From: Cryoendolithus antarcticus
Lineage: Eukaryota; Ascomycota; Dothideomycetes; Cladosporiales; Cladosporiaceae
Length of the DNA: 64,000 bases
Assembly (NCBI GenBank): GCA_002077065.1
Contig: NAJO01000033.1
Location: 434,001-498,000 of the forward strand
Reading direction: 5' to 3'
Shown here: piece by piece, positions 1-64,000 of the stretch
How the letters are laid out: the number at the start of each line of letters is the position of its first letter
Numbering within the stretch: the first letter of the stretch is position 1
The notes under the pieces: model-generated
Databases searched by the model: none
Told to the model about the DNA's origin: nothing
Seen by the model: only the letters and a program-made list of their open reading frames with translations
Position numbers and translations under genes: made by a program

Positions 1-311
1 CAAGCGTCTCGGCTGCGAGCATCCTGGATTACAGATCGAGGGATGAAGGATGTTCCTGCGAGATACAAGTCGGTTGCAACGAGCTACGCGAGCTGCATGT
101 CATGCAGTGATTTCTTAAGCATGTACAGCATCAATATGTGCGACGAAACGAGGCATCGCTCGAAGTGCAGGCTGCTGCGATCGCCGACCTCGTATTCGGT
201 AGCGGATGAACCGTATTGTGACCTACAAATAGACGCCTAACAAACGCGCGCAGTTACGTCGGTGACCTCAAGTATGTGAAAGTTACATTACTGGTTAATG
301 GTATATTATTG
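1..311. other. left-edge interval, no gene seen
   Basis: The short open frame here has no recognisable protein character, and I see no RNA gene or repeat. It probably contains the 3' untranslated region of the gene that ends at 312 on the minus strand. Confidence 0.4.
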
Positions 312-1058
312 TTATAGCAGCATTGCTATCAAGCCGACAGCTCCCAGAGCAACTCCGGGCAGCACGATTTCAGCAGCTGTATTCGCGGTCTGCTGCTGAG
401 GCGATGCACTCGTGGTGCCAGAGACTGACGCGCCTCCAGATCCTGCTGTGGTGCCTGGTGAAGCAGAGCCTCCACTGCTCGTAGCTCCTGCATCACCATC
501 AGATTGCACACCTGTCGTCGTGGCGCCGGCACTCGTCTGCATCGCTGCAGGCGCCGCAGACGGCGACTCAGCAGTTCCGGAACCCGGCCCTGCACTCGCG
601 CCAGCTACACCTTCGGAAGAACCCGCGCCTCCAAAGTCCTGCTGCGATTGCTGCTGCGGCGAAACAGTTACGCCCGGCGCCAGCTCAGTCTGCGTAGCTT
701 TAGTTACCGCGGACTCAGTCAGGCCAGGGACCAGTTCCGTCTGCGTAGCCTTAGTCTGCGCGGATGCACCGCTAGTCACTCCTGCCACCGTCGTTGACGA
801 TCCACCACCCGGAACATCCAGATCGGACTGTGTGACTCCTGTCACCGGAGAAAAGTATGTCGGCCCAGCTGTCGTGTTTGAAGAGGTCAATGAGGTTTGT
901 GAAGTTGTGGCATTGCTATCAGCTGGATACGGTAGTGCATCTGCGCCCCGTCAGCATGCCGAAAAGTCGTCATTCGTTGCGTGAACCGTACCCGATGTCA
1001 CGACCACAATATTCAATCCTACGAGCGCCAACAGACGGAGCGTGCCAAGGAAGTGCAT
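312..1058 (-). CDS. secreted Ser/Thr/Gly-rich GPI-anchored-type protein, two exons
   Basis: Model: exon 1 is 1058-992 and exon 2 is 940-312, 231 residues. The 51-nt intron starts GTACGG and ends CTGACGGGGCGCAG, with a CTGAC branch motif, and the phases join. Exon 1 encodes a hydrophobic signal peptide (MHFLGTLRLLALVGLNIVVV). The mature part is low-complexity Ser/Thr/Gly/Ala with two copies of a KATQTEL repeat. The C-terminus is a short hydrophobic tail (VLPGVALGAVGLIAMLL), the layout of a GPI-attachment signal. Such proteins are usually cell-wall or plasma-membrane mannoproteins. No catalytic domain is visible, so wall structure or adhesion is only an inference. The second exon lacks its own ATG, which supports the spliced model. 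Confidence 0.72.
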
Positions 1059-1396
1059 ATTGCGTTTGGCTGCACAAAGGAGGGGTGGCGTTTCGCTTCA
1101 GTATGCAGGTACGAAGTCCTCGATATAGGCGTCGGCAACGATCTCACTGGGTCAGTCGGTCGCACGGCGTGAATGGTGTAAGAGATGAAATGTCTTCTGC
1201 GAAAGCGACATGATTGCAAGATCGACAAGCTCGTGTTCAGTAGCTCGCCTAAACATAGATTGCATCCTTCGTGCTTCACGCACGGACAGTATGGCGATAA
1301 GCTGAAACACGACCGGTGTCAACAATCTGCCTTATAAATCATGGTCACTGCGGCTATGTGAGAGGTATGCGGTAGACGCACCCTTCTTGGGAGTCC

Positions 1397-3325
1397 TCAC
1401 GACCAGAATCCAGCGCCATGCTCCATCTCCCTAACCTTGAAGCCAGCTTCCTTCATCTCCTTCACAGCTTCAGGTCCGCGAGTAGCGATTTGCGTCGCCA
1501 ATCGCCACGGCACATCCATGGCATCCATAATGATCTCCACGATCTGAGGACCGCCTTTCGGCTTCTTCACTCGGTCGAGCTTTAGGATCTCCTCCAGCTC
1601 CTTCTTCGTCTCTGCCCGGTGGAAGCTTGCCTTCGCCTGCTCAGCCGGCATGTTGAAGAAGGGAAGCATCTTTGAGTAGTCAAAGGGTACAATGTCGTTG
1701 TAGCTCTGCTTCGCGCCGTGGATGACACGCTCGATGGTATAGCCAGCATTGTTTATGAGGAAGATGATGGGTGAGGCTTTCTGCTTCACCATGTTGCCGA
1801 TCTCCTGCACGGTGAGCATCAGACTGCCATCGCCAGTGACGAGTACTGTGCGGCCGCGTGGACGTGACGAAGCCGCTGCCATCTCCGACAGAGCAACATC
1901 TGCACCGAAGGCAGCCGGCGTCGCGAAGCCGATACTGCCATAGTATGTCTGAGTGTGCCATTGCGTGGAGTCGGGATATGTTGCGTCTGGCATACCGAAT
2001 GCTGCGGTGCCAGTCTCGCCGAGCACAACGTCGTGAGGTTCGAGGAATGATGCAAGTTGATGCCAGATCCATGATTGAGTGATGTGAGTTGCGTCTTGAT
2101 CGTCCTCGAGCGGACGCTCGGGCAGACTTGGCTTTTTGAACGATGGTAGTCGAGATTTGTCGACCTTCTCGATGATCGATTGAATGATGGCTTTCAGTGG
2201 CGTGTCGGAAAAGATCTTGTCACCTTTGATGTTGACTGTGTGAGGATTGAGGTCGATGGACCGATCACGTGGGATGTTGCGCGTCTACAGCTGTCAGCTA
2301 TCATTGGCGAGAGGAACAAGTCTCCATGACCTGACTTACGAAGCCACCGCTGTTGGTGTCAGATGGAAGAAGACCAAAGTTTATCACGAGGTCTGAAGCT
2401 TTGATCCCTGCAGAAACGCCGATTCGTGAGGGTATGCCATTCGACAGTCCCACGTAGTTCGGGTGCGATTCATCAATGAGCCCCTTGCTCATGTTTGTGG
2501 AATAGATCGGGAAAGGCGCTTTGTCGAGCAACGTCTTGAGCTCATTGATGGAGTCATGGCGATCTACCAGGCAGTCTACAAGGAAAGCTGGATTCTTTGA
2601 AGCGTAGATCGCTTCCAGTGTTGCTTCAGCAGCAGCCTCGACTGCTTTCTTGTCTTGTGGTGGTGATAGATCCAGTGGTGTCTTCAGCGCCGTTGACGGA
2701 ACGGGAAGATCGACCAGATCTATCGGGACGAAGATATAGACTGGGCCGGACTTCACGAAGCATTCTCGCAAGACCTGGACTTGTTAGAGTCTGTAATCAA
2801 TAGCTTCCTGAAACGCACACTTACTCGATCGATCTCTTCTGGTGCACCCTTCTCGCTCTGCAATTCCGCCGCCGCTACACGAAAGGCTGTTGACGCTTTA
2901 TTGAACATTTGATGGTCGGGCTCAAAGCCGATGGAGTGGTGGATCATCATCTTATTCTCCTGCATTCGTCGTGACGTCTGCCCGACAACGTGTATCACTT
3001 TGACTTGCTCCGTCATCGATCCTGCGATAGCGTTAAGGGCGGAGAGCTCGCCAACGCCATGTGTGGTGACCAGACAACCAGCGCCATGCTTTACTCGAGA
3101 GTAGCCATCAGCAGCGTATGCTGCGTTGAGCTCGTTCGTGTTGCCAACCCATTCCAGGCCATCAACGTCGTAGACATGGTCCAGTAGTGTGAGGTTGAAG
3201 TCTCCCGGAACTCCAAAGACTCGACTGATGCCTATCTGCTTGATTCTTGTCCATAAGTAGCGGCCCAGAGGCACCGTCTCAGCGTAGCCATTGGTGCCGT
3301 TGCTCTGCTCCGATTTACCAGACAT
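1397..3325 (-). CDS. pyruvate decarboxylase (thiamine diphosphate enzyme), three exons
   Basis: Model: exons 3325-2825, 2774-2340 and 2284-1397, 607 residues. Both introns begin GTAAGT and both junctions are phase 0. The family converts pyruvate to acetaldehyde and CO2 in the cytosol; indole-pyruvate decarboxylases look alike. Visible landmarks are the glutamate that activates the cofactor (E65 in NELNAAYAADGYSR), the paired active-site histidines (H129-H130 in the IHHSIG context), and the diphosphate/Mg-binding motif from GDGS (463-466) to NN (490-491). Length is slightly above the usual 560-580 because of a C-terminal extension rich in Lys/Glu. Upstream on the minus strand a TATATAT run lies about 175 nt from the start codon. 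The substrate (pyruvate or an aromatic 2-oxo acid) cannot be settled from sequence alone. Confidence 0.93.
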
Positions 3326-3908
3326 ATTTGCGTTCGTTTGTGCGGTGGTCCCGGGGGTCTTTCCAACTCAGCTTAACTGTGCTACAGCGTCGAAGCTGGT
3401 AGAACCGATCGAGTGTAATGATCAAGGACGGTAATCTGACGTCTCAACCCTAATATATCCCACTGCTACAGGAGCTGCTGGAGTTCACGTCAAACTACAT
3501 ATATAGCGACGCCCTACCATTAACGAGGAGACACAAGACCGACTTATTCATCTGTCGCTTTCACTATGCCGAGACCGATGAAGTTGACCGTTGTGACGGT
3601 GGAGGACATATGCCCCCAATAGCCGTTCACCATATCGGGATTGAGTGGCCCTCGGGAGTGGGTCCTTCAGTGCGGGGGGGCATGAGAGCAAGTCCAACTC
3701 GCGCATTATCATTTGGAGAGCTGTCATACGGTGCGATGACATCTGCTTTCGCGATAACAAGGGCTGACTTTTACTGCTGATCGCCAACGACCGGGCAGAG
3801 AGCAGAGAAGCAGGAACGCGCTTGTAGGAACGATACCGTTGCCAAGGATCGGCTGACTAATGGAAACGGCAATGTAGTGGAGCACGGCATCTCATCCACT
3901 ATCGAGCT
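3326..3908. other. intergenic; promoter side of the decarboxylase gene
   Basis: No convincing gene. A TATATAT stretch at 3499-3505 could serve the decarboxylase gene on the minus strand. A small open frame at 3548-3787 has no family resemblance. Confidence 0.35.
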
Positions 3909-5780
3909 CTACTTCCCTGACACCAGGTTGTCGAACATCGTGACTGATCCCAGCACCACTGGCTCAGCATCCTCATCAGATCTTTCCCACTGCCTGCGGT
4001 ATTGATCAATCCGCGTCCTGCGCCTACCCTCGGCCGCTATGCTACAACTATCTTCTGCGTCGACTTCGCTGGCGTCCCAGCCCTCGTCTTCGGAAAGGCG
4101 ATTGGGCACTATTGGCGAACTAGGTGAAGAGACGCTTGGGATTCCGTTCAAAGCTGTGTGATCCAGGGCGGCACCGGCCGTAGGGCTAGGAGCGTTCTTT
4201 GTTTCATCGACCCATGCCTTCAACCTTGAGGACGTCCCCACTGCGGCGATCATGTCCCTCTCTTCACTCAGCGTATAGCCATGGTCACCGCCGGCGTATT
4301 CGGCGAATATAGAGCTAATGTCATCGTCTGCTAGATCGACGTCCAGCTCCCTTGCGCGCCTCCTCGCTTCCAAGACCATGCCCTCGGCGTCGATAAGGGC
4401 GCGTGTGATTTCCCGGTCACGATGCACCCATCGAAGATCAAGATCTTCTCGGGTCGTATGTCTGGCTTCTTCGTCGCTGTCTGCCGGGATCAGGAGTTGA
4501 CTGAATTCCTCCCTTCTCCGCTCACTTCTCAAATCAAACTCTGTCTGTGCTTCGTAGAATCGATCTCTGGCCTGGAGATACTGGCTCCATGCTTCGTCCC
4601 TGATCTGGGTTTCTTCGCTAGGGGGCTCCGACTGTAGGTGGTCCCCAATCGCTTCCAGTGGCGCCACATCATCTACCTCTATCAAGGGCTCCTCTGCTTC
4701 CTGCAGCCTCGCCAGGAAGTTTTGGTATTCAGCATTGAAGTCGAGCCTCTCTGCTACCGCTGGCTCTTCGTCTGCCAAAGGTTCCAGGAGCTTTGCCTGG
4801 ACGTATACTGAATTCAGGTGTATGCTGACTTGAGTGTGGGCCTGTTGCAGCATGCTCGCCTTAGTCTCCACGCCAGCGTCGATCTCTTGTTTTCGGGTCT
4901 CGAGCTCCTTGATGAACAATTTCAAGACTTCAAGCTGTTGACTCACAGCTCCATCCGCCGCAGCGCCTTCAGCTGCTTGCGATCCCTCCCCGGCGCTATC
5001 AATCTGGGCAATGCATCTTGCTATCTGGCTTTCGGTATCGCCCTTTAGCCACTCAACCGAATCCTTTCGAGCGTATGAATCGTCTACGACTTTCCGGTAT
5101 GCACGCTCCTGTTGCAACGCAACAGTGATCGCGTGCGATAGCTCATGAGTTATGCACAGTGCTACAACCTCACGCTGCCCGTCTGTAGCCTCGATAAACC
5201 TTGTCGGACCATACGTGAAGTCTTCGGGGTCATCCGAGTCAAATGTGCAGAATTCGTATGTGACGGGACTTTTCTGAGTTTGACATGAATGCAAGCCTTC
5301 ATCGAAGGTTATAGCTACCTCTCCTTCATTGCTTTTGGCTTCAGAGAGCTCAGTCTTCACGACTCCTACATCTCCTCTGTCGGAAATAGGGGCTGGCTCG
5401 ATCTTCGCATCAATTGCAGTCGTGAGCGCTTGACCAGTGGCCGATTCGGCATGGTCAGGTCCGGGGCCGCTTGGGGAAGGGCTGAGTGGCGAGCCGACAG
5501 GTGACTTCGAGCTCGAATCAACCGCCTGATCCTTGGGAGTGTGCGCCGCTTCTTCTGCGAGCTGGTGCGGCAGATCGGGTTGCACATCGAGTGGAAGTTC
5601 GGGCACTCGGAAGTGCGCCTCTGTCGCGGTCGCTGGTGCCGAAGGCGGTAGCTCGTGCGCGGCTGCCTCTGCGAGCTGATCTTGCAGCTCTTCTCTTTTG
5701 AGCTGCCTGCTCTCGCGCCGTCTAGAGTCGAAGAACGTCCGCAGACTCTTACCGAAAGTGGATAATCTCCTCTTCATCAT
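3909..5780 (-). CDS. hypothetical coiled-coil/charged protein, 623 residues
   Basis: A single long open frame beginning MMKRRLSTFGKSLRTFF. I do not recognise a catalytic domain. The first 150 residues are Ala/Pro/Ser/Glu-rich and probably disordered. Residues of about 200-500 are charged and predicted helical or coiled-coil (long Glu/Arg/Lys/Gln runs such as LEVLKLFIKELETRKQEID). The tail is acidic and Ser-rich with a basic cluster (GRRRTRIDQYRRQWERS). There is no signal peptide or membrane segment. A motif HELSHA near residue 210 looks like a gluzincin HExxH variant but lacks the second glutamate context, so I do not call it a protease. The length and sustained amino-acid bias make it a real gene with fair certainty; the function is unknown. 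Confidence 0.7.
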   Translation of the reverse strand: MMKRRLSTFGKSLRTFFDSRRRESRQLKREELQDQLAEAAAHELPPSAPATATEAHFRVPELPLDVQPDLPHQLAEEAAHTPKDQAVDSSSKSPVGSPLSPSPSGPGPDHAESATGQALTTAIDAKIEPAPISDRGDVGVVKTELSEAKSNEGEVAITFDEGLHSCQTQKSPVTYEFCTFDSDDPEDFTYGPTRFIEATDGQREVVALCITHELSHAITVALQQERAYRKVVDDSYARKDSVEWLKGDTESQIARCIAQIDSAGEGSQAAEGAAADGAVSQQLEVLKLFIKELETRKQEIDAGVETKASMLQQAHTQVSIHLNSVYVQAKLLEPLADEEPAVAERLDFNAEYQNFLARLQEAEEPLIEVDDVAPLEAIGDHLQSEPPSEETQIRDEAWSQYLQARDRFYEAQTEFDLRSERRREEFSQLLIPADSDEEARHTTREDLDLRWVHRDREITRALIDAEGMVLEARRRARELDVDLADDDISSIFAEYAGGDHGYTLSEERDMIAAVGTSSRLKAWVDETKNAPSPTAGAALDHTALNGIPSVSSPSSPIVPNRLSEDEGWDASEVDAEDSCSIAAEGRRRTRIDQYRRQWERSDEDAEPVVLGSVTMFDNLVSGK

Positions 5781-6281
5781 CCTGGATATTCTTGCCGGAC
5801 GGGCGCAAATGGTATTAACGTCGCTTGCTTGGGTGGCACGTAATTGATACTCACTGCCCTCCTGGTCCGGAGAGGAGTGTCCAGTGTCAGATGTCTCAAC
5901 TTGCCTTTGTTTGCTCCGGATGTGATGAGAAATCTCACTTTGCTTTGTTCACATTACGGACTGACTCAGGAGATTTCGTCGATCGAGGTGCGGCGAAATT
6001 GAAGTTGAAAGAAACCCAGCATGTTTGTCAGTGTCGAGTCCCAAGTCGGCACATGGACGATGTCCAGGAGCTTACTGCTTTGTCGCGCATATCGTCGCAG
6101 ACTCGCACTGCAGTGCATGCAATTTCCATGTCATTAACAAAGCCGGTTTGAGCAGACCATCTTTTGAGCCTCTGTATTGCTACTTGTAACACTTTATATG
6201 TTTCTCCGACTAAGCCACCGTACCCGGCCTTCCTCGATCGGCTCATCGACAGCACCACAGACTGCCACGAATATCCGCTAC
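5781..6281. other. divergent intergenic region
   Basis: It separates the minus-strand coiled-coil gene from the plus-strand DUF6590-like gene and probably holds both promoters. No RNA gene or repeat was recognised. Confidence 0.35.
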
Positions 6282-7172
6282 ATGGCAAGAACTAAGAACA
6301 TCGCGCCAGGCGCGCCGTCTCAAGGCACCCCAGCCACGGATTCATCGGGATGGACCACGGTAACTTCGAATAGAACGCATCTCTTGACGGCCAATGCTAG
6401 CCTTGCCGGCGCTCGCAATCCAAGTGTAGCACAGAGATCTCGAACTATAGCGCCTTCTGTGCTCGCGACACAGATGGGAGCACTCAATATGAATAATCAA
6501 GCTCCGGCGAATACGGGGCCTGGCGGCAGGTTGCCGGCATATAACGCATCGAACGCGCCTCCTGCGTCCGCCATGACTAATGGTGGTAAGAATAGCGTTG
6601 TAGTCACCAATAGTGTCGCAAGCGGCAGGTCCGTTCGCCGCAAGGTCGTCAACGCCGTATGCAGATGTTCAGCATACGCCCGACATAATTACAGACTCGG
6701 AGAAATAATATCGCTGCCGTATCATACCGCCAACACGAACCCTAATCTTGCTATTACCGATCAGAACCTCACCATTCACAAGAATCCGGATTTTGGTGCG
6801 ATTTATACGAAGCGCAGGATGTTCGTCGTGCTCTATGTCTGGGGCAATAAGGAGCTGCATTGCCTCCCACTATACAGCTTCAGCAATCGCGGCATTATGG
6901 CTAAAGACCCAACTGAGCGACATGAGTACGTGTGCGTGAAGAATGAGAACGATATGAACTTCAACACCCAAGGACCACATAAGGCTCTTGAAGCATCGAT
7001 GAAGAGGACGGTATTAGATAATACGACGACGTTGCACCTCACCGGTGGGATCCGTGTTGTTTACAACGAGGACATAAATTTCTGTGGCCGACTTACGAAG
7101 GATAGCTACCACAGGATGCGGAATTTGTGGGATGATCTGGTCAAGGTGGCTAAGACAGAACCGTTCAGATGA
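6282..7172 (+). CDS. DUF6590-like protein, copy 1 of a tandem pair
   Basis: Open frame starting MARTKNIAPGAPSQG, 296 residues; the frame stays open upstream to about 6177, with another ATG at 6197. The N-terminal third is Ser/Thr/Asn/Pro-rich and looks disordered. The C-terminal 160 residues form the conserved part: a start like YRLGEIISLPYH, a hydrophobic core RRMFVVLYV, LHCLPLYSFSNRGIM, the motif ERHEYVCVKN, and an end FCGRLTKDSYHRMRNLW. These blocks recur in the next gene and resemble the fungal DUF6590 domain in order and spacing (family name from memory, not from a search). Function unknown. No signal peptide. The two genes lie head to tail, 325 nt apart, indicating local duplication. 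Confidence 0.66.
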   Translation: MARTKNIAPGAPSQGTPATDSSGWTTVTSNRTHLLTANASLAGARNPSVAQRSRTIAPSVLATQMGALNMNNQAPANTGPGGRLPAYNASNAPPASAMTNGGKNSVVVTNSVASGRSVRRKVVNAVCRCSAYARHNYRLGEIISLPYHTANTNPNLAITDQNLTIHKNPDFGAIYTKRRMFVVLYVWGNKELHCLPLYSFSNRGIMAKDPTERHEYVCVKNENDMNFNTQGPHKALEASMKRTVLDNTTTLHLTGGIRVVYNEDINFCGRLTKDSYHRMRNLWDDLVKVAKTEPFR

Positions 7173-7497
7173 ATGGAACAGAGATGGAGTGATCTAGAGA
7201 TCACCTTAGTAGCGACGCTTAATTGCCACGAGTAAGACCAGTGAGACCAGTCCGCGCGAGCCTTAAGCCGCACCGTCAGAGCGCAGACAAAGCATTGTTG
7301 TCTATTGCTCTCAGACATTATGTTTTCCTTCAGCCACAATACGGACCGTGGACCACGAGACCTGATTTGTCTTGGTGTGATACTCGACGGGAGCAAGTCT
7401 TACATCAGTCCATTGGGCCCGCTTCCATATTGTTATATCATTGGGCACTGCGAGCGAACAGCAGTGCAAGACCATTCAATCGCATATCACCACCATC
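7173..7497. other. spacer between the tandem DUF6590-like genes
   Basis: No gene recognised. It should contain the terminator of copy 1 and the promoter of copy 2. Confidence 0.35.
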
Positions 7498-8298
7498 ATG
7501 ACAAACCAAAGAAGCCACAGAGAAGCTCCACCCCAGCACAGCAACACTGCCCCAGGAGAATTATTGCAACACGCAGGGGCGGGAGTTGAAGTGACTCGCT
7601 CGAGTGACCAGACGCGACCCACGTATGCAAAGATCCACGTGACAAGACAGCATTCTGCACCGCGATTAGTCCAAGGTACGCATCTCCCATCCCATAGCCT
7701 ATTGACACCACCCCCGCAGGCCTCTAGTCCCCCAACACCGCCGACTTCTCGACCGAGTCCCTCTGTCTCCCAGCTTCCAAGTCAACTCGTAGTCCGCTAC
7801 GACTACTCGAAGGGCGACATTCTCTGGATCCCTCAGCACGAACCCACGACGATGGGCGCGTACCATTGCGAGAGGCGCACTCTAACAGCAGCCGGGCCCG
7901 TCTACTCCATCTACCGAATGGGTATCGTCCTCTTCCCCTTCGCATCTACTCTTGTCTGCCTGCCATGCTACACCTGGTCGAATCGAGGGCTCATCTCGCG
8001 GGAAGCATCCGAGAGACACGAGTATGTCGAGGTCAAGAACACAGGATCCCTTCATCGTCAAGTAGGTCCAAACAGGCCGGTGGAAGTGATGTGCGCGAAG
8101 CCGCTTCTACCTGAGACAACCATTCATTTGACTGCGCCGGTCAAAGTTGCTTTCGGTACTAGATTCAGATGCGTAGGAAGGTTGGAGAAAGGGGAGTGGG
8201 AGTACTTGGCCAGGCTGTATTGGGAGCTGTACAAGGCCGCGAGGGACACGCCGTGGGAGGCCGGGACGTTGGTGGGACCGACTGCTAGTCATGGGTAG
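7498..8298 (+). CDS. DUF6590-like protein, copy 2 of a tandem pair
   Basis: I start at MTNQRSHREAPPQ, 266 residues; the frame is also open upstream to 7441. The N-terminal 95 residues are Pro/Ser/Gln/His-rich. The C-terminal part matches the neighbour block by block: YDYSKGDILWIPQHE against YRLGEIISLPYH, LVCLPCYTWSNRGLI against LHCLPLYSFSNRGIM, ERHEYVEVKN against ERHEYVCVKN, and RCVGRLEKGEWEYLARLYWELYK against FCGRLTKDSYHRMRNLWDDLVK. Overall identity is low, so the duplication is old or the copies evolve fast. Same tentative family call; function unknown. Confidence 0.64.
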   Translation: MTNQRSHREAPPQHSNTAPGELLQHAGAGVEVTRSSDQTRPTYAKIHVTRQHSAPRLVQGTHLPSHSLLTPPPQASSPPTPPTSRPSPSVSQLPSQLVVRYDYSKGDILWIPQHEPTTMGAYHCERRTLTAAGPVYSIYRMGIVLFPFASTLVCLPCYTWSNRGLISREASERHEYVEVKNTGSLHRQVGPNRPVEVMCAKPLLPETTIHLTAPVKVAFGTRFRCVGRLEKGEWEYLARLYWELYKAARDTPWEAGTLVGPTASHG

Positions 8299-8383
8299 TG
8301 TATTTGTGTAAGACTAAGCTGATCCCTATCTTCACAGCATGCTTGTAGGACGTGATGCGTGTCAGTCATAAACATGACCATAC

Positions 8384-10469
8384 TCACGATCCGCCCAGTA
8401 TCTCCCTAAACCTATCCCCTAACAGCTCAATCGTCTTCGTCACATCCGGCATCTTCGGCGTCGAGTCCTCCGCCTCATCCATCGCCTTGACCTCCTTCCC
8501 ATCCCCAGCAGTCTCACCATCGACATCCGTCCTGGCCTCATCGCGGACGCTCTTGCTACTACCAAACCGCACTTCACCTTTCGGCGTCGCAGGTGTGACT
8601 GCAGTAGTGTCCATGAGCTGCTGCCAGCGTGCGAGGTAGGCACCAGGGCCAAAAGGTGCTGAGTACTCGCGACGGATGATCGAGCCGATGCGCGTTGCTG
8701 ATGCTGCGTGCAGGTCGCGGAGGTAGGTCGTATAGGCCGAGATTTCGGAGGAAACCGCCTTTTGATCTTCTGACGACAGATGTGAGAAGGCTTCGGAGAG
8801 TTGGCGCGGTGGTGATGCGGAGTCAGGAATGAGGGAGCTGCTTGTGGGTGCTTTGGCGTCGGCTCGAAATTGTGCTGCTGCCGTGTTGACATAAGCTTTC
8901 CACATCTCGACCAGAGGTTTGCTGTTCTTGCAGACTTGGTGTATGAACTTGTGGCTGCTCGACTGATGTCGATGTAGGAGGTCGACGAAATCTTCCACTG
9001 CTGGTGGCTTCTCTTCGCCCTTCTTGCCCTGAGGCTTACTGATCTTCAGCATGTCGGTCAAGAAGCGCTCGAAGTCCCATACTGTGTCGCTGAGGTTGAC
9101 AGCTTGATGTACGTCTCTGATCATCGGTGTGTATGCGTCCACGCCGTCTCGTATTGCGACTGTGAGGTGATCTGGGTTGCGACTGCACAGCACGCGGATG
9201 ATCTCTTGTCGATCGCGGACACCTAGCGTCAGTGTGAGGTACTCCAGTGCCTGTGCGTGTTGCTTCTCCGAGAGCTCGGTGGGTTGCGAAGACAGTGCCA
9301 AGATGATTGTAACGATCGAATGACCTTGCTCCTTGCTCTGTCGCCGGGCCTCTTCGTGCTCTGCTCGACTTCTCGTGGCTATCCAGTCGTTGAGCTCTTT
9401 CAACACGGCTTTGGGTGGACCGTCCTTCGCCTTTTCGATCTTGGTCGCTCGACTCTTGAGCTCACGTTTCTCCCAGCCGAGGACTTGCGAGATGATCCTG
9501 CAGTCGTATTAGCCACCGGGGGCAAAGCTCGCAGACTCCAAGGTCTTACTTACTGTTGCAACAGGTTCATGCCCTCATCCGCACCACTGCTCAAGCCCAT
9601 CCAATTCGTCACAGCGCTGACACTGACTTTGGCCAGCATGATCCTCATCACACCGCTGATCATCGTCGCCACATTACCGACCTTCAGCGTCTGTCGTATG
9701 ACTGAATATGGTAGCAGGCCATGTACACTGCCGATCATTCGTAGTAATGCAGGTCCCTCAGGTGACAGCACCAGCGTATAGTGCATAAATGAAGCGAGAC
9801 TGCCATACCTAGTCAGCCGTGCTCCTTATGCATGCCACGCGTCCTGTACCGCTTCCAACAAGGACGGCTTACCTACTTCACAACAACGAACTCATGCATC
9901 CCTCTCACAATCCCTGCATGCTGTTCCAGATCATCCGTCACTGCAGCCTTCGAGAACAGCTCCTCGATCAGGTTCCCGTATACGATCTCCTGTAGGCAGT
10001 CCTGCCATGCCTGCAGCACATCATCGGAGTTCTTTGTGTCGTACTCCCTCCTCTTTCTTTCCTGCTTTTCCGGAAATGCACCTAGACTACCTCTTGCCGG
10101 GTACTCGATCAGCGCGCTCACGGCTGTTGCCAACGTCTTTCGTATTCCCAGTACGCCTTTATCGTAGCTCTCACTTAGCTCAGCCTCGCAGAGCTCATCA
10201 ATGAGGTCGGCTACTTGGGTTTTCCAGAAGCTGGGGGAGACGTCGCGGAGGCCGGGAAGTTGGAGGACAAACTTGGCGAGGAGCGCCTGCAGGACTGGCG
10301 AGTCGGTGGAGGATCTGTTGTCTTGAAATGGCGGACCGTACGCGTGTATGGCCCCTGGTTGTTTGAAGCCTTCGATCTCGCGGTAGGTCTCGTGGTGGGT
10401 AAGGATATCGAAGAGGGTGGATGTTTGTTCAGGTGAGAGAGTGGCTGGCGAAAGATCGCTAGCAGCCAT
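8384..10469 (-). CDS. PX-associated (PXB) plus DUF3818 protein, three exons
   Basis: Model: exons 10469-9877, 9808-9554 and 9497-8384, 653 residues. The intron donors are GTAGGT and GTAAGT; the first choice removes an in-frame TAG and gives the continuous FVVVK-YGSLASF. The start MAASDLSPATLSPEQTSTLF and the phrase ILTHHETYREIEGFKQPGAI match the fungal PX-associated N-terminal domain. The block QTLKVGNVATMISGVMRIML with VTNWMGLSSGADEGMNLLQQ starts the DUF3818 region. Relatives such as yeast YPR097W carry a lipid-binding PX domain between these parts. I find no PX core here, and the two blocks are nearly adjacent. The likely role is a membrane-trafficking scaffold, by inference only. The last codons (GGATC then GTGAGT) could hide a further small 3' exon. 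Confidence 0.83.
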
Positions 10470-10678
10470 GATGATTGATATGTGAGGGTGTCTTGAGGTA
10501 TGCGGGTGAAGTATAGTATGCAGTTGTTTAAACCCAAGCCTTCTGCTAGAACGCGCTTTCGTTGATCGACTCTCGTGTTGTGACGTCAGCGGGGCGGGAG
10601 TCTTTTGGAGGAGTATGGGCCAAAGGCGATACAGACAAGTGCTCTCAACATCTGCACCTTATCTCATGGTCATAGTAA

Positions 10679-12464
10679 TCACCCCATGATCCGGCCGACA
10701 CCGAGTACGCACCAGTAGCCGATCTCCCTAAGCTCCTTCGGTTCCGGCTTGCCTCCTGGCGGATGTGACACCTCCGCCATCCACTCCGCTCTGACGAAGA
10801 TGGGAACCTGCAGCACGTCCTCATCTTCTCCCAGCACTTCGCTGGCTTGCGCCTCTTCAGCCTTCGGTACAATGCTAATCTCCTTGAGGGCGCCAGGGAC
10901 GATCTCCAGAATGACTTTCGTGCGGTTTCTTGACTTCTCCCATACTTTGCCAGCTTCTGGCTGCCTTTCACTGTCTTCGCCACCCGTCAAGCTAGCCATG
11001 GCAGCCTTTCTACTGCCGTCCTCAGGTCGCGAAGTCGAGGCAGTAGAGCTTGAGAGAGCGTCATCCCACATCTCGCCTGCAGGACCGATTGAGAATTCGG
11101 GGCACAAGATAGTGACTCTTGATTTGACCTTCCCAGGTGTGATGGCAGGCGTAGTCAGCGTGACTTTGACAGTCTCGAAGAGCGGATTGGTAACAGTGAG
11201 GACGTACTGTTGGGCTGCGTGGGGTCGCAGATTGGGCTCCACGTAAAGCTGATCTTTGCGAACAATGAATGACGGGTCTTGCGCCCGTGCAGCAACGTTC
11301 AGCGGCTGAAGGGCCAGCTTTGGGATGTGGTCGTGAGCCAGCATCCGCACTTTGGTCCGCGTGCTCCCAGGCTTCGCTTCCGGTCGGAACACGATCTGAT
11401 TGCAAACCTTGCAGCGCTTTCCACGCTTTGTACGTAAGCGAGTTGATACAGGCCAAAGCTCGCTCGTGAAGCGAGCATCGCCGTTCACAGGGGCGACGAC
11501 CTGCTGCTGCTCCGAAGTCAAGTCATCCCAGCCCAGCTCTCGCATCTTACCAACAATGTCGCGCTCGTCACCGTCTTCTTCCGGTTGGAAGGTCGCCACG
11601 CCTTCGTTAACACCATGCGCCTCGCGCATCGGCTGTGGCTTCTCTCGACTCTTCTTTAGCGCACTGCGTGAAAGGCCGCCGTAGATGCCCATGATGCGTG
11701 CAAGATTGGTAGGTGAATTGTAATTACTGCCTCCGTACGGGTTCGGTGCATCACTAGATTCGCTCAGCTGCTCCTTGTAGAAGGTCGTGAGCTTGCCAAA
11801 CGCATCGTCGTGATCGCGCGGTTGCGGTTTCGAGGCTTCGGTAATCGCGACTCGGGGTACATTTGCCTCGTCATCGTGCTGGAGTCCCGAAGCTCCCTCG
11901 ACTCTGGTTCTCCTAAACTTAGCCAACTGCTCCGTGAGCTTTGTTGACTTCGCCAGCTTGATGCCAGCATCTGCGCTAGTCCAGTGACAGTACCCGCATC
12001 TCAATACGTACTCCTCTGCGGTGTCCCTTTCGCCGATGCTAGTCGGGTTGAGGGGTGCCTCACATACTGGACAGTCCAGACAGCTCCTTGCGCACCTACC
12101 CAGGTATTAGACATCCCCACCATGGATCCCTTTACAATCTAGAGAGCTCACCTTACCTATTCCCATCTCCCCTCACCGAACCACTAGGCACCTCGAACAA
12201 GCAGCTCGGACAGTACCAGGTGATGACTTCTTCGATCGTACATTTGGGGCAGCGAATCTGCGAGCACTCATCGCAGAATAGGAGGTGCGTGAGGGGCAAG
12301 AGGTTGTATGCTGAGCGAGGAGAGTGAGGGTCGAAGGTGGATTGCTCAGGGTCATCGTCCTTAAGTGGAGCGGAAATGTGAGAGGCACGGCGTGCGGAGG
12401 TGATAGCAGAGGGCGACGAAGAGCAAGGACATGCGTAGTGAGCGGACGGGAGAGCTAGGTCCAT
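10679..12464 (-). CDS. dynactin subunit 4 (p62) family protein, two exons
   Basis: Model: exon 1 12464-12157 and exon 2 12095-10679, 574 residues; a 61-nt intron with donor GTAAGG joins in phase. p62 sits at the pointed end of the dynactin complex, which helps dynein move nuclei and vesicles along microtubules. The evidence is a Cys-rich zinc-binding N-terminus (CDECSQIRCPKC, WYCPSC, then C-ARSCLDCPVC after the intron and LRCGYCHW), followed by a long helical and linker region, the CKVCNQ pair in LRTKRGKRCKVCNQIVF, and a beta-rich C-terminus (YVLTVTNPLFETVKVTL) as in other p62 proteins. The start MDLALPSAHYACPC is the first ATG before the zinc region. Its 5' end faces the BRCT gene at about 190 nt. 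Confidence 0.88.
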
Positions 12465-12655
12465 GGCGTTCGTACAGTAGACGGACTTAGAGATGTGGGA
12501 GTGGGATATGAGGTCGCTCTTTAGAGTACGAAAATAAGCTCAGGTAGCGCGTACTTTTCGTGTTGCCCTTTGTGGATTCGACTTCGCCTCGTTCAACAAT
12601 GGACGCTTGCACGTCTTGACTACTTCGAGGGCTCTTAGGTCGACGTAAACACCAA

Positions 12656-13672
12656 ATGCCGAAGGCTTCAATGAAGCTAGTCAAGAGGGCGCGTAATGAG
12701 GTTCTCGTTCGGCCACGAAGGGAGCCCGGCGATTCAGTCGAACTCAACGAGGCAAGATTCGCCGAACTCATGGACGCTCGACAGGCCACATGCGCAGGTG
12801 CTCTCTTCAAGGCGCTAGCTGACGGCACTCTACCTCCAAATCGATTCCCTTTTGGCCAGGCCAATTGCCTAGCGGGCATGCATCTAGTATTCTACGGTTG
12901 GAACTACCCCACGCTGTACAACGACCAGCTTGTGGGCCTGATGAATCACTATGGCGGCGATTTAGAGCCTCATGCGTCGAAGGAGACGAGCTGGGTGATC
13001 TTGGAGAGTATTCTGCACCGCCAAAGTACTTGGAAAAGGTGAAGAAACTAGGCCTACCAGCCACGAGTGAGGCTGGCTTCTTCGAGCTGATCCGAAGACT
13101 ACCTGGTACTGGCCCTTCTACTTTTACTCCAGAGACTGCTAAGAAGATGGGTGCATCGGCCGCTCGCAAAGCAGCCAACTCGCGAAAGGCCGCACTACTC
13201 GCACAGGCCAATGGCTCTGGTTCTGTGGCGACGGCGACGCCGAGGAATCATCCATTCTGCGCCGTCTTTGCAAGTGCTTGCGAACACTTTGTCAGCAGGA
13301 CCTACGATCTCGTCAGTTGAAACCTCAGTAGTCGGCAGTGCCACTGGCGGCGTAGCGCCCACAGTGCTTGCCCAATCACGCAAGGGCGCGAACAGATTGT
13401 TGCCAGTAGCAGACGCTTGCGTGAAATCTGAACCTCGTGCATCTCCGGACTTTGCAGGATTGCAGCTGCAAAGCAACGTCGTCCTGTCGCCAACGCTTCG
13501 TAGAACAGCCGATCCGCAGCATGCAACACACTCTCGGGTCCGTAAAGCCCTCAGAGCAAATACGAAGACTTCGAAGAGACCAATAGGGTCAGGTCCCACA
13601 TGGCTGGCTCCACTAACGAAGACTACTGGCGTGTTCAAACGGACCTATGTAGATCGTGAAGTGGACGAATGA
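12656..13672 (+). pseudogene. BRCT-domain protein gene with two compensating one-base frame breaks
   Basis: The protein begins MPKASMKLVKRARNEVLV. Residues of about 75-140 form a single BRCT domain of the RFC1/ligase kind: LAGMHLVFYGWNY, LMNHYGGDL, TSWVI, then LGEYSAPPKYLEKVKKLGLP and FFELIRRLPG. The domain crosses a frame break at about 13000/13001 (one base missing in GTGATCTTGG). The new frame runs through a Lys/Ala-rich linker until about 13252-13256 (one extra T in CCATTCTGC). The original frame then resumes through a Ser/Thr/Ala-rich tail to the stop at 13672. No intron can explain a shift inside an uninterrupted domain. Either the gene is decaying or the assembly has two errors. BRCT domains bind phosphopeptides or DNA ends in repair and replication; this gene's own role is unknown. 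Confidence 0.6.
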
Positions 13673-13752
13673 CGCCGCACGTTTAATTCTCGTTAATCAT
13701 TGATCGTAAGTCATTACCCCGTTCGCAAACGAGCAGCCGTTGCACATAACTC

Positions 13753-14517
13753 TCACTCCGTTGCTGCCCACGCTGCTACAAGAGCGCTGAGTCCGATCAA
13801 AGCGCTTCTGCCAAGGTTCCGAATCGCCCAGCGGTCCACTAGCTGATGCACGCTATCCTCCTGCGACACCCCGATCTCGGCGTCCACGTCTGTCAACGCC
13901 GCCGAAGTGAGAGTGCGAGCTTTCTGCTGGAGTTGTTGCGTGATTGGCAACATCAAGAGTGCAGAGTAAGGGACCACGGAAGCCAGCAGAACGGTCGCGA
14001 GGGCGTACAGCTTCCTCACGAGCGAGGGTGGAGGAGCTGGTACACGATCAGCCACGAAAGATGCTTGATATGAATATACCTTCCTGAGCCGTGGTTCGTT
14101 ACTTACCACGATATGCCAGAAATCCAAGGACCGGCACGCTCGAGAAGGCTAAGCCGACGACGAGGTTATGGTCGACATCGAATTGCTTCTTCCATTGCTT
14201 TGCTAGCAGAGGGGCGGGAGCTAGCAGCAGGGCTGGGGTGGTAGAGTAGGACGAGTTGAACGTCTTCCCTGTCGATCAGGTATCAGAGACAGAGCTCGAG
14301 ATCTCTCACCCGCAACGCGACAGAAGCTGGATCGACAGCGCTCGGGGGCTCAGCTACTCATCTGCTTGCTGCGACAAAGAGAAGGTATGTAAATGATGTT
14401 TGTGATGTACTTGCCTGCGAGGAATGCCGTGGCCGTCAGGCCGAATATCTTGATTGCTCGAGTAGCTATGCTGGCTTCGTCCTGACCGAGAGGCAGGCGG
14501 ACATTGAGTTTGCTCAT
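13753..14517 (-). CDS. DUF1772 (anthrone oxygenase-like) membrane protein, three exons, one GC-AG intron
   Basis: Model: exons 14517-14415, 14268-14107 and 14036-13753, 182 residues. The first intron (146 nt) uses a GC donor (GCAG, then GCAAGT); the second uses GTAAGT. With these borders the protein runs TATAFLAGKTFNSSYSTTPALLL, which fits the family start; no GT site gives this frame. Visible are an early hydrophobic segment, the phrase LLAKQWKKQFDVDHNLVVGLAF, a central helix LYALATVLLASVVPYSALLMLP and the closing LVDRWAIRNLGRSALIGLSALVA. DUF1772 proteins are four-helix membrane proteins; a few act as cofactor-free anthrone oxygenases in polyketide pathways, but most have no known substrate. 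No polyketide synthase lies nearby, so I make no pathway claim. Confidence 0.85.
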
Positions 14518-15557
14518 CTTCAACGAGCCTCAATAGTGCCGAGGACCAGTCTACACCGCCGTATAACCTTGTACCGTGAGGGTTGTGCGACTGACTGCGA
14601 AGCTACACCTAGAGTCATGGAGTCATCTGTGACTGTGGATCGATGCCTTGCATTAACTTTCAGCGGGATCTCGCATGGCGACAGCGTGGCTGCGCGGCAG
14701 TCATGTGGGCCGTCAATGCTTATGCATTAGTCGCTATTGAGCAACATTAGAGTTCTTCTCTTGCATCTACACGACTCCATAGACAGCCGTATCGCTGACA
14801 GATCCCACGATGCCTCAGTCTCTCATACGCCACTCGCATGCCCGTAGAACACAAAGCAGCAAACGCGCATTTCCTTGGCCGCCACACAGCCGCGTTACAC
14901 AATCAACATTGATGAAGCATTTGATGAATCGGGACTGTCCTCCGCCAGATGCCCATGACTAGCGTCCACCGCCCGTCTGCCGCAGACCAGAAACCAAGCG
15001 CGGCACGCCTGGGGAAAGCTGGGGCAGCGCTATGTGCAATCCCCTCCCCGTTCGCACGTTTCATCTCCGCAGTCGAACACCCACACCCATGCTGATTGCC
15101 TTCCCCATCGCAACTTCCCACACAAGCGCACTGACGCCCTTGCGAGCAATCTGGAAGATGGCTACTTTGTGCCGGCGCCGTTCAAACGCCTCGCGCTGCA
15201 CTCCCACATCAGCCGGGCCAATGAGTGGTGGTACTGACGGCTGTCCCTGCAGGGAAGCTTGCGCCACAAGTTGCGTGTGTTGGTGAGAGGTGCAGCGGTG
15301 GTTCTGAATTTATGCCGGCAGAAGTGAAGGGTGGTCTTTGCCCCGGTGGTCGCATTGGAAGCGTTGGCTGAAGCTTTTGATAGGAAATGGTTTGTTACTA
15401 TCTGTTGTGATTCTCGGTCGTCGCTTCCTTTTGCTGCGTCGTGTCTGTGGAGAAGAGTCAACCCCAGGTTCTTTCTTTGCTAGTCTTCGGAGTGGGTCAC
15501 CACAAGCCTAGATCGTAAGGTTGCAACAAGACTCCAGATCTAGATACAGTTTTCATC
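14518..15557. other. intergenic, no gene recognised
   Basis: Several short overlapping frames exist on both strands, but none shows a domain, signal peptide or splice pattern. The right part probably includes the promoter of the transporter. Confidence 0.35.
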
Positions 15558-17483
15558 ATGGCGGACCACAAGGCAGGCCGTCATCTCGTGCACAGGTTCG
15601 TAGCTGTTCGACTGCAAGAACGACCAACAGCTGACCTTGTTGCACGACAGCCACGCACACGAAGATATCCCCGGAACCGTCGACTGCAAAGTCGTCGAAG
15701 GCGACGATAGCGCATATGGACAAGCACTGTTTCCAGTGCCCGCCGACGACCCCAATGATCCGCTACAAGTATGCTCACTACTTGTGCCTGCGCTCTCCAC
15801 TCGTACTGACAATCACATAGTGGCCACGATGGAAGAAAGACTCGATCCTCGTCATTTGCAGCATCTACAGCTTCCTCGCCAACTGCAACATCATCGGCAG
15901 CTCAGTCTACATCCCGCTCTACGCTGCTACCTTCCGCGTCTCATTCCCGGTCGCCTCGCAGACGTCTTCATACCCGAATTTATGCTTCGGTCTTGGTCAG
16001 TCTGCACCCGCTATCGGGCACCTCATCGATCGACTAACACTTCCCAGGCACGATCCTGCTCATCCCCATGTACATGAAATTCGGCCGCCGCCCCACAATG
16101 CTCTTCTCCCAACTCCTCTATGCCTTCGGCACCCTCGGCTGCGCCGTCGCAAACGACTACAACAGCTTCCTCGCCTGCCGCATAATCGTCGCCTTGGGTA
16201 GCTCCGTCTGCGAAGCCCTGCCAGTGCAATGCGTGAACGACATTTACTTCCTGCACGAGCGCGGCAAGCGCATCAGCTACTACACCGTCGCGCTGTGTCT
16301 AGGCGGCATCGGCGCACTACCAGCGGGCTATATGCTCAATGCTGCGCCGCATAACCATAAGCTTTTCTTTTACGTGCACTTTGCGTTTGCGATGGCCTTG
16401 TTCATTGCGACGTTCTTCTTGGTGCCGGAGACGATGTATAAGCGCAGAGTCAGGATTTCGCCTCCCAGCAGCGTTGCAAGCGACGAGGCGTTGCATGAGA
16501 AGCACGCGCATGTGGCAGCTCAAGCTGTCGACACCTCGCACGTCAACACCGCCAATGTCGAACTCTCTGGTCCAGCTGTCCAGCCTGCGCGTCACAGCTA
16601 CGTCTCCACTCTCAAACCATGGAGCGGTGTGGATCCAGATATCCAGTTCTTCGGCATGATCCTGCGCTCTTTCTCGTACTTCTTCGTCCCGCAGGTGCTT
16701 TGGGTCATCACCAGCTTCGGTCAGTCTCCACAAACCTCTCCATCATTTGCAGCCAGCTAATCATGCAATCCAGGCATCTACATCGGCTGCGCCGCCCTAG
16801 CATTCAATTACACCTTTCCGATCCTCATCGTGCAGCCGCCCTACCTCTGGACGCAGTCCTCGGCCGGTCTGCTGGCTATAGCTTTCATTATTGGCTACGG
16901 CCTCAGCATCCCCTTCGCAAACTCCTCCGACCGTCTGGCAGCCCGGCTTACAGTAAAGAATAACGGCATCCGCGAGGCCGAGATGCGGCTCGGCGTCATG
17001 CTACCAGCAATGCTCGTTGGACCTGCGGGGCTGGTAGTCTACGGCATGGTAGCGCAGAAGCAACTGCACTGGGTTGGGCTCTTCGCGGGCGTGGCGATGC
17101 TCGATTGGTAAGCCGTGCCATCCACACACAGCGCCATCTATCATACCCATGCTAACTCATCTCGCAGGTCCGCACTCTTCTACTTCACCTTCACTCTAGC
17201 TTACGCCATGGACGCTTACAATGCGAACATGTCCGAAATGCTCATAGCCATGAATATTGGCAAGAACGCCATTTCCTTCGGCCTCGGCTTCAGCCTCCTC
17301 GAGTGGATCATGGAGAAGGGCTACGCCACCATCATCGCGGGAGCCTTCGCCGGTGTTCTGCTCATTAACAATCTAATGCTGTTTGTGTTCATGTGGAAGG
17401 GTAAGAGCATCCGCGTCTATCTCAGTAAAACCTGGCTGGCAAAGATGCATGGGAGCAGAGCTGTAAGGGGTGAGGTGGCGTAG
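15558..17483 (+). CDS. MFS transporter, DHA1/TPO-HOL1 type, five exons; 5' end unresolved
   Basis: Firm exons: to 15768, 15821-15995, 16048-16719, 16774-17107 and 17168-17483; all phases join and the introns are 52-60 nt. From 15604 onward 553 residues are encoded. The N-terminal cytoplasmic part carries the signature NDPLQ-WPRWKK shared by fungal DHA1 drug/polyamine-type carriers, then TM1 (ILVICSIYSFLANCNIIG), the loop 2-3 motif KFGRRPTM, a central loop of about 90 residues, and a second set of helices ending near the C-terminus. It is a plasma-membrane proton antiporter by family; the substrate is unknown. The ATG at 15558 (MADHK) is one frame away from the coding frame at 15604, and a TAG at 15601 closes the coding frame upstream, so either a base is missing or an unseen 5' exon exists. 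Confidence 0.82.
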
Positions 17484-17561
17484 AAGCCCGGGAACGTGTT
17501 CAGCGCTGCGTCAGACGGCAGGGAGGTGGGTGCAAAGGATTTCAACAGCTTTGAAGGCGGT

Positions 17562-19571
17562 CTATAAACGTAATCGCCCGTCCTCTGCCCTTCCACCGAA
17601 CCACCGTTTCAGCGCACTCCCGCCATCACTCTCCGGTCCGAGCCAAGCAGGCGTCTTGAACCATTCAGGCCTCTCCACGTTGTCGAAAGTATTCTTCACC
17701 CGTTCCCCGAAATCCTGATAAAAATGTCTCGCGCCATCCGCACCCTCACCATCCTCTTCCTGATTCGTGATAGCATTGAACTCCCGTCTCGCCTCTCTAG
17801 TCCTCGCCACACTCGCATCAGCGGTCGAGGTGGGAAGTAAGGGTGCGTCGGAGCGGGAGGGCAGGTCGAGACTGCCGGCTCTGGCTTCCAGACCAAGGGA
17901 GGCAGAGCTCGCGTCATGACGCTGGAGTTCAGCGTCGATGAGCGCCTTGCCTTCTCGCCACCCGCCGGTGCCGAAGCCGCTTCCTTGGCCATCAGCTTCA
18001 TCCTCATCGCCCAGCCCCTCCAAGCCCACAGCCCGCCCAATCCTGCCGTACAGATTGAACGTCGTAGCCAGCACAGGTAGGAGTATGAAGCAAGGGAACA
18101 CTTTGCTAAACCCCTCCCCAAGCGGAGTAAGGTTTATGAGCTTCCCGAGAAATTGGTAGAATTGCGTTCGCAGTAGCAGATCCCGCGGCAGCATGGTGAT
18201 GAAATTATAGCTCAGCGGGACTGTCAGCTTGGCGACTTGGAGCGCGTACCAAGTTGCGCTTTCGGGGTAGGTCGCCCGTGGCACCAAGGCGCGGTTACCC
18301 CAGACGCGGAGCGTGGAGAGCGTGGAAAGGGTGGAGAGTTGCATGTACAGCAGCCAAGATGCTGCTAGCAGTTGGGAGGGGAGTGTAAGGCCGGCTTTGG
18401 CGCTGTGGGGCGCGATCGTGAGGGAGATGATGCTGATTTGTGGGAGGAAGGGGGAGATCAGCTCGGAGAAGATCAGGAAGACCGAGGCGGCTGCGAGGAC
18501 GTAGGAGAGAATTAGGCGGGCGTAGGGGAGGAGGGTGGCGCGGAGGTGGTAGCGGAGGGCTGGGGTCAGGAGGTTTGGGAGGAGGGCGTTTGCGGGGCGG
18601 GTTGAGGGTAGGGTCTTTGACGTGGCCGCGTCGAGGATTGTTTGCGTGTGCTTTGCGCGGAGGCAGAGGGCGGCCCATTCGGATGTGAAGCGGGCTTTCT
18701 TGTGGCGGGCTCGTTTGAGTTTGCGGGTCAGGTCTGCGAGGTAGCGTTCGGTGAGTACTGCTGGTATTGTCGGGTTGGACGGCCGTGTCGCTGCGCTTCG
18801 ACCTGAGGTAGGTGTGGTCGCGGTCTCAGCCAGCTCCTCAATCCACTCCTGCATCTCCTTTCCCATACCAGTCTTTCTCTGCCTCAGCTGCATCACCGTA
18901 TCCTCCAAGCCACCTAACTCCTCTACCGCATCGTCCAGCCGGTCCTTCGTCCTCGGCGCCTGTGCCTGGAGATTTCTCAATCGGTCTCCTACCCGCGCAT
19001 TCCTCCACACCCGTCTCGGCAGTGCCACAAGTCCATGTCCCATCAATCCTATTGCCAAGACTAGACCCCATGCATATGCCAGCGCCATGACCAAACCCTT
19101 TATGCTCTGCCCTCTGAAGCCATTACTCAGGATGAAGTATACCAGCCCGGCCAGCGCAGTGCCGAAAGTAATGAGCTGATAGCGTGCGTTACTCCTTAAC
19201 GAGTACAGTACCCTCGCCCTCGTGTCGCGAAAACCAGAGTCGCAGTACTCGCCCAGGAAGGGCAGTATGAACCACGTGAGCACGAACGTGAGCCAGTAGG
19301 TAATCCGCCATGTTGTGAGGACCACGGCTTCTGGTAGCCAGACTCCGCGATGTCGATCATCAGTGGCGGCTGGCGACGAGGAGGCGAGATCTATGGGAAC
19401 GAGCAGGATGATGCTGCAGGGGAGGGCAAGGGCAAGGAAGACGGGGAAGAGGAGGTAGCCGGGTGTTGTGCGGAGAGGAAGGTAGTGCCGGAGGAGGAGA
19501 AGAACGCCGATTGAGATTACGAGGAGGGAGAGGAGGGCGAAGATGTCGGAGCCGACTGAAGAGGAGGCCAT
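17562..19571 (-). CDS. LMBR1-domain multi-pass membrane protein
   Basis: A single exon; I prefer the second ATG (MASSSVGSDIFALL), giving 669 residues, while an in-frame ATG at 19619 would add 16 Thr/Ser-rich residues. The LMBR1 family is recognised from the N-terminal pairs of helices (LLSLLVISIGVLLLLRHYL; LFPVFLALALPCSIILLVP), the phrase WRITYWLTFVLTWFILPFLGEY, the long cytoplasmic coiled-coil loop (RLRNLQAQAPRTKDRLDDAV and onward) and the later helix group around residues 360-520. The C-terminal 150 residues are polar. Fungal members resemble LMBR1 domain-containing protein 2; no biochemical role is established to my knowledge. It converges on the MFS gene with 78 nt between stop codons, so 3' untranslated regions may overlap. 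Confidence 0.9.
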   Translation of the reverse strand: MASSSVGSDIFALLSLLVISIGVLLLLRHYLPLRTTPGYLLFPVFLALALPCSIILLVPIDLASSSPAATDDRHRGVWLPEAVVLTTWRITYWLTFVLTWFILPFLGEYCDSGFRDTRARVLYSLRSNARYQLITFGTALAGLVYFILSNGFRGQSIKGLVMALAYAWGLVLAIGLMGHGLVALPRRVWRNARVGDRLRNLQAQAPRTKDRLDDAVEELGGLEDTVMQLRQRKTGMGKEMQEWIEELAETATTPTSGRSAATRPSNPTIPAVLTERYLADLTRKLKRARHKKARFTSEWAALCLRAKHTQTILDAATSKTLPSTRPANALLPNLLTPALRYHLRATLLPYARLILSYVLAAASVFLIFSELISPFLPQISIISLTIAPHSAKAGLTLPSQLLAASWLLYMQLSTLSTLSTLRVWGNRALVPRATYPESATWYALQVAKLTVPLSYNFITMLPRDLLLRTQFYQFLGKLINLTPLGEGFSKVFPCFILLPVLATTFNLYGRIGRAVGLEGLGDEDEADGQGSGFGTGGWREGKALIDAELQRHDASSASLGLEARAGSLDLPSRSDAPLLPTSTADASVARTREARREFNAITNQEEDGEGADGARHFYQDFGERVKNTFDNVERPEWFKTPAWLGPESDGGSALKRWFGGRAEDGRLRL

Positions 19572-20751
19572 GGTAGTGGTGGTGGTGCTGATGGGGCGGG
19601 AGGACTTGGTTGTGTACATGCGGCAGATGCTCGTGAGATGGACGTATGAAGGGATAGCTCTCTCCTATGACACTCGGCCGTGATCCGTGGTATCTTTCAA
19701 GACGTGGGCTAGGATGTATGTACATTCATCCAGTTGCCTTGCATACCTAATGCTAACATGAGGCTCTGCTGTCTCCCCACGCGGCTTCGCAGATGACGTA
19801 CCACCGCACAAGAGTGACAGAAGGAGCAGACCAGCGCAGAAACTCGGTGCACATACTATGGTTGCAACTTGTCAAGCTCACCATGTCTTGAGGGATTCTG
19901 ATGCGATGGTCAGCTCGTGTATGCTGCGCTGCAAATTGCAAAATGACCAGCGATGACAACGAGAGAATGCCAAACCCAAGCCCGGCAATTTTGTCACTTT
20001 CAAGCTCGCCTAAACTTCGAAGTCTACTCGTTGCCGTGCGGGCTAGCGTTATTGACATGCAGCTGGCGACATGTTTACGCCAAAAGCTCGCCGCAACGTG
20101 TCGAGCGGTGTGGTCATGCAGTCTAGGAGTGGTAGACGCATGCAGAGATGCAGAAGCGTCGTAGCAGAGCAAATCGGTGCGTCGACCATTGCAGCATTGC
20201 GGAGACTGGCCTGCGGTGACAGACAAATCAGCGAAATGAGACTGCCGGGGTTGACTCCTATTCGTGGTGGAGCGGGCGCGTGAGTCGAGGGCAGAAGGGT
20301 CACTGTTGATGTCGCCTTGGTTGTAAAATATTCGATACATACACTGTTCGACGGCCGAGCATCTCCTTCCCAGCGTCTTACTGTTTGTTTCGTGGAGTAC
20401 CTTGACCCCGTTGTGTCTTGCATTTGACAGGGCTTCCATGTGTTCCTTCGGCAGTTGAGCGCGACGGATCGCTGCAACCGCTGCACGCGCCCGCCTCGAG
20501 CCACCAACCTCTGATCTTTTGATGACACTCCAGGTAGACAACATTCACGATACTCGATCACAAGACCTTGACTATACACTGTACATGACACTGGACGTAC
20601 AGAAGCACTCCCAATCCACTACACCACTCGCAACGCCCGCTTCCTGGACGCTGCCTCCATGCCTCCTCCACGACGCTTCAAACGTGTGCACAGAATCATA
20701 ACTTCACACGACAGATTGCGCTCGTAGCTATAGCTGGATTGAACAAGCGCA
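19572..20751. other. intergenic between LMBR1 gene and membrane/coiled-coil gene
   Basis: A minus-strand open frame of 263 codons spans 19753-20544, but its composition (Cys/His/Arg/Ser-rich, no hydrophobic or domain pattern) and rival frames on both strands argue that it is chance. The region should contain both divergent promoters. Confidence 0.4.
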
Positions 20752-22275
20752 ATGGAGGAAGGAGGTGTGCCGCCTCCTCCGCCGCCACCACACGGCTCCA
20801 CGCCTCGACCACCCGGCGGACTCCCAGACGGCAACTACGACATCTTCATCATCCCACCCCATTCGTCAGGCGGAGGCTTCTTGTACCTGCCGTCACTGCA
20901 ACCGCAACGCAATAGCTTCATAGCCGGCATACTGGTCGCACTGGCAGCAGTTGGAGTCTACGTAGCCGTCGTCCCAGTACTGAAGGCCTGGTTCGCGACA
21001 GTATTAGCAGGCAATGCGCTGGGTGTGCTCATACTGGCCGGCATCGTAGGGCTAGTAGCTTGGGCCATGGGCAAGACAGCAGGTGAGGGTGGTACGACAG
21101 GATCAGGCACAGGCGGCAGCGCATCAGGCTCCAGTCAGAATCGCTACAAAGCCAACACTGGCCCAGAAGCGCACGGCTATGCCCCACCACCTCCACATTC
21201 AGGTGCACATGCGCCTCCGCCGCACTCAGGAGCCGGTCCAATGCCTGAAGCTGGGGCAAAGACGGGCTGGGAGAAGGCAAGAGAGGAGACGAAGCGGAAG
21301 GAGGACGAGCGGAAGCGGGCTGAAGATCTAGCAGCTAAACGAGCAGCAGCGCAGAAGCTACGAGACGAAGCTGATCGCACGGCGAAAGCGCAAGCCGAGA
21401 AGGAGAAATGGGAGCAAGCTCGTGCACGAGAGAAAGAGCAGCGAGAACGCGAGTCCCGTGAACGTCTAGCCCGGGAGAAGCTGTCTCGAGATCGCGAAAC
21501 CCGCGACAAAGACACGCGTGAAAGAGAAGCCAGGGAGAAAGCATCCCAGTCCTCCACCGACCGCCTCGCAGCCCTACGAGCACAGCGCGACGAACGCATG
21601 CGCCAGTCTTCCGCAAAGACCTCGCCAGCAACAAGCCCAAACAAACCTTACATGCGTCCTTCTGCACGAAGCGCAGTAGGCACCGAAGACGAGCACTCCT
21701 TCCGACCCTACGACAGCCCCACACCAAAGCCCAAGCCATTCCACTCCTCTGCTTCCTCGATCTCCGGCTTGAGCGAGTCAAGCTACGCGCCCTCGCACTC
21801 CACTGCCCGTACTACGCCACCACCAAGTCACAGAGGCCCGTACTCGACTTTGGATCCCGCGAAGATCATCCTCAAAGCCGTCTACAAGACCTCCGACTCC
21901 TTCCCCAACAAAGCCATAGCCGAGCTCATAGCCTCCACTGGCTCTGTCTCAGATGGCTTAGTCCTGAAACTCCAGTCCGAAGGGCTATTCATCGATGACG
22001 ACGTCCGTGGCGTGGCGATGCGGGAATGGGACGTCAAGGCCTGGACGCTCAAGGCCGTTGAGGAGGGGAAATCAGGCGACATCTTTGTCTTCCGTGCGAC
22101 AGTGAAAGACCAAGTTCACACCAAATACACCTTCCTCATCAGTAAGGCTGAGGCGTGGAAAGTGGAAGAAGGCATTAAGAGGCTGAAGGGCGGGAGTATG
22201 GTCAGAGGCCTAGGATCGAGCGCGATGAAGGAGACTGAAGTCAAGAATGTGCTGGCGGGCTTTGGCTGGGTGTGA
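20752..22275 (+). CDS. conserved fungal membrane/coiled-coil protein, 507 residues
   Basis: A single exon starting MEEGGVPPPPPPPHGSTP. Order of parts: a Pro-rich head; the motif PDGNYDIFIIPPHSSGGGFLYLPSLQPQ; two hydrophobic helices (SFIAGILVALAAVGVYVAVV and NALGVLILAGIVGLVAWAM) around residues 60-105; a Gly/Pro/Ser linker; a highly charged Arg/Glu/Lys coiled coil at about 165-280; a Ser/Pro linker; and a folded C-terminal domain of about 130 residues (GLVLKLQSEGLFIDDDVRGV, REWDVKAWTLK, KYTFLISKAEAWKVEEGIKRL). The C-terminal block looks conserved among filamentous fungi from memory, but it has no function I know. The protein probably sits in a membrane with its coiled coil in the cytosol. Confidence 0.8.
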   Translation: MEEGGVPPPPPPPHGSTPRPPGGLPDGNYDIFIIPPHSSGGGFLYLPSLQPQRNSFIAGILVALAAVGVYVAVVPVLKAWFATVLAGNALGVLILAGIVGLVAWAMGKTAGEGGTTGSGTGGSASGSSQNRYKANTGPEAHGYAPPPPHSGAHAPPPHSGAGPMPEAGAKTGWEKAREETKRKEDERKRAEDLAAKRAAAQKLRDEADRTAKAQAEKEKWEQARAREKEQRERESRERLAREKLSRDRETRDKDTREREAREKASQSSTDRLAALRAQRDERMRQSSAKTSPATSPNKPYMRPSARSAVGTEDEHSFRPYDSPTPKPKPFHSSASSISGLSESSYAPSHSTARTTPPPSHRGPYSTLDPAKIILKAVYKTSDSFPNKAIAELIASTGSVSDGLVLKLQSEGLFIDDDVRGVAMREWDVKAWTLKAVEEGKSGDIFVFRATVKDQVHTKYTFLISKAEAWKVEEGIKRLKGGSMVRGLGSSAMKETEVKNVLAGFGWV

Positions 22276-22817
22276 GAGACCGTACGGATTGAGTCGAGAC
22301 GGGAATTTACTCCCCATAACATCATCATCATCATCACCCAGAGGGCAGGAGATCGAAGGCACGTGCGACGTGGCAGTTGCTTGCGCGGCCACGCCCACTC
22401 CAGGGTTTGCTGCCGCACCAGGCTGCATAGCGGCGAACAAAGCGGATTGACGCTCAGCTCAGGTGGCAACGGAGATTATACCGATACTGTATAGCTGCCG
22501 GCACGTCGAGAGATGTCGCATAGCGAACAGCAAAGAAGACGGCGAGGCATGCGAATGGAAAGTTGGAGCCGGATGTAGCGTGGGCATGTGCGAATGGCGT
22601 TTCGATTGGATACCATGGGTGTCGTTCAGGGCAGAGCGTGCCTGACGGCTAGCGGGTGTTCGGGAAGGAGGATTGCACATGCTGTACATACGGTACCGCC
22701 GCATCGGAAAAGCGAAAATTGCCCCTCTGTCAAACCCATGTCGTCTCATCGCGTTGCGTCGTAGCTACCTATACATTATGTTGCAGTCGTGTTTAGCATC
22801 ATGCCGCCGCTCTGATC
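22276..22817. other. intergenic with a short ATC microsatellite
   Basis: A run of five ATC units lies at 22321-22335. No gene was recognised; the two flanking genes converge here. Confidence 0.45.
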
Positions 22818-23855
22818 TCAGTCCTCCTCAGTGCCCTCCTCTTCCTCTTCTTCCCCCCTAGCTTCGTCCCCCCTCCTCGGCCGCCCTCTCTTCTTCTTTT
22901 GCCCCTGTGCTTGGCTCTGCTTGTCCCGTTGCGTCGCAGCCACCTCCTCCCGCTCCCCGATGCCTAAGCTCCTTGCGATGCGCCGCTCAAGCTCGTCGTC
23001 CTCCTCGTCCACACCTCCGAAGACTCCTCGTACCAACCCACCCACACCCCGATCCCCCACCTCCAGCCGTCCCCTCGGCCCCACAGTCCAGGACACATTC
23101 TCCTCGCCTCCTGGTCCCTGTTCGCGGATCCGGTTGATGTAGCCGTCTTTCTCCATTCGCTTGAGAAGCACCGGCGTCGTCGTATCCGGTAGTGGCGTCG
23201 TCGTGGAGAGATTCAGGCGTTTGAAGTAGCGTTCCAACCTCGTATCCGCCAGCTGACCCCGGGAGAGCAGGATAAGGGAAATGACGAGGGTATACAGCGC
23301 TGTGTACGTTGGCTCGAAACCGGGGATTGGATGGGAGGAGGGCGGGAGGATGGAGGGGGCCGTGAAGGCTGCGGGGAGGGTGGAGGTGAGGATGTAGCTT
23401 GCGGGTGCCTTTGAAGCTTTGTCGGTGGCTTTTGCGGCCGCTGGGTAGTGTATTAGCTATGTGTCGGTTTGAGAGGAAGAAGGAAATGTACCTCGCCGTT
23501 GCTGTACCGTCACTTTCTCCCTCACCGGCAGCTCCACAAGCTCCATGCCGAACACTCCTCGCAGCTCTTCTTGCGCACGTTCGAATACCTTCTTGAACTG
23601 GCGTCCTCCTTGTGGGCCAATCACTTTCTCGCCGATGTCTGCACGTCGGAGAGGTCTGCGTTGGTATTCACTGCTGAGGGCGAGGCGGACGAGCTTCTTA
23701 ACGCTCGTTTCGAGGGTTTGGTCTGATTCGGTGCCATTTTGTATGGCATCGAAGTCTGGGGATGCGGACTGGCGACGGCGCTGCGTTGCTGGCTCTGGGG
23801 AGGCGGACAGAGAAGGGGACGGTTCAGCGCGGCGTTTTCGGTGAATTTGTGGCAT
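22818..23855 (-). CDS. nse3: NSE3-like MAGE-domain subunit of the SMC5/6 complex, two exons
   Basis: Model: exon 1 23855-23492 and exon 2 23440-22818, 328 residues; a 51-nt intron has donor GTACAT and a GCTAATAC branch. The MAGE fold is recognised by VKKLVRLALSSEYQRRPLRR, FKKVFERAQEELRGVFGMEL and VELPVREKVT, then the second winged helix (LYTLVISLILLSRGQLAD; LKRMEKDGYINRI; WTVGPRGR). In the SMC5/6 complex NSE3 binds NSE1 and NSE4 and contacts DNA, supporting repair and chromosome stability. The start MPQIHRKRRAEP precedes a Ser/Pro/Arg-rich head. The C-terminus has an AT-hook-like KKRGRPRRG followed by an acidic run, which is unusual for the family as I know it. An ATG further upstream (24020) is open but reads as leader. 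Confidence 0.87.
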
Positions 23856-24078
23856 CGTGGGCGGCGGTGAATGGGGTGGAGAGGGAGAGGTACGATCGAT
23901 GATTGAAGTCGCGTGATAAGTCGCGTCTTGACATGTGACAAGGCTCAAATTTGGTAGAGCTGTGAACTCTCTTTGCGCCGGCATCATTACTCCAAGCTCC
24001 ATCACAGAGATCCAATACATTAACCACCTACATCAACTCACATCCCCTATATCACATCCACGCCCACGGAAACTCACA
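23856..24078. promoter_or_regulatory. shared divergent promoter of NSE3 and SF3B5 genes
   Basis: Only 223 nt separate the two start codons, which point away from each other. Both leaders and both promoters must fit here. I see no clear TATA box; a CACATC/CATCC pyrimidine-rich leader precedes the SF3B5 start. Confidence 0.5.
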
Positions 24079-24402
24079 ATGGTACGTCCCTGCCGCTCCT
24101 AACCTCTCCTTCCCCTCCCTTTGGCCCCCACTAACCTTCCCTCACAGGCCGACAAGCTCCGCACCCAACAGCAACTCGAGTCCCTGCAAAATAAATACAT
24201 CGGCACCGGGCACGCCGACACGACGAAACACGAGTGGACCTCAAACATCATGCGCGATTCCTACGCTTCGTATCAGGGCCACCCGAGCATGCTGTTGTAC
24301 ATGAGCGTGGGCATGGGGTGCACCGTTGAGGAGGTCAGGAAGCATTGTATGGAACGCATGGTGTTGCCTGTTGGGGCGCCGCCGAGAGTGGAGGAGGAAT
24401 GA
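24079..24402 (+). CDS. SF3b subunit 5 (SF3B5/SF3b10), start codon alone on exon 1
   Basis: Model: exon 1 is just the ATG at 24079-24081, followed at once by donor GTACGT; exon 2 is 24148-24402, giving 85 residues. Intron 24082-24147 has a CTAAC branch and ends CTCACAG. The protein reads M-ADKLRTQQQLESLQNKYIGTGHADTTKHEW, then RDSYASYQGHP and LLYMSVGMG, which is the SF3b10 family nearly end to end. It belongs to the SF3b part of the U2 snRNP that recognises the intron branch site, in the nucleus. The length (85) equals the usual size. The spliced model is required, since no in-frame ATG precedes ADKLR without it. Confidence 0.93.
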
Positions 24403-24819
24403 CAGGGTAGAGGTTCCGAGTATGCGGCGATAACATGAGCAGGAGGGAGCCAGAAGATGGCAGGGAGAGCCACTGGAGGGTGTGATGTGCGTGAGCAGCA
24501 CAAGTCCGAGAGACGCTAGCTCAAGCAGAGCAGCCAGCAGGTCCCACGCGAAGACTGAGATACGGCTGCCTGCAGAGGGACACCTACAATGCGGAAAGCG
24601 AAATTGAGCGAAGGAGGCGCGGTGGAAGTGTACGTCAGGATGTCCATCACGGACAGGAAGTGACGATACAGCCCACAGCGGCGGCGTGGAGTGAGCCGTC
24701 GACTCGAGCGGATGCGCTCGGTCGTATACAGAAGGCAACGCGCTCTAGGCCAAACGCCAGCGCTATGCAAATCCACCCAGTCCAGCTCACTCTTCCCACA
24801 TGCTAGACACAACACCCCT
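24403..24819. other. intergenic between convergent genes, nothing recognised
   Basis: SF3B5 ends from the left and the ankyrin gene ends from the right. Short frames on both strands lack protein character. Confidence 0.35.
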
Positions 24820-25359
24820 TCAATCACTCTCACTCCCCGCCCCGCCCTCCCCGTCACTCGCCTCAACCACATCTCCCCCAGCCCCAACCATCATCCCCAT
24901 CTCCGCCCTCTGCAACACCTCCCTCACCTCCCCACACCTCGGATCCAGCAACTCCACAGGCCTCAAACGCGCCTTATTCCGTATCCTCGGATCGCACCCC
25001 GCGTCCACCAGAATCTCCACCACGCCCTTGCCCTCCTCCCACCCCTGCGGTCCCTGCGAGTTACACCACCGCACCGCGCAATGCAGCGCTGTGTCCCCCT
25101 CCCGAGGTTCCGTGTGGTCGATCTCCAGCCCTTCTTGGTCGAGCAGGAGATCGAGAGTCTCGTAGGCGCCGTGGGAGGCGGCGATGTGCAGGGCTGAGGC
25201 GCCGAGGGGGGAGGTGGTGGTGTTTAGGAAGTGGGCTATCTTTTGTGGGGCTGAGGAGAAGGGTGGGTGGGTGAGGAGGGTTTGGAGGAGGGAGGTGTTG
25301 TTGCGGCGGCAGGCTTCGAAGAGTTGTTCTTTGGGGGTGGCGCCGTCGTCGTCTGCCAT
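24820..25359 (-). CDS. small ankyrin-repeat protein, 179 residues
   Basis: A single exon starting MADDDGATPKEQLFEACRRN. Ankyrin units are visible at residues of about 10-45 (EQLFEACRRNNTSLLQTLL), 50-85 (GASALHIAASHGAYETLDLLL), 90-125 (EGDTALHCAVRW, GVVEILVDAGCDP) and 125-150 (RNKARLRPVELL). The tail is Gly/Glu/Asp/Ser-rich. It resembles the short fungal ankyrin proteins related to yeast YAR1 and to the S. pombe P16F5.05c protein. YAR1 chaperones ribosomal protein Rps3, but a specific orthology is not claimed. No membrane or targeting signal. Strong GC bias at third positions produces long shadow frames on the other strand. Confidence 0.85.
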   Translation of the reverse strand: MADDDGATPKEQLFEACRRNNTSLLQTLLTHPPFSSAPQKIAHFLNTTTSPLGASALHIAASHGAYETLDLLLDQEGLEIDHTEPREGDTALHCAVRWCNSQGPQGWEEGKGVVEILVDAGCDPRIRNKARLRPVELLDPRCGEVREVLQRAEMGMMVGAGGDVVEASDGEGGAGSESD

Positions 25360-25921
25360 GGTGGGTGTGGGAGCCTTGCGCTGGGAGAGTAGGCTGCGAT
25401 TGGGGGATTGGCTCGGGGATTGCGGGAGCGGGCGAGCTCGCGGAGAATGTCGGATTGGTAGCGCTTGGAGGTGGTGTTAAGCGGTGCAGAGGTAGTGACT
25501 GGAGTTGTTGCGGGAGTATGATTCGTGGCAGTGCTAGCTTTCTATCGTGGCGCATTTGCTGGCCGCGTCAAGATGTTTCGAAAGTCAGCGGCGTCGATCA
25601 AACGTCAGTCCATGACTCGCGAAGAGAGCAAATGTCTACCTCGAACCACCGGTTGCCCCAAACCCTCCTCGATCACGCGCGAAGCTGACGATTGAAGATC
25701 AAGTATAAAACTCTGCTACATTATATCGTGCTTCTGGTATACCGTGCGATTCGCACCACTTTGGACGGCTCTCAAGGGCTGCAATGACAACATATGCGAC
25801 AATGTAAACCCGACAGTGCCGCAGGAGGGAGAGACTAAGAATCATCAAGCATCGGCGCGTCAGACCCATGGAGAGCTCCTCGGGCGCTGTCTGAAGATCT
25901 GTAGAAACCCACTAAAAATCG
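25360..25921. other. intergenic, nothing recognised
   Basis: The promoter side of the ankyrin gene and the 3' side of the TPR gene. No RNA gene, repeat or domain-bearing frame was found. Confidence 0.35.
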
Positions 25922-27319
25922 CTACAAATGCCACCCTCTTGCCCGAGCATCTTTCAACCCCAGCCGAAAGATCCCAGCGGAAGACACCAGACTAGGTGTC
26001 GGCGTATTGCTCAGTCTTCGCTGCAGTACATTAGCGATATACTCAGCCCTCCTCCCTCGCCCTGACGACGGAGGTGTCAGCGCCAGCCGTGGCTCCGCAA
26101 AGGTACTCTGGGCTGCGATTCTCTCATTCAATTGCGGTCCCATGCGTGCGAGGTCAGGCAACGACGTTCTCCTGATCTCGGCTGGCGTAGTGTAGTAGTC
26201 CAGCACGCTGCCATATGTGTCACTTGCCCTGCGGCGAAGAGGCGGCTTCTCAGCGACCTCCTCGAGCGTGCTGGGAGTCGCAGATCCCGTCTTCACCCCT
26301 GTGCTCTTCAGTAGATGCAGCATGTAGTCGCGGTCCACATCGAAATTCTCAGTACCGCCCGTTGATGGTCCAGTGTGGCGGATGAAGCGTGCGAGCTCCC
26401 GTGTGGACTTGTAGTCAAAAGCCGCCTCACGGGGCGCATGACCTGCCTTAGGCGGCGTCGAAGCCCGTGGGACCATGCGTGGTGCCAACGGTGCCGGTAG
26501 CAAGCTTGGGTGGAACGAGTCTGGGGACAAGCTATGCGAAGATGCGAGGCGTGTCGTACGGTCGTCGCCAAGGTCACTATCTCGTAACGAGCCCGGTGGT
26601 GGATCAGTTGCAAAGGAGTTCTTCATATCGACGGTGGTCGGTCGCGTGAGTGTCGACCTCTTAGTGAAGATGGATGCGAACGACTTGCGCGGTTGAGCCG
26701 TGCTCGAACTAGCTCTGGTCGGAGTTTTCTGCGTCGTAGAAAACAGGCTGGAGCCGATCGAAGATCGTCTCTCGAAGCCTTCTCTTGCAGGTGCCTCGAA
26801 CAGCAGGTCCGCAGAAATGCCGTCTAGGCTCGGCGGGAGTAGCTTGACTCCTGGAAACGCCGCTTGACCGTCCACGATTGTGCGCAACTTGCTGATGTTG
26901 TCCGCCACGAGCTGTTCATGGAGCCTGAACTTCAGCCCTTCAGACCTGTAGTCGATCACGCCTTCGTCACCCATCCTCAGCGCACAGAGCTCAAAGCTCG
27001 CAAGCGCGGGAAGAAGATCCTCCATCTCGACAGCTATGAGCCCCAGTAGAAAGTGCGTCAACGGGCAGCGGTTGTCCTTCTTCGAGGCCAGTAGAAAAGC
27101 TACCCGAGCATCTGGTAGATCGCCAAGCCGCGCGAGAACCAGACCCGTGTTGACGTGATAGCGCATGCTTGCCTTGTCATCACTTGCCATCTGAGCGAGC
27201 GTGGAGAATGCATCGGCTGCCTCCTGCCATTCGTAGCTGTGATACAGCAGGCAGGCGTGCTCCCAAAGATCGAGCTGTTGGGAGGATGATAGTGATTCAC
27301 GGGTTCGAGGAGGTGACAT
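25922..27319 (-). CDS. TPR protein with p67phox/NoxR-like N-terminus, 465 residues
   Basis: A single exon from MSPPRTRESLSSSQQLDLWEHA. Residues 17-150 are tetratricopeptide-like: LYHSYEWQEAADAFSTLAQM, RYHVNTGLVLARLGDLPDARVAF, HFLLGLIAVEMEDLLPALASF, and the cue YRSEGLKFRLHEQLVADNIS. This resembles the p67phox/NoxR TPR module (LGLKFKLY-type phrase), which activates fungal NADPH oxidases by binding Rac. The remaining 300 residues are Ser/Thr/Pro/Arg-rich and look disordered; no PB1, SH3 or activation-domain motif was recognised. I therefore call it only a TPR adaptor with NoxR-like repeats. The true NoxR is usually longer and has a C-terminal PB1 domain. Confidence 0.78.
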   Translation of the reverse strand: MSPPRTRESLSSSQQLDLWEHACLLYHSYEWQEAADAFSTLAQMASDDKASMRYHVNTGLVLARLGDLPDARVAFLLASKKDNRCPLTHFLLGLIAVEMEDLLPALASFELCALRMGDEGVIDYRSEGLKFRLHEQLVADNISKLRTIVDGQAAFPGVKLLPPSLDGISADLLFEAPAREGFERRSSIGSSLFSTTQKTPTRASSSTAQPRKSFASIFTKRSTLTRPTTVDMKNSFATDPPPGSLRDSDLGDDRTTRLASSHSLSPDSFHPSLLPAPLAPRMVPRASTPPKAGHAPREAAFDYKSTRELARFIRHTGPSTGGTENFDVDRDYMLHLLKSTGVKTGSATPSTLEEVAEKPPLRRRASDTYGSVLDYYTTPAEIRRTSLPDLARMGPQLNERIAAQSTFAEPRLALTPPSSGRGRRAEYIANVLQRRLSNTPTPSLVSSAGIFRLGLKDARARGWHL

Positions 27320-30061
27320 ACGATGGAGATTATGGAGTCGGAAAGTTCAGGGATGGAGTGTTGAAGTGAGATGTGGACTTGAACAGGATGTGATGATGGT
27401 CCTTACCTTCTCGATATACACCAGCCATCCAAAAATCACCAGGGTGATCGCCATGTACCGCGACTTACGGCTTCGACTGGCTTTATCGGCTTTAGCCTCT
27501 GCACTGGTGGCTTATGGAGGTCAGACTCGGCAGAGTGACGAAAGGTAAGCTGACTCTGTATCTATACCTCGTGATGTAGCAGCTGTCCGACTGTCGCCAT
27601 CGCGCTCTTTTGGCATCGAAATCGACCGCATAAGATGTTAGGCTACTTAAGTCTTTCAGCTCGTCAAGCTACGAAAGACTTCTGCCAGAGCTTTGTCGGT
27701 TTGGAGGTGAGAGACGTGTGCTCAACGTAGTGTTTGACAGGCCATCTACCAGTCAGAGGCGGCACAGCCATACACTTCAGCCTGATCGTAGATCGACACT
27801 GAGGCTCTCGCGATTTCCACCTCGATATGTGTGATTGAACAAGTCGGCCTTCGCCCGATCAATGGGGCGAGTGGGCTATTGCGTGGTCAGCTATGGCTCT
27901 GAATACCTGTGAGCTACCGGTCTGCTTCTGCCACGTCTGCCACATCACCGGTCTTGTGCGCGTATAATTCGTGGTTGGTGGAGATCCTGTTCAGCGATGC
28001 CTCGGCACTCGAGATCTTGAGATTGGCATCCTTCATTTGCATTTGATCTCGAAGTCATAGTTGGCGACCGGTGACAGCGGCGCGGCCGCGGACGTCCGGA
28101 GTCGATTTGCGTCGGAGAGCAAGGTCGCCTGCGGCAAGGTGTGCTTGATATTCGCTATACGTCGGCCCGCGACACCTACCGAGGGAAGCCGAGGTACGGC
28201 ACAGGAAAGCTCTGAAGGCTGGCATACGGCCGTGGCGACGGAGTAGTAACATCAATGGCGTCTGCATGCTTTCCCGTTGCCTGATGCAATAGCTCCTCAT
28301 TGACGGTCTTGTACTCACCAATATCAATGCGTGTCCAGGACTGCAAAGTGCTTGAAAGGCTGACTGGTTGTCCGATCGAGATTCACGGGGGTGCCACGTT
28401 TCACAGCACCGACGATAGGATGGGACCACTCTATCGGGATCGGGACACAATGTGAAGGCGGCACTAGCAAACCGGAAGCTGAGCCGGTGGCTTCGCTTGC
28501 GAAGCCAATATGCCCGGGTATAGGCTTTGACGCGGCAGATGAGGTTTGGGCTGTCGGAGATGCTGGGTGTGTTTGCTTGTCGAAACGGAGGTGGATGGAC
28601 GACGATGTGTCGCGGAGACGAGGATGGCTAGATGGATGGGATGCGATCACTGGTGCGGTCTGTGGACAACTTGTCTTCGCTTTACATGTATCACAGATTG
28701 ACCTCGTAGTGGCATGATAGTTGGGGCCAACCAAGTTGTGATGACTCGAGGTCGATATTCTGGAAAAGCATCGGTTCATCCCCACTGCAGCCTTGTGGGA
28801 AGGTCATGTGGCGCGGATGCAGGCCTCCTATGCATGATGCATGCCAGCTGCAGGCTTGACAGCTCGCCCAGGTCGCCGGGGCTTGCGGCTGTCCATGATA
28901 GGCAAACGTGCGTAGAGCAAAATGTGACAGACCTATCGTCTCGACTGGTCACACAAAACGTAGGTCGCGTGTCTTGCTTCTTCTCGGCTGATTGAGACTC
29001 CAAGGCTGCCCTATTTATACGATACGTCGCGCCCACAACGGGGTAGGGACCGGCCTCCGTGGAGCGGCGAATGCAATTCCGGCAGCCAGGAAGCGAACGC
29101 TAATGCCTTTGGCGCTGACCGGCAGTGGTGGCACGAAATCTTGGAGATCGGGCGGAGCACCGGAAGAATACAAATGGTACGTTTCTGAGCTTTCTGGCGG
29201 CCTTCTAGCGTTGACCGTGAATCGTACGTTTGCTGTCGTTTTGCGAGGCTGGGGAAGGGTGAGTTGTGGTTTTGATTGAGGCGATGACAGCCCTGCCGTC
29301 CACCTCGTATGACACGGGGTAAAGGGGTAGTCTGAACTCGTCACAGCCAGTCAACGAATCTCAGTAGCAGGTGCTTCGTTGCGGCCTTGTGTGGCTCCAC
29401 TCGGTAGGCGATGCGACTTTCAGATCCGGCCTGTCGCCGTTGTTCGGCAACGAGAGCATTTCGTACTGATCCTGGGATCTGGGTAGGGCGGGAGTGCGTA
29501 CCTGCAGTAGCGCCAACGGCTCTACAAAGTAGTCCACTTTCTAGTGTGCTTCCATGCACACAGTCGATCTCGCGCAAGGGCCCCGGGCCAGAAAGGAGAT
29601 GGTTTCAGGTGTGACGGCAGGAAATCCCCGTCGACACACAAATCTACTTTGTCTGCACTGACGTATCGAGCATTTGGTCTTGCTCGCTTATAGGGGAATG
29701 TCAGTGCGGTCGCAAGGTGTTTGCGGTGCGGAACGGTTTACAAAGACATGCGTTTCCTGCAAACTTTCCACTCCTTTGCATTATCTTGCCTTTCGTCACT
29801 CTCTATAACCTCTCGTCCGCGCGCCATCGGTCGCCTTGCTGTACACACACCCTTACTTGGAGCCGTCGCCGGTCATACACTCCTTTGCACAGAGTCCAGC
29901 ATAATTTCGCACCGCATACCAGCGAAATAGTCAATCCTTCACACCAAGTACACCACTTGATATCGCCAACAAGCTCGACAAGCCGCAAAGTCCAAACCGT
30001 CTGCTTGTCCTACGCGGGCTGTCAATTGCCATACTCAGGCACAGCGTGCCCTTGCGCAAAA
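27320..30061. other. long gene-poor interval
   Basis: About 2.7 kb without a supported gene. Open frames near 28324-28785 and 28391-28717 overlap on opposite strands and show no domain, signal peptide or splice pattern. No tRNA or transposon ends were recognised. Confidence 0.4.
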
Positions 30062-30165
30062 GTGAGTCAATGGTTGTGCGACTTGCATTCCGGCATAAGA
30101 TCGTGCCGCTCCCTGTCTGCTTCAAGTGCTGACTCCCTCCGTCGCGCAGCTCACACATCGTCGCT

Positions 30166-30267
30166 ATGATCACCAGAGAGGACAGCGATGCCATGAACAT
30201 GGGTCGCGGCGCATACGACACAACCGGCACACCGAAGCCCAAGCCGCCTCCACCGAAGAAGAGCTGA
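30166..30267 (+). CDS. candidate 33-residue small ORF
   Basis: A short frame MITREDSDAMNMGRGAYDTT followed by a Pro/Lys tail (PKPKPPPPKKS). It begins 17 nt after a well-formed intron (30062-30149: GTGAGT, CTGAC branch, CGCAG), so the frame probably sits in a spliced transcript. I do not recognise the peptide. It could be a microprotein, or an upstream ORF of the spliced frame at 30320-30577. Support is composition and splice signals only. Confidence 0.35.
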   Translation: MITREDSDAMNMGRGAYDTTGTPKPKPPPPKKS

Positions 30268-30319
30268 GAAGCTTTCCGCAACACCGTCGCCACCTCCAAC
30301 GTCAATACTCACCTTGGCA

Positions 30320-30577
30320 ATGGCGATGCTCGGATGTTGCAAGATGAGCAGTGAATCCAGTATTCACATTCAGGTACGTACTCGGCATCGAATAAGCTTG
30401 ACAGGGGAGCTCCTGCCTGCATGCGACCAGCTGCAGGTCTCCACAGAAAATATCTCACTAACAATATTTTGACAGCTCACGACAAACACCGCGAACATCC
30501 TCGCCACCTCCATCACACTCGCTATCACCCTCACCTTCCGCCTTGATATATTTATGACTTTCTTTCGGCATGCATAA
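30320..30577 (+). CDS. candidate spliced 51-residue membrane peptide
   Basis: Exon 30320-30373 reads MAMLGCCKMSSESSIHIQ and joins in phase across an intron 30374-30475 (GTACGT; CACTAAC branch; TTTTGACAG) to an exon that encodes a hydrophobic helix (TTNTANILATSITLAITLTF) and ends at 30577. The frame is also open upstream of the first ATG, so the start is uncertain. The intron signals are strong, and a membrane helix placed directly after an intron is unlikely by chance, but no family is recognised. Confidence 0.33.
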
Positions 30578-31362
30578 TACCCCGTCCAGCGTTCTGAGCG
30601 AATCCGATCGTTTATGCGACCCTTACCACTACGCCATCACCGACCTAATCACATCAACACCATCACCTCCACAGCAGCGTAACACCTACGTGCTTTGCTT
30701 CTCTCTGGCTTCGGCGTTCAACGGCAAAATACGGGTAGAGGTGGCGACACCATTGGGTACATCTGGGCTTTTTGGGATAGACACGGCATCAGCAGAGCAA
30801 TCTGCGACTGTACATTACTGGGCATCATCGCGGTGGCGCCTGCGCGGGTTGGATGTCGCACAGTGGTTTGTATACGAGCGATGCTGGGTGTGGACTGTCC
30901 TGGGAAAGGCGACAAGAGCATGGGGTGTGCTTTCGTCGGCCAGATAGATACCCATCTGCAGCTTTTCGTGTATCGACTACAATCGTTTGAGATACTCCCT
31001 CCCCCTTTGCTCTACCACCTCGACCATCTGTTCTAGTTGACACACTCCATGGCGTCGAAATCCTTGTGACAAGCAACATCCACTTTCGTTGATGTGGATC
31101 AACGCTGTCGTGCGCCCTCAACCCCAGACAAAGACCTGTATTCGCCGCCACAGTGGGTCCCGGCACCGCAAGAACGCCTGCTGTGTCACCAGCAAACGGG
31201 TCCAGACGTCGAACACCTGTCACAACATCCTGTCAAGCGTCCCAAAGCAAGACAGGCTGTGGATCTTCAGGCCCACTTACCGGGTCAGGCACTTCGAAGG
31301 TGAGGCGGTTGATGTACGCAGACTGCTCAATGTGGCGACGATGGTTGAATAACTGACACACT
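30578..31362. other. intergenic, nothing firm
   Basis: An open frame near 30570-30947 has no protein character that I trust. It separates the small-ORF transcript from the 3' end of the glyoxalase-like gene. Confidence 0.35.
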
Positions 31363-32175
31363 TCATACGCTTTCGAAGAGGATGGTCACCTTGCCGCTTC
31401 CGATCGCCTGGTGTATGTCGCTGGGCCGTGTCTCGCCTTTCGCTACCTGCAGAACTAAGGACAAGTCCAGAGCCGGTTTCGTTCGATTTGTCGACTCCTT
31501 GATTCTGATCGATGCCGCGGTCGCTCCGTCCGTCCCACTGGGCGTACCAACCGGAAAGCGTGCGTCTTCACCGCCTCTGTCCTCGACAATAGCAGCCAAA
31601 GCCTCTCCGATCGATGAAAGCCTAGTCTGGTCGATCTGAGCTAATACTCCAGCCATGCCAACAGCGCCACATGCATGCTTCGTAGCCATTTCATTGATCG
31701 GGACTCGTAGCTTCCTCTCAGTGACGTCCAGACACCAAAACGGCACACCGCCCCTCTCCACTCCTTCCGGGAAAACTACCTTCCACTTCACTTCAATGCC
31801 ATCCTCCCGCGTTCTGCCTCCAGCTGTGGGCTCAGCATACCTCACCCTCGTCTCCTTGGCATTTAGTCTGTCATTGAGCTTCTTCACGTCGAAGCTTTCC
31901 ACATCAGGCACGGTGAAGGCGTAATCAATAACTCCGAAGTCCTTCTTACCCCACCAGTGATCTTTCCGACACTCGGGTTTGTCGTCCACGAAGGCTATGA
32001 GCTCAAGGTAAGTCCCGTCTGCGAAGAGAATGAGAGTGTTCTGCGTTTCGCCACCGGCATGTGTACCGCCGGGAGTGAGCGTGAAGTTCGAGGTTAGCCA
32101 GGATGGAGGATCGACAAGCGTGGCATGGGGTAGCAGAAGTACTACGTGATCGAGTTGGGGCGCGATAGGCGCCAT
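31363..32175 (-). CDS. glyoxalase-like domain protein, 270 residues
   Basis: A single exon from MAPIAPQLDHVVLLLPHATL. The N-terminus LDHVVLLLP, the stretch FTLTPGGTHAGGETQNTLILF and the strand YLELIAFVDD fit the Glyoxalase_3-type vicinal-oxygen-chelate fold, whose metal ligands are His and Glu (H11 and the Glu of YLELIAF are candidates). The middle reads WWGKKDFGVIDYAF and VPFWCLDVTERKLRVP. Fungal members of this family are widespread and mostly have no assigned substrate. No signal peptide. It lies next to the broken glucosidase gene, with no reason to think they work together. Confidence 0.82.
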   Translation of the reverse strand: MAPIAPQLDHVVLLLPHATLVDPPSWLTSNFTLTPGGTHAGGETQNTLILFADGTYLELIAFVDDKPECRKDHWWGKKDFGVIDYAFTVPDVESFDVKKLNDRLNAKETRVRYAEPTAGGRTREDGIEVKWKVVFPEGVERGGVPFWCLDVTERKLRVPINEMATKHACGAVGMAGVLAQIDQTRLSSIGEALAAIVEDRGGEDARFPVGTPSGTDGATAASIRIKESTNRTKPALDLSLVLQVAKGETRPSDIHQAIGSGKVTILFESV

Positions 32176-32438
32176 GCTGGTTGCAAGAGGACGAGCTCGT
32201 TCCGTCGTGATTTACGGTGGCAAGCCTTGCGAAGAACCGGCTTCTAAGATGTAGCTTTTGACAGCTACCTCGCATCTGGCTGCAAATGTGAAGTGGGGCA
32301 CGTCGGATCACGTCAACATCGCGTGCAGGCAAAACATGTTTCAGTGCCAGAACTGTATTGTAGTTCAAAGACGGAGCTCGCCGCCGTGCTGTAACGCCTT
32401 TGATATGTAATGTCCATCAGACGCGAGCGCGGTCGATT

Positions 32439-34325
<1,887 letters not shown>

Positions 34326-35402
34326 AGCCTGCGTAATTACTACTCACGCAAGCAGTCTGCCACCAGTGGCGATCCGCGCGTTTAGTGCCAGTTGCAGGCA
34401 GAGGTAAGGACATCTCTACCAGGGAGAGGCCCAGAGACCTGATCCTGGAGGGCCTGCGTAAACTTCAGGAAAGTAGGATAGATGATGAAAACGAGTCAGT
34501 ATAGGCGTTACGCAAAGACAGCAATAGGGATGGAGGTAGCTGATGAGGGATACGGCACACTGGGAGTGGTGTTTCGACATTTGCCAGCGATGCTGCATGG
34601 CATTCTGGCCGGGTACGTCTGCTTGCTGTCGACGCCGCTTCCTCACCCCAGTATGTGCAAGGCCCTCTTGCCTCGACGTCTGTGACTTGCGTCTACATCG
34701 GACAGACGTATAAGGGTTGCAGATTAGGGTGAAAACAATGCTGGATCCTCGTCAACACCACATGCTGCTTCTCATTGCCACGAATGTGCTGACAAGAGCA
34801 CAGGCGTGTTCCAGCCCCTCCGGAGAAGCGAAAGTGCCCACTGGTCCCTACAGTTGGTATGGATATTCTGTCTCCGCGGCTGCATCGACAGCTAGTATCG
34901 CTTACGACCATAGACGCCGGTCTCTGTCCTCCCCCATCGACGAAAGAGATAATTGAATGTCACCGGATCTCACTCAAGGTGGATGGAACGGGTTTTCGGT
35001 TCCCGCCGAGCCAACGCACCACAAGACAATACTCGTCAATTGCTCTATTTACGCGAACTGTTGGATAAAGAACTCGCCATCGCGTCTGTCCGTCAACAAT
35101 GACGTCGCCTTTCATGCACATCGACAGCTCTGCCACACCTCGCCGCGCCACAATCTTGAATCCATCCCACCAGGTCCACTTGGCAGGCAAAGCTAAAACC
35201 CAACACAACCCGGGTTCCAGGGCCCGCTCTCGACTGCTGGAGCATGTGCGGCTACGTCACATCGCTACTAGAGGGTGTCCCGCGCCTCGTGGTGTGAAGA
35301 GTCTATAAGGAAGCCAAAGTCTCGTTACATTAGGTAGGTAGAACCCATTCTAAATCATCCGTAACTGTCAACTTTCACATCAAGAAACCCAATATTACAA
35401 GT
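34326..35402. other. intergenic; promoter of the small hydrophilic protein gene
   Basis: No gene recognised. A TATAAG box at 35304-35309 lies 99 nt upstream of the ATG at 35403, and an A/C-rich leader (AAGAAACCCAATATTACAAG) precedes that start. The left part flanks the decayed 5' end of the glucosidase pseudogene. Confidence 0.4.
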
Positions 35403-36052
35403 ATGGCCGATGAAGTCAAAGACACCGCAGGCTCAGCAGGCAGCAAGTGGAATGCCATGAGCGAGGACCAGAAGAAGGAGACGTTCGACAAGCTGCCAAC
35501 GGAGCAGAAGAAGGGCCAGACTTACACCGAATGGATCAAGTCGGGCTACCACAACCAGTATGAGAACTGGATGCCTTGGATCGAGGACAAGTACCTATCA
35601 TGGTTCTCGAAGGACAACAAGGCGAGCTACGCCACAAAGGGTACGTCGCTCACCCGACTTCGAGCTTGATGTTTGGCTAACGAAGATGCATAGATACCCT
35701 CGACAAGTCCAAGATCACCGGCGTCAGCCAAGTCGACAAGCTGCAAGATGACACCAACAACCTCGTCGCTGGCCAATTTGGCCAAGGCGGACTCCTACAG
35801 CCAGTCGGTGACATGGTCTCGAAGGAGGGCGTGAACCGTGCTGAGCGCGGAGGCAAAGACGACAGTGGCTCGTACGGAGGTCCTGCATCCAGCGTCACTG
35901 ACCCGATGGCGAAGACTGCCAAGGGCGCTAGCGATGGTGTTACGAGCGGAGCCTCGAGCGTGGGAAGCACAGTCACAGGTGGTGCGAAGAGCGCTGGCGG
36001 GTACGTCAGCAGCTTGTGGGGCGGTGGGAGCAAGGAGGAGGCGAAGAAGTGA
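35403..36052 (+). CDS. small hydrophilic, LEA-like fungal protein, two exons
   Basis: Model: exon 1 35403-35640 and exon 2 35694-36052, 198 residues; a 53-nt intron with donor GTACGT and a GGCTAAC branch. The N-terminal half is acidic/basic helical (MSEDQKKETFDKLPTEQKKG, YTEWIKSGYHNQYENWMPW, KYLSWFSKDNKASYATK). The second half is Gly/Ser/Ala-rich (VAGQFGQGGLLQPVGDMVSK, then GASDGVTSGASSVGSTVTGG). Composition and low hydrophobicity resemble stress-type LEA or hydrophilin proteins. Proteins with the SWFSKDNKASYATK phrase appear conserved in filamentous ascomycetes from memory, with no known function. TATA box and polyadenylation signal flank it, which suggests good expression. Confidence 0.85.
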
Positions 36053-36139
36053 GAGGTGATGATGATTCTGACGGCCGTCTAATATATTATGATCCACCAC
36101 TAGTATCTATTGCGCAGATCGATACGCTCTTCCTGTGTG

Positions 36140-36157
36140 ATATATATACTCAATAAA
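36140..36157 (+). terminator. polyadenylation region of the small hydrophilic protein gene
   Basis: A TATATATA efficiency-type element at 36140-36148 is followed by AATAAA at 36152-36157, about 100 nt past the stop codon. It lies in the 156-nt gap between the convergent stops of this gene and the DOMON-b561 gene. Confidence 0.5.
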
Positions 36158-36208
36158 CAGAATTCTGTATGACCAACTCCGAATCTCCCAGAAGCCGTGG
36201 CTTGAGTA

Positions 36209-37445
36209 TCAACCGCCCATGTTGTGCATTTCATTACTGTCTGACTGCCGCTTGTATTGCTGGTCTGTCTTGTTGCGTCGTCGCTTTAGCTCGCCCCAAA
36301 CAATCGCAGCAATGTACGCCAGTCCGAACACTACCGCGACGATAGCATATGGGACCACATGCTTCTTCTCGGTATCACCAGCGAGCTGCAACCCCAGCCC
36401 GCCGTTGACCATCCCCACCAAGATGGCCAGCCTCCCAATTCCAATGTGGCTCCAGGACCAAGCGGTCCGAGTCCGTTTCTCCTTGAACATCTTGTGATGC
36501 ATCCAGCCGAGCGCGGGCTGCACTAATAGCACCAGGAAGAGTGCAATGCCTATGATTGGATGCGCCTTCTTGATGTCATCCGTGTTTGTGGCGAGCCATA
36601 CGCCCATACCAAAGGCTACTAGGTAGATCAGCCAAGCCAGCATCTGCATTCCGGCGTGCACCCAGACCAGTCCGGAGAAGTTAGCGACGCGGATCAAGAT
36701 GCCGCCAATGGGAAAGAAGACAAGGAAGGCCAGCGAAGCCATCGCCCCGTGAGCGACCAAGACTGTGTTTCGAGAATTGCTGTGATTGACGATGGCGGGA
36801 GTTATTACATTGACGCTTAGGAATGGGTTTGCGCTGTTGCCCCCTCTCGCGGTAGCGAAGTCCCAGCTCCAGGTGCCGTAGGCGTTGCCATGTTGCTGTA
36901 TACTGGCATTGACATCATCGGACTGGATGGGATAGCCGAACTTGTTGGCGTAGATCCAGTTTGCCGATGCGCTGGAGAAGTCCATGCTCCCGCCTCGCCA
37001 GGAACTGCAATTGCTGCAGCGAACATTGGCAACCATTTTGCCGTCGAGTACACCCGAGCCTTCCAATAATGTAAGCTGGTTGTTGCCATTATACTCTGGC
37101 GTGTTGTGGCCTTCGCCGTTGCGAGGAGAGATGGTCACGTTCTGGCCGTTGGCCGATTGATACATGACGAACATCTGAGCGCCGTCCATCTCGTTGCCCT
37201 GGCCAAGAGCCACCCATTGGTAGCCCGTTGGAGCCGCGATCCTGAAGTAGATGTCTCCGCCATTGGAGCTTGAGGACGTCTGCGGTATGCTGAGGGAGTA
37301 GCATACATCTCCTTGGCATTGAGTGGAGACTTGAGCATAGGTTGTGGTGACTATGCATGCATCAGTGAATTGCTGCAGCCAAAAGGAGACGTCAAATCCA
37401 CTCACTCAGGCCAACCGCTGCAAAGACAGCACTGAGAAATCCCAT
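36209..37445 (-). CDS. secreted-topology DOMON (CDH-cytochrome-like) plus cytochrome b561 protein, two exons
   Basis: Model: exon 1 37445-37406 and exon 2 37350-36209, 393 residues; a 55-nt intron with donor GTGAGT. The signal peptide is MGFLSAVFAAVGLITTTYA. Residues of about 20-200 form a DOMON domain like the heme domain of cellobiose dehydrogenase (GDIYFRIAAPTGYQWVALGQG; WIYANKFGYPIQ; HGNAYGTWSWDF), with a candidate Met/His heme ligand pair. Residues of about 215-375 are five or six helices of cytochrome b561 with the expected histidines (VAHGAMASL, WVHAGMQML, AHPIIGIAL, WSHIGIGRLAI). The tail is basic and cytosolic. Such proteins pass electrons across the plasma membrane, perhaps to iron or extracellular oxidases. 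The exact partner is unknown. Confidence 0.9.
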
Positions 37446-38113
37446 TTTCCGTCTATTAGATTCTACAATATCTGCGCGGCCAAAACTCTGAAGTAAGACG
37501 CGAAGAGATGTGCCCAATGATAAGAGATTAACATATAATAAACTCTCAATGACCCCCAAAGCCCATCACCAAAGACCAGACAAGACACCGTGCATTCCTC
37601 CGCACCTACCGCAGTTTCCACCGGCCTCCCGACCGTCATCAAGCATAGCCACAACGCGCACGACGCACATCGTTCCAACTCTTGTCACTGCTTATGTAGG
37701 ACGCGTGTACCAACGACATACCGCAGCCAAGCCTGTGAAATGATGGCAGTGACATCCCACCAGCCGTTGGGCGCAACAAAGACCTGCCATTGTGGCATGG
37801 TTCGATCGTACCGCAATGACGCTCAGGGGCTGACGCTGATGTGTGCATGTCGCTGCTTGGGATCATGGGGATAAGGCGCATTGGGGTGAGAGCTGAAGAG
37901 GATTGCGTACTCTTCAAGGCGAAGCAGATGGGAGGTGTGGTGGATTGTCGTACGATGGCTCTTGAGCTCAAGCCCTTGGCAATGGCAATCATGGCAGACC
38001 TCACTTTTATGTTTTATGCTTCAACGGTAGCTAGATCGAAGAAACCCAATCTCGAGATCTTGCGATGCCACATGCGCGGCACTCGGCGGCTAACCTTCTT
38101 CATGACACCTATT
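37446..38113. other. intergenic, nothing firm
   Basis: Overlapping short frames on both strands (37639-38004 minus, 37841-38164 plus) cannot be told from chance. The first part should hold the promoter of the DOMON-b561 gene. Confidence 0.35.
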
Positions 38114-38204
38114 CGGGGCTTTGAAGTGAAGTCGCCCTTCTTCGAGGGGTGTTCATTGACCTGATAATCTGAGCAGGAAGTGATCATTGGCCTGACAATC
38201 TCTC
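38114..38204 (+). repeat. left terminal inverted repeat of the foldback element
   Basis: It pairs with 38420-38508. The best-conserved part is 38151-38200, with the phrase TTGACCTGATAATCTGAGCA. Confidence 0.65.
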
Positions 38205-38419
38205 GCTAACTTGACACGCGTCGGTAGTGTTGTGAAAGCAAATAGACCAAGGTCTAGAGCGTGAATTTATTAAGATACCGTAGTATTAATCTCGTATCTG
38301 TATCTTGTTCATTGCGCGTATAGTCGCTGTAAGAAGTGAGAGCATTTGACATCGACTTCGACGGCCGGTACAAAAGTGCTCGTTATCAGGGTTCAAACTT
38401 GCTAGCATTTGCTAGCCAA

Positions 38420-38508
38420 GCATTATCAGGTCAACGATCACTTCTTGCTCAGATCATCAGGTCAACGAGCACCACTCGGTACGAGGGGCAATTCACTTCA
38501 ACGCCCCG
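38420..38508 (-). repeat. right terminal inverted repeat of the foldback element
   Basis: Read on the minus strand it begins CGGGGCGTTGAAGTGAATTG and continues to TTGACCTGATAAT, matching the left arm with mainly transition differences in the inner half. Confidence 0.65.
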
Positions 38509-38853
38509 TACAGACTGAGTACAGACTGTACAGTAGTTTCCGCTCTGGGTCTTACACATACGACATTCGCCTACAGTAACATCGGTCGATCCTGTACCTT
38601 TGCGAAGCATGGCGACGAGAGTGTACTTGTACAAGGGCAAGCACTGCTATGATGAGAGTGGTAATGAAAGTAATGCCTCAATTCCGAACTATCTGGCGAT
38701 GTATACACCGCAGAGACAGCAATGAGGACCTCTCCGTAGAGGGGTGTGACCCATCGAGGGTATCTCGATCCATTTTCGCGGTCGACTTAGACAGAACGCC
38801 GGCATGGCCGGACAGAGTATGTCAATCGTCGAGCGTAGTACTTTGTAAGGTGC
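38509..38853. other. intergenic between the foldback element and the STM1-like gene
   Basis: No gene recognised; this is the 3' flank of the minus-strand STM1-like gene. Confidence 0.35.
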
Positions 38854-40429
38854 CTAACCCAGGCTGGGGAAGGCAGACTCGTCTGTGACGTTGATGGGAG
38901 CGCGAGAGGTGCCGTTGTTGTTGCTGTAGTCGCCGCGAGGTCCACCGCGTCCACGGAAGCCCTCACCACGACCACGACCCTCGCCACGGCCACGGAAGCC
39001 ATCACCGCGTCCACGACCGCCACGATCGCCACGATCGCCACGATCACCACGGTCTCCGCAGTCTCCGCGGTCTCCGTCGCCGCGACCACGACCTCCACGT
39101 CCACCCTCTCCGCGGCCACGGCCACCGCGACCACCACGACCGCCAGATGGCTGCTCGGCAGAGGCGTAGTAGTTGCCGTCCATGGTGAGGACATTCTTCG
39201 TCTTGTTCTCCTTCTGGCGACTCTGCTTGCCACCGGCGCCCGCGAAGTACTCCTCCTCCTCGTTCTTGACGGCCTTGCCCTCGGGGAACTTCTGCTTTGT
39301 GCCCTCGTTGGCTTTGCGGATCTCGAGCGTGCTGCTCAGGCCAGCGCGCTTCGACTTGAGCTCCTCAAGGTACTCGCTGTAGGACTTGCTGTTGTCCTCC
39401 GGCTCCTCAGGTGCGGCTGCTGCGACTTCGGCCTCACCGACCACGCCATCTGGGCCTGTAGCAAATGCTGGGTCGGCAGCGCTAGTGTCTGGGGTGAAGC
39501 CAGCGTCGTTCTTAGCTTCCGCATTGGCGATCTCGGCACCTGCCTTCTCGTCTGCCCATTCGGATTGACCCGTCTCACCACCCCAGCCAGCAGCGGCTTG
39601 CTTCTCGTGCTCCCTGATGAATCATTAGCAATGAAATTGGTAAAGGGGTGGAACCAACTCACTGGACGCCAGTGCGGCTGTGGCGATCGTCACGAGCGGG
39701 CCTGGTACCGCGGTACTCGCCTCCACGGCCTCCGCGACCACGTCCGCGACCACGTCCACCCTCACCATCACGTGGCTCGCGCGCATCTATAGCGAGGTCA
39801 GCTAACCGTGAAACAATATGGAGCTCCTGTATTGCCTACCCCTAGTGCGGTTGGAGTTACGGTCTTGGCGGAGCCCATCGTCACGCGGCTGCTCGGAGCG
39901 ATTGTTGCCTGTTGAGCGCACACGTTAGCTGGTATTCATAGTACCCTTGTGCACGCCGCATCTCTCCGCATGACCTGCTGCCGCTCCATAGGCGTGTGCG
40001 CCAGATACCAAGCCCACATCTCGCTCAACGTACCTCCTAGCCCATCTTGTCTTCCACCACGACCGCCAGCTGCCGCAGCATTGGCTCCTGGACCCTCGGC
40101 ACCAGCATTGCGCTTGCCGCTTCGTGGAATGGGCTTGTCGACGGCCTTCGTGGGCGGGCTCGGCGCCCTATCGGGGTCGAGCTCCGGGTCATTGCCTTGA
40201 ATGAAGTGTTAGTGAAGCCCAGGTGGAGGTCGCAGACTCCTTCGCGTTGAGAGTGATCGAATGCATACCCAGGAGGTCGTAGAGGTTCTGCGCGAACATT
40301 TTAGGTCAGCTGTGGTGTTCTCCAATGCCTCCAATCCAGGACGAGTAATTTCGCTCCGCAGCCAGATCGGCATCCCTCCTCCTCTGTCCTGCCTGAACTG
40401 TCACGTACCTTGCTTGCGATCCCACTCAT
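38854..40429 (-). CDS. STM1/SERBP1-like RGG-rich ribosome- and mRNA-binding protein, six exons
   Basis: Model: exons 40429-40409, 40287-40269, 40195-40034, 39908-39840, 39786-39663 and 39613-38854, 384 residues; all phases join. The second exon is only 19 nt. The N-terminus MSGIASKNLYDLLGNDPELD with VDKPIPRSGKRNA is the STM1-type head that enters the ribosome; yeast Stm1 holds idle 80S ribosomes together. The middle contains the conserved SERBP1 block around SYSEYLEELKSKRAGLS. RGG/RGD runs appear twice (exon 5 and the C-terminal 90 residues), a region of arginine methylation and RNA binding in relatives. It ends APINVTDESAFPSLG, a typical C-terminal motif of this family. Cytosolic. The repetitive RGG code also creates a GC-rich tandem pattern in the DNA. 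Confidence 0.9.
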
Positions 40430-41013
40430 GTTGGCGGTAGGATGGGTTGCTATAACAAGCAGCGATCCATCTTCTGAAGGTGAGGGAGCGTTTGCCGTGA
40501 AGATCTGTTTCTCGCGGTGTGTCCAGAGCGGGCCGCATGAAGCGAACGGGAAGCTGTCCAAGCTCTCAATTCGTTCGTGCGCGGTGCGCATACAATATAG
40601 TCTTGGCACGAAATTGTGGGTGGCCCTCGGACTGTGAGTGTCTCATCTACCGCGTTTCTCTAGCAGATACGAGGGCGGTCATGGTCCTATCGAATTACTC
40701 ACAGTAGCAGGGGCGACGATGCGATGTTCGTGAGAGGTCAGGAAGGTCCCCTTCGATGCAGATGCGAGTTCCAGCCTCTCGGCCACGGCTACATATGTAG
40801 TATGAATCGTTACAAGAGAGACATCACCGGTTTATATTGCGTGAGGTAGATGGGTGACGATGAATTGTGTGAACGAATCAATCGTTTGAACGCTATACTA
40901 TGCGACTTTTGCCCAGTACGCGTTCCCAATGAGATGCACGCCCCGGCGCAGATCTCTCCCCTAATGACCTCCAATGCATCGCTGAACCATGTCTGTCCTC
41001 GAGTACAATCCTC
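40430..41013. other. intergenic between STM1-like and bZIP genes
   Basis: The promoter region of the STM1-like gene and the 3' flank of the bZIP gene. Nothing else recognised. Confidence 0.35.
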
Positions 41014-42569
41014 TCATCGCCCACTCGGATCGAACGAGTACGCTGTCGGATAGTGCATGCTAGCGCTCAGCCCAAAGGGATCCGCATCCAACATGGGATC
41101 GTTCGGATCGATCATATGCGGCAGCGTCCCAAAAGCTCCTCCATCTCCGCCACCGCTCAAGGAGCTCAACGCTTGAGCACCCTGCTGCAATTCATATTGT
41201 GACAAAGGCGTCCGCTGCTGGCCCGGCGGCGGCATCGCAGACGGGTGGCCGTGTTGGTAGCCGAAACCCTGCTGTCCTGACGAACTAGCAGCGTATGGAT
41301 GCAGCGGAGGGTACGCGTTGTGCTGTCGCAGATGGGTCGCGGGATCGGATTGGTCTTGTTCGGGTTCGTCGAGCATGGAGTGTGATGCATGTTGGGTGTC
41401 GTACTCCTGTTCTGTACTCACGGAATCAATCTAGGACGAACACAGTTCTGTTGGAGAGGGAGGAGGGGTAAACTTGCCGAGTTTGTCTATGTGAGTCTGG
41501 AAGGGACTCGGGTAGTATGTTGATGCTGTAGTCAGTGCCGAGCCAGTACCACCAGAGCTCTCAGGTCGTCCAGTGCTTTGTGCTGGGCCCTGGCTGTTCG
41601 GAGAGTGACTAGAGACCCCACTTGTGCTGCTCTGGTATACAGACGAGGTAGTCGCGCTTCGGGGTGGCTGTCGCTGTGGTTGTGGAGGATAGAACGCGTT
41701 ACTAGGCGGCTGCTGCGATCGGGGATAGTGCTGAAATGGCTGTCCTTGGGGCTGAGCGTGAACAGCAGATGTAGGTGGAGTTGTTCCACCTGCTAGCGCT
41801 ACTGGAGAGCGAGTCGATATTGTTGATGGGGACGAGACATGCGAGGAAGGCGTCGGTACGGCATGCGGCGATGTCGTCTGCTGTGCTGGGCCGATCGGTA
41901 ATTTCGGCGTCAGGGCTTGCCCAGAGCGACGTGCATGCTGTCGCTGCAATGCAGTTCGTTGCAGCGGCGGTGCAGGTGCCGGCGCGATGTTCGACATCGG
42001 TGGCATGAAGCCAGAAGGGAACGCTGGGGTCCCCGTCTTCATTTGAAGCTCAGCTTGAACATCGATGCCTGTTGATTGTCAGTATGGCGGCACGTACACG
42101 GAAGAACGATGATCGTACCTCGTTCGAGAAGAATCCGTTCGAGGAGAGAGTTCTTGTATCGAAGCATTAGACATTCGTCGGCAGCGGATCGGTGGCTTTG
42201 TTGCAATGTCGCAAGACTGTCCTCGTTCTGCTTGATGGTTGCCTCGAGCTGCTTGATGTATTCGGTTCGTCGCTCGCGGAAAGCTGCTTGAGCTTGCCGG
42301 TTGCGCTGCTTCCGCTCTTCGGACGTTGCGTATATCTTGAGATGCATTAGTCGATATTGCTAAACGTCTCAGCAACGGCAACATACAGGCTTCCTTCCAC
42401 CCTTCCGTTTCTGAGGCTGCGTTGGCTCTAGTGTGGTTTCGCCGATGGCATCCGGCTCCGGCGAAGAGTCCATCGAGCTTGGCGTGCCATCTCGCACATG
42501 GTCGAGCTTGCCGTCGATATAGACATCTCCGTCGCCGCTCTCCGCGACGACGTCGTTGCTATCGCTCAT
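41014..42569 (-). CDS. bZIP transcription factor (MeaB-like outline), four exons, one GC-AG intron
   Basis: Model: exons 42569-42387, 42335-42119, 42068-41478 and 41411-41014, 462 residues. The basic region follows the first intron: RKP-IYATSEERKQRNRQAQ, with the N-x2-A-Q-x2-F-R signature at residues 73-81, then a leucine-zipper heptad stretch to LLERILLERGIDVQAEL. The middle is Pro/Gln/Ser-rich, a likely activation region. The last intron uses a GC donor (CTCG, then GCAAGT) and acceptor TACAG; with it the protein runs HIDKL-EQEYDTQHASH in the expected frame, while no GT donor does. The shape resembles fungal MeaB-type nitrogen regulators from memory. Orthology needs a search. Nuclear, binding DNA as a dimer. 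Confidence 0.86.
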
Positions 42570-44262
42570 CTGCAGGTACCCGCACCGCGCTCGACTTCTC
42601 TCACAAACAACGAAATGCACCAAGTAGGTTAGTGCAGTCGCCTAGCACCAGAGGCTATCCACTCTGTCGGTATCTTCCCCAGATTCAATCCAGGTCGCAA
42701 GCACGTGGCCCGGCGTGTCAATGTGGTAATGACTGAACACACAGAATGATAAGGTTGCAGGAAATGTAGTATAGAAGAGAGAGTGTGAGGTAAGAGGTTG
42801 GCTAATGGAAACGCAGTCTGAGCGCAGCCCCGGATTGCGCCTGGTGAGCGGGGAAAGAACGGGCTCTTGCATGAAAAAATTATGCGCAAGACTTTTCGAG
42901 ATCGTGACCTTCGGAGAGAGGGTCGAGGATCAGCCCTACCAGAACTGATCACGCGCTGGAGGTCTATGCTTGCAATGTATCAAATCTAGGTTGCTCTCCG
43001 CGAGACTGCGATGCTGCGTAGTAACGTTGATGTGGAGGGGCGGAGCGTAGGCGACTTGCGAATGCTGGCAGACCTTCGTATAGATTGCGATTGGCGTCGT
43101 GTTTCAGAGGCGACGCAACGAAATGTCGTTCAACGGATGGTCCGATGCAGGGCCGAGCATGGGATTCTGGCGAAGGCGCCGCGCGGAATGCTAGCGATTG
43201 GACCAAGGGAGTGAACTCCTACCCTTGGCAACCTGAAGCAGCAGGTACAGCCAATGCTTGGCAACTCGCATCTCCGCCGGTCTAGACTTTACGCATCGTG
43301 CTGCGTACTTCGAGATATATGTATTGTCTCCGTGTAGATCCTCATATGTGCAACGCGGTCAGACCGGACTGCACCAAGCGCAGCTTTCATATCCTTGACG
43401 ACACATCATGGGACGGCTTCTTCATACTTTTAGGGTCTCGGAGAACCAGCAAAAGTGGATCACAAAACAAGGGCCAACGGACTTCCTGACGCCGACAATG
43501 GCACCTGCTGACAAGATATCTACCTGATCACTTGCTGAGGCAGGGCAGCATGTATGAAGGCGCACAACCAAGCATGCGCTTAGCAGCATGTCAGTGAGGG
43601 CATGTAGAAGTCATTTGACGAGCGAGCTCTGCGACTTGTAATTCATCTATTGACACAGTCTGGACCTCACATAATCTCCAAGTCTCTGTCAGAAGAGCAC
43701 AGGGCGCAATGGACTGCCGGGAGGGATCCTATCAATGCAGAACCGGCCTCGAGAGGACCCTCATCAATGCAGTCCCAGTTGACATTACCATTTTGCAGGA
43801 TTGCATGATCTCAGGAACTTCGGCTCGACGAAAGTCATCCATGTTCTAATCGGGATTCACTCAGTACGCATGTGGGTTCAGCAGCATTCTTTCATCTCCA
43901 TGTATCATGATCCCATATTCGAGGTCGGTTCCGAATCACAGTCTACTAAGTTTCTGTAACACGTCGCGGCGACAGCGGGTTGCAGGGATAGAGCCGTAAC
44001 AACGTCCAGGCTGATGGCAGCGGCTATGGCGAAGACACGCCAACATTGGAAGCGCCTGCTGGCCTGTTCCCCGGGAGTGACACCTGCTCCTGCCGCAGCG
44101 TGAGCGCTGTCCAGAGCATTTCAACTTTAGTCCGAATATATGACAGGACGCCACTCTCGAGAGCCAAGAGACCGCTGATCGATATCGAGCATAGGCTCAC
44201 CTCATCTCGCAGCGAAGCATGCATGCGATCGTTTTCCTTGCCGCGCCATCGCTCACAACAGA
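42570..44262. other. intergenic, nothing recognised
   Basis: About 1.7 kb between two divergent regulatory-type genes. Short frames only; no RNA gene or repeat seen. It probably carries long promoters. Confidence 0.35.
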
Positions 44263-46839
44263 ATGGATGGCAGACGCATTCCACCACAGAACGCGAGGAC
44301 ATTACCACCAACGCTCTCGCGCGCGGTCGGGACAGCAGTCACCGCGACTGATGGCATGCGACCTCTCTCTGACATACGCGAGATCACGGAGCCAAGTCTG
44401 ATAGACATGGTGAGCCATGTCAAGCGCCGGTCGCAACCTGAAAGCTCGAAGCACGTGCGGAGTAAATCGAACCCGTCGCCTCTAAAACGAGAAACATCAG
44501 TCAAGAGAAAGACGTCAGTGCGGATCGCGGAGCCTACGAACGGCAAAGCACACAGACGAGAGACTTCGGTCGATCCGCCATCATCCTCATACTCCAGCAC
44601 ACCCCCAGCACCGAGTTGTTACGCCATTCCTCTTTCCAGCGTCCCAAGAAGATCGTCATCCCAAGCGCACACGTCAAGTGGCGCAGGAGGTCATGACCGG
44701 AAGGCATCAACGGGAAGTGGGCGGTCGGGCAAGAGGGATGTCAAAGCTGTGTCACAGGTAGCACACTTCACAGGTCGAGGGATTCCTGCTATTGTACCGG
44801 CACACGGCATCAGTCATTCGCCCGTAAAGCATGCTGGCCTACGACATGATCCAATCACATCTGACAGCGTTCAAAGGCCACCATCCAAGACTCTAGTGCG
44901 GGATCCAAAGCCAGCGGAAATCGTTGACTTCCCCACCTTCCGGCATCCAAGACTGAAAGTAGACCTGCAAGTGTCCGCGCCACTGTGCGTTGGAGGTGGC
45001 ACTATCGAAGGGCACGTCACCGTCGTGGTGGACGACAAGGAGCGTGTGAAGAGTCGCAGGACCCTGGGTATTGCTGCCCTTTCGGTCGACCTGCTTGGCT
45101 TCGAAGAAATTGACGGAGGACGTCGAGCGACGTTCATGGCGCTTGGCACGGAGCTGCTTGACCGGGAGCATCGTCCACCAAGCAGCATGGTCGAGCCGGA
45201 CAATCCGCTATCACCTGAAGAGCGATGGTGGACGCTCAAGCCATGCGTCTCATCTGTCCCGTTCATGGTCAATCTTCCGCTTGACACTGGACCGCCACCG
45301 TTTCAGTCAAAACATGCCAAAATAAGATTTATACTGAGCGCAACAGCACTGATCAAGGACGCTGGTAAGCAGTACCGTGTACGATCATCGCAAGATGTCT
45401 GCGTTCTACCAACATACGATCCGGAGAAAGCTCTCATCTCGCTTCCGAGTCCGCTGACTGCGACCGATGAGTTAGTCATTTCGCACTGGAACGGTTCAGA
45501 AGTATTGGCCATGACTGCGGGCTTGCATCGACAGATCTGGGTCAGTGGAAGTAGCCTCTTTGTAGACCTACACATCGCGAATAGGACACGGAAGACGGTG
45601 AAGCGGGTTGAATTGCATCTGGAGCGGAACGTACTATGCTACAAGCACGGACCCGTGGAAACGCCAGCGAAGTCTCATAGTCAAACAAGGATTTTCGATA
45701 GTAATGATAAGCTGATACTGGCGAAGTCGAAGGAAGAGCACAGTGACCACTGGACTGGCATTTGCCCATACACGTCGACAATAAGGACGTGTAAGCTGGA
45801 AGTACCGCGAGGACACGCGACTGTGAGATGCGGAAAGTACTTCGAGGTACGGTATTTCCTGAACGTCACGGCAAGCCTATCAAATTCCAAGCTGGTCTCA
45901 GTGCAGCTGCCAGTGATTCTCATTCACATGAATTCGCTCGACGTTTTACCGAACTCTGTCGCACAGGTAGCAGCGGCTATCGAACAAAAGCGTGGTGACA
46001 AAGACCGTTTCCGATTAATGGGAGGCCAGCGACAGAGTGGCCGGCGGCGCTCCGTGTCAACGCCGCCTCGAGGCCATAACCTTGACAGGAAGCCATCTTA
46101 TACGCAAGGCCGGGCGTTTGCTGCACCTCGACAACAGAGTCTCGATCGCCAACGAGCAGCACAGGCGCAGATGCAGGACCTGCGACATCGCCTAGAAAGC
46201 TCGCCCCGGAAACACCCACCACTACCAATCAGCACCAAGGGTGTGTATCTGCAGAAACTTGGCAGTTCAATCTCATTCGGCGCCCTTTCGACCGGCGACA
46301 AGAGCTCAACAAGTGGTAGCATGTTCGGCAGCATACGCTACCACACACCTCCACGTAGGCGCCAAGGGTGGCAAATCGGACCTGCGATCGATGCTGAAGC
46401 TGGCGGCTTGCGTGAACGATTACGACGCCTGCACAGCGCCAACTCGATGCACAGCAAGAAGTCTACAGCGCATCTGAAACACGACCAGCGCCAGGCGGAG
46501 AATTTGCAGCCGCTTTCTTTGCAGCTTGGAGGCGGCATGCGTAAGTTTCACATCGCGCCACATACACTCGGTCTAGCAAGCAGTGCAGTCACACCAGCGC
46601 CACCAGATCACATATCACGAGCAGCTGCAGACGACGTCAGACCTGGCACTTCGTTCAGCTTCCAGGAGGACGAGAAGTTCCGAGTACGTCCATCGACGTC
46701 GTTGAGTTTCAGGGAGAAACTCGATCGCAGCCGTTTTGCCATGCGAAGGAAGAAAAGCAAGGTCGCCCATGGCAACGGGAAGCTCATGATTGAGAGGGTG
46801 AAGCAAAGGGATGTTGATGAGACTCCCGAGTGGATCTGA
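44263..46839 (+). CDS. fungal arrestin-like (ART-type) protein, up to 858 residues
   Basis: A single exon. The first in-frame ATG gives MDGRRIPPQNARTLPP; a later one (MRPLSDIREITEPSL) may be the true start. The first 190 residues are Ser/Arg/Lys-rich. The arrestin N-lobe begins at HPRLKVDLQVSAPLCVGGG and includes IEGHVTVVV and LSVDLLGFEEIDGG. The C-lobe follows (VSGSSLFVDLHIANRTRKTV, RVELHLERNVLC, RCGKYFEVRYFLNV, VSVQLPVILIHMNSLDVLP). The 260-residue tail is Arg/Ser/Gln-rich and disordered. Family members recruit the Rsp5/NEDD4 ligase to membrane proteins for endocytosis, usually through PPxY motifs. I saw no clear PPxY here, so ligase binding is uncertain. Confidence 0.85.
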   Translation: MDGRRIPPQNARTLPPTLSRAVGTAVTATDGMRPLSDIREITEPSLIDMVSHVKRRSQPESSKHVRSKSNPSPLKRETSVKRKTSVRIAEPTNGKAHRRETSVDPPSSSYSSTPPAPSCYAIPLSSVPRRSSSQAHTSSGAGGHDRKASTGSGRSGKRDVKAVSQVAHFTGRGIPAIVPAHGISHSPVKHAGLRHDPITSDSVQRPPSKTLVRDPKPAEIVDFPTFRHPRLKVDLQVSAPLCVGGGTIEGHVTVVVDDKERVKSRRTLGIAALSVDLLGFEEIDGGRRATFMALGTELLDREHRPPSSMVEPDNPLSPEERWWTLKPCVSSVPFMVNLPLDTGPPPFQSKHAKIRFILSATALIKDAGKQYRVRSSQDVCVLPTYDPEKALISLPSPLTATDELVISHWNGSEVLAMTAGLHRQIWVSGSSLFVDLHIANRTRKTVKRVELHLERNVLCYKHGPVETPAKSHSQTRIFDSNDKLILAKSKEEHSDHWTGICPYTSTIRTCKLEVPRGHATVRCGKYFEVRYFLNVTASLSNSKLVSVQLPVILIHMNSLDVLPNSVAQVAAAIEQKRGDKDRFRLMGGQRQSGRRRSVSTPPRGHNLDRKPSYTQGRAFAAPRQQSLDRQRAAQAQMQDLRHRLESSPRKHPPLPISTKGVYLQKLGSSISFGALSTGDKSSTSGSMFGSIRYHTPPRRRQGWQIGPAIDAEAGGLRERLRRLHSANSMHSKKSTAHLKHDQRQAENLQPLSLQLGGGMRKFHIAPHTLGLASSAVTPAPPDHISRAAADDVRPGTSFSFQEDEKFRVRPSTSLSFREKLDRSRFAMRRKKSKVAHGNGKLMIERVKQRDVDETPEWI

Positions 46840-48869
46840 TGCTTACGTGGCTGGAGGAGAGAGCGGCGATCTGTACTGAATTGACGAAGGGGCCGATGGT
46901 TGCGATTTCGATCTAACGGTCGAAGTAGAAGGTCTATCGTGCAGAAGAGCCGCGTCTTTGCGCTCGTATTCGCAAATGCGAGCGGAGAAATGATGCATTT
47001 GCATGCCATGCAAGCTTCCTGAAGTTGTCATAAGCTTGTCAATAAGGTTCTGCGCTGCCACGTTTCTCACAAGTGTCATCCCTCCATTGGGGCTTTACTC
47101 CGATTCCCAATGCACTGGTAGCGTGGAAGATCATCGTTGCTGTCAGCCGTGCATGGATTCCACTGCCTGGGCAGTCTCTTCCACAAGACCATTCGCAATC
47201 CACGTAGAGTCTTCTCGAGCTCGACTGTTTCCCTACGCGCGTAGTGTTCGCAGTAGCTTGTTTCAGAATCTGCAGCATGCTGTGGTAATTTCGCCAGAAC
47301 ACTGCAAGTCTGCAACGCGTTCGATGACGACGTCGAAGGCAGGCATGTCAGGTGATGCAGCATGGACATGTTCTAGGCTTATGCAGAGTGAGGTACCTGT
47401 CATAGTGCAGTAGCGCTACACCTGCGATCGGCAATAATCTATCCACTATCGGTAGCATGGCCTAGTGTACCACATGCAGTCGCCATGCGGTCGGATTTTT
47501 CCATTCGAGTATGGCATGCGGAGTGGTCTATCCACCGGCGTCTGACGGCCACGAGCAGACTTGTGTTAGCCTGCCTGCTATCTGCGCCAGCAATATTATG
47601 ACAACTGACGTTCATCCCTCGAGATTTCAAGATTTGTAGTGGTCTCGGTGGTGGGCTCGACTGACATCCCATGACGTGACCGTGCAGGATGCATTCTCCA
47701 TCGAGAAGGACGTGAGGTGGACTTGGCGAAGCACCGGAGCGAGGTCCAAAGTTCCTCGGTCGTTATTCCCAGTATCCTGGTAAGGACTGTGCCCGCAGCC
47801 ACACCCACCGCCGCTCGCAGGACATTGTAGGCGGCGGTACGCGGCAATACTTGTTGAGTTTGGCCGGCACTTGTATTGACTTTTCGCGTGGCAGCCCTTG
47901 ACGAGAAGCTAAGCAGAGTCTGTCCAGCAGGCGATGCCCGTACATGAGGATGCGCGCAGAGTGGCACTCCTGGGGCACACAATGGCAACGTCCAGCGACC
48001 ACAGCGTCCAGTGGCCAGAATGCAGGTGAACTGTCTACCAAGGCGCTAGGGGAGGAATGGAAGAAATATCCGAGAAGCTTTCTGTCACGCGTTTCAGGAT
48101 CGGCGGGTTCTGCAGTGGACCCGAATGAGCACACTTCACTTGTTAACGTTGCCAAGCGAAAAGTGCATTTTCGGGATTTCCCCATCATCACATTATCACT
48201 ATCCCACTTTCGATCGCCGGAGCCCAGCCCAACGTGACGGCGCATGCACGATAGATTCATTTGCAATTTAGATCTCGCGGCCATGCTCGGTTCGTGCTAA
48301 TGGCCCGGCGCGTCGAGCAAGCCACAGCACCCGACATCGTGTGGCATACCTTCCTGAAACGCGGCTTGCGATTGCAGTACTGCAGCTTTTGCGAGAAGTG
48401 GATGCTCCCCGTGCTGAGAGGGTCTTTGTGCATGGCCACAAGACCTCGTGGCGCAGCCCGTCAAGGCCTGGCCCTATCGGCTACCGAGCTGCAGTCCCTA
48501 CCCTGCGCTTGCAGAAGCGGCAAACGCTGCGTATATGGCTTTGTTGGCGTGCGCGCGGCAGTGTTGGGCAGCCAGGTTTGCACTCTCCGACATGCAAGAC
48601 CGTTCACATCAGCAAGCTTTCTCTATTTCGCCGTGCTTTGTGGTCTCTGAGACAATTGAAAGTCTGTTCTACGCTGCGCTTTACCCGGAAATCACTTGCA
48701 ATTGCAGGACAGCGCCAGACTGCTACATTCGTGGACCCTCCGTAGGCGTTGCGACTCGTTGTAGAAGCAAGCAGGTACTTATCAAGCACGTCGCCCAGTC
48801 ACGCATGCAGAATCTTGATTGCTTCTCCCCGAAAGTCCAAGCGTCTCCCATGGAGCCTTCATCAACGTC
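46840..48869. other. gene-poor interval
   Basis: About 2 kb with competing short frames on both strands (for example 47763-48284 minus and 48261-48650 plus). None shows a domain or splice logic. The right end should contain the promoter of the next gene. Confidence 0.4.
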
Positions 48870-49983
48870 ATGTCTCGATTACCAATACTCGGAGACTTGG
48901 GCGCTGCATTGCCCACATCAGAGCCACCCCAAACGAATGCTCCGCTCGTGATCGTGTCAGAACAGGGACGCCATGATCAAGCATCACGAAGACTGGTTCG
49001 CGCACAGGCGGCGCGTGCCAGCGCAGCACAAAGTCGCATTACGCGAGCGCGAAATCGAGAAGAACGAGAGGCTCGTGATGCTTCCGGAGCATCAAATGCC
49101 TCAGCATCACCAGTGACCGACCGATCTTCGGCTTCGCAAAGCCGAAGTCCACCGATACACAGTCCGCAGTCGCCATTGTCGCACTGGCTCCACGCAACGA
49201 GCGGGATCCCCAACCAGATTCAATCTCTACAACAAGCAGGTGGTCAAATCCTGCAAGCAGTACCACGACGCGTGCTGGGCCTTGGCGAAAACCCTCTCAC
49301 TGCAGCGCTCACGGGTGGTGATCGAACATTACCACTGGCTGTCCCAAGAGGTTTCACCGATCTTGCTCAACGACTCGAAGTGTCTGCAGACTTTCTGATG
49401 CTGGTTAGTCGAACAGCCTGCTTCGATTTTGTCAGTACGGGTGTCGATGTTCGGCTTGGTCGATTGGTCTCGGATCAGGTTCAATTGATCGGCGACGTCG
49501 CTGCCATTACGGTGCCCCGGCATAACAACCTAGTGGAGAGGAATCTGACATTAGCATGCACATGTGTGGCAATTTATCAGACGGCGATCCCTAGTCAGCA
49601 GACTGGCGCAACAATTCCGACATATTCAGATGGTCTTTCCGCGGCTTGGAGTGAAGCGAGGACGATCGATCAGAGATCTTTGCGAGATCCACATGCCTTG
49701 CGAGCGTCACTTTGGTGTGTGGTCGTCATTTGCGTCACGACTCGAGGAACAGCGGAACCGAGTATATTTTACGGGTACGTGACGCGTCTCAGCCCCCATT
49801 AATTCCCCACTGACTTGCTGGTATCACAGGGTTGTCGCGGACTTACTGCGCGATCTCAACATCTCTTCGTGGGATCAACTGCGGGCAATGCTGCTGGACT
49901 TCATCTACCCTGGAACGACGCTGGACGGACCCACTAGACGCTTCTACGACGAGATAAGTCTTGCGATCGCAGGTCGACCGTAG
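48870..49983 (+). CDS. fungal transcription-factor-like protein without zinc cluster, two exons
   Basis: Model: exon 1 48870-49774 and exon 2 49830-49983, 352 residues; a 55-nt intron with donor GTACGT. The start MSRLPILGDLGAAL is chosen because the family head follows; the frame is open 51 nt further upstream. The cue VSEQGRHDQASRRLVRAQAA followed by SRITRARNREER is the basic N-terminal segment common in fungal proteins annotated as transcription-factor-like. The C-terminal helix set LLRDLNISSWDQLRAMLLDF with YPGTTLDGPTRRFYDEI closes the Fungal_trans_2-type domain. No Zn2Cys6 cluster is present. Many ascomycetes have dozens of these genes, and no target is known for this one. Confidence 0.7.
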
Positions 49984-50162
49984 CAGGACTGTCCGACAGT
50001 CTCGCATCTAAGGCGCGAGAGCCTATCATCGCTGCCGGCTTGCGCTTTGGCAGAGTCTTTGACTCCCTCTGTCGCATCGTCGCCTATATGGCCGTGCGAC
50101 TCATATACTTGCCTCCCACGACGACGCCAAGCTTCCCAGGCCAATCAAATACACTTGGCTTA

Positions 50163-51155
50163 TCAAACCGGCTTCTCGTACCCTTTCACGATCTGCCTCG
50201 ACGCATGCACGGTCCTCTTCAATGATCGAGCAACCACTTGCTCGAGTAGCGCAGCTCTAGGTGATCTGGGTTTGCTTGGTGAGGAGGTGCCATGTGCAGA
50301 TGATTCTCGCGTCCGGTTCGGAGAAGGCGTTTGGATCTTTGGGTCCTTTTCTTCACTTCTAGGTCCATCGGGATCTTGGACCGACCTTACAGTCGGGCGT
50401 TTTGTGGTATCCTCGAAGCCGACTGGATCGGTCTCTGGAGCAACACCGAGGGCGCGTAGACGATCTGTCAACGTCAGCATCACTGTATGTCTTTACGATT
50501 GAACGGTCTGGAATACCAGGACTACAGCACTGGAATTGGAATGTCGCGTGCGGAGCGTCGACAGCGTCCAACAAGGCATACTTATAGAAAGTTCGCGGGT
50601 CCTCTGGGTGCAGTGCACCTATGGAAGGAAACCTGCACGAAAAGTCAGTACACATGATACCCATATAGCCTGGCGGACCTGTTCAAGATTCTACCTCGAT
50701 CCTTTGCCCTCTTTCTCACATTTCAGCTTATCAACTTTCAGATTTTCGGATTTCCGTGCCGTCGCTCTGAATACCCGTAACTCCAAGACCTTCACTTCTT
50801 GTCCAAGCTCCTCGAACATCAGTCCATACTTCTCCCCGTCGCTTCTCGGGATGAACTCCACTATACCCTCCCATTCATGCGCAGGTCCACAGTCCCAGCT
50901 CGCGATGTGCGCTCCATCTAGGAAGAGCTTGAAGTAGAAATACTTAACGTCGCACAGGAGAGACTGAGGAGGACAGGAGTAGTGGATCTGGAAGCGCGTC
51001 AAGGGCGGAAAGGCGCAGTGGACTGACGTGACGTTTGCTGGGGCTGGTGAAGTGTTGAGTAGCGAGAAGTCGTGCTCGACGATGGGAACCTGGTCATCGT
51101 GCCAGACTAGGACGATGATGAGATCGTTGAGGATCGGCATCTTGATGGTAGGCAT
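50163..51155 (-). CDS. unrecognised three-exon protein, 292 residues
   Basis: Model: exons 51155-50695, 50632-50517 and 50464-50163; introns of 62 and 52 nt with ACTGAC and GCTGAC branches, phases consistent. The N-terminal 150 residues form a beta-rich region (LIIVLVWHDDQVPIVEHDF, VKYFYFKLFLDGAHIASWDC, GIVEFIPRSDGEKYGLMFEE, VKVLELRVFRATARK). The phrases resemble a fungal lineage-specific family with an FYFKLFLDG-HI-SW core, which I know only as uncharacterised. Exons 2-3 encode a polar tail ending in a Pro/Ser/Lys/Arg-rich segment. No signal peptide or membrane helix. Without splicing the frame would stop right after EGKGSR. Confidence 0.68.
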
Positions 51156-51740
51156 TCATGTATTGTGTAATCAGAGCCATGACTGCGCACACGAGTCTGA
51201 TTATGTGGCTACTCTGAGAGTGAAGTTGCATGAAGTCCCGTTGCAATCAGGCAGGAAAGATCGAGCATGCCGCTTTTGCACTTCTACTTTCGCGTAGTGA
51301 CAGTGAGAGGCAGCTGAACCAGACCTCTAGTCGAATGAGCTTTTGCGTAGCTTCTCACTGGCAGACCTGCGCCTCTCCAACTATTCGAAATGTGGCCCAT
51401 GCTGCTGTACACTTGGCCGCAACTCTGAAGCGCTCTATCGCCTTGTCTTTGACGTGTTCGATTTTGACGCAGAAGTACATGGACAGTGATCCGGTGTCTC
51501 TCACTGACATCATGTTGGAGTGCACTATTGCAGATGCGCGTAACGTAGCACAGGCAACTTCGAGCTTTTGGAGAAACGCGATAATGAAGGCGGTAAAGCC
51601 ATTCTCACAGTTCAAGGTAAAGAAGCTGGAGCAGTCGGCAGAAAAGTGGAGAACTTCAGTAAGCACTATTGATAACATAATTTGGCTCACTAGCAAAGGT
51701 CGTCAATGTGTCAATCGATCCGCGCAGCATCGTCCTATGA
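51156..51740. other. intergenic between the unknown gene and the RBR ligase gene
   Basis: Both strands contain open frames of about 110-200 codons, but none has a domain or credible composition. It should hold the promoter of the unknown gene and the 3' untranslated region of the RBR gene. Confidence 0.35.
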
Positions 51741-53499
51741 CTAAGGTTTGGATCCGTCACCCTCTGCCTCATAAACATCCTTGCACCGCAGGCACGCGAT
51801 CAAGAAGCATTTCTTGCATTCATAGCTGAACCCCTTGCCTACAATATCGACGGGCTTTCTCCTTCGCAACGGCTTCGCCACGTGACCTGCCTTCTTCAGT
51901 GCGTAAGGCTCGACGTGTGTCGTGCAGCGGTTGCACTCCATCAATGTCAGATCGCCATGATAGTAGCCATCAGGTTTCGGATCGAAGAGGGCGAAGTTGT
52001 GGTTACAAGACCATACTTGAGTGTGGAGACTGTCGTCAGGCTCTTCACCGAAGTTCTCTTCTGCACCTGCCCAGCGACGTGCTCCGCCAGCATCGAGGTT
52101 ACGTGTGAGTTGTGACAGGTTGCCAAGGCCGTCAGGGGAGCCTTGTGGAGCTTGTGCGTTCTCGATGGCTGTAGTGGCCTCTTGCGTGGGTGTGTGCGCG
52201 GCGTTCGCACTCGCGTTGGTAGCCGTCACTGCGCCAGCGAGAGCTATATTCGGCGCTGTAATTTCGTCTTCAGACTCATCAGATTCATCCTCGTCACCAC
52301 CCTCTTCAGAGGAATACTCGGCTTGCATCTCAGCACAATCGCCGTTGCAATCGCGAATGCTTCTCATGCAGTACCAGCAAAAGTGAGCACCGCAAATGCA
52401 TGCCATGTGTGCGCAGCCGTACATCTTCTTCAGACCATGTTTGCATCTTGGACATCGCCTGTAGCCAAATGACAGGAGCATTGCAGCCTCATGATCTTCT
52501 GCAGAATTGTCGCAGTCACCCGTATGGGCGATCTGACGACAGCGTGTGCAGATGGCAATGTGGCATGTAGGGCACGCGAAGAGCTGCTGCTTGGACTGAG
52601 CAAAATCGTGGACTGTGTCGACAAGCTTATCGATGGAGTTGGCAACTTCTCGTTGTGCGATCGCAACGACGTCTTTCGCCGCCTGAGCGACTGGATGATC
52701 GGAAGACTTGTTGTATTTCACGGCATTGGTCTCGATGAGCTTGACAGTCTCCAAGAACTGTCCAGCCTTGGTGTACCTAGCGACAAGTCAGTAACGATAG
52801 TCGTGATTCTCGAACAATGGAGTGGACGTACGTCGAAGCCTCCACTAGTCGCTGGATGGTATCAAGATCGGTTGGCATGTGGATAACATCGTTGTAGCCG
52901 TGGAGTGAGCTCTGCAGGCTGACGTCCCGGAAAAATCGTGAAGCAGGAGCTTCCCTCATCTTATCAAGAACTTGCCGGAGAATTTGTTGAAGTGACTTCG
53001 GCTTCGAGGCTCCCACATGGCTTGGCACCACGGTCTCAGGGATGAAGACCGAGCATGGCTTAGATGGGCAGTATGTCTTGACGCGTGCGATCCACTCCGC
53101 CAGCTTCATGCGATAAGCATTCACGACTTCTGGTGTCAGACGAGGCAGGATGGTGTGCAGCTGCAGCAACGTACAGCACTGAGGTGGCAACCGATCCTCA
53201 TTGTTCGCTGCTGATGTGAACATTTCGACAAGGCATTCGCTACAGTAGTCTGCTGGGCATGATCGACATGGCTTGACCATGATAGAATCGTCCGGTGTGA
53301 CCTTTACGGTGTCACAGCATACCACGCACGTTCGAGCCGTCGCCTCAGCCGGGGTACCGACCTTTCGCTCGCTATGTGGGACGACAGTGGGCATATCCTT
53401 CACTTCAGCTGGCTGCGCAGTCGCCATCGTGTCGGTAGTGGTCCTTCGCAACATATTGAAAACGCGTCGATATCCAGAAACCTCGGTGTCATCATTCAT
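51741..53499 (-). CDS. RBR ubiquitin ligase with a bromodomain inserted in the IBR domain, two exons
   Basis: Model: exon 1 53499-52832 and exon 2 52776-51741, 567 residues; a 55-nt intron (GTACGT ... ACTGAC ... GCTAG) joins AST-YTKAG in phase. RING1: C58, C61/62, C78, C81, C86, C89, C108/109. IBR zinc ligands: C144-C149, then C291-C294, C299-C302, H307 and C311, a complete C6HC set. Residues of about 165-275 between the first and second pairs form a bromodomain: GYNDVIHMPTDLDTI (the PMDL-type loop), then FLETVKLIETNAVKYN with the acetyl-lysine-reading Asn at 245. RING2: CPRC(331-334), the catalytic-type Cys344 in MYGCAHMAC, CICGAHFCWYC. More Cys pairs follow near the C-terminus (MECNRC, YECKKC, CLRCKD). 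An acidic Glu/Asp/Ser linker separates RING2 from them. By family it would move ubiquitin through Cys344; recruitment by acetylated protein is inference. Confidence 0.88.
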
Positions 53500-54502
53500 G
53501 GCTCAGAGGTCGTGATGAGGTTGTTCATAGGTTTGCAACCATGGTCACCCATAAAGATGGCATGTCGCTCGTGAATGAGAAGTGGTCAGTCAGGGAAGCT
53601 CACCAAAACGCGAAGTGGCGACCTGCAGGAGACTACCGCATTGCAAGAGCAGCAGTGAAGTGAAGGAAGGTACGATCACTTGACCTCACCTCACATCTTA
53701 CGTCGGCTAGGAAGAACCTCATGCCTCTATCGAGCTGCTCACACCGTCCTGCCCAACATATCGTGGCGCGGAACCCAGTGTTTGCAGGTCTCATCTTTGA
53801 TACCAAGCTCAATCAGTGCTGTCTGCTCTGTGGCATAGCTTGCCGGCGTCTCACTGCGACAGCCATGCCGATGGGAGCGGAGGGGTTGAGATTATTCCAT
53901 GGAGTAGAGGCAGCAGTTGATATCTGTCACGTCTTGCAGGACGCCACAACACGAGCTGTTTCAATCTTGACTTGCGGCTCGCCATATCGTAAAACAACAC
54001 CGGCTTTCATCGACAAGTGATGAATGCGGCGCGGCATCGATAACTGGCACGTTCATATGAGACAGGAGGTAGAAAACGCACAGACTACGCACAGCGCGTC
54101 GGCAATGTGCCACACTATGCCGTGTCGGGACGTAGATAAATTGGCTAGCAACATGCCAATCTATCTCACCAAATGACCGCTGCAAGTGCTATTTTCCTTG
54201 GGGCGGCTGAGGATCTGTGCCAACGCAAGTCCCTCGGTGTTGCCCAAGTCATCTCGATCGCCTCCACATCTATCGTGTACCAAACTCTTGTACGGACGTC
54301 GTCCTCTCATTAGAAACTACCCAATGCTACTGCATGAGTTCATGCATGCACTCCGCAATCCGGCGGCGTGGGTAACACGTTCCGACGAAAACCAATATCG
54401 CCGTTCGAGATAGTGGTTGCGATTGCAGCGGTCAAAGTTCTCGATGAACTAGGAGCGCGAGCGCGATCGTAAAGCAGAGCCCACACGACAAAGCTACTCG
54501 CA
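53500..54502. other. divergent promoter region, no gene seen
   Basis: It lies between the start of the RBR gene (minus) and the start of teaR (plus). Short frames only; no RNA gene or repeat recognised. Confidence 0.35.
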
Positions 54503-56149
54503 ATGGCAGTCGCAACCAACGGGCAATGGACTCATGCGGTCCAGCACACAGACTTTAATGCCGACGACTTCAGCCCTGGTCAGCCATCAGAAGCCTTTGA
54601 AGGATACACTAGAAGCAACGGCAAGGTACCCAAGCGCCGCCCCAGCGGCGCCAACATGCAAGGGGAGCGGGATCCGCAACAGCGGAGACCTTCGGTGCAG
54701 TCAAATCAAGGGATCCCACCCCGCAAGCGCTCCACACATACGTTACGGCAGGTAAAGCCTGCGGAAGAGGCTCGAGATGACTCTGCGTGGATTCACCGCG
54801 ACAAGTTGGCTCAGATTGAGATACAGGAGATGGAAGATGCGGGCATGCATGTTCGACAGCCCAGAAGGTCGGGTAGTGCTGGGCCTGGAGCTAATGGGAG
54901 AACGAGTCGGTCAGTCAGTCGGACTGGGCTGAGGAGGCCAGCGAGTAGAGATCAGGTGAACGAGGTAGGAGCTGTGGAGGATGGAAGGGATGAGATGAGG
55001 AGGAAGAGGGTGTCGACTATACCTGCTGCCGATGAGGAAGAGTACGAGCAGGGCTTCGACCCAACGATGGATGCGGAGCTAAGAACGCCTGAAGAGGTGG
55101 CAGCAGAGCAGCAAATTTACCGTCAGCACATGCTTCGACCCAGTACGTCGAGGATACCGATCTCGAAGCTTAGTCCGGTGCCGGTGCCTTCAACTGTGGT
55201 GGACCGCGAGTCACCTTTGACGAGGAGCAGGAATGGGAGCGGTGCTTGGAGCAGTCATTTCGATGAGCTGCAGTATGCGAGAAGGGCAAGAAGCGGAAGT
55301 AATGGCAGTCATGTCTTGCTCGATGATGGAGATGGAGTGCGCACACCATCACGCCCGACAAGCTCACACATCCGCCAGTCCAACGACTACAACACGTCAA
55401 ATTCGCCACCGAAGGCACGGATGCCGAACAAGGATACTCCGACCTCAGGTGCTCGCAAGGCCTCTACGAATACACACGTCACAGGTCGGCCACCCTCATC
55501 AGGTGGACCCAAGTCTGTTCGGACGAGCGGCCAGAGCGTTCGTCCACTCTCGAGCTCGGGGAAGCCTCGTCCATCTACGAGCCACCAAAGACCCGAGGGC
55601 GACGCACCCTGGCTAGCGACCATGTACAAGCCAGACCCGCGTCTCCCACCTGAAGAGCAAATGCTACCGACACACGCCAAGCGTATGATGCAAGAGCAGT
55701 GGGAGAAAGACGGCAAGACTGGCACAGCTTACGATCGGGACTTCAGACTGCTGAACGATGAGCCATTAGATAGTCACAAGCCGACTTCGAATACATTAGA
55801 CCCTCAACAGCAGACCTTTGACCAACCGTCTCGGATTTCACCACGCCCTCAGGTGCCACCGAAAGAGAACATCGCACCTGGCACACCAACTGGCAATGGC
55901 TGGCCGCTGGGCAGCCCTTCAAGTCCCGTCAAGAGTGAGGTCGGAAGCACGCGACCTGGCACCAGCGGTGGATATCGCATCACACCCATGATCGCTACGC
56001 CACCGGTGATCAATCTGCCGAGCCCCAGGGGCAGCGCGCTCGAGAACAAGCCCGTGAAGCATAACGCTACGCCGAGGATACCGGACTTTGATGTCGATGA
56101 GAAGGGTGGGAAGGAGAAGAAGGGGTGCATGGGCTGCGTCATTATGTGA
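54503..56149 (+). CDS. teaR: TeaR/Mod5-type prenylated cell-end marker
   Basis: A single exon, 548 residues, MAVATNGQWTHAVQHTDFN. Nearly the whole protein is polar and disordered (Ser/Arg/Pro-rich), with a short acidic helix (AEEARDDSAWIHRDKLAQIE) near residue 95 and a conserved phrase DAPWLATMYKPDPRLPPEEQ around 380. The C-terminus KEKKGCMGCVIM ends in a CaaX box (CVIM) preceded by lysines and another cysteine, which calls for farnesylation. Size, composition and the CaaX end match TeaR of Aspergillus and Mod5 of S. pombe, which anchor Tea1/TeaA at the plasma membrane of growing tips so that microtubule ends can set polarity. It converges on the next gene (210 nt between stops). Confidence 0.82.
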   Translation: MAVATNGQWTHAVQHTDFNADDFSPGQPSEAFEGYTRSNGKVPKRRPSGANMQGERDPQQRRPSVQSNQGIPPRKRSTHTLRQVKPAEEARDDSAWIHRDKLAQIEIQEMEDAGMHVRQPRRSGSAGPGANGRTSRSVSRTGLRRPASRDQVNEVGAVEDGRDEMRRKRVSTIPAADEEEYEQGFDPTMDAELRTPEEVAAEQQIYRQHMLRPSTSRIPISKLSPVPVPSTVVDRESPLTRSRNGSGAWSSHFDELQYARRARSGSNGSHVLLDDGDGVRTPSRPTSSHIRQSNDYNTSNSPPKARMPNKDTPTSGARKASTNTHVTGRPPSSGGPKSVRTSGQSVRPLSSSGKPRPSTSHQRPEGDAPWLATMYKPDPRLPPEEQMLPTHAKRMMQEQWEKDGKTGTAYDRDFRLLNDEPLDSHKPTSNTLDPQQQTFDQPSRISPRPQVPPKENIAPGTPTGNGWPLGSPSSPVKSEVGSTRPGTSGGYRITPMIATPPVINLPSPRGSALENKPVKHNATPRIPDFDVDEKGGKEKKGCMGCVIM

Positions 56150-56358
56150 GCAGCATATTGGAAGAGATGGACTTTCAGAGTGAGCAGGGTCTGTCAAGAG
56201 TGAAACGGAGGAGCCGAGTGATAGCGTTCAGCGGACTGGCGTCTTGTTCATTTGTATTGCTGTAAGTCTATCGACTTTTGGCGTGGAGAAGATGGAAGGC
56301 GTTCGATGGACTTACCTCGTCAAGGGGGAACGGGTTTGATTGTGGCGATAGATAGTGT

Positions 56359-57604
56359 TCATACCCGCCGATATATGGCATATACTGGGTGGCGGTAATT
56401 CGGGTTGATCTGCTCAACAGCCACATGCGTTGCTGACGGTGGCCGGTGCGCAATTTCCATGGACGAAGTCGAAGAAGCATGCTGGTGACCATCAAAGATC
56501 GCACCAGGCTGCAGCCAGTGTGAAGGCTCCAGAGGCTCGATGCTGTTGATGTCGACCACAAAGTCGTCGTGCTTATCTGCCCACCACTCCTTCGTCGCGA
56601 GATTGTTGTCTACAGCAGCTTCCAGCGCCTCGCTGTAGTTCTGGCAATCCCTTAGCCGACTCAGGTAGAGCAACGCGCTCTCCAGCAGAGCATGCTCGCT
56701 CTTCCCTTTACCCGCCGTCGAGCTCGGCACAACAGGTGTAGAGATTCTAGGCAATCGGGGAGGCAGATTCTCCGCCAGATAGCCCCTTCGGAACGCCGCG
56801 AAGTTCTCCTGCCTCACCTGCCCACTCCCCTCATGCGTGCTCAGTCCGCTCCCCTCATACCCTCCGGGCGTCGGCCTCCACCACCCAGCACCCCTAGCCC
56901 TCTCCTCCTCTTCGCTCACCCCGCTCCGCTCCCGCTGCATGACGTATCTCAGCATCCTCTCCGTCCTACTGCCCTCACCGTGACCCAGCCCACTCTCCCC
57001 GTTGCCAGATTCTCTCGCCACGACTCTTCTCCTGCGCTCCCTTGCCCTCTCCTCCATCAACCGCCTCTGCCATAGCCTCCGCTCCGCAGCATCCTGCTGC
57101 CCCTCAGTCATCTCATCCCCCGTCAGCTCCCTGTACAGCTCCTCCTCCGCTCTCCTCATCTCAGAACCCTCAGTACTAGCTTCCACTGTATCAGAGGAGG
57201 GCATAGGCGCCCAGTCATACAACCCTTGCCTATGCGGACTAGGTGTGCGGTTCCCATACGCTGACGGTGCAGAGGGCGGCTCGTGAGCGCGGTTCAGGCG
57301 TGCTAGGACTCGCTGGAGACGTTCGCGGCGCGAGAGATCGGAGGGATGGGGTGGTGGAGGTGTAGAAGAGCGGCGCGAGGAGGGCATGGGGTATGGGTAT
57401 CGAGGATCGTCGGTCAAAGGATAGGACTGCTGGGTGGTCCAATACGGAGATGAAGATGGAGGTGGGCTCTCCCGTGAGTGGAACGGATACGGGCTCGGTA
57501 TGCGCTGCAAAGAATGAGGGTTCAGTGAGGGCGCTTGCGGGGAGGAATCAGTTGCGACTACTCACAGGTGGGGAGGTCGCTATTGGTGAGTTCACTGGCG
57601 GCAT
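56359..57604 (-). CDS. N-terminal-half Vid24/GID4-related protein, two exons, apparently shortened
   Basis: Model: exon 1 57604-57566 (MPPVNSPIATSPP) and exon 2 57504-56359, 395 residues; a 61-nt intron with donor GTGAGT. The head RIPSPYPFHSRESPPP, the basic block SRRERLQRVLARLNRA, LYDWAPMP and YLSRLRDCQNYSEALEAA, with KHDDFVVDI and SHWLQPGAIFDGHQHASS, recall the N-terminal half of large fungal proteins that end in a Vid24/GID4 beta-barrel, the substrate receptor of the GID ligase. This frame stops at AIYRRV just where that barrel should approach. Downstream room before teaR is too small for it. A second frame (ATQYMPYIGGYEHYLSPQSN) continues open across the stop to a GTAAGT, so the last exon is uncertain. 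The family assignment is from memory. Confidence 0.62.
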
Positions 57605-59134
57605 CTTGGCTGCGGATATACCATGACGGCGAGCTTCAGAGGTGCAGACTGGCTGCGCGCACGCTATGCTATTCGCAGAACGCTTGAGAACGAAGTGAGA
57701 TAACAAAGAGATTCTGCCTCACAATGGGAAGTCTACAGCTCACATCATCGAGGTCCCGCACCTGTCAACACCAAACACTTACATCATCGCTTGGCGCAAA
57801 CCGCTGCAGGTTGCCATCCTCAATGCACTACGAGGCGCAACTGCTATGCAAACATTCACTCAAGTTGAGACGGAGGGAGCAAAGGTGGTGGTCGCAAAGA
57901 CACTCTGAATTAAATTAACCAAACCCCACGCCGCCAGCAGCGCAGGAAAATGACTACATATCTCCAGCACCCATTCGCCTCTTCCGCATCAAGCGGCCAG
58001 AAGACTCTCCCCTTCAAGGGAAGCGTAGCAGGGATGAACGCTACGAAGGACCCCTCTCCCCATCCCCAAGGCCCCTTCAACGAAGGCCAGTCAAGACCCC
58101 GTCTTCAGGCTTAGTTCCAGTTGCGCCACCAAGCAATCCCCACAGACGTTAGATGAACACCGATTCCGCGGTGAACGTTGTTACGCCCTCGGATACCACC
58201 GCAGCGACTACGCCCGAGTCTGCCTCCTCCCGGCTAGCGGGAGGAAACTCGGGTCCGCCGCGGCTAGCGCGGGAGAGAGTCGTGCGAGGGGTACCCGGTG
58301 CGGTGGGGTTGGTGGTGGCGAGTTGGTGGATGAGGGAGAGGGTGGTATTAGAAGCCAGCGTCGCGGACGCTCATCAGGCTTATGTGTTTTGGTAGATGTG
58401 ATTTGCCGGTCGCCGACATGTCGAGTCCAGTCCGAGATGATTGCTTATCGGAGACAAGTCGTCGTGCGATACTGGACGTGCCTTCATCACCATGCCCTCT
58501 GCGCAGTGCTGCGGCTAGCGGAGCACTGTGCATTAGGCAGGCTTCCGGGCGCGTCCAGTCTCGCAAAGGCGGTAGAAGTGAAGCAGTGTCCGGCGCTGCG
58601 ATCGCAGCTCGATACTACGGAAGCACCTTGCCCGAATGTCCAGTAAAAGTCAGGTGAAAGTTCGAAGTGCAGATGACCGCCCTTTTCCCAATGCCCGAAG
58701 ATCGCTGGATGATATTCGGAGCGTGACCGTGAGGTCAGTAGAGTCCGCTCTTTGTATGCGCGAAAGTCCCATTCCTCCCAGAGATGCGTGTTCCTCCCAA
58801 TCCATCCAAGAAAATCGCTAATAATGATGCACGCAATCGCTGTAAAATCAAGATCCTGTCAAAAAGAGATGCGCCGTCCATATATGCCAGAGAGGTGTTG
58901 TGATGTTGGGTCCAGCTCGTGTGTCCAGAGATGGTCAACATCGGGTATCATTGTCGCATCGCAAGGTCATATGTACATCGTGTGTCACGTTATCGCGGGT
59001 CCTGTGCGCATCAGGTGGTCCGAGACTTCGTGACGGGGATTGTCGGGCTTGGCCAGAACACCGACGGCGGGGTGCTTGTCGTTCAACGACTTGAATACAG
59101 GAGAAGAGTGCATGCAGCCAGTAGACCACGGAGT
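57605..59134. other. gene-poor interval
   Basis: Some Thr/Ser/Ala-rich short frames on the plus strand (58153-58395) but no splice logic, domain or start evidence. No RNA gene recognised. Confidence 0.35.
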
Positions 59135-60190
59135 TTAGATCGTGGCATACTGGGGCTGAAAGACACTCTGGTTCCATCCAAAGTCGTTGAAGCCACCCAA
59201 GCCAAAGTCGGTGCCGCAGTGTTGCGGAAGCGAGCTTGGAAAGGCAGGCAGTGGTGCCATCGACAAGGGCGAGCTGTAGTACTGCGCCGGTGCGGTCGTG
59301 TACGGTATTGGTTGACTGTACGACGGCGTCGGCGATGGCAGCTGAACATTACCAAGGCTGAAGTCGGGCCAGATGCTGTTCGATCCGCTTTCACTGCATG
59401 TAGTAGCCGTGGGCGAAGGGGTCGAAGGCAGAACCCTCCACGAGTCCACCGCGGAAGGATGCGGCGGCGCTAGCGACTGTGTGGGTTGCCACCAGTTTCC
59501 CGTGATGGCGGACTGGTTCGGAACGAGTGGAGCCGGGTGGATGACATCGACGATCCTTGGTGGTGGTGGGAGTAGAGGGAGGAAGAGACCCAAGATCTTG
59601 TCCTTGACCTCATTCGCGCGACCATCAAGCAATTCACCAGCACCCTCCTCCTCAAGACCCTCAAGCGCGCGAACACCAGTGCGGAAGACAAAGCGGTTCG
59701 CAGCTTGCAGGAATTCGCTTTGCATCTTCTTCAACTGAGTGTCCTTCTCTGGCCAGCTGTATGAGTTCGCCGAGGCATCGACCGAGTAGATGTCCTTGTG
59801 GTACTCGACGAGTGCGTCGATGGTGTCGGTAGTAAGCTTGAAGGCGACCTCGTGTTGCGAGACCATGTCGACGTGCACAACATAAGCCTCAACATGAAGG
59901 AGTTGGTAGTTGAAGAGAGCCTCGATGAGAGGGTTCTCATCTTTGCGCAGCTCAGCATCAGGTGCTTTTGGCAGCATCAGTGAGGTGAGTGACCAGATTG
60001 CGGCTTCACCTCCAAGCGTCTCAGTGAGGCATCGCACATGTTGTGGTATGCTGTTGAGAGGACGCTTGATCTTGTTGATGCGCTTGAGCGTCTGTGTTAG
60101 CCAAGGCTCGGCCTTTGTGTTGAGCACGATGTTCGGCGCCGCCCGCGGTGCGAACGCTGCCGCCGAAGCGGGCAGCAACTGCATAGGCAT
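59135..60190 (-). CDS. unrecognised Pro/Ser-rich protein with a helical N-terminal half, 351 residues
   Basis: I start at MPMQLLPASAAAFAPRAAPN; the frame stays open upstream to 60607, but that part is Cys/His/Tyr/Ser-rich and reads as leader. Residues of about 20-200 are helical: LTQTLKRINKIKRPLNSIPQ, LIEALFNYQLLHVEAYVVHV, KLTTDTIDALVEYHKDIYSV, KKMQSEFLQAANRFVFRTGV, ending in an acidic stretch (ALEGLEEEGAGELL). The C-terminal 130 residues are Pro/Ser/Gln/Tyr-rich with Phe/Gly at the end (FGLGGFNDFGWNQSVF), like an activation or assembly segment. No zinc finger, bZIP or membrane helix. It might be nuclear, but that is a guess. No family recognised. Confidence 0.65.
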   Translation of the reverse strand: MPMQLLPASAAAFAPRAAPNIVLNTKAEPWLTQTLKRINKIKRPLNSIPQHVRCLTETLGGEAAIWSLTSLMLPKAPDAELRKDENPLIEALFNYQLLHVEAYVVHVDMVSQHEVAFKLTTDTIDALVEYHKDIYSVDASANSYSWPEKDTQLKKMQSEFLQAANRFVFRTGVRALEGLEEEGAGELLDGRANEVKDKILGLFLPLLPPPPRIVDVIHPAPLVPNQSAITGNWWQPTQSLAPPHPSAVDSWRVLPSTPSPTATTCSESGSNSIWPDFSLGNVQLPSPTPSYSQPIPYTTAPAQYYSSPLSMAPLPAFPSSLPQHCGTDFGLGGFNDFGWNQSVFQPQYATI

Positions 60191-61683
60191 GATGTATGCT
60201 TTGTGATGTTGTATGCAGTGTAGCGATGTGATTATACCGATGCGATATGATGCGGTGATGCGATATGGACGGCAGGAAAAGAAGTGGAAATAGTAGCAAG
60301 AACGACGATTGATGTGACAAGTGTGATTGTAACGATGGAGAAGCCTGTGTGCCCTTGGGGGTAGAAAGAGAGAGTAATAGAGGTCGAGAGGGCAGGCGGG
60401 CGGAGAGGGTGGCGTAATGGGGTTGGAGGTGTGAAGTGTGTGCAAGCGGGGAGGGACGCTTATATCACGCTCACCATATCGGAGTGCCCTACTGCATGCA
60501 GACCGCGTTAGTTTTTGCTTGCAGAGCACAGCCCAGAAGGCTGCTTGAAGGTGCATAACTAGCTCCATCTCGTCAGCTTCGAGGTCGCTGCCCGCCGGCA
60601 TCATCAAATCTCTTCGTAGCGTATCCGTCGCACAGCAGCAGATCGAAATGGCATTGCGACGCAGCGCCTATTGCGATTACCCGTATGGTACCCGTGCGCC
60701 GTGGCTTTGTTGTACAGCATGTACAATTTGGTGGAGGTCTCGACAGCTGCAAAACGGGCTCCTCACTGTCGGCAAGTCTGTCTCCGCGCAAGCTCGGCAC
60801 AAGCGTGCGCACATATCATGCGCATCATGCTTGTGACTCACCTATACATGCGCACTTTGATACACTATGCACCGCAAAACGCCTGTCCATCTGCATGAAG
60901 TGTTTCAGAAGGACCATCTGGCCTGCTTTGTGGCCTCTCTGTCTGCATGTGGATCTGCATTCTGGAAAAGCATCTTGACTTCCTTGAACGGCAGCCACCT
61001 CGCCAGGGTTTTCCACACTGTCGGTGCATCGACCGTTCTAGGAAACGGCTGATCAGAGATGCCATGTGATCCGGCTGGCTGCTGGTGACGCGTGATTCCT
61101 CGTGAAGATGGGCGAAGTCGTGTCCACTGGATGTCGTGCGTGGCCACGACGGGCACTAAGTGCGGGAAGGTCGTTGCGCAAGGCGAATCAGCTTGCATAT
61201 CGTCGGTGCTGCCGGGATGCTGTGTCTTGATGGTCTGCGGTGGGCGCTCTCAACGGAGAGAGGTATAACAAGCATGTCGTACGAGCGCCTGCTGCGACGT
61301 CGCTCGAGCGCTTATCCTCGAACGTTGTAAAATTGTCAATGGCATCGTTAATCGACTTTGACATGAAGATGTTGATATCCTCTTGGCGTCGGCAGGCACG
61401 ATGAGGCTCTTCCCGAGGACCCACAGAAAGTTGACACAGCCTTGTGGCGTTCACGTGCCGATCTCGGTCTCTCCTTGACCGCACATCTCCTCTTGTTCTA
61501 TTCCGATGTGCGCTTCGACACCTCAGGCATAGATGAGGTTCCTGTAAGAGGCGATTCAACGGCAAGCCGACGCGTATGGGGTGTCTTTGATGGTACCGCT
61601 ACACGCTGCAATCGTTGATACCGGATCGCACGAAGGCCATTCCAATTTACATCGTTGGATCTCCTGTATCACGACGAACGAGC
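60191..61683. other. intergenic; long pyrimidine-rich leader of the upstream gene
   Basis: On the minus strand the 300 nt before 60190 are TC/CA-rich, typical of a fungal 5' untranslated region. A TATATCA-like box lies near 60460. The rest shows no supported gene. Confidence 0.4.
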
Positions 61684-62202
61684 ATGTCGGATAACATTGC
61701 TCTCACTGATGAACCACGGCAGCTCTCGGACTGTTGTGCCAGCCTCTCGAAGCCTCTGATCGATATACTGGTAGACCGGCTACCCTCACAACCCTCCATG
61801 TGCTTGTCGATCGGGTGCGGAAGTGGCCGTCTTGAGAATTACCTGCTAGAAGCCACTACAAAGCCGCTTGATCTCTACGGTGTGGAGGTCCCTACCTGCG
61901 AGGTGAGCGCGCTGCCTCCGGAGCGTGTGCTGAGAGTTCCCTCAACGCGATCGGTGCATCCTGCGGTCAAAGACTGCTCAGCAATGTTGTTCGTGTACCC
62001 CAGGGTGCCTGATCTCGTCAAGTCGTGCATGGACGAGGCGTTGGCGGGAGTTAATCTAAGTAGGGTGATCTGGCTTGGTCATCGTAGTGATTGGCCTGAC
62101 TACGAGACGGTGCTATCATCCGCGAAGGGCACCGCTGAGGTAGTCTCTGGTCCGGGTATTGCGCCTTATGAGTTGCTTGTCGTCGCTACGTTCGACAGCT
62201 AG
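61684..62202 (+). CDS. small methyltransferase-like protein, 172 residues
   Basis: I start at MSDNIALTDEPRQLSDCCAS; the frame is open 69 nt further upstream. The only motif is SMCLSIGCGSGRLENYLLEA, a Gly-x-Gly-x-Gly S-adenosylmethionine-binding loop, followed by LDLYGVEVP where the acidic residue of motif II would be Glu. A hydrophobic strand RVIWLGHRSDWPDY comes later, and the C-terminus ELLVVATFDS closes the fold. It is shorter than most class I methyltransferases (about 230-280), so it may be a minimal or inactive version. No catalytic or substrate residues can be assigned. Confidence 0.6.
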   Translation: MSDNIALTDEPRQLSDCCASLSKPLIDILVDRLPSQPSMCLSIGCGSGRLENYLLEATTKPLDLYGVEVPTCEVSALPPERVLRVPSTRSVHPAVKDCSAMLFVYPRVPDLVKSCMDEALAGVNLSRVIWLGHRSDWPDYETVLSSAKGTAEVVSGPGIAPYELLVVATFDS

Positions 62203-63804
62203 GAGACCGTTCTCAACCCAGCATTTGCGAAGTTGTCATAAGAAGTAGCGTAGGTCTCCAACATTCGACTATACGGACTTTCCTTGAAAATCAGAACCGA
62301 CTCCAATCTATCATCAATCACAGCTGGTGCACCCTGCCTGTTAACAAATTGCTGCTTCCGCGCTGAGTAGGTCTTGCTACATGCAACATTAACATCGGGT
62401 TCCAAGATCTGAAGTCATGCCTGATTCATGGAATGAAGCTTTCGTTCGCAGCTGATATTCACTTCGTTGTCGGCCTCATCAAATCGCTAGGCTGCTGCCC
62501 TCCCTAGAAGACAGCCGCTTTCATCAGTTCTAGAGCGGCACAACGGACCCCTCAAAGTACAAACTACGCTCGAACGCCTTGTCTCGAGCGCAGCGATCTC
62601 GACAAGGAGAATCAAGCGCCGTGGCAGCGAAGTCCACCAACAACCGTGACAAACTTGACGGGATGTAATGTGAGACATTACATTCACCGTGATCTCTCAT
62701 TACGTGAAACGGAGTCTTCGATGGAATGCCTGCAAGTCGAGACTACGAGACGAGGGAACGAGATCCAAAGCAATTAGTGTCAAATCGTGTTGCCTTCTGA
62801 TACTGCGGAGGAGCGGCCAGGGTCCCTCAACAGCGCAGAGCAGGCAGGACAAGACCAGCTTCACAGCGTCGATTCAGGCACGCACAAATAATCACGCAAT
62901 CGCGTCAATGCTCACGAAAGCGCACATCGAAGATGTCAGAGACTCATAGACGTCCTGTGTTGAAGTTGCTGATCTCATTCAACTAACTACATAATGACGC
63001 CTGCTAAGATCCCAGCCTACCAACGACTACAACCTTTCCCCCTGCCCCAGCCACGAAGAAAAGCCAACGAAGGTATACCAAACGAATGGGACCTCGTCAA
63101 CTTCCCTCGCTTCGAGAGCTCGAGGAGAAGGCGTAGCCTAATCAGCTGGTCTCCTGCTGCGCGACTGTGTTGAACAACTTTGTCTTCTGTAGCCTATCCT
63201 TCGCCTACAAAATCAGATTGCCCTCTCAGTGTGCGAACCAGAAAGTGCCCCGAAGAGGCGTGTGGCGCCATGTGTGGCGAAGTGGGTAGGACCGAGACAG
63301 GTGGGAGAAGGAAGAAGGAACTCCATCGTGCTTCTAGCAGGCATTTCAGCGGCCGCGAGCTTATTGTCATCATTGCCTTCTTTCCCTCCAACTCTTGTCC
63401 GATCCAGTCGTGAGTGAATTGCGTAAATGAGTGTGGTGACCAGTCCCATCATCGTGGGTGGCGATATAAGTGTGGTGCATGCATATCCAATATGCACGGA
63501 GAAGTAAACAAAAGTAAGGTACGGTGAACGTCGTGTTCCAGGCCGAGTATGTGCTCGGCGGTATGAGGGTTCGGGTATCATGTGTTGCGTTGTGTGTGTC
63601 GTGAGAAGTTTGTCGATGAAGTCGATGTGGGGAGTGATGAAAAGCCACCCATGTCAATCCAGGTTCTTCCGTCAGCGCTTGACTTGTGAAGACTGGTGCC
63701 CAGTGCCCATTCCGGTATATTACGAGAGAGTAAATGTGAAGAGAGTCGTGATGATGTTGCGTGTTTTTGCAATGCACGCCCGGTGCAGGAAGGAGGAGGC
63801 AAGG
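62203..63804. other. gene-poor interval with a 9-bp perfect inverted repeat
   Basis: ATGTAATGT, GAG and ACATTACAT form a hairpin or palindromic site at 62663-62683. No gene is supported; short frames on both strands lack domains. Confidence 0.35.
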
Positions 63805-64000
63805 TTACATCGAGCCCAAACTCATCAATGCTTCCACTGCGGCCTTCTCCTCAGGTGTCTGCAGTCGAGGATCCATGGGAGCGGAGAGGCTACCCTTTGG
63901 CAGTGAGAGCGCACTGAAACTCCTGTCGCTCCTTCCAGATGGCCGTCGACTCCACTGCCGTGACGGGAACCGAGTGGTGATTGGTACACTCAAGGCTTGA
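63805..64000 (-). CDS. last exon of a gene that continues past the right edge
   Basis: The frame is open from the right edge to a stop at 63805. The credible part reads WSRRPSGRSDRSFSALSL, then PRLQTPEEKAAVEALMSLGSM. A possible splice acceptor (GTCACGGCAG) lies just before WSRRPSG, so the exon may begin near 63956. The C-terminal block TPEEKAAVEALMSLG looks like a conserved short helix. I do not recognise the protein. The 5' part is outside the window. Confidence 0.55.
   Translation of the reverse strand, partial: QALSVPITTRFPSRQWSRRPSGRSDRSFSALSLPKGSLSAPMDPRLQTPEEKAAVEALMSLGSM

What the first reader, a model, noticed from the sequence alone, without database searches (positions are those of the whole stretch)
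51741..53499. A bromodomain is inserted inside the IBR zinc domain of an RBR ubiquitin ligase
Seen: all eight C6HC ligands of the IBR are present (C144, C149, C291, C294, C299, C302, H307, C311), but ligand pairs 1 and 2 are about 140 residues apart. The space is filled by a bromodomain (about 165-275; genomic 53007-52620) with a PMDL-type loop (MPTDLDTI) and the acetyl-lysine-contacting Asn (N245 in AVKYN). RING1 and RING2, including the catalytic-type Cys344, are intact. Known: RBR ligases carry various domains outside the RING-IBR-RING core. I know of no member with an acetyl-lysine reader nested within the IBR, though I could not search for one. Inference: the ligase may be targeted to, or switched on by, acetylated proteins such as histones.
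Basis: partly seen in the sequence, partly recalled or inferred. Interest (0 to 1): 0.88.

Follow-up and report, generated by a model that had tools for sequence, protein, structure and literature searches.

The report
Bromodomain nested inside RBR ubiquitin ligase
In a black fungus and a number of its relatives, a module that in other proteins recognises acetylated lysines sits inside the zinc-binding middle domain of a ubiquitin-attaching enzyme, which suggests that protein acetylation may guide or switch that enzyme.

The parts
51741..53499 (-). whole coding gene including stop and one intron, 567 aa
   Evidence: homologues; second genomic copy
52832..53499 (-). exon 1 (RING1, RING1-IBR helix, first IBR half, first part of the bromodomain)
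52777..52831 (-). 55-nt intron inside the bromodomain, GT..CTGAC..CTAG
   Evidence: same length and signals in the second copy
51741..52776 (-). exon 2 (rest of the bromodomain, second IBR half, RING2, acidic linker, C-terminal Cys-rich domain)
53173..53328 (-). RING1, residues 58-109
   Evidence: family profile aligned to ARIH2; ligands; coordinates
53089..53133 (-). helix between RING1 and IBR, residues 123-137 (helix 108-122 of P0001, whose numbering is 15 lower)
   Evidence: model of P0001; coordinates
53005..53070 (-). first IBR half with ligands C144 and C149 and the stretch SVFIPE, residues 144-165
52599..52998 (-). nested bromodomain, residues 168-282 (interrupted by the intron); Pfam core 174-257 = 52980-52674; helices of the P0001 model correspond to 170-282
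   Evidence: outer limits are my delimitation
52710..52712 (-). codon of N245, the acetyl-lysine-contacting Asn position
52512..52574 (-). second IBR half with ligands C291, C294, C299, C302, H307, C311
52335..52454 (-). RING2, residues 331-370
52413..52415 (-). codon of catalytic-position Cys344
   Evidence: family profile aligned to the GGC of ARIH2 RING2; Cys in 52 of 53 rows, the other (P0026) being truncated
51744..52109 (-). conserved C-terminal Cys-rich domain, residues 446-567, no Pfam match at E 0.01

Best explanation
The gene encodes a RING-HECT-hybrid (RBR) ubiquitin ligase in which a bromodomain, perhaps of BET type, was inserted, most likely once, into the loop between the second and third zinc ligands of the IBR, in an ancestor shared by Mycosphaerellales and Rachicladosporium. 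The IBR would still close around the insert, so that the bromodomain hangs off the catalytic module on short tethers. The most likely way of working: the bromodomain binds acetyl-lysine on chromatin or another nuclear protein, holds the RING1/E2 and RING2/Cys344 machinery next to that protein, and ubiquitin passes E2 -> Cys344 -> substrate. Shown here: the gene, the architecture, its conservation, selection on the bromodomain, and the fold matches of close relatives. Inferred: zinc binding and closure of the IBR, ligase activity, acetyl-lysine binding, nuclear place, substrate.
Against: No binding, ligase or localisation data. 6 of 36 rows lack the YN Asn or have it displaced (P0009, P0018, P0029, P0035, P0038, P0040) and still keep the insert. 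In P0010 part of the ZA loop is gone and the bromodomain score is just under Pfam's cut-off (20.5 against 21.7). The WPF shelf is RFF and the position of the classical shelf valine is variable. At residue 233 the window has Thr where 31 of 32 non-redundant inserts have Asp. Relatives such as Cladosporium have the ligase without the bromodomain, so the insert is not needed for the core enzyme.
Confidence: 0.5

Rival explanations
1. Acetyl-lysine allosteric switch. The bromodomain lies next to the place where activating ubiquitin binds RBR ligases (RING1-IBR helix and second IBR strand). Ligand binding by the bromodomain would change IBR geometry or access of allosteric ubiquitin and so turn the ligase on or off, rather than only recruiting a substrate.
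For: PMC9834252 (passages read): allosteric ubiquitin binds the RING1-IBR helix, its C-terminus pairs with the second IBR beta-strand, and HOIP E809, which contacts the C-terminal Arg residues of that ubiquitin, is critical there. The insert follows on the stretch CSVFIPE after ligand 2, which I equate with that strand (inference, not measured). The tethers are short: the first bromodomain helix starts about 20 residues after C149 and the last ends about 9 before C291 (renumbered by 15).
Against: The same paper reports that the matching residue of HOIL-1 (E383) can be mutated without effect on allosteric activation. The model gives no inter-domain confidence; the junction blocks have pLDDT 67-68 and no coordinates were available to measure contacts. 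Nothing shows that the bromodomain touches the ubiquitin site.
Confidence: 0.25
2. The bromodomain fold is kept as a protein-binding or spacer module and acetyl-lysine reading is secondary or lost.
For: Insert retained in 6 of 36 rows without the YN Asn. The invariant positions include Arg188 (at the shelf Trp position) and Tyr224, which are not among the classical contact residues as I recall them.
Against: 30 of 36 keep YN; F190 (WPF Phe) 31 of 32, L212 32 of 32, A241 30 of 32 and V/I at 252 31 of 32 non-redundant rows. The window's own pocket Asn is present.
Confidence: 0.18
3. Gene-model artefact: two neighbouring genes, or an IBR and a bromodomain joined by a wrong splice.
For: No RNA evidence is at hand; the homologous records are, as far as I can tell, gene predictions too, and some are partial.
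Against: RING1 and the 5' part of the bromodomain share one open exon, and the 3' part of the bromodomain and RING2 share the other, in both genomic copies. The full Pfam bromodomain spans the splice. The intron is conserved between the copies. The order is conserved across genera.
Confidence: 0.02

Closest known systems
RBR (RING-IBR-RING) E3 ubiquitin ligases: ARIH2/HHARI, HOIL-1, RNF216, Parkin
   Same: RING1, IBR with all eight ligands, RING2 with catalytic-position Cys; the profile of 14 insert-free relatives matches ARIH2 over the whole RBR (E 1.5e-11); fold match of the insert-free relative P0025 to HOIL-1 and RNF216
   Different: In the ARIH2 alignment shown ligands 2 and 3 of the IBR are about 15 residues apart; here a loop of 141 residues with a bromodomain separates them. 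No Ariadne domain, NZF or Ubl appears among the Pfam matches.
BET/Bdf1 bromodomains
   Same: Best PDB sequence hit of the window's bromodomain is BRD4, best stretch its second bromodomain; top-ranked fold hit Bdf1 bromodomain 1, tied with others; xFF shelf and a His four or five residues after the Asn shared with the fungus's own BET bromodomain 1
   Different: Single copy, no BET extra-terminal domain, built into an E3. With a family profile the best PDB hits are polybromo and TAF1, and the family HMM scores another bromodomain of the genome (L001/L002, 70.8 bits) slightly above the BET one (69.1), so BET kinship is not firm.
Class VI TRIM proteins (TRIM24, TRIM28, TRIM33): RING proteins with a bromodomain
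   Same: A ligase-type RING and a bromodomain in one chain (abstracts of PMC9594046 and PMC6487577 seen in the listing)
   Different: There the PHD-bromodomain is C-terminal, outside the RING/B-box part; here it is nested inside the RBR supradomain. The listed abstract of PMC6487577 reports no ligase activity for class VI RING domains.
PA200/Blm10 proteasome activators with a bromodomain-like region
   Same: A precedent for linking histone acetylation to protein destruction (start of the abstract of PMC7077846 seen in the listing)
   Different: A proteasome cap said there to act without polyubiquitin; kinship to this protein not tested.

Membership tests
RBR E3 ubiquitin ligase | RING1 with eight zinc ligands and RING1 fold | tested here: met
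   Eight Cys at 58, 61, 78, 81, 86, 89, 108, 109. The His of C3HC4 is absent, so the strict letter pattern differs and the ligand set is inferred. RING1 fold matched in relative P0025.
RBR E3 ubiquitin ligase | IBR with C6HC ligands | tested here: met
   All eight present, split between 149 and 291; Pfam IBR above the curated cut-off
RBR E3 ubiquitin ligase | RING2 with catalytic Cys | tested here: met
   C344 corresponds to the Cys aligned with the GGC of ARIH2; 52 of 53 rows, the other truncated
RBR E3 ubiquitin ligase | E3~Ub thioester and ligase activity | not testable with these tools
   needs biochemistry
Bromodomain | Pfam bromodomain profile and four-helix fold | tested here: met
Bromodomain | acetyl-lysine-contacting Asn | tested here: met
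   N245 in the window; YN in 30 of 36 family members
Bromodomain | acetyl-lysine binding | not testable with these tools
   needs peptide binding
BET protein | BET extra-terminal domain | tested here: not met
   No PF17035 in the protein, while the genome's own BET protein L003 has it
Class VI TRIM | B-box zinc finger and PHD beside the bromodomain | tested here: not met
   Neither among the Pfam matches asked for up to E 10 (the tool's filters drop most matches above about 0.1)

The most novel reading that the evidence does not exclude
A ubiquitin ligase whose catalytic supradomain was rebuilt around an acetyl-lysine sensor: acetyl-lysine binding by the nested bromodomain directly gates IBR-RING2 movement or allosteric ubiquitin binding, so that acetylation and ubiquitination are coupled inside one zinc domain.
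Probability: 0.25. Interest if true: 0.87.

Novelty: new variant of a known kind. Interest (0 to 1): 0.72.

Why it matters
RBR ligases are known to be regulated by ubiquitin and ubiquitin-like activators at the RING1-IBR interface (PMC9834252, passages read). A reader domain built into the IBR, and held there by selection where this could be measured, is a natural experiment on how much insertion the module tolerates and whether a second modification can gate it. It gives a compact candidate for acetylation-directed ubiquitination, with ready-made controls: relatives that lack the insert, and relatives that keep the insert without its Asn.

Tried and rejected
Two-gene artefact: rejected on conserved exon content, intron and order.

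Searching the public proteins with the bromodomain region of P0007 for its donor or for other RBR-bromodomain proteins returned only the query itself among 460 candidates, so the donor and the spread outside these fungi were not settled that way. Searches scored only the 7997 and 7992 candidates sharing most words, so absence elsewhere is not shown.

BET origin, results against: the family HMM scores the bromodomain of a 434-residue frame (L001/L002) at 70.8 bits and the BET bromodomain 1 at 69.1; the family profile finds polybromo and TAF1 first in the PDB; the fork joining inserts, BET pair and two small bromodomain genes is weakly supported (85/71) and long branches are present. That tree used 24 of 36 inserts and 13 of 22 own-genome bromodomains that scored over 15 bits; the second copies (L002, L004, L006, L008, L027, L029) were left out.

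I had expected the rows with the insert to form one clade. The tree puts the Cladosporium-like rows inside them (two changes forced by starred branches), but the AU test does not reject one clade (p 0.165). The loss is therefore favoured, not shown. For the tree I left out P0050 and P0051 (long branches) and P0026 and P0029 (under half filled); P0052 (fragment) was left out of both trees. P0029 carries the insert and sits next to the insert-free group (97/91), so leaving it out removes evidence for the loss.

P0051 (147 residues) and P0049 (90 residues) have long inserts without a Pfam bromodomain at the same loop and were not counted as bromodomain rows. P0053 (a frog BRD3-like hit) was not put in the family alignment. 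Fold searches list mainly one domain; absence of other families there is not evidence. NCBIfam gave no match for P0001, P0025 and P0043.

Papers: searches (0 papers; 20 of 41 listed; 10 of 10; 20 of 44; 10 of 24; 2 of 2) showed no title or abstract start describing a bromodomain within an RBR; I read only these listings, passages of PMC9834252 and of PMC2904391, and the main text of PMC5502844. Searches were for the TRIM, genome and PA200 comparisons. The library lacks most subscription journals.

Full report
Gene and protein. On the minus strand, two open exons (53499-52832 and 52776-51741) separated by a 55-nt GT..AG intron give 567 residues plus stop. Pfam finds a bromodomain at 174-257 (E 3.8e-14) and an IBR (E 1.1e-6, best stretch over RING2) in the same protein; in a piece with the insert removed the IBR profile scores E 1.1e-9 with its best stretch over the rejoined IBR. 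IBR and RING2 ligand positions and the catalytic-position Cys344 are present. RING1 lacks the His of textbook C3HC4 and offers eight Cys.

It is not a gene-model accident. The genome (46.97 Mb in 149 contigs) holds a second copy on contig 68 with both exons, 83% and 91% identical. Its intron has the same length and keeps GT, CTGAC and CTAG. In public proteins all 30 hits and 27 of the 28 hits (not P0053, a frog bromodomain protein) were aligned with the window: 52 database proteins plus the window, 53 rows. 36 of 53 rows match the Pfam bromodomain and 48 of 53 the Pfam IBR at E <= 0.001; P0010 is among the bromodomain matches only at 20.5 bits, under the curated 21.7. By loop length between IBR ligands 2 and 3, 36 rows carry the insert (110-145 residues); of the other 17, 14 have 21-37 residues, P0049 has 90 and P0051 147 without a Pfam bromodomain, and fragment P0052 lacks the region.

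Selection. Between the two genomic copies dN/dS is 0.073 in the bromodomain (22 synonymous, 6 non-synonymous), 0.066 in RING2, 0.136 in RING1, 0.078 in the C-terminal domain, but 0.45 in the N-terminus, 0.40 in the stretch 116-143 and 0.57 in the acidic linker. Non-synonymous changes are fewer than sites predict: Fisher p 3e-10 for the bromodomain, 1e-5 for RING2, 0.17 for the linker. This is one pair of copies; in it the bromodomain is held about as hard as the catalytic RING2.

Pocket. YN followed closely by His is kept in 30 of 36 inserts; P0009, P0018, P0029, P0035, P0038 and P0040 have lost or displaced the Asn. In 32 non-redundant inserts, the Phe of the shelf is kept in 31, Leu212 in 32, Ala241 in 30, Tyr244 in 27, and the gatekeeper is Val or Ile in 31; the shelf valine position is variable, and an Arg (188) at the shelf Trp position is invariant (the mapping to human pocket positions is recalled). 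At 233 the window has Thr where the other 31 have Asp. The pocket is thus mostly but not universally retained.

Origin. Named carriers are Rachicladosporium, Oleoguttula, Friedmanniomyces, Saxophila, Pseudocercospora, Zasmidium, Fulvia, Neohortaea and Meristemomyces. Named non-carriers are Ascochyta, Macroventuria, Cladosporium and Trichoglossum. Of six carriers looked up, five are Mycosphaerellales (Friedmanniomyces, Saxophila, Zasmidium, Neohortaea, Oleoguttula) and one Cladosporiales (Rachicladosporium), as Cladosporium is; Ascochyta and Macroventuria are Pleosporales, Trichoglossum is in Geoglossomycetes. On the 52-row tree without the insert columns, rooted on Trichoglossum, carriers plus the Cladosporium-like rows form one supported group against the Pleosporales-type rows (99/95), and two changes are the minimum: most simply a gain and then a loss. 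The AU test does not reject carriers as one clade (p 0.165), so the loss is favoured, not shown. In a bromodomain tree with 13 bromodomains of the same genome, the 24 inserts used form one group (86/84) near the BET pair and two small bromodomain genes, with weak forks there. L003 is a BET protein with two bromodomains and the ET domain, and its first bromodomain shares the xFF shelf and a His shortly after the Asn with the inserts. Against that, another bromodomain of the genome scores slightly higher with the family HMM and the PDB profile search puts polybromo and TAF1 first. A BET-type donor is a guess with weak support.

Mechanism. RBR ligases pass ubiquitin from E2 to a RING2 Cys and then to the substrate, and several are activated by ubiquitin or ubiquitin-like proteins at the RING1-IBR helix and second IBR strand (PMC9834252, passages read). 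The insert leaves the IBR shortly after the stretch CSVFIPE that I equate with that second strand (inference). The simplest reading is that the bromodomain delivers the ligase to acetylated partners, chromatin being the usual place for bromodomain readers. A switch acting on the neighbouring allosteric site is the bolder reading. Retention without the Asn in 6 of 36 and probable loss in Cladosporium argue that the domain is an adaptable add-on and not part of the core enzyme.

Comparison and novelty. Class VI TRIM proteins also combine a RING with a bromodomain, at the C-terminus (listing abstracts). A survey of plant RBRs speaks of additional subfamily-specific domains and says that fungi may offer further insight (PMC2904391, passages read). 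Six searches (three of the lists capped) showed no paper on a bromodomain inside an RBR. The architecture is visible in public protein records with both Pfam domains, so it is undescribed as far as I could see, not unseen.

Source organism. The assembly size, the paired genes and the 89% hit to Rachicladosporium sp. CCFEE 5018 fit an Antarctic Rachicladosporium; R. antarcticum CCFEE 5527 was reported at 47.4 Mb in 267 contigs (PMC5502844, main text read), against 46.97 Mb in 149 contigs here. The species is not proven.

Noticed in passing
window 52109-51744 (minus strand), residues 446-567: A C-terminal domain (LDAGG..RW..FGEEP..WSCxH..ECNRC..CxxC..CxxC) is conserved in the family with or without the bromodomain (many columns at 90% or more) and has no Pfam match; possibly a further zinc domain of this ligase family.
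   Followed up: partly
P0051 and P0049 (relatives), IBR ligand 2-3 loop: Two rows without a bromodomain carry other long inserts (147 and 90 residues, the first containing several Cys) at the same IBR loop, so this loop seems to tolerate insertions.
   Followed up: no
G000:C61:397001-402500 and G000:C70:413500-418500 (L025, L028): Short open frames with bromodomains, two per contig; they fall near the BET and insert groups in the bromodomain tree, with weak support.
   Followed up: partly
G000, many contigs: Bromodomain places often come in pairs of nearly equal score on different contigs, and this ligase has two copies, which suggests a duplicated or hybrid genome.
   Followed up: no
window 54473-56149 (plus strand): Neighbouring open frame of 558 aa, low-complexity, ending in GCMGCVIM, a C-terminal pattern like a prenylation (CaaX) signal (motif recalled).
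   Followed up: no
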